From: Carnobacterium mobile DSM 4848 | GTDB lineage: Bacteria; Bacillota; Bacilli; Lactobacillales; Carnobacteriaceae | DNA length: 64,000 nt | Reading direction: 5' to 3' | NCBI RefSeq assembly: GCF_000744825.1 | Contig: NZ_JQMR01000001.1 | Location: forward strand, 310,001 to 374,000 | In this document: positions 1 to 64,000 of the stretch, in pieces | Numbering within the stretch: the first letter of the stretch is position 1 | Layout of the letters: every line of letters begins with the position of its first letter | Program-made: the position numbers and the translations under genes | The notes under the pieces: model-generated | What the model was told of the DNA's origin: nothing | The model's input: the letters and a program-made list of their open reading frames with translations, nothing else | The model's database searches: none

Positions 1-73
1 GAATTCATTCTATTTGGTGTCCTGTCTGACCTTTGGTATACTCATAGTAACTAAAGAAAGGACGGTTTTGCAG

Positions 74-379
74 ATGGATACATGTGAAGTTTTTTTTAGT
101 AATGGTGAATCTTTAAAGGTCAATTTATCTCAAGCAGCATTTAATGAAATAATTAACACAGAAGACGGTATGCTGGATAGCCGATTAGTTTTATTAGAAA
201 ATCAAAATGGCGATTCTATTTATATAAATCCCTTACAAATTACTTTTGTAACAGCAGATTTCAAAAATTTTAAGGATGAAGTTTTTACTTTGAGTGAACG
301 CGTACCTGAGGAAGAGCATGAAAGTCATAACTTAGAGGCTATCCAGGATTTAAGTAAAGATATTGATAATATGGAATAG
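74..379 (+). CDS. hypothetical protein (101 aa)
   Basis: I do not recognise this protein. The reading frame is open further upstream, but the ATG at 74 follows an AAAGGAC ribosome binding site and opens an acidic, soluble-looking protein beginning MDTCEVFFSNGESLKV. The first 60 residues look like alternating beta strands (a small barrel-like domain is possible), followed by a highly acidic C-terminus rich in Glu, Asp and His. There is no signal peptide or membrane segment. It lies upstream of a rhomboid protease gene and is closed by its own terminator, so it is probably a separate unit or the last gene of an operon that starts outside the window. Function unknown; the coding call is supported by the ribosome binding site and terminator placement. 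Confidence 0.7.
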   Translation: MDTCEVFFSNGESLKVNLSQAAFNEIINTEDGMLDSRLVLLENQNGDSIYINPLQITFVTADFKNFKDEVFTLSERVPEEEHESHNLEAIQDLSKDIDNME

Positions 380-391
380 TTTATTAGAAAG

Positions 392-415
392 AGCCTGTTA
401 AAAGGCTTTTTTTTA
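392..415 (+). terminator. intrinsic terminator after the 101-aa gene
   Basis: AGCCT / AGGCT stem with a 6-base loop followed by a run of T. Confidence 0.75.
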
Positions 416-573
416 TTTGTTAAATCTAGTTCTTGCCTGTTGTTTTAAAATCAGTCGCTGTTGTACATTTTTGTTAGCGTGAACAATCACTTTTTATGCT
501 ATAATGAGAAAATAATGTAAATCATACGATTTTCATTATATTAGCCCATGTGATAAAGAATGGAGTTGATGAC

Positions 574-1275
574 TTGGATTATCAATCGGAAATGAAAATA
601 AAGCGTTTTTTTAAACAACCTCTTCTAACTTATACCTTTTTAGGTATCCAAATTGTGTTGTTTATTTTAATGACTTTTAACGGAGGCAGCACAAATACAC
701 AGACATTAATTGAATTTGGAGCAAAATTTAACCCCTTTATTGCTTGGGGGGAATGGTGGCGGTTAATAACACCGATGTTTTTGCATATCGGTTGGATGCA
801 CCTTTTAATTAACTCGCTTATTTTATACTACCTTGGAATTCAATTAGAAAGTCTTTTTGGTCACTGGCGTTTCGGTCTTATTTATCTCCTAAGTGGATTT
901 GCTGGAAATGCAGTAAGTTTTGCTGCTAATAATGCCATATCAGCTGGAGCAAGTACTGCTATTTTTGGTATGTTTGGGGCAGCTTTAATGTTAGGAAAAA
1001 CTTATCCTCATAATCCAGCAATCCAACAATTATCTAAAAATTTTTTATTGTTAGTTATAATCAATTTAGTTTTTGGTGTTTTTGATTCTTCTATTGATTT
1101 AGCTGGTCATATTGGAGGACTTGCTGGAGGCTACTTAATTTCAACTGCCATTAGTGTCGCAGACCCATTGCCACGTTGGAAAAAAAAGCGTTTGTTACAT
1201 GCCGTTATTTTTCTGGTAATGGTGATTTTATTTATAACTATTGGGTATTGGAAAGTTCAGCTTCTGGTTAATTAG
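574..1275 (+). CDS. rhomboid family intramembrane serine protease (GluP/YqgP-like)
   Basis: Membrane protease that cleaves transmembrane substrates. The TTG at 574 is preferred over the GTG at 550 because GGAG at 562-565 is 8 bases upstream; the result is about 233 aa. Several hydrophobic segments are visible. The active site is recognisable: an Asn near residue 80 (HLLINSL), the nucleophile Ser near 127 in a GAST motif where GASG is more usual, and the His near 179 in AGHIGG. B. subtilis GluP has extra cytoplasmic and TPR domains; this protein is the short rhomboid core only. It is followed after 15 bases by yqgQ and then glucokinase, a gene order known from Bacilli. A TGCTATAAT extended -10 lies at 497-505. 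Confidence 0.9.
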   Translation: MDYQSEMKIKRFFKQPLLTYTFLGIQIVLFILMTFNGGSTNTQTLIEFGAKFNPFIAWGEWWRLITPMFLHIGWMHLLINSLILYYLGIQLESLFGHWRFGLIYLLSGFAGNAVSFAANNAISAGASTAIFGMFGAALMLGKTYPHNPAIQQLSKNFLLLVIINLVFGVFDSSIDLAGHIGGLAGGYLISTAISVADPLPRWKKKRLLHAVIFLVMVILFITIGYWKVQLLVN

Positions 1276-1290
1276 CGGGTGGTGAGAAAA

Positions 1291-1506
1291 ATGAAAACTC
1301 TATATGAGGTGCAACAAGTATTAAAACGCTATGGTATTTTCATTTATGTGGGAAAGCGTTTGTGGGACATAGAATTAATGATGATTGAATTAAAGAAGAT
1401 ACATGAACAGGGCTTAATAGAAGATGATGAATACTTTAAAGCTTATTTAGTACTTAAACAAGAACACCGCATAGAAGAACAGAAAGAAATGGAAAATAAA
1501 GAGTGA
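1291..1506 (+). CDS. yqgQ: YqgQ family protein (DUF910)
   Basis: Small cytosolic protein of about 71 aa in the YqgQ/DUF910 family, whose biochemical role is unknown, although a nucleic-acid-binding function has been suggested for the family. The recognisable stretch is MKTLYEVQQVLKRYG followed by FIYVGKRLWDIELMMIEL. The ATG at 1291 is chosen over the upstream GTG at 1279 because GGTGAG lies just ahead of it and the family normally begins here. It sits between the rhomboid gene and glucokinase, as in B. subtilis, and its stop codon is 15 bases before the glcK start, so it is very probably co-transcribed with both. Confidence 0.88.
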   Translation: MKTLYEVQQVLKRYGIFIYVGKRLWDIELMMIELKKIHEQGLIEDDEYFKAYLVLKQEHRIEEQKEMENKE

Positions 1507-1520
1507 TGGAGGATACAAAT

Positions 1521-2510
1521 ATGTCAAAAAAATTAATTGGAATTGATTTAGGCGGGACGACCGTAAAATTAGCTGTATTAACTGAAACTGGAGAAGTACA
1601 ACAAAAGTGGAGTTTGTTAACAGATATTTCTGAAGAAGGAACTAAAATAGTTCCTTCTATTGTGGCATCTATTAATGAACACATTGAACGATATGGTATG
1701 TCAAAAGAGGATTTTATTGGAATAGGGATGGGTTCACCAGGAACTGTTGATATGAAAAACGGTACTGTAATCGGTGCTTACAATTTAAATTGGAAAACCT
1801 TGCAGCCAGTCAAGTTATTGATTGAAGAAGGAACTGGGATTCCTTTTGCTATTGATAATGATGCCAATGTAGCTGCACTCGGGGAACGTTGGAAAGGTGC
1901 CGGAGAGAATGAAGACAATATGGCATTTTTAACGTTGGGTACTGGCGTGGGCGGCGGAATTGTTGCTGAAGGGAATTTACTGCATGGCTCTGTAGGGGCA
2001 GCCGGTGAAGTAGGTCATATAACTGTTGAACCAAATGGTTATGACTGTACATGCGGTAAAAAAGGCTGTCTGGAGACAGTCGCAAGCGCAACAGGCGTAG
2101 TACGTTTAGCAAGAGATTATGCAGATGAATATGCTGGAGAATCTGCGTTAAAAGTTGCTATTGATGATGGCCAATTAGTTACGGCAAAAGATGTATTTGA
2201 CTTTGCTAAGCAAAATGATGCTCTAGCAGTAAAAGTGATCGATAAGGTTGCTTTTTATTTAGGATTAGCTTGCGGCAATATTGCCAATATATTAAATCCT
2301 TCTACTATTGTAATCGGAGGCGGAGTCTCCAATGCAGGAGAATTTTTAATTGAACAAGTACAGGAGTACTTTGATACTTTTACGTTTCCAGCTATTCGCA
2401 GCAGCTGCAAAATACGCTTAGCCCAATTAGGAAATGATGCAGGTGTTATTGGAGCTAGTTCACTTATTAAAGATATTATGAGTAAAAATGAAAAACTTTC
2501 AACTATCTAA
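1521..2510 (+). CDS. glcK: ROK family glucokinase
   Basis: Phosphorylates glucose to glucose 6-phosphate with ATP in the cytosol. The ATG at 1521 follows GGAGGAT and gives about 329 aa, the usual length. The N-terminal phosphate-binding DLGGTT is at residues 9-14, the catalytic Asp is in IDNDAN near 114, and the ROK zinc site is complete: GHI His near 166 followed by CTCGKKGC Cys residues near 176, 178 and 183. GTGVGGGI near 140 is the second phosphate loop. It ends the rhomboid-yqgQ-glcK unit and is followed by a strong terminator. In lactic acid bacteria this enzyme handles glucose that enters outside the PTS or is released from disaccharides. Confidence 0.96.
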   Translation: MSKKLIGIDLGGTTVKLAVLTETGEVQQKWSLLTDISEEGTKIVPSIVASINEHIERYGMSKEDFIGIGMGSPGTVDMKNGTVIGAYNLNWKTLQPVKLLIEEGTGIPFAIDNDANVAALGERWKGAGENEDNMAFLTLGTGVGGGIVAEGNLLHGSVGAAGEVGHITVEPNGYDCTCGKKGCLETVASATGVVRLARDYADEYAGESALKVAIDDGQLVTAKDVFDFAKQNDALAVKVIDKVAFYLGLACGNIANILNPSTIVIGGGVSNAGEFLIEQVQEYFDTFTFPAIRSSCKIRLAQLGNDAGVIGASSLIKDIMSKNEKLSTI

Positions 2511-2558
2511 TCCAAAATAAAAAGATTTCCATAAAAATGGAAGTCTTTTTATTTTGGA
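2511..2558 (+). terminator. intrinsic terminator after glcK
   Basis: Near-perfect 20-bp inverted repeat (arms 2511-2530 and 2539-2558) with A-rich 5' and T-rich 3' arms, so it can act in both directions. Confidence 0.85.
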
Positions 2559-2761
2559 CTAGATTTAAACAAAAGTATTTATAAAGGTACGTTGAAGAAA
2601 TAGAATATAGTTAAAATTATGGAGATTTCAACGAAAGCCTCAGATAGTTAAAACATGCTAAAGAAAAAGACCTGTGTTATAATTATGGACATCAAGACCA
2701 ATAAGAAAAGGGATAACAGCATGAACTTAACTGCTAATAACCAGAAACATAAGGTGATAAA

Positions 2762-3868
2762 ATGAAAAAGAACGTGCTTACTGTGCTTAGCATCTTTGTG
2801 TTAGTCTTCTTGTCAGTTTTCTTTTTAGTAAGCTGCAACAAAGATATGTCTGTCCCTGTAAAAAAAGAAAAAGAGCACGTCCCTCATGAACTTCCATTAA
2901 ATTATGAAGATTTTAGGAAAGTTGTTGGCTGGCTTTCTGATGATGAACTCCTTGTGCATACTGGGAAAGAAAATATGGACACATTATATCGCTTTAATTT
3001 AACGACGGGGAAATTAACTTTACTATATGAAGCAGAAGCCATTATTTTAACAACAGCTATCTCTGAAGATAAGCAGTCTATCTTTGTTCAAATTGCGGAC
3101 AAAGAAGGTGGCGAACTGCGTATCATTAATTTAGCTGGTGAAGTAGAACAAAAACTGGCAATTGAAACCAATGGTTATTTGAACGTCAATTGGAATCCTG
3201 TTGATCAAAATCAATTATTTATTTCTTATTATAAATGGGAAGAAGAAATGATTATTCAGAAATGGGATATTGAAACAAATCAGTTAGTAGATATTCAGTC
3301 AAAATCTTTGACTCCCATTTGGTATTCTGGCAATCTTTATTTATATGTAGATAATTTAGATGATTTCTCCTTACAAACGGGAGAATTATATATGGGCGAT
3401 ATTCGAACAAATGAAGTAACACGTATTCAGAGTCAAGTTACAGGTTTTTATTTGAACAATGATACATTTATTTCATTTTCTCCTTCCGATTTCAATAAAG
3501 AAGAATTATTGTTAAACCGGCAATATCCTTTTATGGTCGATAAAGGATTTATTACGATTCCCAAAGTCACCATGAATGAACGATTGGTTTTTCCTAATTT
3601 AACACAATCTGGAAGAAATGGAGACCTTTATGGAGTATTTGCTAAAAAATCAACGCAATTAGAATTGGAATCAGGTGATTTTGAATTTGGAAAGTTGAAT
3701 TTTGAGACACGAAAAATTGAATCTATTATTGATTTGCCTGATAATGCCCCGATCAGCATGGCTAAAAATAAGCGTTACTGCTTATATGGTTGGCGTTTTG
3801 AATACATTATTGATTTAGAGCAGCAGAAGCTTTACCCTTTGATTGAAATGGAAAAATCTTCTTCTTAA
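2762..3868 (+). CDS. putative lipoprotein, YqgU-like beta-propeller
   Basis: Exported lipoprotein of 368 aa. The N-terminus has two Lys, a hydrophobic core and the lipobox LVSC with Cys at residue 25. The mature part is rich in repeated beta-strand patterns such as WLSDDELLVHTG and WNPVDQNQLFISYYK, typical of TolB/WD-like propellers. B. subtilis has a lipoprotein, YqgU, in the neighbourhood of yqgQ-glcK, and position plus architecture suggest this is its counterpart; that is an inference. A 14-codon frame (ATG at 2721) stops at 2765, overlapping this start as ATGA, and could be a translationally coupled leader. A TGTTATAAT extended -10 lies at 2675-2683. Function unknown. Confidence 0.8.
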   Translation: MKKNVLTVLSIFVLVFLSVFFLVSCNKDMSVPVKKEKEHVPHELPLNYEDFRKVVGWLSDDELLVHTGKENMDTLYRFNLTTGKLTLLYEAEAIILTTAISEDKQSIFVQIADKEGGELRIINLAGEVEQKLAIETNGYLNVNWNPVDQNQLFISYYKWEEEMIIQKWDIETNQLVDIQSKSLTPIWYSGNLYLYVDNLDDFSLQTGELYMGDIRTNEVTRIQSQVTGFYLNNDTFISFSPSDFNKEELLLNRQYPFMVDKGFITIPKVTMNERLVFPNLTQSGRNGDLYGVFAKKSTQLELESGDFEFGKLNFETRKIESIIDLPDNAPISMAKNKRYCLYGWRFEYIIDLEQQKLYPLIEMEKSSS

Positions 3869-3965
3869 CTAAGCACTTAATTAGAGATGTAAAAAAAGCT
3901 AGTAAAAACCCTTTCTCTTGTGTACAATTATTCATGTGAGTATGAGAGGAAAGGGGTATTTTGAA

Positions 3966-4358
3966 TTGAATGGTAATGTATTACTAAACACCGTTTTATT
4001 GATTATTATTATAGTGTGGGGCGGTTATGAGCTATATCAATATTTCAATCGGAAACGTGCGGCAGTTGAATTGACTGAAGAAGAATTTAAAAAAAATATG
4101 CGTAAAGTTCAACTGATTGATGTTCGCGAAAAAGCAGATTTTGATGCTGGACATATTTTGGGCGCTCGAAACATTCCTTATTCGCTATTTAAAACAAGGA
4201 TGGCTGAAATCAGAAAAGATCAACCGGTTTATCTTTATGATCATAGTAAATCTTTAAGCGGCCGAGCAGCTGTTAAATTGCGTAAATCAGGATATAAAGA
4301 CTTGTATCGTCTTAAAGGCGGTTACCGCGATTGGACAGGTAAAACAAAGAAAAAATAA
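3966..4358 (+). CDS. membrane-anchored rhodanese-like protein lacking the catalytic Cys
   Basis: One N-terminal transmembrane segment (about residues 4-20) followed by a cytosolic rhodanese domain. The TTG at 3966 is chosen because AGGAAAGGGG precedes it; length is then about 130 aa. The domain shows QLIDVREKADFDAGHILGARNIP, the usual CH2A-type motif. In the active-site loop the family normally has Cys-x4-Arg, but here it reads YDHSKSLSGR, with Asp at the Cys position near residue 92. The thiosulfate sulfurtransferase reaction is therefore unlikely, and a binding or structural role is more plausible. It resembles B. subtilis YqhL in size and architecture. It converges on the next gene across a shared terminator. 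Confidence 0.85.
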   Translation: MNGNVLLNTVLLIIIIVWGGYELYQYFNRKRAAVELTEEEFKKNMRKVQLIDVREKADFDAGHILGARNIPYSLFKTRMAEIRKDQPVYLYDHSKSLSGRAAVKLRKSGYKDLYRLKGGYRDWTGKTKKK

Positions 4359-4360
4359 CC

Positions 4361-4403
4361 AAATAAAAAAATCGCTTCTCAATTGAGAGGCGATTTTTTA
4401 TTT
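4361..4403. terminator. bidirectional terminator between convergent genes
   Basis: Symmetrical hairpin with ATCGC..TCTC aatt GAGA..GCGAT and A/T tracts on both sides, serving the rhodanese gene (+) and the HTH gene (-). Confidence 0.85.
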
Positions 4404-4421
4404 ACAGTAACCATATTCCTA

Positions 4422-4652
4422 TTAATCTTCATCTTTAATGTCGCTATCTTCTGGCAGTGGTTCATTCAAGTAATCAAGTAATTCTGCTTTATATTTTTCT
4501 AATGATTTTAAATAAAGGTTAAATTGGTCTTTATTGACTAAAAGATCTTCACCATCGGATACGGTGCGGATTTGTTTTTCACGAACAAGGCGGTAAACTT
4601 CTGAAATCGTAAGATCCAGATATTCTGCTGTTTCTTCAAGCGTGAGATACAT
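4422..4652 (-). CDS. excisionase-type HTH (MerR-like wHTH) DNA-binding protein
   Basis: Small protein of about 76 aa. The N-terminal MYLTLEETAEYLDLTISEVYRL followed by VREKQIRTVSDGEDLLVNKDQF is the helix-turn-helix-17/excisionase fold in which a winged helix recognises DNA. The C-terminus is acidic. The ATG at 4652 has GGAGGT 7 bases upstream and is preferred over the GTG at 4661. No integrase or phage genes are nearby, so this is probably a stand-alone chromosomal regulator of the sort common in Firmicutes rather than a mobile-element excisionase. Target unknown. Confidence 0.8.
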   Translation of the reverse strand: MYLTLEETAEYLDLTISEVYRLVREKQIRTVSDGEDLLVNKDQFNLYLKSLEKYKAELLDYLNEPLPEDSDIKDED

Positions 4653-4763
4653 CTGACACACCTCCGTTCTTTTGATATAATTTATTTTACGCTATTTTCT
4701 AAGAAAATACGAGGAAAGTCCCATTATTTTCAAAGATGAAAATAATGAATCATTAGAGGACTA

Positions 4764-4787
4764 TGTTATAATAAAAACGTTAACGTT
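4764..4787 (+). promoter_or_regulatory. extended -10 promoter and palindromic possible operator of the GDPD gene
   Basis: TGTTATAAT (4764-4772) is an extended -10. Immediately downstream, over the expected transcription start, lies the perfect 12-bp palindrome AACGTTAACGTT (4776-4787). The cognate regulator, if any, is not known. Confidence 0.5.
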
Positions 4788-4804
4788 AATAAGTGGAGGG
4801 TATT

Positions 4805-5548
4805 ATGATTAAAACAGAAGTCTTTGCTCATAGAGGCAGTAAAGGAACTCATCCAGAAAATACTTTGCTCGCTTTTGAAGAAGCAGTTCGTGTGGGAAGT
4901 GATGGAATTGAACTGGATGTACATTTAAGCCGGGATCATGAATTAGTAGTCATCCATGATGAAACGGTAGATTGCACAAGTAATGGAAAAGGTTTGGTTC
5001 GAGAATTAACGCTGCAACAATTAAAACGGTTAGACGCAGGCAGTTGGTTTAGTGAAGATTATACAGATTGCCGTATTCCGACATTACAAGAAGTGATTGA
5101 TTTTTTGATTGATAGTCAATTTAAAGGAACATTGAATATTGAACTTAAAACAGATCATTATATTTATCCGGGTATTGAAGAGAAAGTGATGGAATTAACA
5201 GATAAAAAGGAAATCCAATTTAAACTTGTCTTTTCAAGTTTCAACTATCAGACGCTTATTCGTTTAAAAAAATTGAATCCTGCGGTCGAGATTGCATTAT
5301 TATTTGAAAAAAATGGAAGGGATCTGTTAGTACTGGATACCGATATCATGGTAACCATGTGGCATCCTAGCTTATTATGGTTCCGAGAAAAGACGTTAAC
5401 CGATGAAGTGAAAACGGCTGTCCGCCTTTGGACAATCAATCAAAGTCAGGAATTGGAATATTGCTTTAATCAGAGAGTAGCCGGTGTTATCACGGATTAT
5501 CCCGAGAAAGCTCTTGCTTTACGAAAAAAATTGGAAACAATGCCCTAA
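4805..5548 (+). CDS. glycerophosphodiester phosphodiesterase
   Basis: Hydrolyses glycerophosphodiesters to glycerol 3-phosphate and an alcohol. The TIM-barrel signature is clear: VFAHRGSKGTHPENT holds His9, Arg10 and Glu18; GIELDVH holds the metal ligands Glu36 and Asp38; and VVIHDETVD holds the second catalytic His near 51. Length about 247 aa is normal for the cytosolic UgpQ/YhdW-like type, and no signal peptide or membrane domain is present. The ATG at 4805 follows TGGAGGG. The gene is 11 bases ahead of miaA, so the two are likely co-transcribed from the extended -10 at 4764. Confidence 0.93.
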   Translation: MIKTEVFAHRGSKGTHPENTLLAFEEAVRVGSDGIELDVHLSRDHELVVIHDETVDCTSNGKGLVRELTLQQLKRLDAGSWFSEDYTDCRIPTLQEVIDFLIDSQFKGTLNIELKTDHYIYPGIEEKVMELTDKKEIQFKLVFSSFNYQTLIRLKKLNPAVEIALLFEKNGRDLLVLDTDIMVTMWHPSLLWFREKTLTDEVKTAVRLWTINQSQELEYCFNQRVAGVITDYPEKALALRKKLETMP

Positions 5549-5559
5549 AGGAGAAAAAT

Positions 5560-6501
5560 GTGACTAAACTACCTATTATCGTCATCGTTGGTCCTACTGC
5601 TGTTGGAAAAACCAGCTTAAGTATTGCTTTAGCGAAACAGTTTAATGGTGAAATTATCAGCGGGGATTCCATGCAAATTTATAAAAAACTGAATATTGGA
5701 ACTGCTAAAGCCTCTTTAACAGAACAAGCAGGGATACCTCATTATTTGATTGATGAAGTAGAGGTTTCAGAAAGTTATACTGTATCTGACTTTCAAAAAA
5801 GAGGAAGGCAACTAATACAGGATATTAGTGCTAAAGGTAAAACACCGATTATTGTTGGAGGGACAGGTTTATACATTGAATCTTTACTATATGATATAAG
5901 TTTAGGCGGTTCAGGAGAAAATGATTTAATTTTTCGAGCTCAAAAAGAAATGGAAGCCGCTGAACACGGTTCGCACTACTTATGGGAAGAACTCAGACAA
6001 CTTGATCCGACTGCTGCTGAAAAAATCCATGTGAATAATGTCAGACGCATTATTCGTGCACTGGAAGTTTACCATGTGACAGGGCAGTTATTTTCTTCTT
6101 ATCAAAATGAACGGGAAATGAAAGAACCTTTGTATAATATGAAAGTAATAGGATTAACGACAGAACGGAACATTTTGTATGATCGCATCAATGAACGAGT
6201 GCATCTTATGATAGAGCAAGGACTGGAATCAGAAGCTCGTTGGTTAGCTGAACAGCAACTGCAAAATGCACAGGCAGCACGCGGAATTGGATATAAAGAA
6301 TGGCAGCCTTACTTTGAAGGGAGAGCTTCTCTAGACGAAGTGATTGCTGCTATTCAGCAAAATTCAAGGCGTTATGCCAAACGGCAATTAACCTGGTTCA
6401 GAAACCGGCTGCCGGATATCAGTTGGTGGGATTTAGTAAAACAACCGGAATCTAAAAAAGAATTAGTTGAAGAGGTCCAACAATTTTTACAAGGACAATG
6501 A
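5560..6501 (+). CDS. miaA: tRNA dimethylallyltransferase
   Basis: Transfers a dimethylallyl group to adenosine 37 of tRNAs that read codons starting with U. The GTG at 5560 has AAAGGAG 6 bases upstream. The P-loop GPTAVGKTS is at residues 11-19, followed by SGDSMQIYK, GTAKAS and GGTGLY, all signatures of the family; length 313 aa is normal. The C-terminal part has RGIGYKEW and RRYAKRQLTWFRN. It is followed by hflX and ynbB, the same order as in B. subtilis but without hfq between them. Confidence 0.97.
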   Translation: MTKLPIIVIVGPTAVGKTSLSIALAKQFNGEIISGDSMQIYKKLNIGTAKASLTEQAGIPHYLIDEVEVSESYTVSDFQKRGRQLIQDISAKGKTPIIVGGTGLYIESLLYDISLGGSGENDLIFRAQKEMEAAEHGSHYLWEELRQLDPTAAEKIHVNNVRRIIRALEVYHVTGQLFSSYQNEREMKEPLYNMKVIGLTTERNILYDRINERVHLMIEQGLESEARWLAEQQLQNAQAARGIGYKEWQPYFEGRASLDEVIAAIQQNSRRYAKRQLTWFRNRLPDISWWDLVKQPESKKELVEEVQQFLQGQ

Positions 6502-6531
6502 AAAAATCCAAAGGAAAAGGAGGTCATTGTG

Positions 6532-7779
6532 ATGGAAACAAAAAAAGAACAAGAAAAAGCTGTACTTGTTGGTGTTCAAACAACTGAAACAGATTCTGAT
6601 TTTGCTTATTCTTTGAATGAATTATCACTGTTGACAGAAACTGCTTTGGGAAAAGTTGTGGGAGAGTTAACGCAAAAAAGAGAGCGTTTTGATCCTCGCA
6701 CTTTTTTAGGCAAAGGAAAATTGGAAGAACTGTCACATTTGATAGAAGAAACTGAAGCGGATGTAGTGATTTTTAATCATGCATTGACACCTGGACAAAC
6801 TCGGAATATTCAAGAAGTGAGTGATGTGAAAATCATTGACCGAATTCAGTTGATTTTGGATATTTTTGCAATGCGTGCTCGAAGCAAAGAAGGGAAATTG
6901 CAAGTGGAGCTAGCACAATTGCAATATATGCTGCCGCGTTTAGCTGGACAAGGCATCAATTTATCTCGCTTAGGCGGCGGCATCGGCACAAGAGGACCTG
7001 GAGAAACGAAACTAGAAACAGATCGCCGTCATATTCGAAATCAAATCAGCGATATTAAGCGAGCCTTAAAAGATACTGAAAAGCATCGGGAACGCAATCG
7101 GATACACCGTCGAGAAAGCGGAGTTTTTCAAATTGGGCTAATGGGATATACCAATGCGGGAAAATCTACCTTATTGAATGCTTTAACTCAAGCAAAGACC
7201 TTTGAAGAGAATCAGTTATTTGCCACATTGGATCCTTTAACACGTAAATTAGTATTGCCAATAGGAACTACTGTAACATTAACCGATACGGTTGGATTTA
7301 TCCAAGATCTTCCAACAGAATTAATCGAAGCTTTTCAATCAACATTGGAAGAAACGCGTGGTGTTGATCTACTGCTGCATGTAGTTGATGCTTCTGCAGA
7401 GAATATGGCAGGACATGAAAGAACGGTAATAGAGCTGCTAAAAAAATTAGAAATGGATCATATTCCCATGTTGACTGTTTACAATAAAAAAGATTTAGTA
7501 GATGGATTGTTTTTCCCGAGTTTATATCCGAATTTATTGATTTCTGCTAAAGATCCAGCAGATATTGAAATTTTATTAGAGGAAATTACGAATCAAATGC
7601 AAGAAATCATGGTTCCTTATCAAATTGAAGTAGGAGTAGAAGAAGGTCAAAAGCTTGTCCAACTAAAACAAGAAACTTTAGTAACAGCTGAAACCTATGA
7701 AGAGGAAACAAACCGTTATCTTGTTAAAGGCTATGCAAAAAAAGAGTCAAAATGGAATGGAGAGAATCAATTAAAATGA
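6532..7779 (+). CDS. hflX: GTPase HflX
   Basis: Ribosome-associated GTPase that splits stalled or heat-damaged ribosomes. The N-terminal HflX domain includes RTFLGKGKLEEL and the glycine-rich GGGIGTRGPGETKLE, followed by a long helical linker and the G domain with GYTNAGKST (G1, near residue 206), DTVGF (G3) and NKKD (G4). Length about 415 aa is normal. AGGAGGT lies at 6519-6525 ahead of adjacent GTG (6529) and ATG (6532); I take the ATG. The stop codon overlaps the start of ynbB as ATGA, indicating translational coupling. Confidence 0.96.
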   Translation: METKKEQEKAVLVGVQTTETDSDFAYSLNELSLLTETALGKVVGELTQKRERFDPRTFLGKGKLEELSHLIEETEADVVIFNHALTPGQTRNIQEVSDVKIIDRIQLILDIFAMRARSKEGKLQVELAQLQYMLPRLAGQGINLSRLGGGIGTRGPGETKLETDRRHIRNQISDIKRALKDTEKHRERNRIHRRESGVFQIGLMGYTNAGKSTLLNALTQAKTFEENQLFATLDPLTRKLVLPIGTTVTLTDTVGFIQDLPTELIEAFQSTLEETRGVDLLLHVVDASAENMAGHERTVIELLKKLEMDHIPMLTVYNKKDLVDGLFFPSLYPNLLISAKDPADIEILLEEITNQMQEIMVPYQIEVGVEEGQKLVQLKQETLVTAETYEEETNRYLVKGYAKKESKWNGENQLK

Positions 7780-9026
7780 GTTGGAACAATCACTTTACAC
7801 CAGAGCTAGTTGAAAGAATAAAAAAAATTGAAGAAAAAATCAAACCGGTTCATGAACAAATCCATGAGGTTGCCTTATTTAACCAATATAAAGTATTAAA
7901 AAGCTTTAGAGACAAAAAAGTTACGGAGCAAAATTTTAATCCGTCAACCGGCTACGGCTACGATGATTATGGCCGTGATACATTAGAAGAAGTCTATGCT
8001 GATGTGTTTAAAGCAGAAGCTGGGTTGGTACGTCCGCAAATCATTTCCGGTACACATGCAATTGCTACGGCTTTATTTGGTGTAATGCGTCCAGGAGATG
8101 ATCTGTTGTATATTACTGGATCCCCTTACGATACATTATTAGAAATAGTAGGAGTTACGGGAGAAGGTATTGGTTCATTTAAAGAATATCAAATGGGTTA
8201 TGATCATGTTGATTTACTACCAGATGGAGGTGTGGACTTTGAAGCTGTACAAGACAAAATGACAGCCAAAACCAAAGTAGTAGCCATTCAACGTTCTCGT
8301 GGTTACGCCAGTCGTCCGTCTTTTACTATTGAAAAAATTGAAGAGATGATTCAATTCGTGAGATCAATTGATCCTTCTGTGATTATTTTTGTTGATAATT
8401 GCTATGGCGAATTTGTTGAGCTGAAAGAACCTACTGAAGTTGGGGCAGATCTGATGGCAGGATCGCTGATTAAAAACCCAGGTGGCGGTCTAGTTAAAAC
8501 AGGCGGTTATATTGTAGGTAAATTAGAATTGATTGAAGCATGTGCATACCGCTTAACTTCTCCGGGAATTGGTCGGGAAGCAGGAGCTTCTTTATATAGT
8601 TTGCAAGAAATGTACCAAGGCTTTTTTATGGCACCTCATACAGTCGGAGAAGCTTTAAAAGGCGCAGTCTATACTGCAGCTTTACTGGAATCTTGCGGAG
8701 TAGAGAGTTCGCCTAAATGGAACGATGAGCGGACGGATTTAATCCAAATCATTTCTTTAAATGATAAAGGGAGAATGGTTCAATTTGCTCAAACGATTCA
8801 AAAATATTCTCCTATTAATGCTCATGTGATGCCAGTAGGAGCTTATATGCCGGGTTATGAAGATGATGTGATTATGGCAGCGGGAACCTTTATTCAAGGA
8901 TCCAGTATCGAATTAACGGCTGATGGTCCTATCCGACCGCCTTATACCTTGTATGTACAAGGCGGTCTAACTTATGAACATGTTAAACTAGCTGTCAGTT
9001 CAGCTGTTGCAGAATTATTTTTTTAG
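7776..9026 (+). CDS. YnbB family PLP-dependent enzyme (methionine gamma-lyase / aluminium resistance family)
   Basis: PLP-fold enzyme of about 416 aa from the family annotated as aluminium resistance protein or methionine gamma-lyase family protein, whose true substrate is unsettled. Visible motifs are GYGYDDYGRDTLEEVYADVF, the glycine-rich SGTHAIATALFG that binds cofactor phosphate, VDNCYGEF (Asp for the pyridine nitrogen) and SLIKNPGGG with the likely PLP Lys. The start at 7776 overlaps the hflX stop by four bases; the longer frame from 7752 would overlap hflX further and lacks a better ribosome site. Order hflX-ynbB-glnA matches B. subtilis except that glnR does not intervene here. Confidence 0.92.
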   Translation: MSWNNHFTPELVERIKKIEEKIKPVHEQIHEVALFNQYKVLKSFRDKKVTEQNFNPSTGYGYDDYGRDTLEEVYADVFKAEAGLVRPQIISGTHAIATALFGVMRPGDDLLYITGSPYDTLLEIVGVTGEGIGSFKEYQMGYDHVDLLPDGGVDFEAVQDKMTAKTKVVAIQRSRGYASRPSFTIEKIEEMIQFVRSIDPSVIIFVDNCYGEFVELKEPTEVGADLMAGSLIKNPGGGLVKTGGYIVGKLELIEACAYRLTSPGIGREAGASLYSLQEMYQGFFMAPHTVGEALKGAVYTAALLESCGVESSPKWNDERTDLIQIISLNDKGRMVQFAQTIQKYSPINAHVMPVGAYMPGYEDDVIMAAGTFIQGSSIELTADGPIRPPYTLYVQGGLTYEHVKLAVSSAVAELFF

Positions 9027-9035
9027 TATGAGTAA

Positions 9036-9089
9036 AAAAAGCTACTTATATCGGTCTGATTTTAGACAGATGATAAGTAGTTTTTTTTG
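9036..9089 (+). terminator. intrinsic terminator after ynbB
   Basis: CTACTTAT (9042-9049) pairs with ATAAGTAG (9073-9080) around an inner TCTG/CAGA hairpin, followed by eight T. Confidence 0.85.
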
Positions 9090-9143
9090 TTTCAAAAAAG
9101 ATTGCAACCCACGGATATGTAACATTCCCATGTAATAAAAATT

Positions 9144-9172
9144 TTGACAATTTAAATTGGCCTTGTTAAAGT
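9144..9172 (+). promoter_or_regulatory. glnA promoter
   Basis: TTGACA (9144-9149), 17-base spacer, TAAAGT (9167-9172). Just upstream is a direct repeat of ATGTAA 13 bases apart (9117-9135), and TGTAA-N9-TGACA runs into the -35; neither fits the canonical GlnR box TGTNA-N7-TNACA exactly. Confidence 0.6.
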
Positions 9173-9230
9173 GATGAATGAAGAATAAATAAAAATTTAG
9201 CTAGTTCACAAAGGGGAGAATTTTAAGACG

Positions 9231-10571
9231 ATGAAAAAATTCACAAAAGAAGAAATCAAAGCCAGTGCAAAAGAACATAATGTACGTTTTTTACGGTTGA
9301 TGTTTACAGATATTGACGGCACCGTCAAAAATGTTGAAGTCCCTATCAGTCAAATAGACAAAGCGTTGAACAATGAAATGATGTTTGATGGTTCTTCAAT
9401 TGATGGTTTTGTCCGTATTGAAGAAAGTGATATGTATTTATATCCAGATTTAGACACTTGGTTGATTTTCCCATGGGAAGTAGGAAATGAAAAAAGCAAA
9501 GTAGCCCGTTTGATTTGTGATATTTATAATGCTGATGATACACCTTTTGCCGGAGATCCCCGCACTAATTTAAAACATGTCTTGAAAGAAATGGAAGAAC
9601 TAGGTTTTTCTCAATTTAATTTAGGACCAGAGCCTGAATTTTTCTTATTCAAACTGGATGAAAATGGAAAACCAACGCTTGAATTAAATGATGATGGAAG
9701 CTATTTCGATTTTGCACCAACAGATCTAGGTGAAAATTGTCGGCGTGAAATAGTTTTGCATTTAGAAGATTTAGGATTTGAAATTGAAGCCAGTCACCAT
9801 GAGGTAGCTCCTGGACAACATGAAATCGATTGGAAATATGCAGATGCTATTGAAGCTTGTGATAATATTCAAACCTTTAAATTAATTGTCAAAACGGTTG
9901 CTCGAGAACATGGTTTGCATGCTACTTTTATGCCAAAACCGTTAGAAGGAGTCAGCGGATCAGGAATGCATTTCAATATGTCTTTGTTCAACGAAGAAGG
10001 AAATGTTTTTTATGATGAAACCAATGAACTGGGATTAAGCGAAGTCGCTTATCACTTTTTAGCTGGTATTATGTCGCATGCTTTAGGATTTACTGCTATT
10101 TGTAATCCCACTGTTAATTCTTACAAACGATTGATTCCTGGATACGAAGCACCTGTTTATGTTGCATGGAGCGCACATAACCGTTCACCTTTAATTCGTG
10201 TACCAAGTTCGCGTGGCTTATCGACCCGCTTTGAATTACGTAGTGTGGATCCTAGTGCCAATCCTTACTTAGCATTAGCAGTTTTGCTAAAATCAGGTTT
10301 AGATGGAATTAAAAATAAAATGGTACCTGCTGAGCCCATTGACCGCAATATCTACCGAATGACGAGTGAAGAACGCTATGAAAAAGGAATTATTGATTTA
10401 CCATCTACATTGCATAATGCACTAAAATATTTACGCAAAGATGAAGTAGTCAAAGAAGCACTTGGTTCGCATATCTATAATAGTTTTATGACAGCTAAAA
10501 AAGTGGAATGGGCAGCTTATCGAGAACAAGTTTCTGAATGGGAACAAGAAAAATATATGACTCTCTATTAA
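9231..10571 (+). CDS. glnA: glutamine synthetase, type I
   Basis: Makes glutamine from glutamate, ammonia and ATP; in Firmicutes it also controls GlnR by feedback. The 446-aa length fits the GSI-alpha group. Family signatures visible are [15 protein letters not shown] at the N-terminus, [10 protein letters not shown], the Glu-rich metal site [34 protein letters not shown] and NRSPLIRVP. The ATG at 9231 follows GGGGAG. The GSI-beta adenylylation motif is not seen. It has its own promoter and terminator, so it is monocistronic here. In B. subtilis glnR lies directly upstream; here the glnR-like gene is about 400 bases downstream. Confidence 0.98.
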
Positions 10572-10623
10572 AAAATTAAATGAGTTTACATTCCGATTGT
10601 GAAGAATAAGAAGAGTGTAACTA

Positions 10624-10661
10624 AAAAAGAATTACGTGCTTACATGCGTAATTCTTTTTTT
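10624..10661 (+). terminator. intrinsic terminator after glnA
   Basis: GAATTACG (10629-10636) pairs with CGTAATTC (10647-10654), followed by seven T. Confidence 0.88.
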
Positions 10662-10664
10662 ATA

Positions 10665-10795
10665 TAGTAGGAGATGATAAGTTTTTCTGCATTCAATGTC
10701 TAGTGCTCAGTCCCTCAAACAGTGCTACTTTCCAAAATTTCTTTCGAGTCAGAGTGAGCTTGTCCCGCTTTTCTTAAGTTTGATGAAGCAAATAA
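10665..10795. repeat. degenerate intergenic repeat, family A (copy 1)
   Basis: Directly behind the glnA terminator. Its first part (TATAGTAGGAGATGATAAG then TTTTTCTGCATTCAATGTC) matches 16397-16450 imperfectly, and its second part (TTTCTTTCGAGTCAG then a weak hairpin ending GTCCCGCTTTT near 10772) matches 42685-42720. No reading frame of note. Likely a decayed copy of a repeated intergenic element. Confidence 0.45.
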
Positions 10796-10882
10796 AATGA
10801 TTTATTCCAAAATGATTGGTCTAGATTCAAGACAATAAGATTTTAGTAAAAAAAGCCAGTATATATTAATTCAAAACGGCAA

Positions 10883-10899
10883 TGTGAGATGATATGACA
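10883..10899 (+). promoter_or_regulatory. GlnR/TnrA-type box upstream of glnR
   Basis: TGTGA-N7-TGACA is a perfect match to the GlnR/TnrA consensus TGTNA-N7-TNACA, extended by flanking A and T to ATGTGA..TGACAT. It ends 17 bases before the -35 of glnR. Confidence 0.7.
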
Positions 10900-10916
10900 T
10901 TTAGTATAAGTATTTG

Positions 10917-10945
10917 TTGACACTTTAAAAGAACCTTGCTATTCT
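10917..10945 (+). promoter_or_regulatory. glnR promoter
   Basis: TTGACA (10917-10922), 17-base spacer, TATTCT (10940-10945). Confidence 0.7.
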
Positions 10946-10972
10946 ATAAAAGTAATGAAGAGGAGGACTGAA

Positions 10973-11365
10973 ATGAAAGAAAAAGAGCTTCGTCGTTCAA
11001 TGGCTGTTTTCACAATTGGTACAGTCATGAAATTGACCGATTTAACAGCACGGCAAATCCGCTACTATGAGGAACAAGAGTTGATTCAACCTGAACGAAA
11101 TGAAGGAAATAGAAGAATGTTTTCTTTAAATGACGTTGATGTGCTTCTTGAAATTAAAGATTTCTTATCTGAAGGAATCAATATGGCCGGGATTAAACAT
11201 ATTTATGAAATGAAAAAATTAAATCCTGTTGATTTAGAACAAAAAAATACCACTGCTATGACAGATGAAGATGTCAGACGTATTTTGCATTCAGAATTTT
11301 TATCTATTAGTGGATTAAACACCAAAAATACTAATCAGTTTATTGACCCTAATCAGCTATATTAA
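10973..11365 (+). CDS. glnR: MerR family regulator, GlnR-like
   Basis: Represses nitrogen-assimilation genes when glutamine is plentiful, in complex with feedback-inhibited glutamine synthetase. About 130 aa from the ATG at 10973, which has GGAGG 6 bases upstream. The MerR DNA-binding domain is clear: FTIGTVMKLTDLTARQIRYYEEQELI then QPERNEGNRRMFSLNDVDVLLEIKDFL. The C-terminus (EFLSISGLNTKNTNQFIDPNQLY) resembles the short GlnR/TnrA tail that senses glutamine synthetase. The upstream GlnR box and the neighbouring glnA support GlnR identity. Unlike the usual glnR-glnA operon, it lies behind glnA with its own promoter. Confidence 0.88.
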   Translation: MKEKELRRSMAVFTIGTVMKLTDLTARQIRYYEEQELIQPERNEGNRRMFSLNDVDVLLEIKDFLSEGINMAGIKHIYEMKKLNPVDLEQKNTTAMTDEDVRRILHSEFLSISGLNTKNTNQFIDPNQLY

Positions 11366-11390
11366 AATTGTACGAAGTTTGTGCTGATCG

Positions 11391-11429
11391 AATAGAGCAA
11401 ATGGGTTCAGCTGCTCTATTTTGTTTTTA
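11391..11429 (+). terminator. intrinsic terminator after glnR
   Basis: AATAGAGCA (11391-11399) pairs with TGCTCTATT (11412-11420), followed by a T-rich tract. Confidence 0.85.
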
Positions 11430-11440
11430 AGTGCTACAAA

Positions 11441-11469
11441 TTGAAACCCTTTTCAAGAATTGGTATAAT
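11441..11469 (+). promoter_or_regulatory. promoter of the 86-aa gene
   Basis: TTGAAA (11441-11446), 17-base spacer, TATAAT (11464-11469). Confidence 0.7.
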
Positions 11470-11500
11470 TATGTTACTAAATAAAAGAGGAGAGATGACA

Positions 11501-11761
11501 TTGGATCAAGAAGAATTGAGAAATGAAATCCTATCTATTTATAAGAGTAACGATGGAATAAAAGAAAAAATTGATGGCCTTAAAGGTACTTTTGAAGATG
11601 GCGATATAATAGACGTAGTGGAACAGTTGTATGATGAAGGCGTATTGGCTGTTAAAGCAGACAAAGGTTCAGGAAAAGAAGCTTTTCTGTCTAGAGGAGA
11701 CTCTGATAGCGAAGTAGTTACATTTTGGCCTGAGTCATTAGAATACCAAGAAAAAGCATAA
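11501..11761 (+). CDS. hypothetical protein (86 aa)
   Basis: Not recognised. The TTG at 11501 is preferred because GGAGAG is about 8 bases upstream and because a consensus promoter occupies 11441-11469, which excludes the longer frame. The product starts MDQEELRNEILSIYKSNDG, is acidic and soluble, and has a helical first half and a second half ending in EVVTFWPESLEYQEKA. The layout of a helix-rich part followed by DVVEQLYDEGVLAVKA resembles a small winged-helix-like unit, but this is only an impression. It stands alone between the glnR terminator and its own terminator. Confidence 0.75.
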   Translation: MDQEELRNEILSIYKSNDGIKEKIDGLKGTFEDGDIIDVVEQLYDEGVLAVKADKGSGKEAFLSRGDSDSEVVTFWPESLEYQEKA

Positions 11762-11774
11762 AATTTTTATTTTA

Positions 11775-11815
11775 AAAAAGAAACCTGTCCACTTGTTGGG
11801 TTAGGCTTCTTTTAA
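11775..11815 (+). terminator. intrinsic terminator after the 86-aa gene
   Basis: AAAAGAA(A)CCT pairs with AGG(C)TTCTTTT around a loop at 11787-11802; T-rich 3' arm. Confidence 0.7.
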
Positions 11816-11950
11816 TCTTTTAATGTATTTTTATTAATAAAAATGAGTATTCATTACTTTGGTTGAAAATAAAGATGAGAAAAAGATAACGGTATTTTAT
11901 TCCGAAACTATGGCAAGTTTATTATCAAAACCAATAAAAGGAACAAAAAA

Positions 11951-12018
11951 ACAAAAAAAGAAAACACCTTTCAAAAATAGCGGCATATAGCCATTTTTGA
12001 GAGGTGTTTCTATTTTTA
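11951..12018. terminator. long bidirectional terminator downstream of tRNA-Arg
   Basis: AACACCTTTCAAAAAT pairs with ATTTTTGAGAGGTGTT around GGCATATAGCC. A T-rich tract follows on the minus strand (opposite 11942-11961), fitting termination of the minus-strand tRNA; the plus side also has T-rich sequence. The preceding 11816-11950 holds nothing I recognise. Confidence 0.75.
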
Positions 12019-12043
12019 AACAAAAAACATAAAACCTAAATTA

Positions 12044-12117
12044 CGTCTCAGGAGAGGTTCGAACTCCCGACCGTCCGCTTAGAAGGCGGATGCTCTATCC
12101 AGCTGAGCTACTGAGAC
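12044..12117 (-). tRNA. tRNA-Arg (anticodon TCT)
   Basis: 74-nt cloverleaf. Acceptor stem GTCTCAG/CTGAGAC with G discriminator; D-arm AGCTCAGCTGGATAGAGC; anticodon stem TCCGC/GCGGA with loop CTTCTAA giving anticodon TCT; T-arm with GTTCGAACC. The 3' CCA is not encoded. Confidence 0.96.
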
Positions 12118-12411
12118 ATCTCTTAGCAACAGAATTTATTATATGGGAGAATGAATAAAAAGTCAATGCTATTTTTACATTTGTCTTTTGAAAGTATGTA
12201 CTTTTTTCACAAAACCAATTTATTTGTGTTTTTTAACTTAACTGAACCTCTTTGGTCTAAAGGACAAAAAAAGCGTGTTTTTAAGTTTTACCTATCAGAA
12301 TTGTGAAATAGAGGAAATATTTTTCTAAAGAAGCATTGTGAAAAAACGAAAGAAAAGTAGAGAAGAATAGAGACAAATAAGGTTTTTAAGTGCTTTTTTC
12401 TCTTTCACAAG
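12118..12411. other. intergenic stretch before the nrd operon
   Basis: AT-rich sequence between tRNA-Arg and the NrdR boxes. It should hold the minus-strand tRNA promoter near 12125-12180. Otherwise I see no gene, repeat or strong hairpin. Confidence 0.5.
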
Positions 12412-12470
12412 TCATACTATATATAGTATGACTTAGCTTGTGAATATAAAAATTAGTCTATATATGGTGT
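12412..12470 (+). promoter_or_regulatory. paired NrdR-type boxes and promoter of nrdHIEF
   Basis: Box 1 is a perfect 20-bp palindrome, TCATACTATATATAGTATGA (12412-12431). Box 2 (12455-12470) is AGTCTATATATGGTGT. The shared cores CTATATAT are 41 bases apart, about four helical turns. A possible promoter TTGTGA (12438-12443), 17 bases, TATATG (12461-12466) places its -10 in box 2. NrdR boxes have the form acaCtATATATnGtg and usually occur in pairs at nrd promoters. Confidence 0.75.
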
Positions 12471-12522
12471 ATGTTATGATTGTAAAAAGACAAGATGTTG
12501 TGTAGTATATTAAGAGTAGAAG

Positions 12523-12555
12523 GAAGCTGCTCTTAGGTAAAGTGTCAGCAGCTTT
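12523..12555 (+). promoter_or_regulatory. hairpin in the nrdH leader
   Basis: AAGCTGCT pairs with AGCAGCTT around a loop of about 15 bases in the 5' untranslated region; it is not followed by a T-tract, so it is not an obvious terminator. Confidence 0.4.
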
Positions 12556-12589
12556 AATACCAATAGTTTAAATCAAAGGAGTAATGAGA

Positions 12590-12823
12590 ATGGACAATAA
12601 AACAATAGTGGTTTATTCAAAACCCAACTGTATGCAATGCAATTTTACTAAAAAATATCTAGACGATAAGGGTGTTGAGTACGTTACTAAAGATATTTTT
12701 GAATCAGAAGCTGCATTAGAAGAAGTAAAAGAGTTAGGGTTCAGTTCAGTGCCAGTCATTACAATTGAAGGACAAGAAGCGTTCAACGGGTTCCGCCCAG
12801 ACTTGTTGGATCAATTAGTATGA
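12590..12823 (+). CDS. nrdH: glutaredoxin-like protein NrdH
   Basis: Thioredoxin-fold electron donor that reduces the class Ib ribonucleotide reductase. The redox motif is CMQC in VVYSKPNCMQCNF, and WSGFRP-like FNGFRPDLL lies near the C-terminus, as in NrdH proteins that accept electrons from thioredoxin reductase. Length 77 aa is normal. The ATG at 12590 is 8 bases after AAAGGAG; the ATG at 12584 is too close. It begins the nrdHIEF operon, with a four-base overlap into nrdI. Confidence 0.96.
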   Translation: MDNKTIVVYSKPNCMQCNFTKKYLDDKGVEYVTKDIFESEAALEEVKELGFSSVPVITIEGQEAFNGFRPDLLDQLV

Positions 12824-13185
12824 AAGTAGTTTATTTGTCTTTAACCGGACAAACTAGAAAATTTGTACAAAAATTAGATATGGATTTGTTGGAAATCACC
12901 CCAACGAATCCATATCTTTCAATTCATGAACCCTTTATTGTAGTTGTTCCCACTTATGAGGTAGAAGCAACTGAAATCATAAATGATTTTATTGAGACTG
13001 GAGAAAATCAAAATTACTTTAAAGGAGTCGCTGGCGGCGGCAATCTGAACTTCGGAAATTTATTTGTTTTTACAGCTAAAGATTTAGCAAAAGAATATAA
13101 CGTTCCCTTATTGCATACATTTGAATTTCAAGGAAATGATGAAGATGTGCAAAAATTAAAGAAAGCGGTGAAAGACCTTGGATAA
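12820..13185 (+). CDS. nrdI: class Ib ribonucleotide reductase flavodoxin NrdI
   Basis: Flavodoxin-like protein that supplies oxidant to assemble the dimanganese-tyrosyl radical cofactor of NrdF. 121 aa, starting VVYLSLTGQTRKFVQKL with the FMN phosphate loop and containing VVPTYEVEATE and the glycine-rich GVAGGGNLNFGNLF. The ATG overlaps the nrdH stop by four bases (ATGA), and its own end overlaps nrdE by eight, so the operon is tightly translationally coupled. Confidence 0.96.
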   Translation: MKVVYLSLTGQTRKFVQKLDMDLLEITPTNPYLSIHEPFIVVVPTYEVEATEIINDFIETGENQNYFKGVAGGGNLNFGNLFVFTAKDLAKEYNVPLLHTFEFQGNDEDVQKLKKAVKDLG

Positions 13186-15355
13186 ACCCGTATTAGCAAC
13201 TAAACCAAAAGAGGTTACTTATTTTAAATTGAATAATGAATTGAACCGTCCTGTCAATGGCTCTATCCCTCTTAACAAAGACCGTGAAGCAGTTCGTGCT
13301 TACTTTTTAGAATATGTTAATCCCAATACAGTCTTCTTTTACACATTAGACGAAAAATTGAATTATTTAATAGCAGAAGATTATATTGAAGAAGAGTTTT
13401 TAAACCAATACGATCGTTCATTTATTAAAGAATTATTTGAAGATATCTATAGCCGGAAGTTTCGTTTCCGTTCATTTATGTCAGCTTTTAAATTTTATAC
13501 ACAATATGCTCTACGTACGAATGATGGGGAACGTTTTTTGGAACGTTACGAAGATCGAATCGTATTCAATGCTTTGTATTTAGCTGATGGCGATAAAGAA
13601 TTAGCACGTACCATTGCTGATGAAATTGTTAATCAGCGGTATCAACCGGCTACGCCAACGTTTCTAAATGCAGGACGTAAACGGCGTGGTGAGCTGGTTT
13701 CGTGTTTCTTGATACAAGCAACCGATGATATGAACAGCATTGGACGCGTAGTCAATAGTGCGCTTCAATTGTCGCGTATTGGCGGAGGAGTTGGCGTCAA
13801 CTTATCAAACCTGCGAGCTGCTGGCGATCCAATCAAGCAAATAGAAAATGCCTCAAGCGGCGTTATTCCAGTTATGAAATTATTGGAAGATAGTTTCAGC
13901 TATTCAAATCAATTGGGACAACGTAATGGTGCCGGAGCAGTTTATTTAAATGTTTTCCATCCAGATATTGTTTCTTTTTTATCTACAAAAAAAGAAAATG
14001 CTGATGAAAAAATTCGGGTTAAAACACTATCTCTTGGTTTAGTTGTACCAGACAAGTTTTATGAGCTAGCAGCTCATGATGAGCAAATGTACTTATTCAG
14101 TCCTTATGATGTTGAACGCATTTACGGCAGACCGTTTGCGTATGTAGACATCACTGAAGAGTACGACAATATGGTTAACAATGAAGAAATTCGTAAATCT
14201 AAGATCAGTGCGCGTGAGTTAGAAAACGAAATTTCTAAATTACAACAAGAATCTGGTTACCCGTATATCATTAATATTGACACCGCTAACCGTGAAAATC
14301 CCGTTTATGGAACGATTACGATGAGTAACTTGTGTAGTGAAATCTTGCAGATCCAAGAACCTTCGCTGATCAATGATGACCAAACTTATGAGGTGCTAGG
14401 CACCGATATCAGCTGTAATCTAGGTTCTACGAACATTGTCAACTTAATGAAATCTCCTGATTTTGGTAAGTCTGTCGATACTATGGTACGTGCTTTGACA
14501 ATGGTAACAGACCAATCCAGTATTGAAGCAGTTCCATCAGTCAAACATGGAAACGACAAATACCATACTATTGGGCTTGGAGCAATGGGTTTGCATACCT
14601 TTTTAGCTTTGAATCAAATCGAGTATGGTTCACCAGAATCGATTGAATTTACGGATGCGTATTTTATGATGTTGAACTACTACACGCTGGTTGCTAGTAA
14701 CCGCATAGCTCGCGAACGCGGAATAACTTTTCATAATTTTAAAAAATCAAAGTATGCTACTGGCGAGTATTTCGATAACTATACTGAGAAAGACCACGAC
14801 TTTTCAAGCAATAAAGTAGCAAGTTTATTTGAAAATCTTGCTGTGCCTACAAAAGAAAATTGGAAAGAGTTGAAAGAAGCGGTTATGCAAGACGGTTTGT
14901 ATCACCAAAATCGCTTAGCCATAGCTCCAACTGGATCTATCAGCTATGTTAATGAAACTTCGGCTAGTTTGCATCCGATTACCCGTTTGATTGAAGAACG
15001 ACAAGAAAAGAAAACCGGTAAAACCTATTACCCAGCACCATTCTTATCTAATGAAACATTGCCCTATTATACTTCCGCTTACGATATCGATATGCGCCGT
15101 GTAATTGATGTATACGCAGCAGCACAAAAACATATTGACCAAGGGATGAGCTTGACACTCTTTATGCGCTCAGATCTCCCAGAAGGTATGTACGAATGGA
15201 AAGAGGGCCGGACAACTAAACAAACGACTCGTGACCTAAATATTTTACGTCATTATGCGTGGCGTAAAGGAATCAAATCTCTTTACTACATTCGTACATT
15301 TACGGAAAATTCAGAAGAAATAGGTTCAAATGCTTGCGAAAGTTGCAGTATTTAA
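13178..15355 (+). CDS. nrdE: class Ib ribonucleoside-diphosphate reductase, alpha subunit
   Basis: Catalytic subunit that reduces ribonucleoside diphosphates to deoxyribonucleotides. 725 aa from a TTG start inside the end of nrdI. Visible landmarks are QPATPTFLNAGRKRRGELVSCFL with the active-site Cys, SRIGGGVGVNLSNLRAAGDPI, NLCSEI with the radical-transfer Cys, the second redox Cys in ISCNLGS, and the C-terminal CESC pair that exchanges electrons with NrdH. The long N-terminal ATP-cone of class Ia enzymes is absent, consistent with class Ib. It is followed after 17 bases by nrdF. Confidence 0.98.
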   Translation: MDKPVLATKPKEVTYFKLNNELNRPVNGSIPLNKDREAVRAYFLEYVNPNTVFFYTLDEKLNYLIAEDYIEEEFLNQYDRSFIKELFEDIYSRKFRFRSFMSAFKFYTQYALRTNDGERFLERYEDRIVFNALYLADGDKELARTIADEIVNQRYQPATPTFLNAGRKRRGELVSCFLIQATDDMNSIGRVVNSALQLSRIGGGVGVNLSNLRAAGDPIKQIENASSGVIPVMKLLEDSFSYSNQLGQRNGAGAVYLNVFHPDIVSFLSTKKENADEKIRVKTLSLGLVVPDKFYELAAHDEQMYLFSPYDVERIYGRPFAYVDITEEYDNMVNNEEIRKSKISARELENEISKLQQESGYPYIINIDTANRENPVYGTITMSNLCSEILQIQEPSLINDDQTYEVLGTDISCNLGSTNIVNLMKSPDFGKSVDTMVRALTMVTDQSSIEAVPSVKHGNDKYHTIGLGAMGLHTFLALNQIEYGSPESIEFTDAYFMMLNYYTLVASNRIARERGITFHNFKKSKYATGEYFDNYTEKDHDFSSNKVASLFENLAVPTKENWKELKEAVMQDGLYHQNRLAIAPTGSISYVNETSASLHPITRLIEERQEKKTGKTYYPAPFLSNETLPYYTSAYDIDMRRVIDVYAAAQKHIDQGMSLTLFMRSDLPEGMYEWKEGRTTKQTTRDLNILRHYAWRKGIKSLYYIRTFTENSEEIGSNACESCSI

Positions 15356-15372
15356 GAAGGGTGAATGTAAAT

Positions 15373-16335
15373 ATGACAAAACAATACGATGCAATAAATT
15401 GGAATAAAATAGAAGATATGATCGATAAATTAACATGGGAAAAATTAGTGGAGCAATTTTGGACAGATACGAGAATTCCGTTATCGAATGACTTGAATGA
15501 CTGGGCTCGTCTGCCTAAAAATGAAAAAGAGATGCTGGCTAAAGTTTTAGGCGGATTAACGCTTTTAGACACATTACAATCACAAGATGGTGTCGAATCC
15601 TTGAAAGACTCTATACGGACGCAACATGAAGAAGCAGTCTTTAATAATATTCAATTCATGGAATCCATGCATGCCAAAAGTTACAGTGCTATTTTCAGTA
15701 CCTTGAATTCTAAATCAGAAATTGAAGATCTTTTTCAATGGATCAATACAGATGACTTGTTACAAGGAAAAACAGATATCATTAATGGTATTTATCAAAA
15801 CGGCACTGATTTGCAACGTAAAGTGGCTAGTGTGATGTTAGAGTCGTTCTTATTTTATTCAGGTTTTTTTGCTCCTTTACACTATTTAGGAAATAATAAA
15901 TTACCAAACGTAGCTGAAATCATTAAGTTGATTTTACGCGATGAATCTGTTCATGGTACTTACATTGGCTATAAATTCCAAATTGGGTACAACAAACTTC
16001 CGGAAAGTGAACAAGAAGAATTAAAAAACTGGACGTATGAATTGCTGTTTAACTTGTATCAAAATGAAGTTAAGTATGCAGAGTATTTATACGATGAAAT
16101 CGGCTGGACTGAACGCGTAAAAGTATTCTTGCGCTATAATGCGAATAAAGCTTTGCAAAATTTAGGTTTTGATCCTTTATTCCCTGATACAGCTAATGAC
16201 GTTGATCCGGTTATTATGAATGGAATTTCAACTGGGACTTCAAATCATGACTTCTTTTCACAAGTCGGCAATGGTTACCTAGTAGGGATGGTAGAGTCGA
16301 TGGAAAGTGAAGACTATGAAAAGTGGACTGTTTAA
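15373..16335 (+). CDS. nrdF: class Ib ribonucleoside-diphosphate reductase, beta subunit
   Basis: Radical-generating small subunit with a dimanganese or diiron-tyrosyl cofactor. About 320 aa from the ATG at 15373, preceded by AGAAGGGTGA; a longer frame overlaps nrdE and is not needed. Ligand-bearing segments are visible: TRIPLSNDLNDW, FNNIQFMESMHAKSYSAIF (Glu and His ligands) and ILRDESVHGTYIGYKFQ. The C-terminus DYEKWTV resembles the tail that docks to NrdE. It ends the nrdHIEF operon, which is closed by a terminator. Confidence 0.98.
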   Translation: MTKQYDAINWNKIEDMIDKLTWEKLVEQFWTDTRIPLSNDLNDWARLPKNEKEMLAKVLGGLTLLDTLQSQDGVESLKDSIRTQHEEAVFNNIQFMESMHAKSYSAIFSTLNSKSEIEDLFQWINTDDLLQGKTDIINGIYQNGTDLQRKVASVMLESFLFYSGFFAPLHYLGNNKLPNVAEIIKLILRDESVHGTYIGYKFQIGYNKLPESEQEELKNWTYELLFNLYQNEVKYAEYLYDEIGWTERVKVFLRYNANKALQNLGFDPLFPDTANDVDPVIMNGISTGTSNHDFFSQVGNGYLVGMVESMESEDYEKWTV

Positions 16336-16350
16336 AGTACAACATTAAGA

Positions 16351-16396
16351 ATATCTATCAGTTAAAGCGTGTCTTTAGCTGATGGGTATTTTTTTT
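16351..16396 (+). terminator. intrinsic terminator after nrdF
   Basis: ATATCTATCAGTTAAAG pairs imperfectly with CTTTAGCTGATGGGTAT, followed by eight T. Confidence 0.85.
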
Positions 16397-16470
16397 ATAG
16401 AAGAGGGATTATAAGTTTTTTCTACCTCAATGTTTAGCGGACTAGCCTGTCTTTCGGAAATTAGACAAAT
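16397..16470. repeat. degenerate intergenic repeat, family A (copy 2, head only)
   Basis: Begins in the nrdF terminator T-tract with TATAGAAGAGGGATTATAAG followed by TTTTTTCTACCTCAATG, similar to 10665-10710 and, more weakly, to the heads of the repeats at 42547 and 55353. Confidence 0.4.
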
Positions 16471-16498
16471 AAGAACCTGAAGTCTCGCTATGGGAGCT

Positions 16499-16618
16499 TT
16501 ATACTATTCGACATAACCAGCTAAAGCTGCAACAGCTTCGGCATAAGCTGCTAAAGCAGCAAGTTTTTCAGCAAAGCCTACCTCAAAGTATATTTTGAAA
16601 ACTTGTAAAGTAGTATAA
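16499..16618. other. candidate structured intergenic region with UAAA-loop hairpins
   Basis: Outer arms TTATACTA (16499-16506) and TAGTATAA (16611-16618) are perfectly complementary. They enclose two hairpins with the same loop: CAGC-TAAA-GCTG (16518-16529) and GCTGC-TAAA-GCAGC (16547-16560). A hairpin ACTGC-TAAA-GCAGT occurs inside the repeat at 55950-56178. It could be an untranslated RNA or a decayed mobile element. The rest of 16619-16774 holds no recognisable feature. Confidence 0.4.
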
Positions 16619-16774
16619 CAGTAGACAAGAGGGAAAACGGAGCATTAACGACTAGCGCGAATAACTAAACAAAGGCAGCTGCAATTGAAATTATTTGAGA
16701 AACCTTCTTTAAACGTTTATGATTAAAGTAATGAAGAAGAGAGTATAAAAGTAGATTTCATTGGAGGAGAAGGT

Positions 16775-17680
16775 ATGAATATAAGAGCGATCAAGAAAAG
16801 AGCTAAACAACAGTTAAAAGGAAATTGGAAAGTAGCTATTTTAAATCTCATTATTATTTCTGTTTTAACTGGCATCATGAGCCAAGCGATTTTTTCAGTG
16901 ATAGGGGCAGGCAGTTTCTTGTCTTTGCCGGATATGATTAGTACCAGCACCTATGAAACAAATGTAGCAGTCACTTTATCGCCAGGAATTGGCCTATTGA
17001 CAGGGCTAGTTAGTTTTCTCATCGGGTTGCTTTCAGGACTGTTGAATGTAGGGTACAACTGGAGCATCCTTGATATGGTCGACGGGGCTAAGCTCACAGT
17101 AGAATCCATGTTTCAAACGTTTAGAAAAAAAAGAATTTGGAAAATACTAGGGTTAATATTGGTGATGAATATTTTAATCGTTTTATGGTCCTTGTTATTG
17201 ATTATTCCTGGAATTATTAAAACATACAGTTATAGTCAAGCTTTGAATATTTTAAAAGACGATCCAGATATTTCAATTATGGACGCTTTAGACCAAAGTC
17301 GTCAATTAATGAAAGGTAAAAAATGGAAATTGTTCATTCTGCAACTTTCTATCTATCTTTGGTTAGTGGTTCCTTTAATCGTATTTGTTGTGTTTCTCTT
17401 AGGAAGTTTACGTTCATTAAATGAAAGTTCTCTCAATGATGGAGGACTAGTATGGGTTTTTGTTCTCTTATTTCTTGGTTTACTGCTGTATACTATTGCA
17501 ATTTCCTTCTATATTCGACCGTACCAAACAACAGCTGCTCAAGTTTTTTACCGTGACTTAACGGATGGACCGTCTCAATTGAATGAGGAGTCTTTAAACG
17601 CTGCTAATGAAGAGTATGCTGCTAATAAAGTGTACGATGAAGAATATGAAGGCGATCAATTAGACGAAAGCGAATTTTAG
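16775..17680 (+). CDS. DUF975 family membrane protein
   Basis: Integral membrane protein of 301 aa in the DUF975 family, function unknown. The N-terminus MNIRAIKKRAKQQLKGNWKVAI with RAIKxxAKxxLKGNW is the family signature. About five to six hydrophobic segments follow, with LLIIPGIIKTYSYSQALNILKDDP and ALDQSRQLMKGKKWKLFILQLS as further family hallmarks, and the tail is acidic and cytosolic-looking. The ATG at 16775 follows GGAGGAGAAGGT. It is a single-gene unit closed by a terminator. Confidence 0.9.
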   Translation: MNIRAIKKRAKQQLKGNWKVAILNLIIISVLTGIMSQAIFSVIGAGSFLSLPDMISTSTYETNVAVTLSPGIGLLTGLVSFLIGLLSGLLNVGYNWSILDMVDGAKLTVESMFQTFRKKRIWKILGLILVMNILIVLWSLLLIIPGIIKTYSYSQALNILKDDPDISIMDALDQSRQLMKGKKWKLFILQLSIYLWLVVPLIVFVVFLLGSLRSLNESSLNDGGLVWVFVLLFLGLLLYTIAISFYIRPYQTTAAQVFYRDLTDGPSQLNEESLNAANEEYAANKVYDEEYEGDQLDESEF

Positions 17681-17690
17681 TAATAATAAG

Positions 17691-17730
17691 AAAGTGAACT
17701 GTTGTATTTTTTCCAACAGTTCGCTTTTTT
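17691..17730 (+). terminator. intrinsic terminator after the DUF975 gene
   Basis: AAGTGAACTGTTG pairs with CAACAGTTCGCTT, then a run of T. Confidence 0.85.
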
Positions 17731-17854
17731 CAAAAGGAACTAAAGAATCGTAAAAAGCATATGTTTTGGTTCTCTTTTCTATTTTTGCTACACTGTTTTT
17801 AGAAAGACAACCGTCATTGGAAGAATGGATAAAAGTGAGAATGGAGGAATTTTC

Positions 17855-18154
17855 ATGAAAGATAAACAAGAGAAGAATCAGCAACCTGATGATTTCGATA
17901 CGATTAATTTTTCTGAAGAAATAACAGCTCCTGGGTTTGGAGTCAACCCAACTGGTCCTGATGAGCCCGAAATTAAACAACCTGGGAAAGACCCAATTGA
18001 TCAGCCTGAAGCTCCAAAAGTAGATAATAAACCTTTTGAAGAGCCGACTATTCCAGATATCAGTAAAGATCCTATTGACCACCCAACAGCTCCTGAAATA
18101 AAAGAGCCGGGTGATATACCTGAACAAACAGTGGAAGAAGAAAAAAGAAAATAA
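17855..18154 (+). CDS. hypothetical proline-rich acidic protein with internal repeat
   Basis: Not recognised. The ATG at 17855 has GGAGG 7 bases upstream, giving about 99 aa. The protein is dominated by Pro, Asp, Glu and Lys, with no hydrophobic core, and looks intrinsically disordered. An internal repeat is visible as GKDPIDQPEAP and SKDPIDHPTAP, about 37 residues apart, with related PTIPDI and PEIKEPGDIPEQ segments. There is no signal peptide, anchor or sortase motif, so a cytosolic linker-like or stress-related role is as likely as any. It lies upstream of tRNA-Ser and has its own terminator. A long open frame on the opposite strand is judged to be its shadow. Confidence 0.7.
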   Translation: MKDKQEKNQQPDDFDTINFSEEITAPGFGVNPTGPDEPEIKQPGKDPIDQPEAPKVDNKPFEEPTIPDISKDPIDHPTAPEIKEPGDIPEQTVEEEKRK

Positions 18155-18169
18155 AAAGAAATGAAAACC

Positions 18170-18203
18170 GTCAGGATGGAGAAAAGTTCCATTCTGATTT
18201 TTT
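18170..18203 (+). terminator. intrinsic terminator after the proline-rich gene
   Basis: GTCAGGATGGA pairs with TCCATTCTGAT (two G-T pairs), then six T. Confidence 0.82.
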
Positions 18204-18249
18204 GAGGTTAGTTTTCTAATCACAAAACAATGCATTTAGTTAAAGGCAA

Positions 18250-18278
18250 TTGTTTTTCATTATAGTTCGTATTATAAT
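18250..18278 (+). promoter_or_regulatory. tRNA-Ser promoter
   Basis: TTGTTT (18250-18255), 17-base spacer, TATAAT (18273-18278), with the tRNA starting 16 bases later. Confidence 0.75.
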
Positions 18279-18293
18279 AAAAAAGGTTGAATT

Positions 18294-18382
18294 GGAGAGT
18301 TACCCAAGTCCGGCTGAAGGGGACGGTCTCGAAAACCGTTAGGCGATCAATTCGTGCAAGGGTTCAAATCCCTTACTCTCCG
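18294..18382 (+). tRNA. tRNA-Ser (anticodon CGA)
   Basis: 89-nt class II tRNA. Acceptor stem GGAGAGT/ACTCTCC with G discriminator; anticodon stem ACGGT/ACCGT with loop CTCGAAA giving anticodon CGA; long variable arm at about 18340-18359; T-loop GGTTCAAATCC. CCA is not encoded. It has its own promoter and terminator. Confidence 0.96.
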
Positions 18383-18407
18383 TATAAAATAATGTTCTAA
18401 TCAAAAA

Positions 18408-18439
18408 ACAAGACTCTCATTTTAGAGTCTTGTTTTTTT
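18408..18439 (+). terminator. intrinsic terminator after tRNA-Ser
   Basis: ACAAGACTCT pairs with AGAGTCTTGT, then seven T. Confidence 0.9.
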
Positions 18440-18944
18440 ATCGTATTTTTAACAACGACAGATAAAAAAGTAGAATAATATCGGATAGGTTCATCATTAT
18501 TCTTAAGTCAGATAAATTGAAAAAGAGTGACCCATTGATTTTTATGAAGTTTTAATGAATAAAACTCTCACAAAAAACTGGCGTTTGCCTAGATAAAAAT
18601 AGCTGCAGGAAGAATTATGTTATTTATTAACGGATTAAAAGCTGATAATATAAGCTTTTAAAGTAAAATTAAAAGAATGTTGTAATTTTAGGTAGAGTAT
18701 AACGTTTTGTATAAACAAAAAATTAAGGTACAATAAAGTTGTAATTAAAAACATCTGTGAAAAATGCCTTTTGTAATCATTTTTAACTTAGCCGAAATTC
18801 AAAAGAGAGGTGGCCATTATTATAAATTTATTTGTTCTCCTAGGCTTAAGGAAAAAACATGGGAAATAACGAATTAGTTGACCATTTAATAAGTGAACAC
18901 AACCCTACCCACATTAAGCTTTAGCGAAAAGGAGGTAGAGAAAA
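18440..18944. other. 500-base leader region of the lipoprotein pair
   Basis: No clear gene. A possible promoter is TTGTAT (18707-18712), 16 bases, TACAAT (18729-18734), which would give a leader of about 200 bases. Inside it a 21-codon frame runs from ATG 18859 to TAG 18924 behind AAGGA (MGNNELVDHLISEHNPTHIK start). It could be a leader peptide, but the evidence is only a start, a weak ribosome site and a stop 20 bases before the lipoprotein start. Confidence 0.35.
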
Positions 18945-20060
18945 ATGAAAAAGGTGGTTTTGGTTTTAGGAATAGCGATAGTGCTATTGGCAGGTTGTGA
19001 TTATATAGGCAATAATAGTGATAAAAAAAGCGAAGAGAAAAGTACTTCTGTTGTGTTAACGGAAAGTGAATCTAATTCAAAACAGTCTACTGCTACTGCT
19101 TCTAGTGTAACGACTAAAGCTGAAAATAAACAAGAAAAAGAGCCAATTACATTTGTTCCACAAAATGATGAAACAGATAAAGGGTTAACTATTGAAAATG
19201 ATGAAACCTTGGCAAAGCTACAAAAAATTGTAGATGAAAATCAAGATATGGGATTTGAAGACGATATAACAATTGTATATTCTGGTCAGACGTTTGGAGA
19301 GACTTCAAATTTAGCTGGTATTTTTTTCATTGTTAATCGAACGGATAAATCTTTGAAAAATATGAAATTTACTTATACATTCGGAGGAATCGACAGGCAA
19401 CTCATTTTTGACCAGAAAGCTTTTGCCTTGTCAGAAGAAAAATTTGGCACATTAGAGCCCAATACCGTTATGCCGATGTACTTTCCAATTGAACCTGAAA
19501 ACGAAATGGCGTTCAAGGAAATTGATGCTGCACAAGTAATTGAAAAGATAGATACTTTCAATTACGATACAGCTGATAATAATACAGATTCTTCAGGAAA
19601 AGAACCTGCCACTTCTGAAGATGAATTAACTTTTAAGATACCTAAACAAAATAGTGATAAAGGCCAAACTATTGAAAACAATCAATTAATGGCTAATCTC
19701 AAACAATTAGTGGATGAAAATCCATCCATAGGGTTTGAAAATGATGTGACGGTTCTTTACTCTCAATTACATGAAAAATCAGAGGATCAATTATTAGCTT
19801 ATTTTTTTATTATTAATAGAACAAACACCACGATGGAAAATTTAAGTTTTATATTTAATTATGGAAATAAAAATGGAGAAAAGGTCTGGGACCGTGAACA
19901 GTACCGTATATCCTCAGAAGTCTTTGGCACCTTTGAACCTTTTACGGTTATCCCAATGACTATGGAAGTCCCAGCAGGTAAGGAAGAATTATTTTTATCC
20001 ATTACGGAAAAAAATATCCAAACAAGTATAGAAAATTTTCATTATGAAAAAGTGAATTAA
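18945..20060 (+). CDS. lipoprotein with two copies of a repeated domain
   Basis: Secreted lipoprotein of 371 aa. The signal ends in the lipobox LLAGC with Cys near residue 18, followed by a Ser/Thr/Glu-rich linker of about 45 residues. Two homologous domains of about 125-145 residues follow. Both have a G-x-T-I-E-N start, an IGFEND or MGFEDD strand, a FFI-(V/I)-NRT strand, and FGT-(L/F)-EP-x-TV-(I/M)-P near the end. The same domain occurs once in the next gene. The strand pattern with an NRT turn and G-x-L-x-P loop recalls the SLAP domain of Bacillus S-layer-associated proteins, but this is only a resemblance. The ATG at 18945 follows AAAGGAGGT. Probably co-transcribed with the next gene. Confidence 0.82.
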   Translation: MKKVVLVLGIAIVLLAGCDYIGNNSDKKSEEKSTSVVLTESESNSKQSTATASSVTTKAENKQEKEPITFVPQNDETDKGLTIENDETLAKLQKIVDENQDMGFEDDITIVYSGQTFGETSNLAGIFFIVNRTDKSLKNMKFTYTFGGIDRQLIFDQKAFALSEEKFGTLEPNTVMPMYFPIEPENEMAFKEIDAAQVIEKIDTFNYDTADNNTDSSGKEPATSEDELTFKIPKQNSDKGQTIENNQLMANLKQLVDENPSIGFENDVTVLYSQLHEKSEDQLLAYFFIINRTNTTMENLSFIFNYGNKNGEKVWDREQYRISSEVFGTFEPFTVIPMTMEVPAGKEELFLSITEKNIQTSIENFHYEKVN

Positions 20061-20117
20061 AAAGAAGGAATGACATGAGGGTAAGAGGGTAAGGTAATTA
20101 AAAAGGAGGAGCAGAAT

Positions 20118-20861
20118 ATGAAAAAGTGGATGGTAATTATAGGAGCAGCATTTTTAATGGCTGGATGTGATATGGTAGGGAATAAGGGGAATGATTCAAC
20201 TAACAGCTCAGCTGCCTCTGAAAAGACGGCAGTATCAAGTGAAAGTATGGCTGTAAAAGAATCTAGCTCTTCTGAAACGCAATCAGAAGTTTCTTCTGAG
20301 GAGTCGATCATGGAATCAAGCACAGTTAATGAAGATTCTTCTGAAGGAGCAGGTGCAGGCGGAAACTTAAGGGAATCTCAAGGTGGTTCTTCAAGTGAAA
20401 CAGAAAAAACAGCAAATGAGATACCATTAGTTCCTCAAAAATCGGATATAGAAAATGGATTTACACTCGAAACAGATCCTGTCTTGCAAGAAATTGAAAC
20501 TAGAATAAAAAGCGCAGATTCTATTGGTATCCCTAATGATGTAGCCATTCACTTTACGGGGATGTATTTAAATGAAACTGGAAAAACACAAGCAATTTTT
20601 ATCTTAGTTAATTTGACAGAAATTTCAATGACTAATATACAAATGTCCATTAGTTTCAGCAATACTTCAGATGAAGTTATTTTAGATAAAAAGGCCCTTT
20701 CTCTTACTGAAGATAAGTTCGGTATACTTGAGCCGAATACTGCCATGCCTTTATATGTAGACATTCCAAAAGAAAAAGAAGATATTTTTTATGATTTAAA
20801 AGATTTTAGTGAAATGGTTTATTCTATTGATTCATTTGACTATGAAGAAGCCAAAAATTAG
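20118..20861 (+). CDS. lipoprotein with one copy of the same repeated domain
   Basis: Secreted lipoprotein of 247 aa, paralogous to the preceding gene. The lipobox is LMAGC with Cys near residue 17. It is followed by a long Ser/Glu-rich low-complexity linker of about 75 residues and one domain with GFTLETDPVL, IGIPNDVAIHF, IFILVNLTEISMTN and FGILEPNTAMPLYVDIP. The linker length and composition suggest a spacer through the cell wall. AAAGGAGGAGC precedes the ATG. It is 57 bases after the first lipoprotein and closed by a terminator. Function unknown; a tandem duplication is the likely origin. Confidence 0.82.
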   Translation: MKKWMVIIGAAFLMAGCDMVGNKGNDSTNSSAASEKTAVSSESMAVKESSSSETQSEVSSEESIMESSTVNEDSSEGAGAGGNLRESQGGSSSETEKTANEIPLVPQKSDIENGFTLETDPVLQEIETRIKSADSIGIPNDVAIHFTGMYLNETGKTQAIFILVNLTEISMTNIQMSISFSNTSDEVILDKKALSLTEDKFGILEPNTAMPLYVDIPKEKEDIFYDLKDFSEMVYSIDSFDYEEAKN

Positions 20862-20904
20862 CTAAAATAGGAAGACCAAGCTAATTGAAACTAAATTTTT
20901 TATA

Positions 20905-20943
20905 AGAGTGTCAGTGATTAAAGATCATTGACCTCTTTTTTTG
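20905..20943 (+). terminator. intrinsic terminator after the lipoprotein pair
   Basis: AGAG(T)GTCAGTGAT pairs with ATCATTGACCTCT, then seven T. Confidence 0.82.
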
Positions 20944-21002
20944 AAATAGAAGGAAATATATTTTTCAGCTATAAGAATTCTTTAAAAAGGAGTTGATTAA
21001 TA

Positions 21003-21569
21003 ATGTCGACATACAATAGAAACAAATGGGTAACCATTCCGAACATTTTATCTTGCATCCGTTTATTATTAGTTCCGCTTTTTGTTTTAACCTACTTAAA
21101 ATCAACTGAACCAATTCATTATTATTATGCGGCTCTACTTCTTTTAATTTCAGGTTTAACTGATTTGCTAGATGGTTGGATAGCTCGTAAATATCAGCAA
21201 ATTTCTGAAGTAGGCAAGCTTTTAGATCCATTGGCAGATAAAATTACCCAAGCAGCAATTATTTTTTGTTTGTTGACTCGTTATGAATGGATGTGGTCAA
21301 TTATATTGTTATTTGTAGCGAAAGAATTATTCATGGGAATTTGTAACCTTGTTCTTTTACGCAGAGGAACGAAACTAGATGGGGCTAAGTGGTATGGAAA
21401 ACTTTCAACGGCTGTATTCTACATCTGCATGTTTTTTTTAATTGCTTTCCCAACAATTGCTACTTCTCAAGCGAGTCTATTAATCAGCATCACTGCTTTC
21501 TTTTTAAGTTTGTCGTTTATACTCTACGGCAAAATATTTATTCAAATGTATCAGGCAACAAAAAGATGA
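21003..21569 (+). CDS. pgsA: CDP-alcohol phosphatidyltransferase, PgsA-like
   Basis: Membrane enzyme that transfers a phosphatidyl group from CDP-diacylglycerol to glycerol 3-phosphate, the first step of phosphatidylglycerol synthesis. 188 aa with about four to five membrane segments. The signature D-G-x2-A-R-x8-G-x3-D-x3-D is intact in DLLDGWIARKYQQ followed by ISEVGKLLDPLADK. WVTIPNILSCIRLLLVP at the N-terminus is typical of PgsA. AAAAAGGAG precedes the ATG. The usual neighbours cinA and recA are not present, so a second paralogue elsewhere in the genome is possible and the symbol is tentative. Confidence 0.85.
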   Translation: MSTYNRNKWVTIPNILSCIRLLLVPLFVLTYLKSTEPIHYYYAALLLLISGLTDLLDGWIARKYQQISEVGKLLDPLADKITQAAIIFCLLTRYEWMWSIILLFVAKELFMGICNLVLLRRGTKLDGAKWYGKLSTAVFYICMFFLIAFPTIATSQASLLISITAFFLSLSFILYGKIFIQMYQATKR

Positions 21570-21682
21570 TATTAGAATGGAAGAATAAACGTGTTGTTTT
21601 GAAGGTTAGTAACATGCATTAGTTTTATTTTTTCAACATTAGAATACAACCAACTTTCCTTCTGGGTTTTAAGACAATTCAG

Positions 21683-21711
21683 TTGATTAGTAAGGGGTTC
21701 CATGGTACTAT
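21683..21711 (+). promoter_or_regulatory. promoter of the candidate structured RNA
   Basis: TTGATT (21683-21688), 17-base spacer, TACTAT (21706-21711). Confidence 0.5.
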
Positions 21712-21716
21712 AGTAG

Positions 21717-22063
21717 TGAAAAGAAGGACAAGGTACAATGTCTTCTTTTCTAGAGTCAGCAGAAAGACTCTAACGTTAATAACCGCGAAATGGGTTATTA
21801 ACGAACAGATGGTTCTATTTTGACAAACATCAGCTCAAATGGAACAAGTCAAAAATAGAATCGTCCGAAAGACTTCATGATGTGGCTAAGTTCCCTTGGT
21901 TGAACAGTCAAGAAGAAGCAACTTAATTAAAAAAGATAAAACACAAACTATTTAGAGATGTAAAATAAAATAGTCCGGCAGAAAAAGCGCTAGACAAAAC
22001 AGAATAAAATGGGACTAGCTACAAAATGAGGAGAAGGGCTCGAAAGCAGAGCCCTTCTTTTTT
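21717..22063 (+). ncRNA. candidate structured non-coding RNA of about 350 nt
   Basis: A promoter-like sequence, four consecutive strong hairpins and a terminator with no reading frame worth noting. H1: GAAAAGAAG (21718) with CTTCTTTTC (21742). H2: AGAGTC (21752) with GACTCT (21766). H3: CGTTAATAACC (21774) with GGTTATTAACG (21793), 11 perfect pairs. H4: TTCTATTTT-GAC (21813) with GTC-A-AAAATAGAA (21848), one bulge. Terminator arms 22032-22041 and 22049-22058. It does not match the conserved cores I know for tmRNA, RNase P or SRP RNA; 6S RNA or a lineage-specific sRNA cannot be excluded. Confidence 0.5.
22032..22063 (+). terminator. intrinsic terminator before MITE copy 1
   Basis: AGAAGGGCTC pairs with GAGCCCTTCT around a 7-base loop, then a T-tract; the repeat element begins two bases later. 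Confidence 0.9.
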
Positions 22064-22064
22064 A

Positions 22065-22314
22065 GGTTCTATTATTTTTAGTGTTGATAAGAAGAATGAG
22101 TCTATTCCACAACTTGAAATTTTCAGAGGAATAGCGGCTCCTTGCAGCCATGTAAAGGATTCAATGCGAATTACGAAGCGGTTAGGCTTCGTTTGAGGCT
22201 TGAAAGGCTGGAGACATGTAAGGCTCCAGTCGTTCCCATGGCTCTTGCAAGCAGACGCGTAAATTCCGGAGGAAATTTCATTATTAAGCATGACCAACAC
22301 AATTCGATAAAGAA
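22065..22314. mobile_element. ISL3-type non-autonomous element (MITE), copy 1
   Basis: About 250 bp, differing from the copy at 60857 at about five positions. The left end is GGTTCTA-N11-GTTGAT; the right end retains ACCAACAC and AGAA but has lost the final CC, and no flanking duplication is visible. Predicted RNA folding: P1 TTGC+AGCCATG (22142-22152) with CATGGCT-ctt-GCAA (22237-22250); P2 ACGAAGC (22173) with GCTTCGT (22186); P3 CTGGAG (22208) with CTCCAG (22224). The open frame on the minus strand is not considered coding. Confidence 0.8.
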
Positions 22315-22349
22315 ATGTAGCTGTTTAATGAAAAGAAGGAGGAGAAGGA

Positions 22350-22958
22350 ATGATCCATTTATTTAAAAAAGGCGAGAGCCGGACCAGACCAACTTTATTA
22401 TTGCTCCATGGAACAGGAGGAAATGAAGAGGATTTAGTGCCATTAGCAGAAATCATTGATAAAAAGGCTTCGATTTTAAGCGTTCGTGGAAATGTTATAG
22501 AAAACGGAATGCCACGTTTTTTTAAACGATTGTCTGAAGGGGTTTTTGATGAAGAAAGTTTGCTATCAGAAACGAAAAACCTATATGAATTTATATATGA
22601 AGCAGCTGAAAAATACGAATTTGATGTGAATAACGTAGTGGCTTTAGGTTACTCAAACGGAGCCAATATCGCTGCTAGTTTGTTGTATCATTATCAAGCA
22701 GTTTTTAAGGGAGCTTTGCTGCATCATCCCATGGTTCCTTTAAGAAATAAAGAACTTCCTGACTTATCTGGTATACCCATTTTTATCGGGGCAGGAGAAA
22801 ATGATCCGCTGTGTCCACCAGAAGAAAGTAAAGAATTGCAGCAAACCTTTGAAAAAGCGGGAGCACATGTAACGGTAGAATGGAACGATCATGGACACTC
22901 ATTGACGCAAAAAGAGATCATGGCAGCTGCCGAATGGTACTCCAAGCGCTTCAATTGA
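22350..22958 (+). CDS. alpha/beta hydrolase, carboxylesterase/phospholipase family
   Basis: Cytosolic esterase of 202 aa, a family that includes MhqD-like and phospholipase/carboxylesterase proteins. The fold starts with LLLLHGTGGNEEDLVPLAE (oxyanion HGTGG). The nucleophile elbow is GYSNGA, the acid is in GENDPLCP and the catalytic His is in NDHGHSLTQKE, so the triad is complete. The ATG at 22350 follows GAAGGAGGAGAAGG. Its 3' side has been disrupted by two insertion sequences starting 55 bases after the stop, so its original terminator may be lost. Substrate unknown. Confidence 0.9.
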   Translation: MIHLFKKGESRTRPTLLLLHGTGGNEEDLVPLAEIIDKKASILSVRGNVIENGMPRFFKRLSEGVFDEESLLSETKNLYEFIYEAAEKYEFDVNNVVALGYSNGANIAASLLYHYQAVFKGALLHHPMVPLRNKELPDLSGIPIFIGAGENDPLCPPEESKELQQTFEKAGAHVTVEWNDHGHSLTQKEIMAAAEWYSKRFN

Positions 22959-22985
22959 AAGAAGGGGCTTCTGGCTGAAGATGAT

Positions 22986-23012
22986 GGCAGATTTTTACCG
23001 CTTGTTTCGTAG
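22986..23012. repeat. 27-bp target duplication of the IS1202-like element, left copy
   Basis: The 27 bases here recur as 21 bases at 24594-24614 plus six bases (TCGTAG) at 26305-26310, the right copy having been split by the second insertion. A duplication of this length is characteristic of IS1202-type elements. Confidence 0.9.
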
Positions 23013-23047
23013 TGTCAAGCGAAAGTAAAAATGTCCCAAAACCAAGG

Positions 23048-23096
23048 GTCACATTAATGCAAGCTTTTACTTCGCAAAAGCTTGCATTAATGTGAC
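23048..23096. repeat. perfect 21-bp inverted repeat inside the IS1202-like element
   Basis: Arms 23048-23068 and 23076-23096 are perfectly complementary around the loop ACTTCGC. It lies between the element's end and the transposase stop codon, so it could block read-through in either direction; the T-tract is weak. Confidence 0.75.
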
Positions 23097-23116
23097 TGAA
23101 TTTGTTAAAATTAGCC

Positions 23117-24523
23117 TTAAGCTGTTTGTTCAGCTTCGTACTCTTCGAGTGTTTTTCCGACACTGCGAAGATATCTTTTGAAAGATTCTAGTTTCCACGG
23201 GTGAGATTGTGGGGGAATATACTGGCGTCTTTCTTTTTTTTGCTCTGGAATCGGATCAAACTCTTTTGAGTAATAGTCATGCTCTTTCAGTCTCCTTGTT
23301 GTGTATATTTTTTCAGCTATATTTACATAGATATCTCCATTAAACGCTTCGATAATTAGCACCTTTGATTTTCGTGTGAAGTATTTATCTTCACTACCTT
23401 CCGTAGGCAGGTAGTAGTTATTTTGATAACGAATATGATGCCCACTATCCACTTTTCTATTCGCTACTCGTGCTAATAACAAATTGATTTCAGATTTAGT
23501 TGGTGCCTTTTCATAAATGGATTCCTTCGTTTTATGACCAAACTTCTTATTGAAAGTTCTAACCCATTTCGTTAAAAAATGATTGGCTTTCTCAATAGAT
23601 TGTATTCCAGCTAATTCTAAATCTACAGGAAGTCGCGATTGAACAGTCCCGTTTAAGCGCTCTACACGTCCTTTAGCTTGTGGAATAGATGAAGTTCTAA
23701 TCTCAATACCGAGTTGATGACAGGCAAACCCGAACTGGGTAAATGTATCTTCTTCAACCGCTCTCATGGCTTTTGATGTGTATTCAAAAACCGTTCGTTT
23801 ATCTGTCAAAAAAGCTAAGGGAATGCCTTGTTTCGTTAGAATCTGATTGAGCACATGATAATAACCCTTGAGTGTTTCTTGCGTATCGAAATAAGCCCCA
23901 ACGATATTACCAGAAGCGTCATCAATAGCTAAATGAAGATGTGTCACCTCTTTACCAAACCAGTTATAGGAACTGGCATCCATTTGAATAAGCTCCCCCT
24001 GATATTTCTTTCTAGGACGGCTGGGATGGCTTTTTTCGGGTAACTCCATTTGATCTTCGGCTCTTGGAACCAATGGGTTCTCAGCCTTTTTTTCTCCTTT
24101 CATCGATTTAGCTTTGATTCGAGCTTTTATTTTCTTACGCGTTTTTCTTTGGGTTTTAGGTGATAAAATATTCGCTTGATATAAAATACGACGAATAGTC
24201 GTATCGGTGTAACAGATGTCATAATCCTCCTTCAGAATTTCAGTAAAATGCTTCACATTAGGCTGTATCTTAAAACTTTGATAGAGCTCGACCACTTGTT
24301 TTTTTGTTTCCTTTGGCACAGCGTGCTTAGCCGTTTTTCCTCTGTTACCGTGTGAAAAAATAGCTTTTCCTCCTTTTTGATAGTCTTGAATCAATCTGTT
24401 GACTTGCCTCGTCGAGAGCCCAAGTTCAACACAAGCTCTCTTTTTTTCCTTTCTTTTTTCTGCCACAGCTTTTATTACTTTATATTTTTTATCTTCATTC
24501 ATCGTTAGCATGATCCTTTTCAT
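23117..24523 (-). CDS. IS1202-like transposase
   Basis: DDE-type transposase of about 468 aa. An N-terminal HTH (RACVELGLSTRQVNRLIQDYQ) is followed by the integrase core with catalytic residues near Asp182 (IQMDAS), Asp241 (FLTDKRTVFEY) and Glu288 (KGRVERLNG). The C-terminal part has RYQNNYYLPTEGS, as in the ISNCY/IS1202 group. The frame appears intact with no internal stop, so the element may be active. Several starts are possible: ATG at 24523, 24511 or 24502, none with an ideal ribosome site. Confidence 0.92.
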   Translation of the reverse strand: MKRIMLTMNEDKKYKVIKAVAEKRKEKKRACVELGLSTRQVNRLIQDYQKGGKAIFSHGNRGKTAKHAVPKETKKQVVELYQSFKIQPNVKHFTEILKEDYDICYTDTTIRRILYQANILSPKTQRKTRKKIKARIKAKSMKGEKKAENPLVPRAEDQMELPEKSHPSRPRKKYQGELIQMDASSYNWFGKEVTHLHLAIDDASGNIVGAYFDTQETLKGYYHVLNQILTKQGIPLAFLTDKRTVFEYTSKAMRAVEEDTFTQFGFACHQLGIEIRTSSIPQAKGRVERLNGTVQSRLPVDLELAGIQSIEKANHFLTKWVRTFNKKFGHKTKESIYEKAPTKSEINLLLARVANRKVDSGHHIRYQNNYYLPTEGSEDKYFTRKSKVLIIEAFNGDIYVNIAEKIYTTRRLKEHDYYSKEFDPIPEQKKERRQYIPPQSHPWKLESFKRYLRSVGKTLEEYEAEQTA

Positions 24524-24605
24524 GAGTTTATTTTATCATTTTGGGACATTTTATGCTTCGACCTACTTAGGACATTATCACGTTCGAATGATAGGCAGAT
24601 TTTTA

Positions 24606-24614
24606 CCGCTTGTT
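24606..24614. repeat. 9-bp target duplication of the ISLre2 element, left copy
   Basis: CCGCTTGTT, repeated at 26296-26304. The left copy is the tail of the first 21 bases of the IS1202-type duplication. Confidence 0.9.
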
Positions 24615-24729
24615 GTATGTGTAAAATAGTTCTCGAGATATTATTATTTTTTACTGGCAAAAAGAAAGAAGGCGTTCTATCATAAATGTATGCTTGACCG
24701 GCAAATACATAATTGAAAGAGGCCTTCTT

Positions 24730-26139
24730 ATGAATAAGATTATATCAAAGGTTTACCAAATAATAAAGGATTCAAACAATTTAATAGAGACAGAAGAAGC
24801 TATTCAGGTTTATATGTATGAAGTATTTTCTGAATTAGTGGGAGATGTCTTCACTCATATCAATCAGGTGATCAAAGAGGAGAAACAACTTGAAGGTTGG
24901 AAAGTGAAACGAGAAGATTGGAAAACGGTCCAATTTATTTTCGGTCCCGTTCGGTACTATCGTACCTTAATGGTAGATCACACGGATCAGAATCATTATC
25001 CACTAGATGAGTGGTTAGGCATTCGAAAATATCAGCGTCATAGTCCATTAGTAGAAGTAAAAGTGGCTGAGTTGGCGAGTAAAGCTACTTATCGAGATAC
25101 TGCAACTATGCTAAATGAATGGACGGCTGTCACAATCAGCCACCAAACAGTTGGCAGTCTTCTTAAACGCGTTGGATCAGCACAAGCACGTGAAGATGAA
25201 GAAAGCGTATTGGAGCTAGAAGAAGCAGCTGAATTACCAGAAGGGAAAAAAGTGGACTATTTCTATGCCGAAGCGGATGGCGTTTTTGTTCGTGGAACAG
25301 AAAAGAAAAAAAGCTTAGAAGTTCGTCATGCCATTCTTTACGAAGGCTGGAATAAAAACGGAAAACGCGTTTCCTTAAAGGAACCTAAAGCCATTATGAC
25401 GACTAAAAAAACCGCTGGTTTTTGGGCAGAGGTTCAAGCCTTTACAGCGAATCATTATGCCTTACAACAAGCCCAAGTCATTACCAATAGTGACGGTGGA
25501 CAAGGCTATACTGCAGATAGATTCCAAGAAGCTTTTTCTCAATCGAATTATCCCGTTCTCAATCAGCTAGACTCTTATCATGTCTTCCAAGGCTTGAATC
25601 GTGCATTTGGCGTGAAAACTAACGTTTTTAAACAGCAGGTCAAGCAAGCATTAAAGACGCATGATTTAGATCATTTAACTATTTGGCTGGATACGTATGA
25701 AAGTACGTTAGACGAAACAGCAGCAGTGGAAAAACTGAATACATTTAGAACCTATGTTTTACGGAATTGGGATCGGATTTTCGATTGGCGCGAAAAAGTA
25801 GAACAGGCTCCGAAAGGCGCCAGAGGATTAGGCGCAATGGAGTCGAATCAACGACACATCTCTTTTCGCATGAAAAAGCGAGGAATGCATTGGAGTGCAG
25901 AAGGTTGCGAAGCTATGGTAAAGGTAAAACAAGGGATGTTCAATCACACCTTGCGTGAAGACTATCTTCACCAACAAAATAGAAGTGCGAGACAACAACG
26001 CAAGCTGAACCAAACGGTTCGTTTATCGTCGTTATTGCATGAGAAAACACGGCAGTCAGTCGGGGCAAAGAATGGGATCATTCCATTGTATGCCTCTCGT
26101 TCATCGGCAATAGGACAATTAATTAAAAGTTTTCGTTAA
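24730..26139 (+). CDS. ISLre2 family transposase
   Basis: About 469 aa. Typical features are the N-terminal helical region, FIFGPVRYYRTLMVD, LDEWLGIRKYQRHSPLVEVKVAELAS, YAEADGVFV (first acidic residue), ITNSDGGQGYT (second), LDSYHVFQGLNRA, and the C-terminal GAMESNQRHISFRMKKRGMHWS with the conserved Glu. The ATG at 24730 follows GAGGCC, and the longer frame from 24694 is not needed. No internal stop or frameshift is seen. Confidence 0.93.
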   Translation: MNKIISKVYQIIKDSNNLIETEEAIQVYMYEVFSELVGDVFTHINQVIKEEKQLEGWKVKREDWKTVQFIFGPVRYYRTLMVDHTDQNHYPLDEWLGIRKYQRHSPLVEVKVAELASKATYRDTATMLNEWTAVTISHQTVGSLLKRVGSAQAREDEESVLELEEAAELPEGKKVDYFYAEADGVFVRGTEKKKSLEVRHAILYEGWNKNGKRVSLKEPKAIMTTKKTAGFWAEVQAFTANHYALQQAQVITNSDGGQGYTADRFQEAFSQSNYPVLNQLDSYHVFQGLNRAFGVKTNVFKQQVKQALKTHDLDHLTIWLDTYESTLDETAAVEKLNTFRTYVLRNWDRIFDWREKVEQAPKGARGLGAMESNQRHISFRMKKRGMHWSAEGCEAMVKVKQGMFNHTLREDYLHQQNRSARQQRKLNQTVRLSSLLHEKTRQSVGAKNGIIPLYASRSSAIGQLIKSFR

Positions 26140-26146
26140 TTCCTGT

Positions 26147-26190
26147 CTTTTGGGAGAAGGTTCCTGGTTTTAGGAACGTTCTTCCAAAAG
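26147..26190 (+). terminator. hairpin after the ISLre2 transposase gene
   Basis: CTTTTGGGAGAAGGTTCCT pairs with AGGAACGTTCTTCCAAAAG. It is strong but lacks a long T-tract, so termination is plausible rather than certain. Confidence 0.55.
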
Positions 26191-26295
26191 ATGGGCCAGC
26201 AAGCGGCGGAGCCGTGCGGTAGCTGATGGGTGTACAAAAATAGAGTGCCTAAACTAGTGAAGGAATAGGACGCTCGAGAAAAACTTGACACAAAC

Positions 26296-26304
26296 CCGCT
26301 TGTT
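26296..26304. repeat. 9-bp target duplication of the ISLre2 element, right copy
   Basis: CCGCTTGTT, matching 24606-24614; the next six bases complete the split 27-bp duplication. Confidence 0.9.
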
Positions 26305-26331
26305 TCGTAGATTTCATTTTGATGAAAAATA

Positions 26332-26340
26332 TGTTATAAT
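26332..26340 (+). promoter_or_regulatory. extended -10 of the DUF2187-like gene
   Basis: TGTTATAAT. It lies about 36 bases inside native sequence from the ISLre2 end, so the core promoter seems to have survived both insertions, but upstream sequence is now IS-derived. Confidence 0.5.
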
Positions 26341-26405
26341 AGAGAAGTGAACGATAAAATATTCAGGTAACGTGCTTTAAGAATCAAAGAAATGAGGGAA
26401 TTTAT

Positions 26406-26747
26406 ATGGGAAACAAAATAACCAAAGAAATTCAATCGTTAGTTGAGGTTGAGCTTCGAAAAGGAGCCAGCAAATCAAGAATTGCGACTCTTTTGGGCGT
26501 GCCGTATGATGAAGCAAATGAAATTATCGATGAAATAAAAGCTTCTTTCAGACCAGACTTGGGAGATCAAATTATTTTTTTATTTAGAGATGAAAAAATG
26601 GCTGGAACTATTGTAAAGTTGTTAAATAACAGTGCAGTTGTTGAAATCTATTGGGAAAAATCTTCTGAAAAAATGAAAGATATTATGGAATCTAAAACAA
26701 TCGTTAATTTTAAAGATATCGTTGAATTTGTCCATAGTGAAGTTTAA
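26406..26747 (+). CDS. hypothetical protein with HTH-like N-terminus and DUF2187-like C-terminus
   Basis: 113 aa, soluble. The first 45 residues (ITKEIQSLVEVELRKGASKSRIATLLGVPYDEANEIIDEI) look like a helix-turn-helix with the SKSRIATLLGVP pattern. The second half, GDQIIFLFRDEKMAGTIVKLLNNSAVVEI, resembles the small beta domain DUF2187 (B. subtilis YkvS-like). This combination suggests a small nucleic-acid-binding protein, but the function is unknown. GAATGAGGGAA precedes the ATG. It is a single-gene unit with its own terminator, upstream of the fatty-acid operon. Confidence 0.75.
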   Translation: MGNKITKEIQSLVEVELRKGASKSRIATLLGVPYDEANEIIDEIKASFRPDLGDQIIFLFRDEKMAGTIVKLLNNSAVVEIYWEKSSEKMKDIMESKTIVNFKDIVEFVHSEV

Positions 26748-26766
26748 TCAAATAGAATAACCCCAA

Positions 26767-26804
26767 AAACATCCATTCTTAAAAAGAGAAGGGATGTTTT
26801 TTTT
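26767..26804 (+). terminator. intrinsic terminator before the fab operon
   Basis: AACATCC pairs with GGATGTT with an inner TTCT/AGAA extension, then eight T. Confidence 0.85.
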
Positions 26805-26881
26805 ATTTTAAAAAAAACAGGTGTACAAACTGAATAAACAGCTATTTAAGTAGGACTGTATTATTTTATTTTATTTTCTGC

Positions 26882-26938
26882 TTGACAGTTTTTGATTTTA
26901 ATAATATAGTTTGATAGTCAAATAGTTTGATGCTCAAA
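26882..26938 (+). promoter_or_regulatory. fabT promoter with two tandem FabT boxes
   Basis: TTGACA (26882-26887), 17 bases, TATAGT (26905-26910). Two palindromes follow: TTTGATAGTCAAA (26910-26922) and TTTGATGCTCAAA (26926-26938), 16 bases apart. Both match the known FabT operator core TTTGA-N3-TCAAA and cover the transcription start. Confidence 0.88.
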
Positions 26939-26978
26939 GTAATTTATTGGAAGCAAATATAAGAACGGAGGAGCTGAT

Positions 26979-27431
26979 GTGGATAAAACATTAGTACATG
27001 AAATCAATACTTATTTAATTACGATTTTTAATGAAATTATGATCATTGAAGAAGATGCGCTTCAAGGCAGTACATTTAAAGATATTTCTATTAAAGAAAT
27101 GCATACCATCGAAGCTATCGGAATGAATCGAGACCATACGACATCCGAAGTTGCTAAAAAGCTGGCTATTACTGCTGGTACACTGACCGTTTCTGTCAAT
27201 AACTTAGTTAAAAAAGGGTATGTTGAAAGAATTCGCAGTGAAATGGATCGAAGGGTTGTTAAGTTAGGTCTTACCAAGAAAGGCCGACTTCTTTATCGAT
27301 TACATGATAAATTTCATCGAGATATGGTGAAAGAGACTATATCTGGAATGGAACAAGAAGAAGCTGAGATATTAATCAAAGGTCTAAGAAACCTTCATAT
27401 TTTTTTAGACCAAATAAAAAATAATTTATAA
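26979..27431 (+). CDS. fabT: MarR family transcriptional regulator FabT
   Basis: Represses fatty-acid synthesis genes, helped by long-chain acyl-ACP. 150 aa from a GTG at 26979 preceded by GGAGGAG. The MarR winged helix is recognisable in KEMHTIEAIG, TTSEVAKKLAITAGTLTVSVNNLVKKGYVERI and the wing RSEMDRRVVKLGLTKKG. Its location as first gene of the fab operon and the two FabT boxes at its promoter make the identity firm and imply autoregulation. Confidence 0.95.
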   Translation: MDKTLVHEINTYLITIFNEIMIIEEDALQGSTFKDISIKEMHTIEAIGMNRDHTTSEVAKKLAITAGTLTVSVNNLVKKGYVERIRSEMDRRVVKLGLTKKGRLLYRLHDKFHRDMVKETISGMEQEEAEILIKGLRNLHIFLDQIKNNL

Positions 27432-27448
27432 GAACAGAGTTGAACTCG

Positions 27449-28426
27449 ATGCAAGCAAAAATTATTGGTACCGGGAGCTATGTTCCTCAAAAAGTAGTTT
27501 CCAATGAAATGTTGGAAAGTTTAATGGACACCAGTGACGAATGGATCAAAACAAGAACTGGCATCGAAAGACGCCATCTAGCTGAAACGGAGAATACATC
27601 TGTTCTTTGCGGGAAGGCGGCTCAAGCGATTCTTGAAAAAACGGGTATCGTTGCAGAAGAAATCGATTTAATCATTGTGGCTACTATGTCGCCGGATTAT
27701 CTGAGTCCCTCAACTGCTTGTTTAGTTCAAGATTATCTTGGAGCCAAGCAAGGGATGGCTTTTGATGTAAGTGCAGCTTGCTCAGGATTTATTTACGCTT
27801 TGTCTGTAGCTGAAAAGATGCTGCAAAGTGGTGCTTTCCGTTATGCTCTTGTTTTAGGCGGAGAAGTTATGTCTAAGATTATTAATTGGGAAGACAGAAG
27901 TACAGCTGTTTTGTTCGGTGATGGTGCTGGCGGGGTTTTATTAGAACGAACAGAAACAGAAGGAAGTTTTCTAGGCGAAGACATCCATGCAGATGGAAGC
28001 CGAGGCTTAGCCTTAACAACTGGCTCATTACCCGTTCAAAATCCTTACAGCTCTCAAAAAGAGCCGAATGATGTGTTTTTAAAGATGGAAGGCCGAGCCA
28101 TTTTCGATTTTGCTATTCGAAGCGTGCCGAAAAGTATTCGTTCGGTTGTTGAAACTGCCGATCTTTCCTTAACAGATATCACGCGAATCATACCGCACCA
28201 AGCGAACTCGCGAATCATTCAAGCCATTGCGAAGAAATTAAAAATACCTTTTGAACAGTTTGCCTTAAATATTTCCAATTATGGAAATACTTCGGCAGCT
28301 AGTATTCCGATTTTATTAGATGAACTTGTTTCTTCTGGTGAATTGACTCTTGGTAAAGACGAAAAAATTATTTTAACTGGATTTGGTGGAGGACTCACTT
28401 GGGGTTCCATGTTAATCCAACTTTAA
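27449..28426 (+). CDS. fabH: 3-oxoacyl-ACP synthase III
   Basis: Starts fatty-acid synthesis by condensing acyl-CoA with malonyl-ACP. About 325 aa. The Cys-His-Asn triad is complete: DVSAACSGF (Cys), IIPHQANSRI (His) and NISNYGNTSAASIP (Asn). GSYVPQKVVSN at the N-terminus and GFGGGLTWGS at the end are typical. The start is uncertain: ATG 27449 and TTG 27440 are both in frame and neither has a strong ribosome site; ATG gives the better spacing to AGAG and the usual N-terminus. The fabT stop is close, which suggests coupling. Confidence 0.97.
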   Translation: MQAKIIGTGSYVPQKVVSNEMLESLMDTSDEWIKTRTGIERRHLAETENTSVLCGKAAQAILEKTGIVAEEIDLIIVATMSPDYLSPSTACLVQDYLGAKQGMAFDVSAACSGFIYALSVAEKMLQSGAFRYALVLGGEVMSKIINWEDRSTAVLFGDGAGGVLLERTETEGSFLGEDIHADGSRGLALTTGSLPVQNPYSSQKEPNDVFLKMEGRAIFDFAIRSVPKSIRSVVETADLSLTDITRIIPHQANSRIIQAIAKKLKIPFEQFALNISNYGNTSAASIPILLDELVSSGELTLGKDEKIILTGFGGGLTWGSMLIQL

Positions 28427-28504
28427 TTAAGTAACAACAAGCTTGCTTAAGCTATAAAAAAATTAAGCACATACTAAAAAACAACTATAATGGAGGAAAC
28501 AAAA

Positions 28505-28735
28505 ATGACATTCGAAAAAATTCAAGAAATTATCGTGGACCAATTAGACAAAGAGGAAGAAGAAGTACAATTAGAAACAAACTTCCGTGAAGACTTAGAA
28601 GCGGACAGCTTAGACTTATTCCAAATCATTAACGATATTGAAGACGAATTTGATATTAAAATCGAATCAGAAGAAGGACTAACTACTGTTCAAGATATCG
28701 TAACGTTTGTAGATGCAGAGTTAGCTAAAAAATAA
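28505..28735 (+). CDS. acpP: acyl carrier protein
   Basis: Carries growing acyl chains on phosphopantetheine. About 76 aa and very acidic. The attachment site is Ser in [21 protein letters not shown], the classic DSL motif, although a slightly unusual LDLF follows where LDxVEL is common. The ATG at 28505 has GGAGG upstream. It lies between fabH and fabK, as in other lactic acid bacteria. Coding for such an acidic protein so close to fabK suggests both are highly expressed. Confidence 0.96.
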
Positions 28736-28764
28736 GAACAACCAATTAGAAAGAGGGAACCTGT

Positions 28765-29724
28765 ATGCAGTCTCAATTAATCGAAAAACTTGGCATTAGA
28801 TACCCCATTATTCAAGGTGCTATGTCATGGGTCGCTGATCCAAGTCTAGTAAGTGCGGTTTCAAATGCAGGAGGTTTAGGCATTCTTGCTTGTGGGCATG
28901 CGACAGGAGAAACTGTTCGTGAATTGATCATAGAAACAAAGAAACTAACCGATAAACCGTTTGGGATCAATGTGCTGCTCCTTTCTCCACATGTAGACGA
29001 AGTGGTGCAAGTTGTCTGCGAAGAAAAGATAAAAGTTGTCACAACAGGCGCGGGTAGTCCAGGAAGATATATGGAACAATTCAAAGCTGTTGGAACAGTG
29101 GTTATCCCAGTCGTAGCTTCAGTTGCTCTAGCAAGAAGAATGCAAGCTGATGGAGCAGATGCAATCATCTGTGAAGGAATGGAAGCCGGCGGACATATTG
29201 GCAAAACGACTACTATGAATTTGGTTCCACAAGTGGTAGATGCGGTTACAATTCCCGTTATTGCTGCTGGTGGAATTGCAGATGGGCGCGGTGTAGCTGC
29301 TGTTATGTCACTTGGCGCTGCTGCTGCTCAACTTGGGACTCGTTTTGTTGTTGCATACGAAAGTAACGCGCACCGAAACTTTAAAGATTCTATTTTGAAA
29401 GCAAAAGATATCGACACCGTAGTAACAGGTATGATTACTGGACATCCCGTTCGCGTATTGCGTAACAAACTAACTCGTGAGTATTTAAAAGTTGAGAAAG
29501 AAATTACTAGTGATGAAAATCCTGATTTTTCTCGTTTAGAAGCTCTCGGAAAAGGCGCTTTGAAGCGAGCAGTAGTGGATGGAGACAAAAAAACCGGATC
29601 TTTTATGTCAGGACAAAGTGCCGGTTTAGTAAAAAAAGAACAAAGTTGCGAAGAAATCATTCATCAACTAATGGATGAATACAAAGAAGTAATCGAAAAA
29701 CAAGCACGCGCTTTGTCTTTATAA
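28765..29724 (+). CDS. fabK: FMN-dependent enoyl-ACP reductase II
   Basis: Performs the last reduction of each elongation cycle with FMN and NAD(P)H, replacing FabI. 319 aa with the 2-nitropropane-dioxygenase-like TIM barrel: RYPIIQGAMSWVADPSLVSAVSNAGGLG, PFGINVLLLSP, ICEGMEAGGHIGKTTT with the catalytic His region, VIAAGGIADGRG and GAAAAQLGTRF for FMN phosphate. AAGAGGGAA precedes the ATG. No fabI is seen in the window, so triclosan-type FabI inhibitors would be expected to act poorly on this enzyme unless a fabI exists elsewhere; that is an inference from the family. Confidence 0.96.
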   Translation: MQSQLIEKLGIRYPIIQGAMSWVADPSLVSAVSNAGGLGILACGHATGETVRELIIETKKLTDKPFGINVLLLSPHVDEVVQVVCEEKIKVVTTGAGSPGRYMEQFKAVGTVVIPVVASVALARRMQADGADAIICEGMEAGGHIGKTTTMNLVPQVVDAVTIPVIAAGGIADGRGVAAVMSLGAAAAQLGTRFVVAYESNAHRNFKDSILKAKDIDTVVTGMITGHPVRVLRNKLTREYLKVEKEITSDENPDFSRLEALGKGALKRAVVDGDKKTGSFMSGQSAGLVKKEQSCEEIIHQLMDEYKEVIEKQARALSL

Positions 29725-29752
29725 AAAGTAAACGGTTTGTTCTATTTAAATA

Positions 29753-29807
29753 CCAGAAAGCTGAAAGAAGTTCCTATTGGCTTCCAAGGATTTCTGGTTA
29801 TTTTTTT
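29753..29807 (+). terminator. terminator-like hairpin inside the fab operon, between fabK and fabD
   Basis: CCAGAAA (29753-29759) pairs with TTTCTGG (29791-29797) around an inner GAAG/CTTC hairpin, followed by seven T (29801-29807). ATTTCTGGT is repeated at 29818-29826, so an alternative pairing exists. It may attenuate expression of the distal genes. Confidence 0.55.
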
Positions 29808-29883
29808 GGAGTCGAAATTTCTGGTATTCCAGTAGTCATTTTGAAGGGTTTTATTAAAAAGCGAACTGAAGGAGTCATTATCA

Positions 29884-30834
29884 ATGAAGATTGCTTTTGT
29901 ATACAGTGGCCAAGGTGCTCAATATTCTGGGATGGGACAAGAACTTTACGATAATCACGAAATTGTCCGTACTCTATTTAATGAAGCAAGTGCAGCTTTA
30001 AATATGGATGTTGCAGCACTTTGTTTTGAAGAAAATGAATTGCTTAATCAAACAACGTATACTCAGCCAGCTATTTTAACACTCAGTACAGCAATCGATG
30101 CTTTACTGAAAGAAAAGGGGATTGAACCTGAAGTTGTAGCTGGTTTAAGTTTAGGTGAATACAGCGCTTTTGTGAAAGCTGGAGTACTGGATTTCACTGA
30201 AGCGGTAAAATTAGTGAAGAAACGCGGTCAATACATGACGGAAGCTGTCCCACTAGGCGAAGGGGCAATGAGCGCTGTTTTGGGATTAGATCGTGAAACC
30301 ATTATGGAAGCTTGCCAAGAAGCAAGTGATCTAGGAGTGGTTTCTCCTGCTAATTACAATATGCCTGGACAAATAGCGATTGCCGGTCTTAAAGAAGCGG
30401 TTGACAAGGCGGGAGAAATTCTGCTGGAAAAAGGAGCTAAACGTGTGGTTCCGCTTCAAGTAAGTGGTCCTTTTCATACAGCGTTACTCCAACCTGCAGC
30501 TGAACAACTAGCAGAAGCTTTAAAAGAAGTGACGGTTAATGATCCTGATTTGCCTGTCGTTAGTAATACAACTACTAAAGTGTTTACGACGAAAGAAGAA
30601 ATTCTTGATACGATGGTTAAGCAAGTCATGTCACCTGTTTATTGGGAAGATGATGTCAGAGCCATGATCGATTTAGGGGTAGATACCTTTATCGAAGTTG
30701 GCCCGGGGAAAACGTTGAGCAGTTTTATTAAAAAAATTGATAAATCTGTCCTTACTTTAAATGTGGAAAATAATAAAACATTAGAAAAAACGTTAACTAA
30801 ATTAGCAGCGTTGAAGTCAGATGGTCACATATAA
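29884..30834 (+). CDS. fabD: malonyl CoA-ACP transacylase
   Basis: Loads malonyl groups onto ACP. 316 aa. FVYSGQGAQYSGMGQEL is the N-terminal signature, the nucleophile Ser is in VAGLSLGEYSAF, Arg and Gln are in KKRGQYMTEAVP, and the catalytic His is in VSGPFHTALL. GAAGGAGT precedes the ATG. A terminator-like hairpin lies in the 159-base gap from fabK, the largest gap in the operon, so fabD and downstream genes may be expressed at a different level. Confidence 0.96.
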   Translation: MKIAFVYSGQGAQYSGMGQELYDNHEIVRTLFNEASAALNMDVAALCFEENELLNQTTYTQPAILTLSTAIDALLKEKGIEPEVVAGLSLGEYSAFVKAGVLDFTEAVKLVKKRGQYMTEAVPLGEGAMSAVLGLDRETIMEACQEASDLGVVSPANYNMPGQIAIAGLKEAVDKAGEILLEKGAKRVVPLQVSGPFHTALLQPAAEQLAEALKEVTVNDPDLPVVSNTTTKVFTTKEEILDTMVKQVMSPVYWEDDVRAMIDLGVDTFIEVGPGKTLSSFIKKIDKSVLTLNVENNKTLEKTLTKLAALKSDGHI

Positions 30835-30870
30835 AAAATCGTTTTTCATTAAAAAAAAAGGAATGAGTTC

Positions 30871-31608
30871 ATGACGTTAGAAAACAAAACGGTTATCGTT
30901 ACAGGTAGTTCAAGAGGAATAGGGAAAGCCATTGCCGTAGCATTTGCAAAAACTGGAGCAAACATTGTCCTGAACGGTCGAAAACCCATTCCGACGGATG
31001 TAGTTGAGGAAATCCAAGGCTATGGTGCTAAAGTACATACCATACTTGGTGATATGAGTGATTTTGAAAGTGCCAAACGATTAATTGAAGAAACCAAAGA
31101 GGTATTTGGCAGTGTGGATGTGTTAGTGAACAATGCCGGTATCACAAATGATATGCTTTTGATGCGGATGTCTGAAGAAGATTTTGATCAAACGATTGCA
31201 GTCAATTTAAAAGGAACATTCAATACCATCCGTCATGCTACAAAAGTCATGTTGAAACAAAGAAGCGGTACGATCATTAACCTGTCAAGCGTCGTGGGAT
31301 TGGTTGGAAATGTGGGCCAAGCTAACTATGCAGCCAGTAAAGCCGGTGTAATTGGTTTAACGAAATCAGCTGCTCGTGAATTAGCAGCTAGAGGAATTAC
31401 AGTAAATGCGATTGCTCCAGGTTTTATTGAAACAGAAATGACAGATGTCTTATCAGAAAAAATGAAAGAACAAGCTGTGGGACAAATTCCGTTAAAACGT
31501 TTTGGTCAAGTAGAAGACGTAGCACGAGCTGCAGTTTTTTTAAGTGAAAATAACTATATTACCGGTCAAGTGATCAACATTGACGGCGGTATGGTAATGA
31601 ATGGTTAA
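30871..31608 (+). CDS. fabG: 3-oxoacyl-ACP reductase
   Basis: NADPH-dependent reductase of beta-ketoacyl-ACP. 245 aa SDR protein with cofactor motif TGSSRGIGKA, VNNAG at the NNAG position, the Ser in NLSSVVGLVGNVGQ, the YxxxK active site YAASKAG and the tail YITGQVINIDGGMVMNG, which is nearly invariant in FabG. AAAAAGGAATG precedes the ATG. It overlaps the frame of the next gene's upstream extension; fabF proper begins 19 bases later. Confidence 0.97.
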   Translation: MTLENKTVIVTGSSRGIGKAIAVAFAKTGANIVLNGRKPIPTDVVEEIQGYGAKVHTILGDMSDFESAKRLIEETKEVFGSVDVLVNNAGITNDMLLMRMSEEDFDQTIAVNLKGTFNTIRHATKVMLKQRSGTIINLSSVVGLVGNVGQANYAASKAGVIGLTKSAARELAARGITVNAIAPGFIETEMTDVLSEKMKEQAVGQIPLKRFGQVEDVARAAVFLSENNYITGQVINIDGGMVMNG

Positions 31609-31627
31609 AGAAGGAGGACGAACAGAT

Positions 31628-32866
31628 ATGAACCGTGTAGTCATAACAGGTATGGGTGCCGTTACCCCTTTAGGAAATACAGTCGATGAATTCTGGGATG
31701 GTTTGAAAGCTGGAAAAAATGGGATTGCACCGATTACAAAATTCGATGCAACTGAAACAGGTATTAGTGTAGCGGGAGAATTGAAAGACTTTGATGCAAC
31801 AAACTACATGCCACGAAAAATTGCAAAACGGATGGATGAGTTTTCAAGATACGGGGTGGCCGCTGCTGTTCAAGCCGTTGAAATGAGTGGAATTGACACA
31901 GAACAAACCGATATGGATCGTTTTGGTGTGATTGTGGGTTCTGGTATTGGTGGATTGAACGCTATGCAAGAACAAATCATCAAAATGCATGACAAAGGAC
32001 CACAACGTGTTGCGCCTTTCTTTGTGCCGATGGCGATCGGAAATATGGTAGCTGGTAATATTTCAATTGCAATTGGTACAAAAGGGATCAATACATCCAT
32101 TGTAACAGCTTGTGCTTCAGGGAATAATGCTATTGGAGAAGCTTATCGCAACATCAAACATGGCTACTCAGACGTTATTTTGGCAGGCGGAGCAGAAGGA
32201 ACGATCAATGAAATCGGAATCTCTGGGTTTGCAGCTCTAACAGCACTTTCAACTAGCACAGATCCAGATCGTGCATCTATTCCATTTGATAAAGACCGTC
32301 ATGGTTTTGTCATGGGTGAAGGAGCCGGAGTCTTAATGCTGGAAAGCCTTGATCATGCAGTAGAACGAGGAGCAACTATTTATGGAGAAGTTGTCGGTTA
32401 TGGCTCAACAGGTGATGGCTATCATATGACGGCGCCTACTCCTGATGGAAGCGGAGCAGGCAAAGCGATGCTAAATGCGATGGCAGAAGCAGGAATTACA
32501 CCTGAAGAAGTCGGCTATATCAACGCTCACGGAACGAGTACCCCAGCAAATGATTCTGCAGAAACAATGGCAATCAAGTACGCTTTAGGGGAAACGGCTA
32601 AAAAAGTTGCCATTTCCAGTACTAAGAGTATGACTGGACACTTGTTAGGAGCTGCGGGAGCAATTGAAGCGATTGCTTGTGTCAAAGCTTTACAAGACGA
32701 CTTTTTACCGCCGACAATTGGACTGGAAACAACCGATGAAGCATGTGATTTAGATTATATTCCACGAGTAGGAAGACAAGCTGAAGTTCGTTATGCTTTA
32801 AATAACTCATTAGGATTCGGTGGCCATAACGCAGTCACTTGTTTCAAAAAATGGGAGGGGCAATAA
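31628..32866 (+). CDS. fabF: 3-oxoacyl-ACP synthase II
   Basis: Elongates acyl-ACP by condensation with malonyl-ACP. About 412 aa from the ATG at 31628 (MNRVVITGMGAVTPLG), preceded by AAGGAGGAC. The Cys-His-His triad is visible: VTACASGNNAIGEA, NAHGTSTPAND and KSMTGHLLGAAGAIEA. The stop codon overlaps the accB start (TAATG), so the two are translationally coupled. Confidence 0.97.
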   Translation: MNRVVITGMGAVTPLGNTVDEFWDGLKAGKNGIAPITKFDATETGISVAGELKDFDATNYMPRKIAKRMDEFSRYGVAAAVQAVEMSGIDTEQTDMDRFGVIVGSGIGGLNAMQEQIIKMHDKGPQRVAPFFVPMAIGNMVAGNISIAIGTKGINTSIVTACASGNNAIGEAYRNIKHGYSDVILAGGAEGTINEIGISGFAALTALSTSTDPDRASIPFDKDRHGFVMGEGAGVLMLESLDHAVERGATIYGEVVGYGSTGDGYHMTAPTPDGSGAGKAMLNAMAEAGITPEEVGYINAHGTSTPANDSAETMAIKYALGETAKKVAISSTKSMTGHLLGAAGAIEAIACVKALQDDFLPPTIGLETTDEACDLDYIPRVGRQAEVRYALNNSLGFGGHNAVTCFKKWEGQ

Positions 32867-33366
32867 TGGATTTTGAACAAATTAAAGAAATACTTAAACT
32901 CGTTGATCAATCTGAATTGACGGAATTTGATTTGCAAATGGATAATGCTTCTGTTCGAATGAGTAAAAATACTGTTCCTATGCAATCGAATGTGCAGCCT
33001 GCTGCTTTGAACCAAACAGCTGAAAATACACAGCCGGTTCAACAGCAAAGAACAATGGCAAAATCAAAAGCATCCCTTCAAGTAGACGATGTGGTTCTGC
33101 CGGCAGAGCCTCAAGCAGAAGAAGCGAAAGAAGGACATATTGTCCAATCGCCATTGGTTGGTGTAACCTATATGGCTCCATCTCCCGATCAATCTGCTTT
33201 TAAAAAAGTCGGCGATCCAGTCACAGTTGGCGAAACATTATGTATTGTTGAAGCAATGAAATTAATGAATGAAATAAAAAGTGATGTCGAAGGTACAATT
33301 GCTGAAGTCTTTGTTGAAGATGAGCAAGTTGTCGAATACAATCAACCGCTTTTCAGAATTGTCTAG
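32866..33366 (+). CDS. accB: acetyl-CoA carboxylase biotin carboxyl carrier protein
   Basis: Carries biotin between the two half-reactions of acetyl-CoA carboxylase. About 166 aa. The N-terminal helix IKEILKLVDQSELTEFDLQM is typical, followed by a Gln/Ala/Pro-rich linker and the biotinyl domain with thumb sequence and the biotinylated Lys in VEAMKLMNEI. The ATG overlaps the fabF stop; GGAGGGGC lies just upstream. fabZ follows after 12 bases. Confidence 0.97.
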   Translation: MDFEQIKEILKLVDQSELTEFDLQMDNASVRMSKNTVPMQSNVQPAALNQTAENTQPVQQQRTMAKSKASLQVDDVVLPAEPQAEEAKEGHIVQSPLVGVTYMAPSPDQSAFKKVGDPVTVGETLCIVEAMKLMNEIKSDVEGTIAEVFVEDEQVVEYNQPLFRIV

Positions 33367-33378
33367 GAGGAAATAAAA

Positions 33379-33810
33379 ATGACTAAAATGAATATTGCAG
33401 AAATTCAAGACTTAATTCCTAACCGCTACCCGATTTATTTTATTGACCGCGTAGATGAAATGATTCCAGGCGAACGCGTAGTAGCATTAAAAAATGTTAC
33501 GATCAATGAAGAAGTTTTCCAAGGTCACTTCCCAGGCGAACCTGTCCTGCCGGGTGTGTACATTTTAGAAAGTTTAGCACAAGCCGGTTCGATCCCGTTG
33601 TTGCAGTTAGATCGCTTTAAAGGTCAAACAGCTTATTTAGGCGGCATGAACAAAGTAAAATTCCGTAAAAAAGTAGTTCCTGGCGATCAATTGATGTTAG
33701 TGGTCGACATTGTTAAATTAAAAGACTATGCTGGTATCGGCAAAGGTGTAGCTTACGTTGATGGCAAAAAGGTTTGCGAAGCCGAATTAACGTTTATCAT
33801 TGGAAGATAG
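33379..33810 (+). CDS. fabZ: 3-hydroxyacyl-ACP dehydratase FabZ
   Basis: Hot-dog-fold dehydratase of the elongation cycle, 143 aa. NRYPIYFIDRV, the catalytic His in FQGHFPGEPVLPGVYILESLAQ and the Glu in LESLAQ are present. In enterococci a second homologue (FabN) also isomerises to make unsaturated fatty acids; from sequence alone I cannot say whether this enzyme has that activity, but position between accB and accC matches the housekeeping FabZ. AGGAGGAA precedes the ATG. Its end is within a few bases of the accC start. Confidence 0.93.
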   Translation: MTKMNIAEIQDLIPNRYPIYFIDRVDEMIPGERVVALKNVTINEEVFQGHFPGEPVLPGVYILESLAQAGSIPLLQLDRFKGQTAYLGGMNKVKFRKKVVPGDQLMLVVDIVKLKDYAGIGKGVAYVDGKKVCEAELTFIIGR

Positions 33811-33814
33811 TCAG

Positions 33815-35182
33815 ATGTTCAAAAAAATATTAATCGCAAATCGCGGAGAAATTGCTGTCCGGATCATTCGTGCTTGTCGTGAATTGGGTATCCAAACAGT
33901 AGCAATTTACTCAGAAGCAGACCGAGACGCTCTGCATATGCAGTTAGCTGATGAAGCTATCTGTATTGGTCCAGCAAAAGCTACAGATTCTTATTTGAAC
34001 ATGCAAAGTATCTTAAGTGCTGCGGTAGTTACAAATTCTCAAGCTATCCATCCAGGATTTGGTTTTTTATCGGAAAACAGTACTTTTGCCACAATGTGTC
34101 AAGAAATGAACGTAGCATTTATCGGACCGGATCCGGAAACCATTGAACAAATGGGAAACAAATCAAATGCTAGAGATTTGATGATCCAAGCAGACGTTCC
34201 GGTTATTCCTGGAAGTGACGGCTTTATTACCGATACTGATAAAGCCAAAGAACTTGCAGAACAATTAGGTTACCCTGTAATGCTGAAAGCTGCTGCTGGA
34301 GGCGGCGGAAAAGGGATACGAAAAGTATACAGCCAGGAGGAATTAGTTTCTGCTTTTAATAGTGCTAAAAATGAAGCTCAAGCTGCCTTTGGTGATGGCC
34401 GTATGTATATGGAAAAAATTATTGAACATGCACGTCATATTGAAGTTCAAATTTTAGGCGATCACCATGGGAATGTTATTCATTTAGGAGAACGGGATTG
34501 CTCCTTACAACGGAACAACCAAAAAGTGATTGAAGAATCTCCTTCTGTGGCTATCAGTGAAGCGCAACGCCAAGCATTAGGCGAGACAGCTGTACGAGCG
34601 GCAAAATTTGTAAATTATAAGAATGCCGGGACAATTGAATTTTTATTAGATCAATCCGGGAAATTTTATTTTATGGAAATGAATACACGTATCCAAGTTG
34701 AACACCCTGTAACAGAAATGGCAACTGAAATCGATATTGTCAAAGAACAGTTAATTATTGCTAGTGGAAATAAAATGACTATTCAACAATCTGATGTCCG
34801 CTTGACTGGACATACAATTGAATGCCGTATCAATGCAGAAAATCCAGCTTTTAATTTTGCTCCTTCCCCTGGTAAAATCACTTATTTAATGATGCCGAGC
34901 GGTGGAAATGGATTGCGAGTGGAAAGTGCAATGTTTGCAGGTTATGTTATACCACCTTATTATGATGCGATGATCGCTAAAATTATTACAAAAGGTGCTG
35001 ATCGTGTAGAAGCTATTGCCAAAATGAAACGAGCTCTAGGAGAACTGGTTATTGAAGGAATTATCAGCAATCAATTCTTTCAAGAAGATCTATTAGCTGA
35101 TGAGCGTTTTGTTAATGGATCCTACGATACTAGTTTTTTACAAGATGTTTTTCTTGAAGAGTGGCAACCGCGCGTTGAATAG
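33815..35182 (+). CDS. accC: acetyl-CoA carboxylase biotin carboxylase subunit
   Basis: ATP-dependent carboxylation of biotin on AccB. About 455 aa. The N-terminal FKKILIANRGEIAVRIIRACRELGI, the ATP-grasp glycine loop KAAAGGGGKGIRKV, the catalytic EMNTRIQVEHPVTE and the C-terminal GHTIECRINAENP are all intact. The ATG at 33815 is five bases after the fabZ stop. A normal-length single-domain enzyme without the carboxyltransferase fusion found in pyruvate carboxylase. Confidence 0.97.
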   Translation: MFKKILIANRGEIAVRIIRACRELGIQTVAIYSEADRDALHMQLADEAICIGPAKATDSYLNMQSILSAAVVTNSQAIHPGFGFLSENSTFATMCQEMNVAFIGPDPETIEQMGNKSNARDLMIQADVPVIPGSDGFITDTDKAKELAEQLGYPVMLKAAAGGGGKGIRKVYSQEELVSAFNSAKNEAQAAFGDGRMYMEKIIEHARHIEVQILGDHHGNVIHLGERDCSLQRNNQKVIEESPSVAISEAQRQALGETAVRAAKFVNYKNAGTIEFLLDQSGKFYFMEMNTRIQVEHPVTEMATEIDIVKEQLIIASGNKMTIQQSDVRLTGHTIECRINAENPAFNFAPSPGKITYLMMPSGGNGLRVESAMFAGYVIPPYYDAMIAKIITKGADRVEAIAKMKRALGELVIEGIISNQFFQEDLLADERFVNGSYDTSFLQDVFLEEWQPRVE

Positions 35183-35210
35183 TCCATTAAGGGTATAAAG
35201 AGGTGAGAAT

Positions 35211-36059
35211 GTGAGACTATTTAAAAAACGAGATTATATCCCTATCACTAAAAGTTCGCAACAAGCAGATGAAACAGATGCTCCTAAAGTTCCTGAAGGA
35301 ATGTTTACTCAGTGTCCTAATTGTAAACGTGCCATTTATGGAAAAGATTTAGGATCAGAAAAAATTTGTCCTGAATGCGGCTACTCTTTTAGAATAGGTG
35401 CTCAAGAACGAATCCAATTAACAGTAGACAGCGAGAGTTTTGAAGAATGGAATGTAGACATTCCTTTTGAAAATCCTCTTGATTTTCCTGGATACGATGA
35501 AAAAATAAAAAAAATGCAACAAAAAACAGGTCTTGATGAAGCTGTTGTAACTGGAAAAGCCACTATCGAAGGCGTTGAAACGGCAATATGTGTAATGGAT
35601 TCAAGCTTTATCATGGGAAGCATGGGACGTATAGTGGGTGAGAAAATAACCCGAACACTTGAACGGGCATTGGCAGAAAAATTACCAATCGTTATTTTTA
35701 CAGCTTCTGGTGGTGCTCGTATGCAAGAAGGTATTTTATCTTTAATGCAGATGGCAAAAATCAGTGCAGCAGTAGCTCGTCATAGTGCTGCCGGTTTATT
35801 GTATATCACAGTGTTAACGGATCCGACAACTGGCGGAGTTACTGCTAGTTTTGCAATGCAAGGGGATATCATTCTATCAGAGCCGCGAGCGTTAGTAGGT
35901 TTTGCAGGAAGACGTGTTATTGAGCAAACCATTAAAGAAACACTGCCGGATAATTTTCAACTTGCAGAATCCGTTTTAAAGAATGGGTTTATCGATAAAA
36001 TAGTTCCAAGAAAAGACCTTAAAGCAACATTAGGGCTGTTACTTCAACTTCATCAATAA
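35211..36059 (+). CDS. accD: acetyl-CoA carboxylase carboxyltransferase subunit beta
   Basis: With AccA, transfers carboxyl from biotin to acetyl-CoA. 282 aa from a GTG at 35211 behind GAGGTGAG. The four-Cys zinc ribbon is present near the N-terminus ([10 protein letters not shown] and CPECGYSF), followed by the crotonase-like core with [11 protein letters not shown]-type sequence ([20 protein letters not shown]) and [13 protein letters not shown]. It lies between accC and accA, as usual in lactic acid bacteria. Confidence 0.97.
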
Positions 36060-36105
36060 CAAGAGCGGATCAGAAAGAAACTTTGTATAAGAGAAGGTGA
36101 AACAT

Positions 36106-36888
36106 TTGAGCGAAGCGAGCGAAGTAGTCGCCTTGGCTAGAAAAACATCGCGTCTAACAGCATTAGAAATATTTGAGGCTGTTTTCGAAAATTTTATTGA
36201 GTTTCACGGAGATCGCTATTTCCGTGACGATAAAGCCATTGTAGGAGGCATTGCTACCTTAAATGGACAGCCAATTACTGTAATCGGAAATCAAAAAGGA
36301 CATGAACTAACAGAAAATATTGAGCGGAACTTTGGTTCTCCTCATCCAGAAGGCTATCGGAAAGCCTTGCGCTTAATGAAACAAGCTGAAAAGTTTAATC
36401 GTCCTGTTATCACATTTATCAATACTTCAGGGGCATATTGTGGAGTTGAAGCTGAAGAGCGAGGACAAGGTGAAGCCATTGCCCGTAACCTGATTGAAAT
36501 GAGTCAGTTAAAAGTTCCTATTCTTTCAATTATAATCGGTGAAGGGGGAAGCGGAGGAGCGCTTGCTCTAGCAATGGGAAACCAAGTTTGGATGATGGAA
36601 CACACAATGTATTCGGTCCTTTCTCCGGAAGGATTCTCTTCTATATTATGGAAAGATGCATCTAGAGCAGGTGAAGCAGCAGAAGTTATGAAATTGACGG
36701 CTCAGAATTTACTTGAATTAGATATTGTCGATGAGATTGTTTTAGAAACTGATCAAGGCGAATTATTAACTCAGCAGAGTATTTTAAGTAACTTGAAAAA
36801 GAAAATAGTAAAAACATTGAATGAATTGAATGCTAAATCTCCAAATGAATTAGTAGAAGAAAGATATCAGCGTTTCAGAAAATATTAA
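36106..36888 (+). CDS. accA: acetyl-CoA carboxylase carboxyltransferase subunit alpha
   Basis: Partner of AccD. About 260 aa if it starts at the TTG at 36106, which has GAAGG about 10 bases upstream; the GTG at 36097 would be too near. Core motifs are [56 protein letters not shown] and the oxyanion-type [15 protein letters not shown]. This is the short form lacking the longer N-terminal helix region seen in E. coli, as in other lactic acid bacteria. It ends the operon, followed by a strong terminator. Confidence 0.96.
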
Positions 36889-36898
36889 ACAGTTAAAA

Positions 36899-36939
36899 AC
36901 AAACACCATTTCTTTATCTATGGTGTTTGTTTTATTTTT
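36899..36939 (+). terminator. intrinsic terminator of the fab-acc operon
   Basis: ACAAACACCAT pairs with ATGGTGTTTGT, followed by TTTATTTTT. The last eight bases, with the next G, form the target duplication of the ISL3 element. Confidence 0.92.
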
Positions 36940-36940
36940 G
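36933..36940. repeat. 8-bp target duplication of the ISL3 element, left copy
   Basis: TATTTTTG, repeated at 38465-38472. Confidence 0.92.
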
Positions 36941-38464
36941 GGTTCTACGTCAACTGACGTTGGTGAAGAATTTTAGTCACTTATTTAATTAGAAATCCTA
37001 TACACTTTTCATGGTAAGCATTAAGCTGCCCTGAAAAGTGTTTTTTCTTTCTGTTTATAGTTGCTGGTTTCATATTAAAGTGCAGAAGAATACGGTTTTT
37101 ATAGTTCGCAAAGTTTCTGTAGCCATAGGCTACACGGTTAAGGACCTTAATCTTATTATTTATTCCTTCAATTTTTCCGTTTGAGTACTTATAGGCAAAT
37201 GTATTTTTAATGTGCTTTATATGCTTTTTCAATGTTTTAAGGCTCGTCTTCATTGGTTTTGAAATAAGTGGATAATCTTTTTCTAAAATCTTTACTAGCT
37301 CATCGTAGTCGTTTTTCTCAACCGCTTTGAGAATAGCTTGATACACCTCGTAAGTCTCTCTCAGAATAGTGTTATATCCTAACATTTCATCGACAATTGC
37401 TGATTCTAAGCGTAGACCAAATAGAGCATAATAAGTATATTTTGTATAAGATAGTTCAGATTCTTTCTTTAGGATTTTTTTCCAAAATCGTTTTAATCGA
37501 CGGTATTTTTTCATGTCTTCTCCGTTTGAGGTGTGAAATTGATTCATGACCGTTACCCTTGTACGGTTCAGTGAACGATTAATCAGCTGGACAATATGAA
37601 AACGATCAATGATAATTTTGGCGTTTGGAAAAAGCACGGGAATAAAATTGACGTAGCTGGCATTCATATCGACTGTAATGGTTTCTACTTTTTTTCTGGC
37701 CTTTAGGCTATAACGTGAAAGGAAATGGTCTTTTATCGTTCGGCTGTCTCGAGAAGGCAAAATATCAATGATCGTTCCTTTTTCGGCATCTATGTATTCA
37801 AAAGCCATTGTGCTGTTGGCATACTTAAACTCGTCAAACGAAAGATGTTTAGAAAGCCAGAAGTAATGCGGTTTATAATTCTTAGCTTGCTCATTAATAA
37901 CGCGTTGCGTCGTTGCTGAAGAGACTCTAGTTTGACTAGAGATATCTTTTATAGATTGAGCCATAGATGATTTATCTAAAATTTGTGCTTTTACAGGATT
38001 CGAAATAAAACAATTTTCTTTCAATAGAGGCGTTTTCGCAGTAAATGTAGCCCCACATCCTTTACACTTGAACCGTTGCTTCTTGAGTAATAAATAAGTT
38101 GGATGAACCCCGCTCATAGGCAAAGTAATACGTGAAACCTGTGTCCCGTTACGATAGATGGTATAGTGTTCGTTTGCTGCATGGCACTTCATACATTCCT
38201 GAGGAATGTAGGTCAAGCGGCCTTTAATAAATTTACATTTCTTCCCTTTGAATTGACCGTATTCTACGCAATCATCTTCAAAAATAATGTTTTTGTCTTG
38301 AATATCTAGTACTTTTCGCATATCATTTGATGTAGGCAAGTGAGTTCTCTCCTTTGGATGGGTTGTGGTGACTTTAATTCTACAGGAGAACTCACTTGTT
38401 TTCTATTTTTACGAAAAAAGACGTTAGCGAGTTTTCACTCACCAACGTCAAATATTGTACAACC
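36941..38464 (-). mobile_element. ISL3 family insertion sequence
   Basis: 1524 bp. Left end GGTTCTA-N11-GTTGGTGA; right end read inward GGTTGTA-N11-GTTGGTGA; both contain TGACGTTGGTGA. Flanked by the perfect 8-bp duplication TATTTTTG, as expected for ISL3. It carries one intact transposase gene on the minus strand and sits in the T-tract of the accA terminator. Confidence 0.94.
36981..38339 (-). CDS. ISL3 family transposase
   Basis: About 452 aa from a TTG at 38339 with AAAGGAGAG upstream on the minus strand. The N-terminal zinc-binding region has CMKCHAANEHYTIYRNG and FKCKGCGATF, then an HTH (SIKDISSQTRVSSATTQRVI). The DDE core follows with FDEFKYANSTMAF, TITVDMNASYVNFIPVLFPNAKIIIDRFHIVQ and the final Glu in KYSNGKIEGINNKIKVLNRVAYGYRN. 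All ISL3 hallmarks are present and the frame is uninterrupted, so it could act in trans on the similar-ended elements at 22065, 55950 and 60857. Confidence 0.95.
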   Translation of the reverse strand: MPTSNDMRKVLDIQDKNIIFEDDCVEYGQFKGKKCKFIKGRLTYIPQECMKCHAANEHYTIYRNGTQVSRITLPMSGVHPTYLLLKKQRFKCKGCGATFTAKTPLLKENCFISNPVKAQILDKSSMAQSIKDISSQTRVSSATTQRVINEQAKNYKPHYFWLSKHLSFDEFKYANSTMAFEYIDAEKGTIIDILPSRDSRTIKDHFLSRYSLKARKKVETITVDMNASYVNFIPVLFPNAKIIIDRFHIVQLINRSLNRTRVTVMNQFHTSNGEDMKKYRRLKRFWKKILKKESELSYTKYTYYALFGLRLESAIVDEMLGYNTILRETYEVYQAILKAVEKNDYDELVKILEKDYPLISKPMKTSLKTLKKHIKHIKNTFAYKYSNGKIEGINNKIKVLNRVAYGYRNFANYKNRILLHFNMKPATINRKKKHFSGQLNAYHEKCIGFLIK

Positions 38465-38472
38465 TATTTTTG
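38465..38472. repeat. 8-bp target duplication of the ISL3 element, right copy
   Basis: TATTTTTG, matching 36933-36940. Confidence 0.92.
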
Positions 38473-38584
38473 CATGCGGTTTCAACAAAAGAGGAAATAC
38501 CTTAATCTTACCAAGCCTTTAATCCATATGGTACACTAGTAAAGAATAAAACATGTATCTATAAAAATGAATTGGGTGAAAGTC

Positions 38585-39562
38585 TTGGGAAAAAAAATTG
38601 AATTTCCAAAAAATTATGAATACTATTTGAATCAAGGAAAGTCCCTAATGGAACGCGGAGAGACAAGAGAAGCTGTTGACTTTATTGAAAAAGCTTATAC
38701 AATTAAATCGGATAGAGAAACTAACTTGGTTCTTGTTACCGTTTTATACCAAGTAGGAGAATATGAAAAAGCTAAAAACATGGCAGGTAAGCACCTTTCT
38801 CTTTATCAAAACGATGAACAGTTATATGCATTATATACCTCTATTTTAATAAAAAACCATGATTTTTTACAAGCGGAAAAGATTATAGCTATTGAAAAAA
38901 ATAAGCAAAATAATCAAGTATCGGTAACGCTTTGGCAGAGTTTAGCTCAATCAATGGAAGATGAAAAGGAATCACTTGAAAGAACTAAGAAAAATAAGCA
39001 GCAACAAGTTTTGAAAAATGTTTTTTCTATGAGCAATCAAAGTTTGGAAGAACAATCAAAGACATTTAAAGAAACAGAAATACTTCCACCGCATTTATTT
39101 TTGCAAGCCGCAGAAAGCATATTAGCTAACCCTTTTGTGAACGGAATAACAAAGACAACCATGCTGCAAACTTTACTATCTCGAGAAATTGACACTCCTT
39201 TTACCTTGGAATGGTTTAATGAAAAGCATATAATCATTCCTAAAAACTTAGTGCCAATCCAAGAGAGCAAGGCCGTTCAAGCGATAGAAGACATTTTAAA
39301 AGAACAGCTTGAAAATAATAACCCAGTTTTATACCAAATTGTTAGTCAAGAAATTCATATCCACTTTATGCTATTGTATCCATTTATCGATGAAATTATT
39401 ACTGCTCCAGAAGAATGGGTCCAACTTTATATTGATCGATATGAAGAAGGCCAGCAAAATAGTTATCAAGAAAATGGTTCAGAACAAATATCAAAATTAG
39501 CAGAATGGATGCTGCGATTAGATAATACGATAGAAGAATTGGCTCAAAGGCCAAATAGTTAA
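38585..39562 (+). CDS. tetratricopeptide-repeat protein upstream of tig
   Basis: Soluble helical protein of about 325 aa. The TTG at 38585 is preferred because GGGTGA is 7 bases upstream, while the ATG at 38567 has no ribosome site. The first half has TPR-like helices (YEYYLNQGKSLMERGETREAVDFIEKAY and VTVLYQVGEYEKAKNMAGKHL). A central charged, Gln-rich segment is followed by a C-terminal helical domain without a family signature I can name with certainty; a DUF3196-type TPR family in Lactobacillales is a possible match. A TPR protein next to trigger factor suggests, but does not prove, a role in protein handling. Confidence 0.8.
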   Translation: MGKKIEFPKNYEYYLNQGKSLMERGETREAVDFIEKAYTIKSDRETNLVLVTVLYQVGEYEKAKNMAGKHLSLYQNDEQLYALYTSILIKNHDFLQAEKIIAIEKNKQNNQVSVTLWQSLAQSMEDEKESLERTKKNKQQQVLKNVFSMSNQSLEEQSKTFKETEILPPHLFLQAAESILANPFVNGITKTTMLQTLLSREIDTPFTLEWFNEKHIIIPKNLVPIQESKAVQAIEDILKEQLENNNPVLYQIVSQEIHIHFMLLYPFIDEIITAPEEWVQLYIDRYEEGQQNSYQENGSEQISKLAEWMLRLDNTIEELAQRPNS

Positions 39563-39634
39563 TTATCTGTAGTGGATTATGCAATAGTAATGAGAAGAAA
39601 AAGAGTGTTTTTTGACAGGTTTTAGCTCTTTGTA

Positions 39635-39663
39635 TTTACAAAAATTCAGTGATAGTGTAAGAT
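39635..39663 (+). promoter_or_regulatory. tig promoter
   Basis: TTTACA (39635-39640), 17-base spacer, TAAGAT (39658-39663). Confidence 0.55.
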
Positions 39664-39722
39664 TAGGGAGTATGCAATTTTAATAAATTGCCAAAAATAG
39701 AGTGTTTCGGAGGGAAATATAC

Positions 39723-41003
39723 ATGACTGCACAATGGGAAAAAAAAGGTACTAATGACGGTATCCTAACATTTGAAATCTCAGAAGAAAAAATCAGTGAA
39801 GGAATGAATACAGCTTTCAACAAAGTGAAAGGTACTTTGAATGTACCAGGTTTCCGTAAAGGAAAAGTTACACGTCAAGTATTCAACAAAATGTATGGAG
39901 AAGCAGCACTTTATGAAGATGCTTTAAATGCAGTCTTACCAGAAGAATATGAAGCAGCAGTAAAAGAAGCTGCAATTGAGCCTGTAGATCAACCTAAAAT
40001 TGATGTTAAATCAATGGAAAAAGGTCAACCTTGGGTTATTGAAGCAACCGTTACGGTTAAACCAGAAGTTAAATTAGGAGAATACAAAGGCCTTACAGTC
40101 GAAAAACAAGATCGCGAAGTAACAGATGCTGATGTTGAAGCTAATCTAGAAACAAAACGCGAACAACAAGCTGAATTGGTCTTGAAAGAAGACGCAGCCG
40201 TTGAAGGAGATACTGTTGTTATCGACTTTGAAGGATTTAATAATGGTGAAGCTTTTGAAGGCGGTAAAGGAGAAAATCATTCATTAGAACTTGGATCTAA
40301 TTCATTTATTCCAGGCTTCGAAGAACAATTGATTGGCGCTAAAGCAGGCGATGAATTAGACGTAACAGTTACATTCCCTGAAGATTACCATGCAGAAGAT
40401 TTAAAAGGCGCTGAAGCAGTCTTTAAAGTGAAAGTTCATGAAGTGAAAGCAAAAGAATTACCTGAATTAGATGATGAATTTGCTAAAGATGTTGATGAAG
40501 AAGTTTCAACTTTGGCTGAATTAAAAGAAAAGATCAAAACTCAATTAATTGAAGCTAAGAGTGCTACTGCAGATGAAGCAAATGAAGAAGCAGCTATCCG
40601 TCAAGCAGTAGAAAATGCAACGATTGAAGAATTGCCATGGGCAATGGTACACGACGAAGTACATCGTCAAATGGATATGTTCTTAAATGATATGCAACGT
40701 CAAGGCGTAAGTCCTGAAATGTATTACCAAATTACAGGTACTACTGAAGAAGACTTGCACAAACAAATGGAAAGCGATGCAGATATGAGAACTCGTACGA
40801 ACTTAGTACTTGAAGCAATTGTTGAAGCAGAAGCTTTTGATCCTTCTGAAGAAGAAGTAGAAGCTGAAATTAAAACATTAGCTGAACAATATGGAATGGA
40901 AGAAGACGCTGTTCGTTCTGCGTTAACTCCTGATATGTTAAAACATGACATTTCAATGAAAAAAGCTATTGATTTGATTACTTCTACAGCAGTAGAAAAA
41001 TAA
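39723..41003 (+). CDS. tig: trigger factor
   Basis: Ribosome-bound chaperone with peptidyl-prolyl isomerase activity. About 426 aa from the ATG at 39723 behind GGAGGG. The ribosome-binding signature [10 protein letters not shown] is near residue 40, the FKBP-type domain spans about 150-245 ([24 protein letters not shown]), and the C-terminal arm is helical and acidic. It is followed by a terminator and clpX, the frequent tig-clpX arrangement of Firmicutes. Confidence 0.97.
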
Positions 41004-41034
41004 GCAACAAAAGCAGTCTGAAGAACGGAAACTG

Positions 41035-41078
41035 AAAAAAGAACTTCAAAGGTTAATAAACTTTTGGAGTTCTTTTCT
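41035..41078 (+). terminator. intrinsic terminator after tig
   Basis: GAACTTCAAAG pairs with CTTTTGGAGTTC, then a T-rich tract. Confidence 0.85.
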
Positions 41079-41240
41079 CTATCGTAATATCGTTAAAGCT
41101 GCAAATAGAATGATGGTAATGCAGTGAAGTTTATGCTATGATGGTTAATGTTTGAAGGAAGCTGCCATTCCTTTAAGTAGCAAATGATAACGGATAAAAC
41201 GAGATTATGAGTTAGAATGAGAATAGAGGTGGACAAGCAT

Positions 41241-42485
41241 ATGTTTATTGATGAAGAAACCAAAGGACCTGTAAGTTGTTCATTTTGTGGTAAATCCCAA
41301 GAGCAAGTAAAAAAAATTGTTGCAGGGCCTGGAGTGTACATTTGTAACGAATGTATTGACTTATGTAAAGAAATTATTGATGAAGAATTTAGTGATGCAG
41401 GCTACGGAGAGTTTTTAGAAGTACCTAAACCACAAGAAATCAGAAGTATCCTAAATGATTACGTAATAGGCCAAGAACAAGCCAAAAAATCCCTTTCAGT
41501 TGCCGTCTACAATCATTACAAGCGCATAAATCAAATTGGGACGGAAGAAGATGGAGTAGAGCTGCAAAAAAGCAATATTTGTTTAATTGGACCAACTGGT
41601 TCAGGAAAAACATTCTTAGCTCAAAGCCTAGCTCGTATTCTAAATGTTCCATTTGCTATCGCAGATGCTACCAGTTTAACTGAAGCAGGTTATGTCGGAG
41701 AAGACGTTGAAAATATTCTTCTTAAATTAATGCAAGCAGCAGATTATGATGTGGAACGTGCGCAAAAAGGCATTATCTATATTGATGAAATTGATAAAAT
41801 TGCTCGTAAAAGCGAAAATGTTTCGATCACGCGTGACGTTAGTGGTGAAGGGGTACAACAAGCCTTGTTAAAAATATTAGAAGGTACAGTAGCTAATATT
41901 CCTCCACAAGGCGGCAGAAAACATCCGAATCAAGAATTTATTCAATTAGACACAAGCAACATCCTATTTATCGTAGGTGGAGCTTTTGACGGAATTGAAA
42001 CGATCGTAAAAAATCGGATGGGTGAAAAAGTTATTGGTTTTGGTTCAACTAAAAAAGTTATGGATGATAGCGAAAGTGTGATGCAGCGGATTATTCCTGA
42101 AGACTTGTTGAAATTTGGTCTAATTCCTGAATTTATCGGCCGCTTACCAGTAATAGCAGCATTAGAAAAATTAACTGAAGAGGATCTAGTGCATATCTTA
42201 ACTCAACCAAAAAACGCATTAGAAAAACAATATAAAAAATTAATGATGTTAGATAACGTTGAACTTGAATTTGAAGAGCAAGCACTACGTGAAATTGCTA
42301 AAAAAGCGATTGAACGCAATACTGGTGCTCGTGGGTTACGTTCAATCATTGAAAATATTATGTTGGAAATCATGTTCGAGTTGCCAAGCCGTCCTGAAAT
42401 TTCAAAATGTGTCATTACAAAAGAAACTGTTGTTGGAGATGGATTACCTGACTTTTATGATGAACAAGGTCAAAAAATCCTTTAA
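41241..42485 (+). CDS. clpX: ATP-dependent Clp protease ATP-binding subunit ClpX
   Basis: AAA+ unfoldase that feeds substrates to ClpP. About 414 aa; the ATG at 41241 is preferred over 41217 because GAGGTGG precedes it and ClpX normally begins just before the zinc finger. [11 protein letters not shown] and CNECIDLC form the zinc domain. Walker A is GPTGSGKT, Walker B is [11 protein letters not shown], sensor and pore motifs include [11 protein letters not shown] and [19 protein letters not shown], and GFGS after residue 260 resembles the ClpP-binding IGF loop (KVIGFGS). Confidence 0.98.
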
Positions 42486-42495
42486 TCAAAATGAA

Positions 42496-42544
42496 GAAAG
42501 CTTTGAATTACCTGAACTTTTGGGTAATTCGAAGCTTTTTATTT
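42496..42544 (+). terminator. intrinsic terminator after clpX
   Basis: AAGCTTTGAATTACC pairs with GGTAATTCGAAGCTT (one mismatch), then five T. Confidence 0.9.
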
Positions 42545-42546
42545 TG

Positions 42547-42722
42547 ATAGAGTGGGGTATTATAAAAAAGTGTAAGAATATAGAGCGAGATTAAACTTTT
42601 ACTGGTACTTTTAGTGATTCATTTCATAAAGTATCAGTACAAGGCGACGAAAGGAGTGTGGCTCCCCAAGTCGTATTTCCTAGATTTCTTTCAAGTCAGG
42701 GCGGGCTGGTCCCGCTTTTTTT
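42547..42722. repeat. intergenic repeat, family A (copy 3), with shared hairpin and terminator-like end
   Basis: Head ATAGAGTGGGGTATTA (42547) matches 55353. A hairpin ACTGGTACTTT (42601) with AAAGTATCAGT (42628) follows, then the shared motif CGAC-GAAA-GGAG-tgtgg-CTCC-CCAA-GTCG (42645-42673), and finally GCGGG-ctggt-CCCGC (42701-42715) with seven T, a good intrinsic terminator. No coding frame. The motif recurs at 55369-55395 with a different inner stem. Confidence 0.55.
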
Positions 42723-42849
42723 ATCTTGAAACAGGAAAAAAGTAGTGGTTTAATTAATCCTTAAAATAGGAATCAAAGAAAGCTGTGTTTTTAAACTTGA
42801 TATATGTTAAAATGAGTGAAGAATTTAGATTAGAGATGGAGATTAAAAC

Positions 42850-43443
42850 ATGAAAGTTAACAAAGCGGATATTGTGATCAGTGCTGTATCACCAGCACAA
42901 TACCCTAATACAGGGCTGCCTGAAATTGCCTTAGCAGGACGTTCAAATGTGGGCAAATCTTCTTTTATCAATACATTGATCAATCGAAAGGGATTAGCAC
43001 GTACTTCAAGTAAGCCGGGTAAAACACAAACACTTAATTATTATATTATAGAAGATAAATTTTATTTCGTTGATGTGCCGGGTTATGGATATGCAAAAGT
43101 ATCTAAGACAGAACGCGCAAAATGGGGAGAAATGTTAGAAACTTATTTTACTCAGAGAGAACCTTTAAAGGCTGCTTTATGCGTGATTGACTTTAGACAT
43201 CCTGCTACTGCTGACGACAAACAAATGTATGAGTTTCTTAAATATTATGGCATTCCAGTCATTGTAGTTGCTACAAAAGCAGATAAAATTTCTAAAAGTA
43301 AATGGAATAAACATATGAAGATCTCCAAAGAATCTTTGGGATTTGATTCTGCAGATGATTTTGTGTTGTTTTCTTCTGAAACAGGTGAAGGTAAAGAAGA
43401 GGCATGGAAGTTAATCGAAGGATACTTGAATAAAAAAAGTTGA
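42850..43443 (+). CDS. ysxC: ribosome biogenesis GTPase EngB/YsxC
   Basis: Essential GTPase for 50S ribosome assembly. 197 aa. G1 [10 protein letters not shown]2 region [14 protein letters not shown]3 [11 protein letters not shown] and G4 TKADK are all visible. The GGAGATTAAA upstream gives a ribosome site for the ATG at 42850. clpX-ysxC order is common in Bacilli, although here about 360 bases containing a repeat separate them, so ysxC probably has its own promoter close to 42785-42815. Confidence 0.97.
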
Positions 43444-43503
43444 TGCAATCAGAAAGTTATATGTTACATGTTAAGAGTACCGTTGAAAAAGGAGTTTTTA
43501 AAG

Positions 43504-43824
43504 ATGGAGTTTAATGAATACCAAAAATTAGCTAATCGAACATTATATGGAAATGAACAAGTATTAACTAACTGTGCTTTAGGTGTAGCTAGTGAATCGG
43601 GCGAACTGGTAGATTTGATCAAGAAATATACCTTTCATGGTCATGATTTGAATAAAAAAGAATTAGTAAAAGAAATGGGAGATGTTTTATGGTATTTATC
43701 ACAAATTGCAGAATGGGCAGATATTCCTTTTGAAGATGTAGCGATTCAAAATATCGAAAAATTGAAAAAACGGTATCCTAATGGCTTTTCAGAAGAAAGA
43801 AGCCGACAACGAACAGATGAATAG
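43504..43824 (+). CDS. MazG-like nucleotide pyrophosphohydrolase
   Basis: About 106 aa, a single MazG-like domain of the type that hydrolyses nucleoside triphosphates to monophosphates. The metal-binding E-x-x-E..E-x-x-D pattern is present: ASESGELVDLIKK followed by KELVKEMGDVLWYL. The ATG at 43504 is chosen because AAAGGAG lies about 9 bases upstream and the family starts MEFNEYQKLA; the longer frame from 43468 has no such site. Closed by a bidirectional terminator. Confidence 0.92.
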   Translation: MEFNEYQKLANRTLYGNEQVLTNCALGVASESGELVDLIKKYTFHGHDLNKKELVKEMGDVLWYLSQIAEWADIPFEDVAIQNIEKLKKRYPNGFSEERSRQRTDE

Positions 43825-43845
43825 AATAAAATTCAGTGAATGCAA

Positions 43846-43877
43846 AAGAGGTTGGGCTTTAGCCCCAACCTCTTTTT
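43846..43877. terminator. bidirectional terminator between the MazG-like gene and the 48-aa gene
   Basis: AAGAGGTTGGGCT pairs with AGCCCCAACCTCTT, with T-tracts on both strands. Confidence 0.88.
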
Positions 43878-43879
43878 AC

Positions 43880-44026
43880 TTAGTCATTTTTATTAGTAGA
43901 ATCAAGTTTTTTTTCAGACTTTTTTTCTTCTTTATCCTCTTTTTTAGCTACAGTTTCTTCTGGATCAAGTACAAACTTATGAAATAAATCATCTAGACTG
44001 GTTTCAACTTTAGATAATTGTCCCAC
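43880..44026 (-). CDS. small lysine/glutamate-rich protein (48 aa)
   Basis: Too short for a usual gene list. On the minus strand AGGAGG (44036-44031) is followed after 7 bases by a GTG at 44026; the frame reads MGQLSKVETSLDDLFHKFVL then DPEETVAKKE and a Lys/Glu/Asp-rich tail to the stop at 43880, directly before a terminator that suits this strand too. The N-terminal amphipathic helix (SLDDLFHKFVLDPEE) plus charged tail resembles small conserved proteins of Lactobacillales and Streptococcus (such as the SPJ_0845 group), but I am not certain of that match. Function unknown. Confidence 0.72.
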   Translation of the reverse strand: MGQLSKVETSLDDLFHKFVLDPEETVAKKEDKEEKKSEKKLDSTNKND

Positions 44027-44212
44027 GACATAACCTCCTATTTAAAGCTATTATTAGTTTAACGCTATTGAAAGTAAAATGCCACTATTTTATTTTGAGA
44101 AAAATGAATGTATGATCCTAAAGTTGTTTTCCAAAAGCAAATTAATTTATACATTAAAAAATGTATAAAAAGTGATGATTGGGAATAATAAACGAATATA
44201 AAGGAGTAGTGC

Positions 44213-44241
44213 TTGCATAAATATTCCTTTCCTGTTAAACT
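44213..44241 (+). promoter_or_regulatory. promoter of the glutamine-type ABC transporter
   Basis: TTGCAT (44213-44218), 17-base spacer, TAAACT (44236-44241). Confidence 0.6.
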
Positions 44242-44277
44242 ACACAAGAATTTAAAAATAGCAGGGAAGAGGAATAG

Positions 44278-45756
44278 ATGATGAAAAAAAAGCCTTTTAT
44301 AATAATAGTATTGGTTATTTTGGCTTATTGCTTTTTGCCTACACTACAAGCATCAGCAGCCGATAACTCATTAGAAAAAATTAAATCGAAAGGAACGTTG
44401 GTGATCGGCACGAGTGCAGATTTTCCTCCCTATGAATTTCATGCTACGATTGATGGTCAAGATGAAATTGTAGGTATGGATATTTCGATTGCAAAAAAAA
44501 TTGCAGAAGATTTAAATGTTAAATTAGAAATTCAAGACATGGGTTTCGATAGTTTGTTGCCAGCTTTAGAAGTTAATAAAGTAGATATGATTCTTGCAGG
44601 TATGAGTCCTTCTGAAGAGCGGAAACAAAGTGTTGATTTTTCTGATGTTTATTATACGGGTGGGCAAAATATTGTCATTCGTCCCTCTGATAAAGAAGTC
44701 TACGATTCGAAAGATAGTTTAGTTAAAAAGAAGGTAGGAGTTCAAACCGGCTCATTACAGGAAACATTGGCTAAAGAACAGATGCCTGAGTCAAGTATAT
44801 TAAGTTTATCTAAAATAACCGATTTAATTCTAGCATTGAAAACAAATAAAATAGAAGCTATTATCATAGAAAAACCAAGTGCAATGGCTTATGTTTCAAA
44901 CGATACAGGACTGGCTACTTTTGATGGAGGCTTTGAACTAGCCGAAGGAGAGCAAGGAATTGCTATAGCAGTCAAAAAAGGATCAGAGTCTCTCATTGCT
45001 AGTATAAATGAATCTCTTTCTAATATAAAAGAACAGAACTTGACGAAAACGTATTTAGAAGAAGCTGGAGAACACTTAAAAAACAGTCCAGGAGAAACGG
45101 AAGAAAAAGAAACAAAATCAAATGGAATGATTAACTATTGGAGTTATTTTGCACGAGGAACGGGTTATACAATCCTGATTTCTGTTTTGAGTGTTTTATT
45201 TGGAAGCATCTTAGGTGTGCTATTGTCATTGATGCGGTTGATGGATAATAAAATTATACGTGGGTTAGCAACAGCATATGTTGAATTTGTCAGAGGAACC
45301 CCTATGATGATTCAAGTTATGTTTATCTATTTTGCGGTTGGTTATGTGATCAACCTCCCAGCCTTAGCTTCAGGTATTATTGCTGTATCTTTAAACAGTG
45401 CTGCTTATATCTGTGAAATCATCCGTTCAGGCTTGAATTCGGTCAGTAAGGGACAGACAGAAGCGGCAAGAAGTTTGGGAATGAGTAAAAAGCTAACAAT
45501 GCGTTATATTGTTTTCCCGCAAGCGTTAAAAAATATTTGGCCTGCTTTAGGCAATGAATTTATAACAGTCATTAAAGAAAGTTCCATTGTTTCGATTATC
45601 GGTGTAAGTGATTTAATTTTCCAAACGAAAATCGTTACGTCGGTTTCCTATAGAGGAATTGCTCCTTTAGCTGTTACGATGGTCATCTACTTTATTTTAA
45701 CGTATAGTTTAACCAAGTTACTGAATTACTATGAAGGGAAGATGAACCATGATTAA
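44278..45756 (+). CDS. glnP: amino-acid ABC transporter, fused substrate-binding and permease protein (GlnP type)
   Basis: 492 aa. A signal sequence (residues about 1-27, ending LQASAA) is followed by a periplasmic-binding-protein-type domain ([48 protein letters not shown]) and, from about 285, a HisM-type permease domain with the EAA loop [22 protein letters not shown]. This is the GlnP architecture of lactic acid bacteria, used for glutamine, glutamate or related amino acids, here with only one binding domain. GAAGAGG precedes two adjacent ATGs at 44278 and 44281. It overlaps the ATPase gene by 8 bases. Confidence 0.93.
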
Positions 45757-46474
45757 GTTTAACCATTTAAAAAAAACATTTGATAAAAATGAAGTCTTGA
45801 TCGATATTAGCGGAGAAGTAAAAAAAGGTGAAGTGGTCGTTATCATTGGTCCATCTGGTTCAGGGAAAAGTACATTATTGCGTTGCTTAAATTTGTTGGA
45901 AACCCCAACGAGTGGAGAAATTATTTTTGAAGATACAACCTTAACCAAATTGAATGAAAATAAAATTAACCAATTACGTGAAAAAATGGGAATGGTTTTC
46001 CAAAGCTTTAATCTTTTCCCGCATCTTTCAGTAATCGAAAATTTAAAAATTGCCCCTATTAAAGTCAAAGGAATGCAAGAGGAAGAAGCAGAAAAACAAG
46101 CAGCTAAACTTTTAAAACAAGTGGGATTAGCGGATAAAGACAAAGCGTATCCCGTTAACTTATCCGGAGGCCAGCAACAACGGGTAGCCATTGCGAGAGC
46201 TTTGGCGATGAACCCTAAAGTTATGCTTTTTGATGAACCCACTTCGGCATTAGATCCTGAAATGGTAGGAGAAGTTTTAAAAGTTATTCAAGACTTGGCA
46301 GAAACGGGAATGACGATGGTTGTGGTTACGCATGAAATGGGATTTGCTAAAGAAGTTGCAGATCGAATTATCTTTATGGATGCAGGATATATTGTAGAAG
46401 AAGGAAACCCTGAACAACTATTCGACCACCCACAACATGAACGAACAAAAAACTTCTTAGCAAAAGTATTATAG
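45749..46474 (+). CDS. glnQ: amino-acid ABC transporter ATP-binding protein (GlnQ type)
   Basis: ATPase partner of the preceding protein. 241 aa with Walker [11 protein letters not shown]-loop [11 protein letters not shown], signature [15 protein letters not shown], Walker [15 protein letters not shown] and the His switch VVTHEMGFA. The overlap with the permease gene shows translational coupling. Substrate specificity between glutamine, glutamate and others cannot be told from the ATPase. The long open frame on the opposite strand is a shadow. Confidence 0.95.
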
Positions 46475-46479
46475 AACCA

Positions 46480-46520
46480 AAAAAAAACCTCAAAACTTAA
46501 AAAGTTTTGAGGTTTTTTTC
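46480..46520. terminator. bidirectional terminator between glnQ and fruA
   Basis: AAAAACCTCAAAACTT pairs with AAGTTTTGAGGTTTTT, symmetrical A/T tracts. Confidence 0.9.
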
Positions 46521-46529
46521 TATCATTTT

Positions 46530-48431
46530 TTATTTTTTATTGTCATCTTTAACCGCAACAGGTTTTTTCCATAGTCCAAGAATAGTAGCAGAAACAATCA
46601 TTCCAATTACTAATGTAATCAAGAAAAGAATTGCATGGTTTGAAAGACCAATTGCAAATATTCCACCATGTGGTGCTGGAATAGTAATATCCCAGAATTG
46701 AGTTAATCCACCTGCGATTGCAGCACCTACAACAGACGAACCAATAATTCTCATTGGGTCAGCGGCTGCGAAAGGAATAGCCCCTTCAGTAATAAAAGAA
46801 AGTCCTAAAATATAATTTGTCAGACCGGATTTTCTTTCCTCTTCTGTAAATTTATTTTTAAAGATTGTACTTGCTAGAGCAATAGCTAAAGGTGGAATCA
46901 TCCCACCAGCCATAACAGCAGCCATTAAACTCCCATCACCTGTATCAGTGAAGATGCCGATTGAAAAAGCGTAGGCAGCTTTATTGAAAGGACCGCCCAT
47001 ATCAATAGCCATCATTCCGCCTAGTAACGCACCTAAAATTACTGCGTTCCCAGTCCCAAGATTTTCAAGGAAATTGATCATGCCAGTATTAATAGTAGAA
47101 AAAACAGGATCAATGATAAAGTACATGAATAAACCGATAATAAACAAACCAAGTACAGGGTAGAGCAGGATTGATTTCAACCCTTCCAATGACTTAGGCA
47201 TACCTTTTAGAAGCTTTCTTAAGAAAAGAATAACATAACCTGCTAAGAAACCAGCAGCTAATCCACCTAAGAAACCAGCATTACTTTGAACAGCCATAAA
47301 TCCACCGACCATCCCTGGCATTAATCCGGGACGATCACCGATACTCATGGCGATATAACCAGCTAAAATAGGGATCAAAAAGTTAAAAGCATTACTGCCT
47401 AAAGAATTTAAGAAAGTAAAAATTTCGCTTTTATCTCCAAAGTAAGGTTCAACTAGGAAAGAAAGAGCCATAATAATACCGCCGCCGACTACGAAAGGCA
47501 GCATATGTGAAATCCCATTCATCAAATCTTTATAAACTTTGCTTATAATAGAACCTTTTTCTTCTTCTGAATCTTCCATATCTCTTTCACCACTTGCATG
47601 GAAAGTAGGAGCTTGCTGTTTAACAGCTTTATCAATCAGTTCTTCAGATTTACGTATTCCGTCACTTACTGGACGTTGCAGAACATGTTTGCCATCAAAA
47701 CGATTCATTTCGACATTTTTATCAGCAGCGACGATAACGCCTGCAGCACGTTCAATATCAGCTGCAGTCAATCGGTTTTTAACACCTTCAGTTCCGTTGG
47801 TTTCAACTTTGATATCTACACCCATTTCAGCAGCTTTTTTCTTCAGAGCATCTTCAGCCATATAGGTATGAGCAATTCCAGTAGGACAAGCAGTTACTGC
47901 AATAACAAAAGGACGATCAACATCGGGAGTTTTAGTTGCTTCAGCTTGTTGTTCGGCTTTTTCATCAGCTAACCGTTTTTGCTCTGCTTCTGTAAATAAG
48001 TTTTGGACTTCATCAGGTGTTGTTGTTTCTTTTAGAGAAGCAACAAATTCAGGGTTTATTAATAACCGAGATAAGCTGGCTAAAGCTTGCAAATGAGTGT
48101 CATTAGCACCCTCTGGAGCAGCAATCATAAAGAATAAATAGGTTGGTTGACCATCTAAAGCTTCATATTCCACACCTTTTGTACTTTTAGCAAATAATAC
48201 AGTAGCTTCATTGACTGCAGCTGTTTTTGCATGCGGCATAGCAATGCCATCTCCAAGTCCCGTTGAAGTTTGTGCTTCTCTGGCCATGATACCTTCTTTA
48301 AAAAGAGCCGAATCATTGAGACGGTCTTGAGCAGCTAAACTAGCAATCATTTCATCAATTGCAGCTTCTTTAGTGGTTGCTTTTAAATCCATTATCATGA
48401 CGCTTTTAAGCAGTAAATCGTTGATATTCAT
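46530..48431 (-). CDS. fruA: fructose-specific PTS enzyme IIABC
   Basis: Takes up fructose and phosphorylates it to fructose 1-phosphate. 633 aa with three domains in order: IIA (about 1-150; phosphorylated His in GDGIAMPHAKT), IIB (about 170-270; phosphorylated Cys in VTACPTGIAHTYMAEDAL) and the membrane IIC (about 300-630; GAIPFAAADPMRIIGS and a HGGIFA-type PAPHGGIFAIG). GGAGGAAAAA precedes the ATG. It is the last gene of fruR-fruK-fruA; fruK ends 18 bases upstream. The product is converted by FruK. Confidence 0.97.
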   Translation of the reverse strand: MNINDLLLKSVMIMDLKATTKEAAIDEMIASLAAQDRLNDSALFKEGIMAREAQTSTGLGDGIAMPHAKTAAVNEATVLFAKSTKGVEYEALDGQPTYLFFMIAAPEGANDTHLQALASLSRLLINPEFVASLKETTTPDEVQNLFTEAEQKRLADEKAEQQAEATKTPDVDRPFVIAVTACPTGIAHTYMAEDALKKKAAEMGVDIKVETNGTEGVKNRLTAADIERAAGVIVAADKNVEMNRFDGKHVLQRPVSDGIRKSEELIDKAVKQQAPTFHASGERDMEDSEEEKGSIISKVYKDLMNGISHMLPFVVGGGIIMALSFLVEPYFGDKSEIFTFLNSLGSNAFNFLIPILAGYIAMSIGDRPGLMPGMVGGFMAVQSNAGFLGGLAAGFLAGYVILFLRKLLKGMPKSLEGLKSILLYPVLGLFIIGLFMYFIIDPVFSTINTGMINFLENLGTGNAVILGALLGGMMAIDMGGPFNKAAYAFSIGIFTDTGDGSLMAAVMAGGMIPPLAIALASTIFKNKFTEEERKSGLTNYILGLSFITEGAIPFAAADPMRIIGSSVVGAAIAGGLTQFWDITIPAPHGGIFAIGLSNHAILFLITLVIGMIVSATILGLWKKPVAVKDDNKK

Positions 48432-48449
48432 ATTTTTTCCTCCTAATAG

Positions 48450-49364
48450 TTAACTTAACAAAGTTACATGAACTTGAGAAAGAAGACGGTCAATCTCTTT
48501 TTTCTTGGCTAAATCATCTGAAAAAGCTGTAGCACTACCTGTAGCAACACTAGTTTGAAAAGCTGTTAAAGGATCCTTCGTCTGTATAAGCGTTCCGATA
48601 AAACCTGCGACCATTGAGTCGCCAGCTCCTACTGAATTTTTCACTTTCCCTTTAGGAACAGTTGATTGGTATACTTTATCTTCTGTGAAAAATAATGCTC
48701 CATCTCCTGCCATAGAAATCAAAGCATAAGAAGCGCCCATTTTAATTAATTCTTTTCCATAAGGAATCATGTCGTCAACAGAATTAAAAGTGACTTGGAA
48801 TAAATCTGCTAATTCATGGTGATTGGGTTTGACCAATAAAGGATGAAAAGAAAGAGCATCCAATAAGGCTTGTCCTGTTGTATCCATCACAAAACGAGCT
48901 CCCGTAGCAACAATTCGAGAAATGATCTGCTGATAAAAATCCTTAGGCAAAGAGGCAGGCTGGTTACCGGAAATAACGACTAAATCATTTGAGGTTAACT
49001 GATCGAATTGAGATAAGAGTGCCTGCGCTTCTTTTTCGGTAATAACCGGACCATTTGCATTAATCTCTGTTTCTTGATCGGATTTCAATTTAACATTAAT
49101 TCTTGTATCGTCTTGAACCGGTGTAAATTGAGTTATCACTTCTTCTTGATTCAACCAGTTGGTAATGAAATCGCCGGTAAAACCTCCTAGAAAACCTAAA
49201 GCAGTTGTAGGCTGTTCGAGTTGGTGAAGCACGCGGGAAACATTGATTCCTTTTCCTCCGGGCAGTTTAATATCCCTTGCCATTCGATTTAACTCTCCCA
49301 TTTTGAAATTAGGAACTTCAACAATGTAGTCAATCGATGGATTAAGGGTAACAGTATAAATCAT
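48450..49364 (-). CDS. fruK: 1-phosphofructokinase
   Basis: Phosphorylates fructose 1-phosphate to fructose 1,6-bisphosphate. PfkB family, 304 aa. MIYTVTLNPSIDYIVEV is the N-terminal signature, KLPGGKGINVSRVL binds substrate, and the ATP/catalytic motif is VKNSVGAGDSMVAGFI with the base Asp. The ATG overlaps the fruR stop by four bases, so translation is coupled. The related tagatose-6-phosphate kinases share the fold, but the operon with FruA fixes the function. Confidence 0.97.
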   Translation of the reverse strand: MIYTVTLNPSIDYIVEVPNFKMGELNRMARDIKLPGGKGINVSRVLHQLEQPTTALGFLGGFTGDFITNWLNQEEVITQFTPVQDDTRINVKLKSDQETEINANGPVITEKEAQALLSQFDQLTSNDLVVISGNQPASLPKDFYQQIISRIVATGARFVMDTTGQALLDALSFHPLLVKPNHHELADLFQVTFNSVDDMIPYGKELIKMGASYALISMAGDGALFFTEDKVYQSTVPKGKVKNSVGAGDSMVAGFIGTLIQTKDPLTAFQTSVATGSATAFSDDLAKKKEIDRLLSQVHVTLLS

Positions 49365-50113
49365 TTTTTTGCCTCCTTAATAGTTGTTTGATCAAAGTAA
49401 CTTTGATAAACAGTATGGTCGATAGTATCTGTCACAATAATAGCATCCTCAAGCTCACAAACTTTTGCAAAGCTAACTTTATCGAATTTTGTTTGATCGG
49501 CTAAGAAGTAAGTTTTTGAACTGTGTAAATGAGCCTGTCTTTTAACAGCAGCCTCTTCAATATCTGGAGTAGTAAAGCCAAATTCCGAATCAATGCCATT
49601 TATTCCCAAAAAGCTTTTATTAAATCGGTAATCATTTAATTGATTGTTGCTGACCGTTCCAATGATTGCTTTTGTGGTTGTCTTGATTTCTCCGCCAAGC
49701 AGAATCGTTTTTATTTGTAGCTCTGATAATAAAGTTGCCTGCTGAATGCCGTTTGTCACAACTCGAATGTTTTTATTTTTTAAAAAAGGAATTAAATAAA
49801 GGGTAGTGGTTCCTGCATCTAAAAAAATGGTATCATTTTCTTCAATAAAAGAAGCTGCTAATTCAGCAATGGCTTTTTTTTCTTGGATGTTTTTGGAGGT
49901 TTTTTCATGAGCTGTCAATTCTTCATCTAAGTGATAAGTTCTTTTAGCTCCGCCATGTATACGGGTTAATTCTCCAGCGGCTTCTAATAAAGCTAAATCT
50001 CTGCGGATAGTGGATTCAGAGCAATTTAAATTATTTATCAAGTCTTGGGATTTTACTAGTCCGCGCTGTTTTAATTGAGTAAGAATATAATTATGACGTT
50101 CTTCAGTTAACAT
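49361..50113 (-). CDS. fruR: DeoR family regulator of the fructose operon
   Basis: Transcriptional repressor whose inducer in related systems is fructose 1-phosphate. 250 aa. The DeoR-type HTH (RHNYILTQLKQRGLVKSQDLINNL then NCSESTIRRDLALLEAAGELTRIHGGA) is complete, and the sugar-phosphate sensor domain has DAGTTTLYL, VTNGIQQA and LGGEI. First gene of fruRKA. The direct-repeat sequence at 50141-50160 lies between the -10 and -35 of its promoter, consistent with autoregulation. Confidence 0.95.
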   Translation of the reverse strand: MLTEERHNYILTQLKQRGLVKSQDLINNLNCSESTIRRDLALLEAAGELTRIHGGAKRTYHLDEELTAHEKTSKNIQEKKAIAELAASFIEENDTIFLDAGTTTLYLIPFLKNKNIRVVTNGIQQATLLSELQIKTILLGGEIKTTTKAIIGTVSNNQLNDYRFNKSFLGINGIDSEFGFTTPDIEEAAVKRQAHLHSSKTYFLADQTKFDKVSFAKVCELEDAIIVTDTIDHTVYQSYFDQTTIKEAKK

Positions 50114-50134
50114 ATCGACCCTCCTCGAACTCTT

Positions 50135-50163
50135 ATAATACCATCAAAAACGCTCAAAAACAA
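50135..50163 (-). promoter_or_regulatory. fruRKA promoter with repeated operator
   Basis: On the minus strand TTGTTT (50163-50158), 17 bases, TATTAT (50140-50135). The spacer (50141-50160) carries TTTTTGA twice with a 10-base period, typical of DeoR-type operators. A degenerate cre-like sequence ATTAAGCGGTTTCC (50172-50185) lies upstream. Confidence 0.65.
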
Positions 50164-50189
50164 TCAATATTATTAAGCGGTTTCCGTTC

Positions 50190-50217
50190 TTGTGTTTTAA
50201 AATTTACTTGTTATAAT
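50190..50217 (+). promoter_or_regulatory. promoter of the GntR gene
   Basis: TTGTGT (50190-50195), 16-base spacer, TATAAT (50212-50217), followed by TGTTATA, giving a small palindrome over the -10. Confidence 0.65.
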
Positions 50218-50260
50218 TGTTATAGAACAACCATTAGATTTTTGTAAAGGAGTTTTTAAC

Positions 50261-50650
50261 GTGATGATTCATATTAAGCCAGAAAGTGATACACCGATAT
50301 ATGTACAATTAGTTTATCAAATAAAAATTGGGATCTTAAAAAAGGAACTGATTCCAGGTGAAATGTTGCCAAGTGTCCGTAGTTTAGCTGGCGATATTGG
50401 CGTAAATATGCATACAGTCAATAAAGCCTATTTGCAATTAGTGGATGAAAAAGTTTTAACAAACCATAAAAAAGGCTTTCAAGTAAGAGAGCGTGAACAG
50501 ATGAATATGAGTGACACGTATCAAGAGGGATTTAAACTCAAATTAACAGAATTGATGATCGATGCTGCTATTTATCAATTATCCGAAAAAGAAGTAAACG
50601 TCATACGTGAATCAATCAATGCGGAGATACAAAGGAGAGAAGAAAAATGA
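50261..50650 (+). CDS. GntR family regulator, YtrA type
   Basis: 129 aa, with a GntR winged helix (DTPIYVQLVYQIKIGILKKEL, GEMLPSVRSLAGDIGVNMHTVNKAY) followed by a short C-terminal dimerisation helix, as in the YtrA subgroup that lacks a large effector domain. AGGAG lies 8 bases before the GTG at 50261. Its stop overlaps the start of the membrane-protein gene by four bases. YtrA-type regulators usually control the transport or membrane genes in their own operon, so it probably represses this pair. Confidence 0.92.
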   Translation: MMIHIKPESDTPIYVQLVYQIKIGILKKELIPGEMLPSVRSLAGDIGVNMHTVNKAYLQLVDEKVLTNHKKGFQVREREQMNMSDTYQEGFKLKLTELMIDAAIYQLSEKEVNVIRESINAEIQRREEK

Positions 50651-51774
50651 TCTTATTTGTAGGATTTATGGTTATTCTATTTTTGGTAGTCGGAATTATA
50701 ATGGGATTGACTCCGTTTATGGGGCGAAAAAGTAGTCAATTTGGTGTCAGCATACCTGAAACCTATGAAGAAGACGAGCAATTAAAAAAATGGATGAAAC
50801 AGTATTTCTTAATTACTATTACAAGCAGTATCCTTTTTACAATTCCTTTCTTTGTTTTTTCTCATATTAAAAATACAGCACAAGCAGAGATGCAACTAGG
50901 TATTTATAGTACTATAGGGATACTATTGATCTTAGTGATTGCTAGTTCATCTTATTTAGTGATCCATAAAAAAGTGCAGGCCTGGAAAAGGCAATTGCCA
51001 AAAGAAAGCGGGAGTTCGCAAGAAATTGTAGTAGATTTAAATTCTCGAAAAAACGGACTATTGATCCCAAATGCGATTATTGTCTTTAGTAACTTGATAA
51101 TTATTGGCGGAACAGCACTCATTACTTGGTTAAATTACCAACGGATTCCTGCTGTTTTCCCCATTCATTGGGGAATGAATTTCGAGCCAGACCGGTTTGC
51201 AACTAAATCCGTTAAAACTGTTTTTGGTTTATTGGGGATTCAGTTGATAATGACTCTTATTTTTGTAATAAGCAATTATTCAGTTAAAAAAGCAAAACAA
51301 GCTTTAGATCCTAAAAATCCCTCTATTTCTAATTTAAAAAATCGTCTCTTTCGCCAAGCTTGGTCTCGTTTTTCTTTACTCGTTTCTATTTTAACCCAGT
51401 TATTGCTAAGTGCACTTCAATTTGCTACTGTGCTGTTCAGCAAAGTGCCTATTAAGTGGTTTATCTACCTAACTATTTGCTATACGCTCTTTGTTTTAGG
51501 CTATACTGTTGTTCTATCTTTGAAATATGGGCAAGGCGGAGAACGGTTAAAAATACATGATATCCCAGAAGAAAAAACTAAGTCAGCACGTCGTTATAAT
51601 GAAGACCGGTATTGGAAGTTAGGGATTTTTTATTATAATTCTGATGATCCTTCAATTTGGATAGAAAAAAAGTTTGGAATTGGAATAACAATCAATTTTG
51701 CTCGATGGCAAAGTTGGGCAACTATCGGAGGAATTTTCTTATTGATAGCCATTCTAACATGGTTTTCTAAATAA
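50647..51774 (+). CDS. DUF1648/DUF5808 membrane protein
   Basis: 375 aa with about seven hydrophobic segments. The central IPAVFPIHWGMNFEPDRFATKS is the DUF1648 signature (PxHWxxxGxPDRxxxK), and the C-terminus YWKLGIFYYNSDDPSIWIEKKFGIGITINFARWQS is typical of DUF5808. Family function is unknown. It is translationally coupled to the GntR regulator, an association common in Firmicutes. No clear terminator follows. Confidence 0.88.
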   Translation: MILFVGFMVILFLVVGIIMGLTPFMGRKSSQFGVSIPETYEEDEQLKKWMKQYFLITITSSILFTIPFFVFSHIKNTAQAEMQLGIYSTIGILLILVIASSSYLVIHKKVQAWKRQLPKESGSSQEIVVDLNSRKNGLLIPNAIIVFSNLIIIGGTALITWLNYQRIPAVFPIHWGMNFEPDRFATKSVKTVFGLLGIQLIMTLIFVISNYSVKKAKQALDPKNPSISNLKNRLFRQAWSRFSLLVSILTQLLLSALQFATVLFSKVPIKWFIYLTICYTLFVLGYTVVLSLKYGQGGERLKIHDIPEEKTKSARRYNEDRYWKLGIFYYNSDDPSIWIEKKFGIGITINFARWQSWATIGGIFLLIAILTWFSK

Positions 51775-52050
51775 ACTCTTGTTCACTTAAGAAGCTTAAG
51801 AAAAAACCCTTCATCCTTATTCAGGTTTAAATGGACAAAGTAAGAAAATATCCGTACAATAGGTAATGGATTAGAATGGGGTATACTGAACATTACCTCA
51901 TTTTTTAGGTAATACGTGACGGAAAATATACTTGTTTACATCTTGGAACAAATGTAACAATAAGAATTCTCGCTGCATCATCTAAAGAGTAACCCAAAAA
52001 AAATCAAAATAAAACTCTCATAACTGTAAAAAATGAGGAGGAAATCAATA
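51775..52050. other. intergenic stretch before obgE
   Basis: No gene seen. A GGTATACT sequence near 51880 and GGTAATGG / CATTACCTCA complementarity (about 51862-51899) suggest a promoter or leader hairpin for obgE, but none is convincing. The usual neighbours rplU and rpmA are absent. Confidence 0.35.
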
Positions 52051-53367
52051 ATGTCAATGTTTTTAGATCAAGTAACAATTAGCGTAAAAGCTGGCAATGG
52101 CGGTAACGGCATGGTAGCTTTCAGGCGCGAAAAATATGTTCCAGATGGCGGACCGGCTGGTGGAGATGGCGGAAAAGGCGGAAGTTTAATTTTTATTGTT
52201 GATGAAGGATTACGAACTTTAATGGATTTTCGTTTTAATCGTCATTATAAAGGCGAAGATGGAGAACATGGAATGAGTAAAAGTATGCACGGCAGAGGAG
52301 CTGGAGATACATTCATCAAAGTCCCGCCTGGAACTGTTGTAAGAGATGTGGATACAGGAATTGTTTTAGGGGACTTAATTCATGAAGGACAACGCTTGAC
52401 AGTGGCAAAAGGCGGACGAGGCGGACGAGGCAATATTCGTTTTGCTACTCCAAGAAATCCAGCTCCTGAAGTGGCAGAAAACGGTGAACCCGGTGAAGAA
52501 CGGAATCTAGAATTAGAATTGAAAGTTCTAGCAGATGTCGGGTTAGTTGGTTTTCCGTCAGTTGGAAAATCTACTTTGCTTTCAATTGTTTCTGCAGCAC
52601 GTCCTAAAATCGGAGCCTATCATTTTACTACTCTGGTTCCTAATTTAGGAATGGTTCAAACAACTCAAGGAAAAAGTTTTGTGATGGCTGACTTGCCTGG
52701 ACTGATTGAAGGTGCATCACAAGGAGTGGGTCTTGGTATTCAATTTTTGAGACATATTGAGCGCACACGTGTGATTTTGCATGTGATTGATATGAGCGGC
52801 AGTGAAGGCAGAGACCCATACGAAGATTATGTAACAATCAATAAAGAACTTGAAAGCTATGACTTGCGTTTATTAGAACGGCCTCAGCTGATTGTTGCTA
52901 ATAAGATGGACATGCCTGAAGCGGAAGAAAATCTGAAAGCTTTTAAAAAGAAACTTCAGTCTTTGAAAGAAGATGAATATGAGGATGATATTCAAATTTT
53001 TCCTATTTCAGCGATTTCACATAAAGGTATCAATAATTTATTAAATGCAACGGCTGATGTGCTAGAGACTACTTCTGAATTCCACTTGGAAGAGTTGGAA
53101 CAAGAACAAGAAGAAGTTGTGTTATACAAACACACTGCTGAAGATAAAGGCTATAAAATTACAAGAGATCCTGATGCAACTTGGGTGATCTCAGGCGACA
53201 AACTAGAAAAATTATTTAAAATGACTAATTTTGATCACGATGAGTCCATTCGTCGTTTTGCTCGTCAATTAAGAGCAATGGGAATTGATGAAGAACTACG
53301 TGAACGCGGAGCAGTAGACGGAGATACAGTTCGTATTTTGAAATATGAATTTGAATTTGTTGAATAA
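52051..53367 (+). CDS. obgE: GTPase ObgE/CgtA
   Basis: Essential GTPase in ribosome assembly and stress response. About 438 aa: the glycine-rich Obg fold ([20 protein letters not shown] and [10 protein letters not shown]), the G domain with G1 [10 protein letters not shown]3 DLPGLIEGA and G4 NKMD, and a C-terminal OCT domain (about 345-435) ending in LKYEFEFVE. The ATG at 52051 follows GAGGAGGAAA. Single gene with its own terminator. Confidence 0.98.
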
Positions 53368-53384
53368 GAGCTGTTGGAATTGAA

Positions 53385-53423
53385 AGGAAGCCACTTGACA
53401 TTTGCTCATGTGGTTTCTTTTTT
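53385..53423 (+). terminator. intrinsic terminator after obgE
   Basis: GAAGCCAC pairs with GTGGTTTC (one G-T pair), then six T. Confidence 0.78.
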
Positions 53424-53529
53424 TCGGGAAGTGCTTATCGCTATATTAACGCAATTTTGTTAAACTAAAGAGGAGTTTCTACTTGCTGTTAACGAGTGAT
53501 AAAAATCTATAGAGTTAGGATCGGATAAA

Positions 53530-54468
53530 ATGGAATTATTATTTTTAGGAACAGGTGCAGGAGTTCCGGCAAAACACCGCAATGTCACAAGCATTGCATT
53601 AAAATTATTGGATGAAAGAAACAGCGTTTGGCTATTTGATTGTGGTGAAGCAACACAACAGCAAATCCTCCATACCACTTTAAAACCGCGGAAAATCGAT
53701 AAAATTTTTATTACCCATCTTCATGGCGATCATATTTTTGGCTTGCCAGGATTAATCAGCAGCCGTTCATTTCAAGGAGGAGAAGGACCTTTAACGATAT
53801 ATGGACCAAAAGGAATCAAACAGTTTGTTTTGACCAGTTTAAAGGTTTCTGGTACGTATTTAAAATACTCTTTGAAGTTTCATGAAATTAATGAACCTGG
53901 TATTCTTTTTGAAGACACACAATTTAAAGTTTCTTGTCTTCCTCTTGAACATGGTATTCAATCTTTTGGCTATCGGATCCAAGAAGCGGATCATCAAGGA
54001 AGTTTGCAAGTTGAAAAGCTAAAAGAAGTAGGTGTACCATTTGGTCCGCTATATGGGAAATTAAAACAAGGAGAAACAATTACTCTGCCGGACGGCCGCA
54101 CTTTTAATGGAAAAGATTTTATTGGCGCGACCCAAAAAGGCCGGATTGTCACAATTCTTGGCGATACCAAAAAGACTGCAAACAGTGTAATCTTGGCTAA
54201 AGATGCTGATGTGCTTGTTCATGAAAGTACTTTTGAAGGATCGGAACAAAAAATGGCTCGTGACTATAACCATTCTACGAATCGTGATGCAGCAGAAGTT
54301 GCTTTAGAATCAGGAGCTAAGCGGTTATTATTAACGCATATCAGTGCCCGTTATTTAGGAAAAGACGCTTATGCATTAGAACAAGAAGCACAAAAAACCT
54401 TTAAACATACACATATCGTAAAAGATTTTGAAGAGGTTAATATTCCGCTACAAAAAGAAACCCATTAA
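53530..54468 (+). CDS. rnz: ribonuclease Z
   Basis: Endonuclease that removes 3' trailers from tRNA precursors; relevant here because both tRNAs in this window lack an encoded CCA. 312 aa metallo-beta-lactamase fold with [13 protein letters not shown], the zinc motif [13 protein letters not shown] and the later metal ligands in [10 protein letters not shown] and [21 protein letters not shown] precedes the ATG. The SDR gene follows after 17 bases, so the pair is probably one operon. Confidence 0.97.
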
Positions 54469-54485
54469 AGAAGGGAAAAAGACAG

Positions 54486-55289
54486 ATGAAAAATAAACAA
54501 GAACGATTAACAGATCAGATTATTTTTATTACAGGTGGTTCAACTGGATTAGGCGAACAAATTGCATATGCAGCTGCTAAACAAGGTGCAGTTGTAGTAG
54601 TTAGTGCACGCAGAATGGATCTACTTTTAGAAGTTAAAAAAAAGTGTGCTGCTTTGTCTGGGAAAGAAGCTTATGCATATGCAATGGATGTATCTGATCC
54701 TGAAGCCATTCAAAAAGTAATTGAAGATGTATACCAGCAAGTAGGAAAAATCGATGTTTTAATCAATAATGCAGGATTTGGTCATTTTGAAGAAGCGTTA
54801 ACTTTTGATATGGCGCTTGCTGAAAAAATGTTTAGAGTCAATGTGCTGGGTATGATGTACGTTACACAATTGGTTGCTATCCAAATGGCAGAGAGAAAAC
54901 AAGGACACATTATTAATATTGCTTCACAAGCTGGAAAAATAGCCACACCAAAATCAACTATCTATTCTGCTACAAAATTTGCAGTAATGGGTTACTCAAA
55001 TGCGCTGCGCTTAGAATTGAAGCCTTTAAACATTTATGTGACAACTGTTAATCCTGGTCCAATCGAAACGAACTTTTTTGATATCGCGGATGAGAGCGGC
55101 AATTATTTAGAAAAAGTAGGCCGCATGGTCTTAAATCCAGTTATGGTTGCTAACCGTATCGTAGAATTGATTGGCACATCCAAAAGAGAGCTGAATTTGC
55201 CTTATCTAATGGAAGTTGCGGGTAAATTGTATTCTTTATTCCCAAGAACTGGTGATTTTTTAGCTTTAACCTTTTTCAATAACAAATAA
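54486..55289 (+). CDS. SDR family oxidoreductase (YqjQ-like)
   Basis: NAD(P)-dependent short-chain dehydrogenase of 267 aa; substrate unknown. TGGSTGLGEQIA binds cofactor, INNAGFGHFEEA is the NNAG motif, the active site is Ser in NIASQAGKI and YSATKFA (YxxxK). The C-terminal extension with LPYLMEVAGKLYSLFP looks partly hydrophobic and may associate with the membrane, as in B. subtilis YqjQ-type proteins. GAAGGGAAAAAG precedes the ATG. Co-transcribed with rnz. No strong terminator follows; a family A repeat begins at about 55353. Confidence 0.88.
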   Translation: MKNKQERLTDQIIFITGGSTGLGEQIAYAAAKQGAVVVVSARRMDLLLEVKKKCAALSGKEAYAYAMDVSDPEAIQKVIEDVYQQVGKIDVLINNAGFGHFEEALTFDMALAEKMFRVNVLGMMYVTQLVAIQMAERKQGHIINIASQAGKIATPKSTIYSATKFAVMGYSNALRLELKPLNIYVTTVNPGPIETNFFDIADESGNYLEKVGRMVLNPVMVANRIVELIGTSKRELNLPYLMEVAGKLYSLFPRTGDFLALTFFNNK

Positions 55290-55352
55290 AGCTTTTTCTT
55301 AGGGAGAATAACCTGTACTATGCTAAAATATAAATTGAGAAGTTAGTTTTTT

Positions 55353-55440
55353 ATAGAGTTGGGTATTAGACGAAAGGAGCGTTGCTCCCCAAGTCGTACT
55401 CTCTATTTTTAAGAAGGGCAAGCAGGTTTGTCCGCTTTAC
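55353..55440. repeat. intergenic repeat, family A (copy 4)
   Basis: Head ATAGAGTTGGGTATTA (55353-55368) is followed at once by GAC-GAAA-GGAGC-gtt-GCTCC-CCAA-GTC (55369-55395), the same motif as at 42645 with a longer inner stem. It ends in GGGCAA-gcaggt-TTGTCC (55416-55433) and a short T-run. It lies between the SDR and LapA-like genes. Confidence 0.55.
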
Positions 55441-55463
55441 TTAGTTAGAAGGGGGAAGGAACG

Positions 55464-55871
55464 ATGAAAAAACAGTGGGGAACAGTTTTAGCCATCATAT
55501 TGGTGTTATTAATTGCATTATTTGCCGTCTTAAATGTAGCAGACGTGCCAGTTAATTTCGGTTTTGCTTTAGTTACATGGCCATTAATTATGGTGATTTT
55601 AGGTTCTTTGTTTATTGGAGCGTTGATTACGGTTTTGATTGCAACGAGTACAGCGTATAGAACAAAGAAAAAAATTAAAAATTATGAATCCGATTTGTCA
55701 AATGCAGAAGAAACAAAACAACAAGAGTTGAAACAAGTAAGAGAAGAATACGAACATAAGATAACTGAAAAAGATGAAAAAATAATTGAACAAGCAAATA
55801 AAATTGATAGTTTAGAAAAAGAGTTGGTTGAACGAATGACGTCTAAAACACCTACACCGCCGACTTTATAA
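55464..55871 (+). CDS. LapA family (DUF1049) membrane protein
   Basis: 135 aa. Two transmembrane segments (about 6-26 and 38-62) with VLNVADVPVNFGFALVTWPLIMVILGSLFIGALI between, which is the DUF1049/LapA pattern, followed by a long coiled-coil cytosolic tail (about 75-125; SNAEETKQQELKQVREEYEH) and a Thr/Pro end. In E. coli LapA works with LapB in envelope regulation; that partner is not recognised here, so function in this organism is unknown. AAGGGGGAAGGA precedes the ATG. Confidence 0.88.
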   Translation: MKKQWGTVLAIILVLLIALFAVLNVADVPVNFGFALVTWPLIMVILGSLFIGALITVLIATSTAYRTKKKIKNYESDLSNAEETKQQELKQVREEYEHKITEKDEKIIEQANKIDSLEKELVERMTSKTPTPPTL

Positions 55872-55907
55872 TATAAAATCAGTTGCTGATTGCTTCTAAT
55901 GAGTAAG

Positions 55908-55949
55908 AATGTAAGAAAAATCCGTTAGCGGAAGTTTCTTACATTTTTT
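55908..55949 (+). terminator. intrinsic terminator after the LapA-like gene
   Basis: AATGTAAGAAA pairs with TTTCTTACATT around an inner TCCG/CGGA stem, then a T-tract in which the next repeat begins. Confidence 0.85.
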
Positions 55950-56178
55950 GGTTCTATTATTTTTTGGCATTGGTAAGAAAAATGAATCTATCCCACAATC
56001 TTGAAGTTTTTGGAGGAATAGCGGCTGCTTGCAGCCATGTAAAGGATTCAAAGTAGCACTGTAAGCATGAGCCCAAGTGTATCATGTCTATAAAACTGCT
56101 AAAGCAGTAACAGCCATGACAAGGCTTGAAAGGCTGGAGACACGAAATGATCCAGTCGTTCCCATGGCTCTTGCAAGC
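55950..56178. mobile_element. ISL3-type non-autonomous element (MITE), copy 3, diverged
   Basis: Left end GGTTCTATTA, conserved GGAATAGCGGCTGCTTGCAG and CAGTCGTTCCCATGGCTC, but the middle (56050-56130) is unrelated to the other copies and the right inverted repeat is missing. The fold is kept: P1 GCTTGC+AGCCATG (56027-56039) with CATGGCT-ctt-GCAAGC (56163-56178), two pairs longer than the other copies; P2 is replaced by ACTGC-TAAA-GCAGT; P3 is CTGGA with TCCAG. Confidence 0.7.
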
Positions 56179-56249
56179 GACTAATTTATCGTGTTACTAT
56201 GTATACGGTTACTTTTAAGGGAGAGAGATACTTGTAAATGTTAACTAGT
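56179..56249. other. intergenic remainder before the DUF1836 promoter
   Basis: No gene or clear repeat seen between the diverged mobile element and the inverted repeat at 56250. Confidence 0.4.
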
Positions 56250-56291
56250 TTCCAAAACTAGTTTGTCTAGTTTTGGAATTAATGGTAAAAT
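56250..56291 (+). promoter_or_regulatory. promoter and inverted-repeat operator of DUF1836-degV
   Basis: TTGTCT (56263-56268), 17 bases, TAAAAT (56286-56291). An 11-bp perfect inverted repeat TTCCAAAACTA / TAGTTTTGGAA (56250-56260 and 56268-56278) spans the -35. Confidence 0.65.
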
Positions 56292-56325
56292 ACAATTAAT
56301 CATAGAAAATGAAACAGGTGAGATA

Positions 56326-56907
56326 GTGAATAAAATAGAAGAAGAGCTTATTGAGTGGACACAAGAGATTACTCAGTTTCATTTCCCGCGCTGGGAAGAA
56401 TTGCCTGACTTTGATCTTTATATGGATCAAGTTTTGACTTTAATTGATAAATACCTCTTTGTTTTTAATCCAAGTAAACAGAAAAAGATTATTACAGCTT
56501 CAATGATAAACAACTATGTGAAACTGGATTTAATTCCTCCACCTGTAAAAAAAAGGTATAAAAAAAAGCATTTAGCTTATTTGATTGCTATATCCGTTTT
56601 AAAACAAGTGTTAACCATCCCAGAAGTTAAAGAAGGCCTCGTTTATCAAGCTTCTATCAGTGGAATTCGTGGGGCATATGATTTATTTTGTACAGAACAA
56701 GAAGCCGCATTAGTAGCCATTGGGTCTCATCTTGAAAAGAAAGAACCTTCTCCGTTGCCATTGTTGCCAAATGACACTGACATGAACAATTTAGTTGTGC
56801 GAACTGCAACGATTGCAGTAGCAACAAAAATTGTTACAGAAAAAACGTTAGCACTGATTGGAGAAGAAAAGGTAAGAAATAAAAAAGATGGTAAATCGAA
56901 AAAATAA
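56326..56907 (+). CDS. DUF1836 domain protein
   Basis: About 193 aa from the GTG at 56326 behind AGGTGAG; a longer frame from TTG 56263 exists, but its first codons are a promoter and an inverted repeat. The family core is clear: WTQEITQFHFPRWEELPDFDLYMDQVLTLIDKYL, then MINNYVKLDLIPPPVKKRYKKKHLAYLIAISVLKQVL, which resembles a MerR/HTH-like fold, and a C-terminal helical part. DUF1836 proteins often lie beside degV genes in Firmicutes and may be regulators. degV follows after 18 bases, so the pair is an operon. Confidence 0.88.
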   Translation: MNKIEEELIEWTQEITQFHFPRWEELPDFDLYMDQVLTLIDKYLFVFNPSKQKKIITASMINNYVKLDLIPPPVKKRYKKKHLAYLIAISVLKQVLTIPEVKEGLVYQASISGIRGAYDLFCTEQEAALVAIGSHLEKKEPSPLPLLPNDTDMNNLVVRTATIAVATKIVTEKTLALIGEEKVRNKKDGKSKK

Positions 56908-56925
56908 AATTGCGAGGTAAAGAAT

Positions 56926-57792
56926 ATGACTGAAGAAAAAGTTGCGTTTCTTGTGGATTCTGGTTCTAATGTACCTGAAGAGTATATTGCATTAGGAAAC
57001 ATGAAAGTTATTCCATTAAAAGTTATTTATCAAGATGAAGAATATACGGACAATGTAGATATTACTGCACAAGATGTTTATGATCGTCTTAATGAAGAAA
57101 TTCCTAAGACTTCTCTTCCGAGTGGAGAAGTGATTAGCGAAATTTTAGCACAAATTCAAGCAGAAGGATTTAAAAAAGTTATTTGTGTGACTATTTCAAG
57201 TGGATTAAGCGGTACAAATAATATGGTTCGTCTTGTAGCTGAAAATTTTAAAGATATGGATATTTTTACAGTTGATTCGAAAAATATTGGAATAGGCAGT
57301 GGCTTAATTGCTGTTCAAGCTTATAACTATGTCGAAAATGGTCTAAAGTGGGAAACCATCAAAGATAAATTACTTGAAGATGTGAAAAAATCTAAAGTGT
57401 TTTTTCATGTACCCACATTAGAATACTTGCAAAAAGGTGGACGTATTGGTTTAGTGGCTTCTATTTTAGGGAATATGTTGAATTTAAAACCGATTATTAC
57501 CTGTAATGAGGATGGGGTTTATGATACAGTTGCAAAAATTCGCGGGAGTAAAAAAAGTGTGCAAAAAGCCATTGATTTAGCCAAGGAATTTGCAGGGAAT
57601 GCTAAAAAGTATAATTTAGCGATTGCTTATGGAGGTAAGACGGCCAAAGCTCAAGTGCAAGAGATCCGTGCAGAACTTCAGAAACAACTACCGCATTTTG
57701 AACACACATTTGAAGGGGAAGTGAGCCCGGCATTGGGTGTCCATACTGGTCCTGGTTTGATCGGAATTGGTATAAGCATCTTAGAGCCTTAA
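56926..57792 (+). CDS. DegV family fatty-acid-binding protein
   Basis: 288 aa. DegV/FakB-type proteins bind fatty acids, and some act as FakB partners of fatty-acid kinase FakA. VAFLVDSGSNVPEEY, TSLPSGEVISEI (Thr/Ser for the carboxylate), VTISSGLSGTNN, FHVPTLEYLQKGGRIG and GPGLIGIGI are the family motifs. No fakA is in the window. Link to lipid supply is plausible given the complete fab operon nearby but is an inference. GCGAGG precedes the ATG. Confidence 0.93.
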   Translation: MTEEKVAFLVDSGSNVPEEYIALGNMKVIPLKVIYQDEEYTDNVDITAQDVYDRLNEEIPKTSLPSGEVISEILAQIQAEGFKKVICVTISSGLSGTNNMVRLVAENFKDMDIFTVDSKNIGIGSGLIAVQAYNYVENGLKWETIKDKLLEDVKKSKVFFHVPTLEYLQKGGRIGLVASILGNMLNLKPIITCNEDGVYDTVAKIRGSKKSVQKAIDLAKEFAGNAKKYNLAIAYGGKTAKAQVQEIRAELQKQLPHFEHTFEGEVSPALGVHTGPGLIGIGISILEP

Positions 57793-57850
57793 TAAGGAGA
57801 AAGTCCTTTTAGGTCTGCTCAAACAATAAATACTTAAACAATAGCTAACT

Positions 57851-57896
57851 AAGGCTGGAATAAAGTGAGATGACCACTTTATTCCAGCCTTTAATT
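57851..57896 (+). terminator. intrinsic terminator after degV
   Basis: AAGGCTGGAATAAAGTG pairs perfectly with CACTTTATTCCAGCCTT, then a T-rich tract. Confidence 0.9.
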
Positions 57897-57956
57897 TATG
57901 AATCAACCTTTTTTAGTGTTTATTTGTTATAATGTAAAAGTTAGGAGTGAAGTCGT

Positions 57957-60293
57957 TTGTTAAAAACACATACAAAATGGAAAGTAAAAGAAGAATTGCC
58001 GTTAAGTGAAGTAAAGAGACAAGAACTAGATCCAGAATCTGCTTATACATCGTTGTTTCTTTCTCTGTGTCTGCAAAAAGGACTGGAAACCGCAGAAGAA
58101 ATCCAACAATTTTTGCAACCTGATGAAACATGGATTCACGATCCTTTTATGTTGAAGGATATGGATAAAGCTGTTTCACGGATTATGGAAGCTATTGAAA
58201 ATGGCGAACGAATCACTGTATATGGAGATTACGATTCGGATGGTGTTACCAGTACCGCTGTACTAAAAGAAACCATAGAAATGATTGGAGGAGAAGTAGA
58301 TTTTTACATTCCCAATCGGTTTGATGATGGCTATGGTCCAAATGTTCAAGCATTTGAAAACTTAATTTCATCAGGCACAGCACTAATTCTCACTTGTGAC
58401 AATGGTATTTCAGGTCATGAAGCCATTGCCCGAGCAAATGAATTAGGAGTAGACGTTATTGTAACCGATCATCATGAAGTACCAGCAGAGTTGCCAGCCG
58501 CTTATGCTTTAATTCATCCACGTCACCCAGAAGGGAATTATCCCTTTGGCGAATTAGCAGGAGTCGGAGTAGCTTTTAAGTTAGCTACTGCGTTACTAGG
58601 CGAAATGCCTTTTGAGTTACTAGATTTGGTAGCTATAGGAACCATAGCAGATTTAGTATCGCTAACAGGAGAAAACCGAGCATTGGTTCTACAAGGTTTA
58701 GCTGTTTTGAAAGATTCTCAAAGAATCGGAATAGCGGCCCTTTGTAAGGTTGCTGGCGTGAAACAATCAGAAATAGACGAAGAAACAATTGGGTTTATAT
58801 TGGCTCCCCGTTTAAATGCGATAGGACGTTTAGGTGATGCTGCTCCTGCGGTAGAACTACTAACGACATTTGATGAAGAGGAAGCTGTTACATTAGCTAA
58901 ACAGATTAATGAAAAAAATAGTGAACGGCAAACCATTGTAGCTTCCATTACAGCAGAAGCTTTTAATATGATTGAAAAAAACGATAGCAATCCTCATGTA
59001 TATGTTTTAGCGAAAGAAGGTTGGCATGAAGGTGTTTTAGGTATCGTTGCAAGTAAAGTCGTAGGGAAAACGGGCAAACCTGCTATTGTTCTTAATATAG
59101 ACAAAGAGAAAGGGTCAGCAAAGGGTTCAGGCCGTAGCGTCGCTGCTTACCATCTTTACCATGCTTTGGAAGATGTCGCGCATTTAACTACGACTTTCGG
59201 CGGTCACCATATGGCAGCTGGATTAACTGTGCCTATCGAAAATATTCCGACGATTCAAACCGAACTTAATGCCTTTTTAGTGCAAAGCGGCTTGGAAGAT
59301 CAATTAGCTGAGGAAATAGTTATTGATGAGCAGTTAAAGTTAACCGAGATTACTCTTGAAGCTATTGAAGAGATTCAACAACTTGCGCCATTTGGAACAG
59401 ATAATTTAAAGCCGACTTTTATTTTAGAAAAAGCTAAAGCTCAGGATGTTAGAAGAATTGGCAGCGACCAAGCTCATTTAAAATTAAAGTTAGTCAATGA
59501 TGAAACTTCCTTAGATGTAATTGGTTTTCAGTTTGGATCAGTTGCTGAGGAAATAGGAATAGATGCAGAACTGACTTTGGTAGGAAAGTTAAGCATCAAC
59601 GAATGGAATGGGTTACGCAAACCTCAGTTAATGATAGAAGACTTAGCTATTGAAGGGATGCAAGTCTTCGATTTAAGAAGTACCCAAATCTCTCCAACTA
59701 TTTGGAAACTAGCTTCGGCTGATTATGTTTTTTTTGACAAAAAAAATTACGAAGCAAATGTAGAAAAACTGGCTGAAGCTAGCTCTGCCCAGTTAATTAC
59801 CGATTTTTCTGCAACTGAAGGATTTAAGATGCAGACAGCGCATCTTATTTTAGTAGATTGTCCTCCAGATTTAGCTTGGTTAAGCCGTTTACTACAAAAT
59901 TGTCGTCCAGAAAAAATTACTGTTTGTTTTTTTAGTCAAGAGAATGCTTATTTAGAAGGAATGCCAACTCGTGATCAATTCACTAAAGTATATAAATTTA
60001 TAACGACACATGTGAATATCAATGTACGACAACAATTAAATTTATTAGCCGACTTTTTAAAAATAAAAGAAAACTTGTTAATTTTCATGATTTCAGTGTT
60101 TTTTGAAGTAGGATTTGTTACAATAAAAGACGGTGTTATGAACATAGTTCAAAATACCGAAAAAAGAGAATTAACAAAAACAGATAAATATCAAAAACGA
60201 CTGAGAAAAATAGAAGCTGAAGAAGCCCTTATTTACAGTCACTTTACAGAACTGGAAAGCTGGCTAAAGGCTCAGCTGAAAAAAGAACTGTAA
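57957..60293 (+). CDS. recJ: single-stranded-DNA-specific exonuclease RecJ
   Basis: 5'-3' exonuclease used in mismatch repair and recombination. 778 aa from a TTG at 57957 preceded by AGGAGTGAAG. DHH motifs are visible: [30 protein letters not shown] and the DHHA1 part [16 protein letters not shown] ... [10 protein letters not shown]. The OB-fold region and a long C-terminal extension typical of Firmicutes follow. A TTGTTATAATG -10 lies near 57925. apt starts 23 bases after the stop, as in other Firmicutes where recJ-apt are paired. Confidence 0.96.
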
Positions 60294-60316
60294 AATTGAA
60301 TGGAGGAAAAGATTCA

Positions 60317-60829
60317 ATGGATTTAAAAGAATATATTGCAGACGTACCGGATTTCCCAGAAGAAGGTATTATTTTTCGTGACATTTCACCCTTGATGGCA
60401 GATGGGGAAGCTTATCGTTATGCAACAAATGAAATTGTTCAGTATGCAAAAAATAAAGAGGTAGACATGATTGTTGGACCGGAAGCTCGCGGTTTTATCG
60501 TTGGTTGTCCTGTAGCTTATGAATTAGGTATCGGTTTTGCTCCTGCAAGAAAAAAAGGGAAACTTCCGCGTGAAACGGTTGAAGTTAACTATGGTCTAGA
60601 ATACGGCAATGATATTCTACAAATTCATAAAGATGCCATTAAACCTGGCCAAAAAGTTTTAGTTTGTGATGATCTTTTAGCCACAGGCGGCACCATTGCA
60701 GCAACCATCAAATTAATCGAACAATTAGGTGGAGAAGTTGTAGGGACAGCTTTCCTTGTTGAATTAAGTGAATTAAAAGGCCGCGATAAAATTAAAGACT
60801 ACGATATTTTAGCTTTAATGGAATATTGA
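60317..60829 (+). CDS. apt: adenine phosphoribosyltransferase
   Basis: Salvages adenine to AMP with PRPP. About 170 aa from the ATG at 60317 behind [37 protein letters not shown] is the N-terminal signature, [10 protein letters not shown] and the PRPP loop [16 protein letters not shown] are intact, and [20 protein letters not shown] is the flexible loop. No terminator lies directly behind it: the mobile element at 60857 comes first and the terminator at 61116, so its transcript probably includes that element. Confidence 0.97.
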
Positions 60830-60848
60830 TTTTTTTCTTTAACAAATA

Positions 60849-60856
60849 AATAAACA
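60849..60856. repeat. 8-bp target duplication of MITE copy 2, left
   Basis: AATAAACA, repeated at 61109-61116. Confidence 0.82.
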
Positions 60857-61108
60857 GGTTCTATTATTTTTAGTGTTGGTAAGAAGAATGAGTCTATTCC
60901 ACAACTTGAAATTTACGGAGGAATAGCGGCTCCTTGCAGCCATGTAAAGGATTCAATGCGAATTACGAAGCGGTTAGGCTTCGTTTGAGGCTTGAAAGGC
61001 TGGTGACATGTAAGGCTCCAGTCGTTCCCATGGCTCATGCAAGCAGACGCGTAAATTCCGGAGGAAATTTCATTATTAAGCATGACCAACACAATTCGAT
61101 AAAGAACC
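60857..61108. mobile_element. ISL3-type non-autonomous element (MITE), copy 2, most intact
   Basis: 252 bp. The left end is GGTTCTA-N11-GTTGGT; the right end read inward is GGTTCTT-N11-GTTGGT, the same spacing as the ISL3 element at 36941. Flanked by a perfect 8-bp duplication AATAAACA. About 98 percent identical to copy 1. It keeps the same foldable P1, P2 and P3 helices; P3 has one weakened pair (CTGGTG against CTCCAG). Confidence 0.85.
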
Positions 61109-61116
61109 AATAAACA
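61109..61116. repeat. 8-bp target duplication of MITE copy 2, right
   Basis: AATAAACA, matching 60849-60856. Confidence 0.82.
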
Positions 61117-61150
61117 AAAAGAGGTTGACCCAAAGGGCCGACCTCTTTTC
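61116..61150. terminator. terminator between apt/MITE and lexA
   Basis: AAAAGAGGT pairs with ACCTCTTTT with a partly paired inner loop; A/T tracts on both sides allow use by the minus-strand lexA transcript as well. 61151-61258 contains AGCAACT/AGTTGCT (about 61219-61243) and nothing else I recognise. Confidence 0.8.
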
Positions 61151-61258
61151 CATTTCTTAATAATTTTTATTAAATATGTTCCAAACGGCAGACTCGATAT
61201 CCACTTTATCATGCCTGTAGCAACTTTAGCTACGTTAGTTGCTCTAAATTGTTTGTGT

Positions 61259-61882
61259 TTAAAAAATATGGCTTCGATAAAGGCCGACAACTTTTCCAAG
61301 GACGGTTACTTCATCTAAAATAATAGCATCCATTGTATCGTTTTCTGGTTGTAACCGATAGTAATTACTTTCTCGATAAAATCTTTTGCAAGTGGCTTCA
61401 TCTTCATTAGTTAAAGCAATAATAATGTCACCGTTATTTGCACTTGATTGTTTACGGACAATCACTTCATCGCCGTCGAATATCCCAGCATTGATCATAC
61501 TTTCACCGCGAATAGTCAGCATAAAGAGAGCTTCGCTTTCTTGTTTTAAGTTAGGAGGAAGCGGGAAATAATCTGTTGCTTCTTCTACTGCTAAGATAGG
61601 TTCGCCAGCTGTGACAGTACCCAGTAAAGGAATGTGTTCCAATTGAATACCTAGTTTTGACAAACCAGTAGCTGTTAACTCAATCGCACGCGGTTTGCTT
61701 GGGTCACGTTGAATGTACCCATTTTTTTCTAATCTTGCTAAATGACCATGGACAGTTGATGTAGAAGACAAAGAAACGGCTGTTCCAATTTCACGCACAG
61801 TCGGCGGGTAACCCTTTAACTGCACTTGTTCATGAATATAATGTAATACTTCCATCTGTCTAGATTCAGGAGTCTTACGCAT
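61259..61882 (-). CDS. lexA: SOS repressor LexA
   Basis: Represses DNA-damage genes and cleaves itself when RecA is activated. About 207 aa from the ATG at 61882; a GTG at 61894 is also in frame but touches the ribosome site. The N-terminal winged helix ([34 protein letters not shown]) is standard, the cleavage site is Ala-Gly in GTVTAGEPI, and the catalytic pair is Ser in [11 protein letters not shown] and Lys in [10 protein letters not shown]. It is divergent from ynzC-tkt as in B. subtilis, but yneA and yneB are missing between. Confidence 0.96.
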
Positions 61883-61923
61883 AAATAATCGCACCTCATT
61901 TCTTAGATTGTATACTCATTGAC

Positions 61924-61963
61924 AGAATACCATAAAATTATATGACAATCAAACAAATGTTCG
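61924..61963 (-). promoter_or_regulatory. lexA promoter with LexA box
   Basis: Minus strand TTGATT (61952-61947), 17 bases, TATTCT (61929-61924). CGAACATTTGTTTG (61963-61950) matches the Gram-positive LexA box CGAACRNRYGTTYC at most positions and overlaps the -35, so lexA is probably autoregulated. Confidence 0.75.
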
Positions 61964-62006
61964 CTATTTTGCAAACTAATTTAATGTATTTCCTTATTTT
62001 TTTTGG

Positions 62007-62012
62007 TATAGT
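62007..62012 (+). promoter_or_regulatory. -10 element of ynzC
   Basis: TATAGT with a T-rich stretch upstream; the -35 (61984-61989) is poor. It lies about 45 bases from the LexA box. Confidence 0.4.
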
Positions 62013-62043
62013 AGTGAAAGAATAAAAAAATGGAGTGAGTAAA

Positions 62044-62283
62044 ATGTTGCCTAAAGATCAACTAGAAAGAATTAATGAATTAGCAAGAAAATCTAAAAAT
62101 GAAGGTTTGAGTCTTTCTGAACAAACAGAACAAAAAAAATTACGTGAAGCCTATTTAGCAGCTTTTCGTGGAGGCATGCGCAACCATATCGAAGGTTTAA
62201 AAGTCGTTGATGAGACTGGTAATGATGTAACCCCTGATAAGTTGAAAAAGATTCAAAAAGAAAAAGGCTTTCATAATCGCTAA
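62044..62283 (+). CDS. ynzC: DUF896 family protein (YnzC-like)
   Basis: 79 aa, soluble and highly charged. [46 protein letters not shown] is the DUF896 signature, a two-helix fold. B. subtilis YnzC is encoded in the SOS-controlled yneA-yneB-ynzC unit and its biochemical role is unknown. The ATG at 62044 follows GGAGTGAG. Position between lexA and tkt matches B. subtilis; without yneA here, LexA control of cell division through this locus is not evident. Confidence 0.93.
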
Positions 62284-62341
62284 AAGCAATTTAGACTGCT
62301 GGATACAATCAAAAATATTTTCAAATTATTGTATTCAGTCG

Positions 62342-62370
62342 TTGCTTCGATAGCGATAAAACAGTAAACT
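62342..62370 (+). promoter_or_regulatory. tkt promoter
   Basis: TTGCTT (62342-62347), 17-base spacer, TAAACT (62365-62370). Confidence 0.6.
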
Positions 62371-62400
62371 AGAGGTAACACAATTGAAAGGATGATTTAA

Positions 62401-64000
62401 TTGTTTGACAATACGGACCAACTAGCGGTAAATACGATTAGAACACTAAGTATAGATGGAGTACAAAAAGCCAATTCGGGCCACCCTGGATTGCCAATGG
62501 GAGCAGCGCCAATGGCTTATACCCTTTGGACTCAACACTTAAAAGTGAACCCTAAAAATTCAAAATGGGTCGATCGTGATCGATTTGTTCTTTCAGCCGG
62601 GCATGGATCAATGATGTTATACAGCTTACTGCATCTAGCAGGCTACCAAGTTTCTATTGAAGATCTAAAAAGCTTCCGTCAATGGGACAGTAAAACTCCT
62701 GGACATCCCGAGGTTCACTATACAGATGGAGTCGAAGCAACAACCGGTCCTTTAGGACAAGGAATTGCAAATGCGGTAGGAATGGCTATGGCTGAAGCCC
62801 ATTTGGCTGCGTCTTATAATAAAGAAAGCCATACTATTGTAGATCATTATACGTATGCTTTGTGTGGCGATGGCGATTTAATGGAAGGGGTTTCGGCTGA
62901 AGCTGCTAGTTTAGCTGGTCATTTAGGTTTAGGCAAATTGATTATGTTGTATGATTCAAATGACATTTCTTTAGACGGACCAACGTCAAAAGCCTTTACT
63001 GAGAATGTAGGGCAACGGTTCGAAGCTTATGACTGGCAGTATATTTTGGTGAAAGACGGAAACGATCTTGATGAAATCAATGCAGCAATTGAAACCGCCA
63101 AGGCAGAAACAACTAAACCAACCTTAATCGAAGTTAAAACAGTCATTGGTTTTGGTTCACCAAATGCTGGATCGCATAAAGTTCATGGGGCTCCTTTAGG
63201 ACCAGAAGGAATTGAAGCTGCGAAAAAAGCTTATGGCTGGGAAGGCGAAGATTTCTTTGTTCCTTCAGAAGTGGCTGACCGCTTTAAAGAAACAATGGTC
63301 GATAAAGGAACGGATGCTGAAGAAAAATGGCACGCTGCTTTTGAAGAATATCGTAAAGATTATCCTGAACTAGCTGCTCAATTTGAGCAAGCTATGAAGA
63401 ATGAACTGCCAGAAGACTGGGATAGCGAATTACCAACTTTTTCAGTAGAAGATGATGCGTTAGCTTCCCGTGTAACAAGTAGTCAAACGTTGTCAGCAAT
63501 TTCTAAAAAAGTTCCTTCTTTCTGGGGCGGTTCAGCCGACTTATCTTCTTCAAACAACACCATGGTGTCTGGTGAAAAAGACTTCCAGCCTGGACAATAT
63601 GAAGGACGCAATATTTGGTATGGCGTACGTGAATTTGCGATGACAGCTGCAGCAAATGGCATTACGTTACATGGAGGAACAAAAACATATGTAGGTACGT
63701 TCTTTGTCTTTACTGACTATTTAAGAGCTGCTATCCGCTTGGCCGCTATTTCAAAATTGCCTGTAACTTATGTCTTTACACACGATTCTGTAGCCGTTGG
63801 GGAAGATGGGCCAACGCATGAACCCGTTGAACATTTATCTAGTTTACGCAGTATGCCGAATTTAACCGTCTTGCGTCCGGCAGATGGAAATGAAGTAGTA
63901 GCCGCTTGGAAGATCGCTGTTACTTCAACTGATCATCCGACTATGTTGGTGTTGTCTCGTCAAAACTTACCTGTTTTGCCTAAAACACAAGAACTAGCGC
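62401..64000 (+). CDS. tkt: transketolase (partial, runs off the window)
   Basis: Thiamine-diphosphate enzyme of the pentose phosphate pathway. The TTG at 62401 follows GAAAGGATG; 533 codons are present and the stop is beyond the window end, out of a usual length of about 660. Signatures include the N-terminal [23 protein letters not shown], the ThDP-binding [20 protein letters not shown] with [10 protein letters not shown], and the second domain [21 protein letters not shown] followed by [20 protein letters not shown]. The frame is open throughout. The ynzC-tkt order matches B. subtilis. Confidence 0.97.

Follow-up and report, generated by a model that had tools for sequence, protein, structure and literature searches.

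The 252-bp element and its copies

A 252-bp element lies on the plus strand at positions 60857–61108 of the window, by which is meant the whole 64,000-bp stretch of DNA analysed here (C1:310001–374000 of a 2.63-Mb genome), together with two further copies of the element and an autonomous ISL3-family insertion sequence (Table 1). The first-pass annotation had described the element as bounded by GGTTCTA-N11-GTTGGT on the left and, read inward, by GGTTCTT-N11-GTTGGT on the right, and both ends were seen as described, as was the perfect 8-bp duplication AATAAACA on both flanks. Likewise, the ends and the perfect TATTTTTG duplication assigned to the ISL3 element were both present. The 252-bp element shares with ISL3-family insertion sequences the end plan GGTTCTA-N11-GTTGGT and the 8-bp duplication, and differs from them in being without a transposase; a protein-coding interior was rejected, since no frame of at least 60 aa occurs within it. 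The second window copy lacks the last two bases of the right end and its duplication is gone, and the third carries an alternative P3 module (see below) and is without a right end. The window ISL3 element is present in two identical copies in the genome and has no core inside. A different dispersed repeat apparently begins directly behind the 252-bp element (window 61102–61235), and parts of this repeat match several other sites in G002. A similar-looking stretch was noted by eye behind the core of Atopococcus tabaci L208.

Table 1. Features of the element, its window copies and the ISL3-family element (window coordinates)
Feature	Position	Strand	Remarks
Left target duplication AATAAACA	60849..60856	.	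8/8
Non-autonomous element, 252 bp, type A	60857..61108	+	
Left end GGTTCTATTATTTTTAGTGTTGGT	60857..60880	+	21–22/24 to ends of ISL3 elements L119, L126 and G103
Structured core, P1–P4, three-way junction	60907..61069	+	154 bits with model R1; 122 bits with R2
Right end, inward GGTTCTTTATCGAATTGTGTTGGT	61085..61108	-	20/24 to the ISL3 elements with a core in G103 and G020, right end to right end
Right target duplication AATAAACA	61109..61116	.	
Second window copy, 98% identical	22065..22314	+	core 22115–22277
Third window copy, decayed	55950..56198	+	core match 56002–56198
Autonomous ISL3-family IS	36941..38464	-	transposase 36981–38339, 452 aa
Duplication TATTTTTG of the ISL3 element	36933–36940 / 38465–38472		

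The element is short and multicopy, as expected of a MITE without a transposase gene: the 252-bp query gave 44 match pieces (E ≤ 0.001) in its own genome, which holds approximately 50 copies. The strict end pattern GGYTSTWN{9,12}GTTGGT was encountered 58 times in this genome, compared to 6 times for the reversed control pattern. Thirty own-genome copies were taken as loci, 28 of which were two-ended by the end criteria of the script. The 8-bp duplication was perfect in 17 of these 28, agreed at 7/8 positions in four and at 6/8 or less in seven, while combining left flanks with the right flanks of other copies gave 8/8 in 1 of 756 control pairs and 7/8 in 14 of 756. Related ends and target duplications, both well above their controls, are the marks of a MITE, and ISL3-type ends together with an 8-bp duplication those of an ISL3-derived one. 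The target duplications of the copies are A+T rich.

Precise empty sites were found for one copy (1973555–1973806, with a 6/8 duplication), which sits within another dispersed repeat. These were located in two sister genomes, G004 (L359, L361 and L364) and G001 (L362), where versions of the repeat lacking the insertion were approximately 96% and 90% identical to the joined flanks, respectively. The repeat hosting this copy (L003 1441–1864) occurs many times in G004, with 89–99% identity. At the window locus, apt and lexA are adjacent without the element in all four same-genus genomes, an absence that holds at the locus level only, as the sequence between the two genes has diverged too far to define an empty site to the base. 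Flanking proteins were compared for the 140 loci, of 186 tried, in which the core was located (many with only 500 bp of flank, and some places fetched twice), which gave 34 similar locus pairs between genomes. Only three of the 34 were similar on both sides, so most insertions look lineage-specific.

Chance and a non-mobile repeat were both rejected on account of the paired ends, the duplications and the empty sites. At the level of sequence, the 252-bp stretch is confirmed as a genuine non-autonomous MITE-type element with ISL3-like ends, and the case for its mobility and its link to ISL3 appears strong. This first-pass reading has stood, and neither of the two observations named beforehand as speaking against it, copies confined to the same orthologous positions without empty sites and flanks mostly without 8-bp duplications, was made.

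Structure, covariation and distribution of the core

Mini-transposons are usually read as two ends plus filler, but here the interior outconserves the mobility ends between genera. The mean identity between genera, with gaps counted as mismatches, was 0.68 for the core, compared to 0.26 and 0.43 for the two spacers and 0.52 and 0.32 for the ends. In the consensus fold, the outer stem P1 contains a symmetric purine loop and is followed by P2, a long stem, and by a three-way junction, the arms of which are the internal-loop stem P3 and the hairpin P4.

Three alignments underlie the analysis of this fold. The first (A1) holds 51 elements picked for diversity from 99 extracted; the second (A2) retains 46 of these rows, L008 and L104 being dropped as near-duplicates and L062, L064 and L096 left out for deletions or rearrangements. 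The third (A3) comprises 91 matches, including two on the wrong strand (L221- and L223-), which were removed for the tallies of column conservation, unpaired composition and G-U pairs by group and were kept in the 91-match covariation analysis and in model R2. Among the 46 sequences, 93.7% of cells were paired and double changes occurred at 30 of 54 pairs, against a mean of 16.6 in shuffles; the covariation score was 0.250, compared to 0.119 in shuffles and at most 0.069 in slid versions, with the caveat that related sequences can outscore such shuffles. The wider alignment gave 92.8% paired cells and double changes at 52 of 54 pairs (87 distinct rows), though it leans to the model, having been fitted to it by construction. 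Order-wide, the unpaired columns were better conserved (1.04 bits) than the paired ones (0.71 bits), and the best conserved unpaired positions were AATGTGAATTAC / GTTTGAAGC and GAGAC..GGCTC. The covariation behind this three-way-junction structure is strong.

In ten own-genome copies (L020, L021, L023, L024, L026–L030 and the window copy at 55950–56198), an alternative module, approximately 44 nt longer, replaces P3, which is the best conserved domain, and the core is therefore modular. The covariation counts are not descriptive of these copies, as all ten lie outside A1 and A2. Comparison of the window region with Rfam 15 (E up to 10) gave weak matches only, none at the gathering score; 12 loci gave no Rfam 15 match, and a search with 12 divergent loci returned only THF riboswitches, lying outside the cores.

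Of the 18 family genomes, 11 contained the core; with at most 150 candidates scored per genome, each of these gave between 4 and 91 matches, and the own genome 47. With stricter filters and at most six candidates scored per genome, 41 of the 395 genomes examined from the order had the core, representing 22 of 80 genera, a few of the matches lying near E 0.001. Four of the 398 class genomes sampled also had it, each of them belonging to the same order, as did 1 of 299 sampled phylum genomes, which was the own genome. No core was thus seen in the genomes sampled outside the order (from the class, n = 398, and phylum, n = 299, samples), though the absences in the order, class and phylum scans are not firm, owing to the strict filters and the at most six or nine candidates scored per genome. 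Of the four other genomes in the genus, only one had the core. Carriers include Carnobacterium jeotgali, Desemzia incerta, Desemzia sp., Pisciglobus halotolerans, Atopococcus tabaci, Enterococcus rivorum, E. aquimarinus and Candidatus Tetragenococcus pullicola. A shorter sequence pattern returned 55 stretches, while the first, longer pattern returned none. ISL3-like ends were present in the Pisciglobus copies inspected, and none were seen by eye in E. rivorum (12 copies) or G145 (5 copies). Searches of plasmid and phage DNA and two scans of viral contigs found neither the core nor the element, and the four plasmid ISL3 loci scanned gave no core match.

Cores were in places arranged as tandem pairs, approximately 50–155 bp apart, namely at L078, L079, L080, L082, L083 and L086 in G013, at L229 and L250 in G145, and at L235 in G378. 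At six E. rivorum loci (L212, L217, L219, L233, L243 and L246), approximately 190 bp of homologous sequence lies upstream of the core; it includes an inverted Shine-Dalgarno-like motif, and an opposite-strand gene was called there in four of the six loci. This stretch may represent a leader cassette in repeated copies, and ISL3-like ends are not evident.

ISL3 transposases and core-bearing ISL3 elements

The own genome holds three PF01610 genes, corresponding to the two identical copies of the window ISL3 element and a third gene, in the ISL3 element at C1:1579206–1580728 (L119). This element has a 453-aa frame without stops and a duplication ATTATTTC. The left end of the 252-bp element agreed with the left end of L119 at 21 of 24 positions, compared to 14 and 17 for the two ends of the window insertion sequence, and its right end agreed with that of L119 at 18 of 24, compared to 16 and 13. 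Against the core-bearing ISL3 element of G103, which belongs to another family, the left and right ends scored 21/24 and 20/24, respectively. In the minor subfamily, represented by the 260-bp element at L346, the left end matched the right end of the window insertion sequence at 21/24 positions and another ISL3 element at 20/24, and the right end matched the window insertion sequence at no more than 17/24.

End similarity is suggestive of movement of the element in trans by an ISL3-type transposase. The first-pass annotation had proposed that this was probably the intact one in the window, a suggestion that is not supported for the type-A subfamily: with end matches of 17 and 16/24 at best, against 21 and 18/24 for L119, the window ISL3 element was rejected as the best candidate mobiliser. 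An L119-type ISL3 element appears to fit the ends better, a similarity that is suggestive only. Co-occurrence with ISL3 transposases was imperfect: PF01610 was present in seven of the 11 element-bearing family genomes, and the other four (G007, G012, G015 and G016) gave no PF01610 match at E ≤ 0.001. The copies in these four would thus have persisted beyond the loss of any resident ISL3 gene visible to the search, or have done without one throughout. Outside the family, PF01610 was found in 24 of 30 core-bearing genomes, a few of them with weak core matches, compared to 32 of 59 in the whole relatives set, which amounts to a weak association with the core.

In G103, cores trail ISL3 transposase genes at a near-constant distance. 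All eight full-length ISL3 elements examined there (1780–1783 bp, 98–100% identical to L310) comprise left end, core and right end, and they are flanked by eight different perfect 8-bp duplications. In L310, the transposase gene (802–2154, 450 aa) is followed 16 nt past its stop codon, in the same sense, by the core (2171–2378), with the right end at 2458. One of the eight elements has a shorter open frame of 362 aa, and a ninth, broken transposase copy also has a core downstream. A second type, a 1810-bp ISL3 element of G020 and G281, carries a diverged core (53 bits, with the P3 loop lost) after the transposase gene in three of three copies examined in G020 and two of two in G281; another ISL3 type of G020 (L321 and L322) has no core. 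The transposases of the window, G103 and G020 ISL3 elements all match PF01610 and NF033550. ISL3-family elements are not otherwise known to carry a structured core downstream of the transposase gene.

Among 55 ISL3 loci scanned, not all of them complete, the core lay within the element in only two, both from G103, and 50 gave no core match. At L306 and L288, the core lies 74–78 bp outside the left end of an ISL3 element, and at L302 (G028) a 3' fragment of a transposase gene is followed by a core, an arrangement that looks like a relic. Within the element's own family, one or a few ISL3 loci per genome were scanned, and none carried a core; at L123, a lone weak core match with model R1 (17.6 bits, E 0.035) was not repeated by R2.

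When the ends of the mini-element were compared crosswise with those of the G103 element (left to right), they agreed at 16 and 17 of 24 positions, well below the like-to-like values given above. As the ends and the core stand in the same order, polarity and orientation as in the G103 element, an internal deletion is the simplest origin, and the mini-element looks like an internal-deletion derivative of a core-bearing ISL3 element in which the RNA was kept. The origin may also have been the reverse, with the core captured by an ISL3 element. Nested insertion of a MITE as the source of the core in the G103 element was rejected, since no further well-formed pair of ends occurs inside; a scan for ends gave only one chance-like hit with two mismatches.

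Related systems and possible function of the core

The nearest described kinds of element appear to be BOX, RUP and SPRITE (PMC3049150) and bcr1 (PMC6542083). BOX, RUP and SPRITE are, as described, likewise small dispersed repeats with strong folds; BOX is modular, RUP of Streptococcus pneumoniae has ends like those of a resident insertion sequence, and SPRITE is enriched near the 3' ends of convergent genes (PMC3049150). By this comparison of descriptions only, they differ in having been reported in pneumococcus, whereas the present core occurs in several families. The bcr1 repeat of the Bacillus cereus group is also a high-copy mobile repeat, with an average of 39 copies per strain, but on a comparison that again is by description only, it has a TTTAT motif and a proposed recombination-like mechanism and belongs to one species group (PMC6542083). 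ISL3 is not mentioned in the main text of the bcr1 paper (PMC6542083) or in that of a 2024 MITE review (PMC10969869). The reRNAs of IS607 TnpB (PMC11061315) and the 5' tnpA RNA of IS200 (PMC12594629) are, from their descriptions, conserved structured RNAs tied to a transposon gene as well, whereas the present core is found on the 3' side of a DDE transposase gene and seems not to be needed for movement. Among the matches listed from the open-licence literature searched, none described the element or its core. Across the order, double changes have kept the fold of the core, which also follows the transposase gene in ISL3 elements that look active. On the RNA reading, if true, the core would represent a class of RNA that Rfam 15 lacks and that transposition has spread to approximately 90 copies in some genomes.

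The best explanation overall, which we regard as probable, is that of an ISL3-derived MITE, moved in trans and descended from an ISL3 element that carried the RNA. The ancestor would have been an ISL3 element whose structured RNA, in mRNA sense, followed the stop codon of the transposase gene and preceded the right end; the transposase gene would then have been lost, while the left end, the RNA core and the right end were kept with order and polarity unchanged. An ISL3-family transposase would move the resulting MITE in trans, leaving an 8-bp target duplication. Within a 3' UTR, the core would set the fate of the transcript (its 3' end, stability or access), first that of the transposase mRNA and, in the MITE, that of the transcripts at whose 3' ends the element lands. 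Both the direction of descent and the function of the core are what we infer from these arrangements, and a 3'-UTR module that sets the fate of its transcript is offered as a tentative best guess at function. We come close to even confidence, though somewhat short of it, in the wider proposal of an order-level class of structured RNA, without a counterpart in Rfam 15, that belongs to ISL3 transposons. It would lie within the 3' UTR of the transposase mRNA in some autonomous elements, and selection on its unpaired nucleotides would maintain it in hundreds of derivatives without a transposase, spread over several families, where it would act on transcripts at the insertion site or in trans on the transposase mRNA.

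The gene setting of the copies bears on these proposals. When genes were called by a simple ORF caller, the 30 own copies divided into 12 between convergent, 17 between co-directional and one between divergent genes, compared to 7 convergent, 50 co-directional and 7 divergent among the 64 adjacent gene pairs of the window, called in much the same way. Such placement would also suit a cis-element that the host has domesticated at the 3' ends of its genes, as a bidirectional 3' end or an insulator, and that was spread by transposition and kept for the host. Low G-U content (see below) would fit a structure needed on both strands, and copies do persist in genomes without ISL3 transposase matches. 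The sites are, however, rarely common to species, as reflected in the few locus pairs that agree on both sides, and target choice together with selection against harm also gives 3'-end placement, and we consider a host element of this kind rather improbable. As for orientation, 29 of 46 loci from four other groups had co-directional neighbours, and in 24 of the 29 the plus strand of the core opposed them, which is a misfit with a simple sense 3'-UTR role there. The trend in the own genome is the opposite, with 12 cores running with their co-directional neighbours and 5 against.

The compensatory changes themselves could alternatively have arisen from DNA-level correction of an imperfect palindrome by template switching in the hairpin arms, the core being an ordinary long MITE hairpin without RNA function. 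G-U pairs are scarce for an RNA, occupying 121 of 2405 cells in the family alignment and 143 of 4310 in five other groups, which keeps room for a DNA-level or both-strand explanation. Moreover, the core folds strongly on both strands, the composition of the unpaired bases gave no decision on the strand, and copies of two species, L025 and L058, now have a perfect palindrome in place of the conserved internal loop of P3, a sign that (quasi-)palindrome correction may be at work. On the given strand, G-U exceeded A-C by 121:43 in the family alignment, where slid controls were near 1:1, and by 52:15 and 25:7 in two of the other groups, whereas the ratio was nearly even in the remaining three (39:27, 6:4 and 21:19). 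The excess of approximately 3:1 or more in the former speaks against palindrome correction, as do the top conserved positions across the order, which are unpaired, and the orientation of the core behind the transposase gene, which is fixed in two types of insertion sequence. We therefore hold correction at the DNA level to be an unlikely source of the covariation, and the core likely works as RNA rather than DNA.

Whether the core is needed for movement can be judged from elements that have lost it. Two coreless elements, one of 104 bp at 1295726 and one of 103 bp at 1554350, share both the 260-bp subfamily's ends and an internal deletion that took out the core, and they are flanked by different perfect 8-bp duplications. 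A second coreless type is represented by L036, with an 8-bp duplication, and L034, with one end lost. Insertion of coreless derivatives at different sites suggests that the core is apparently dispensable for transposition; a requirement for it was rejected on the two insertions of one coreless derivative. This also sets the element apart from RNA-guided or bridge-RNA transposons, for which the RNA is needed to transpose. That the core should be needed in cis, like a guide-like or bridge-like RNA, is very improbable, as its retention in most copies and its place behind the transposase gene in some ISL3 elements are outweighed by both coreless types and by the rarity of the core among the ISL3 loci scanned. 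Dispensability for movement means that the conservation of the core needs another reason. Core-bearing and coreless derivatives within one genome make a ready system in which to study what a transposon gains from a structured RNA, if the RNA reading is true.
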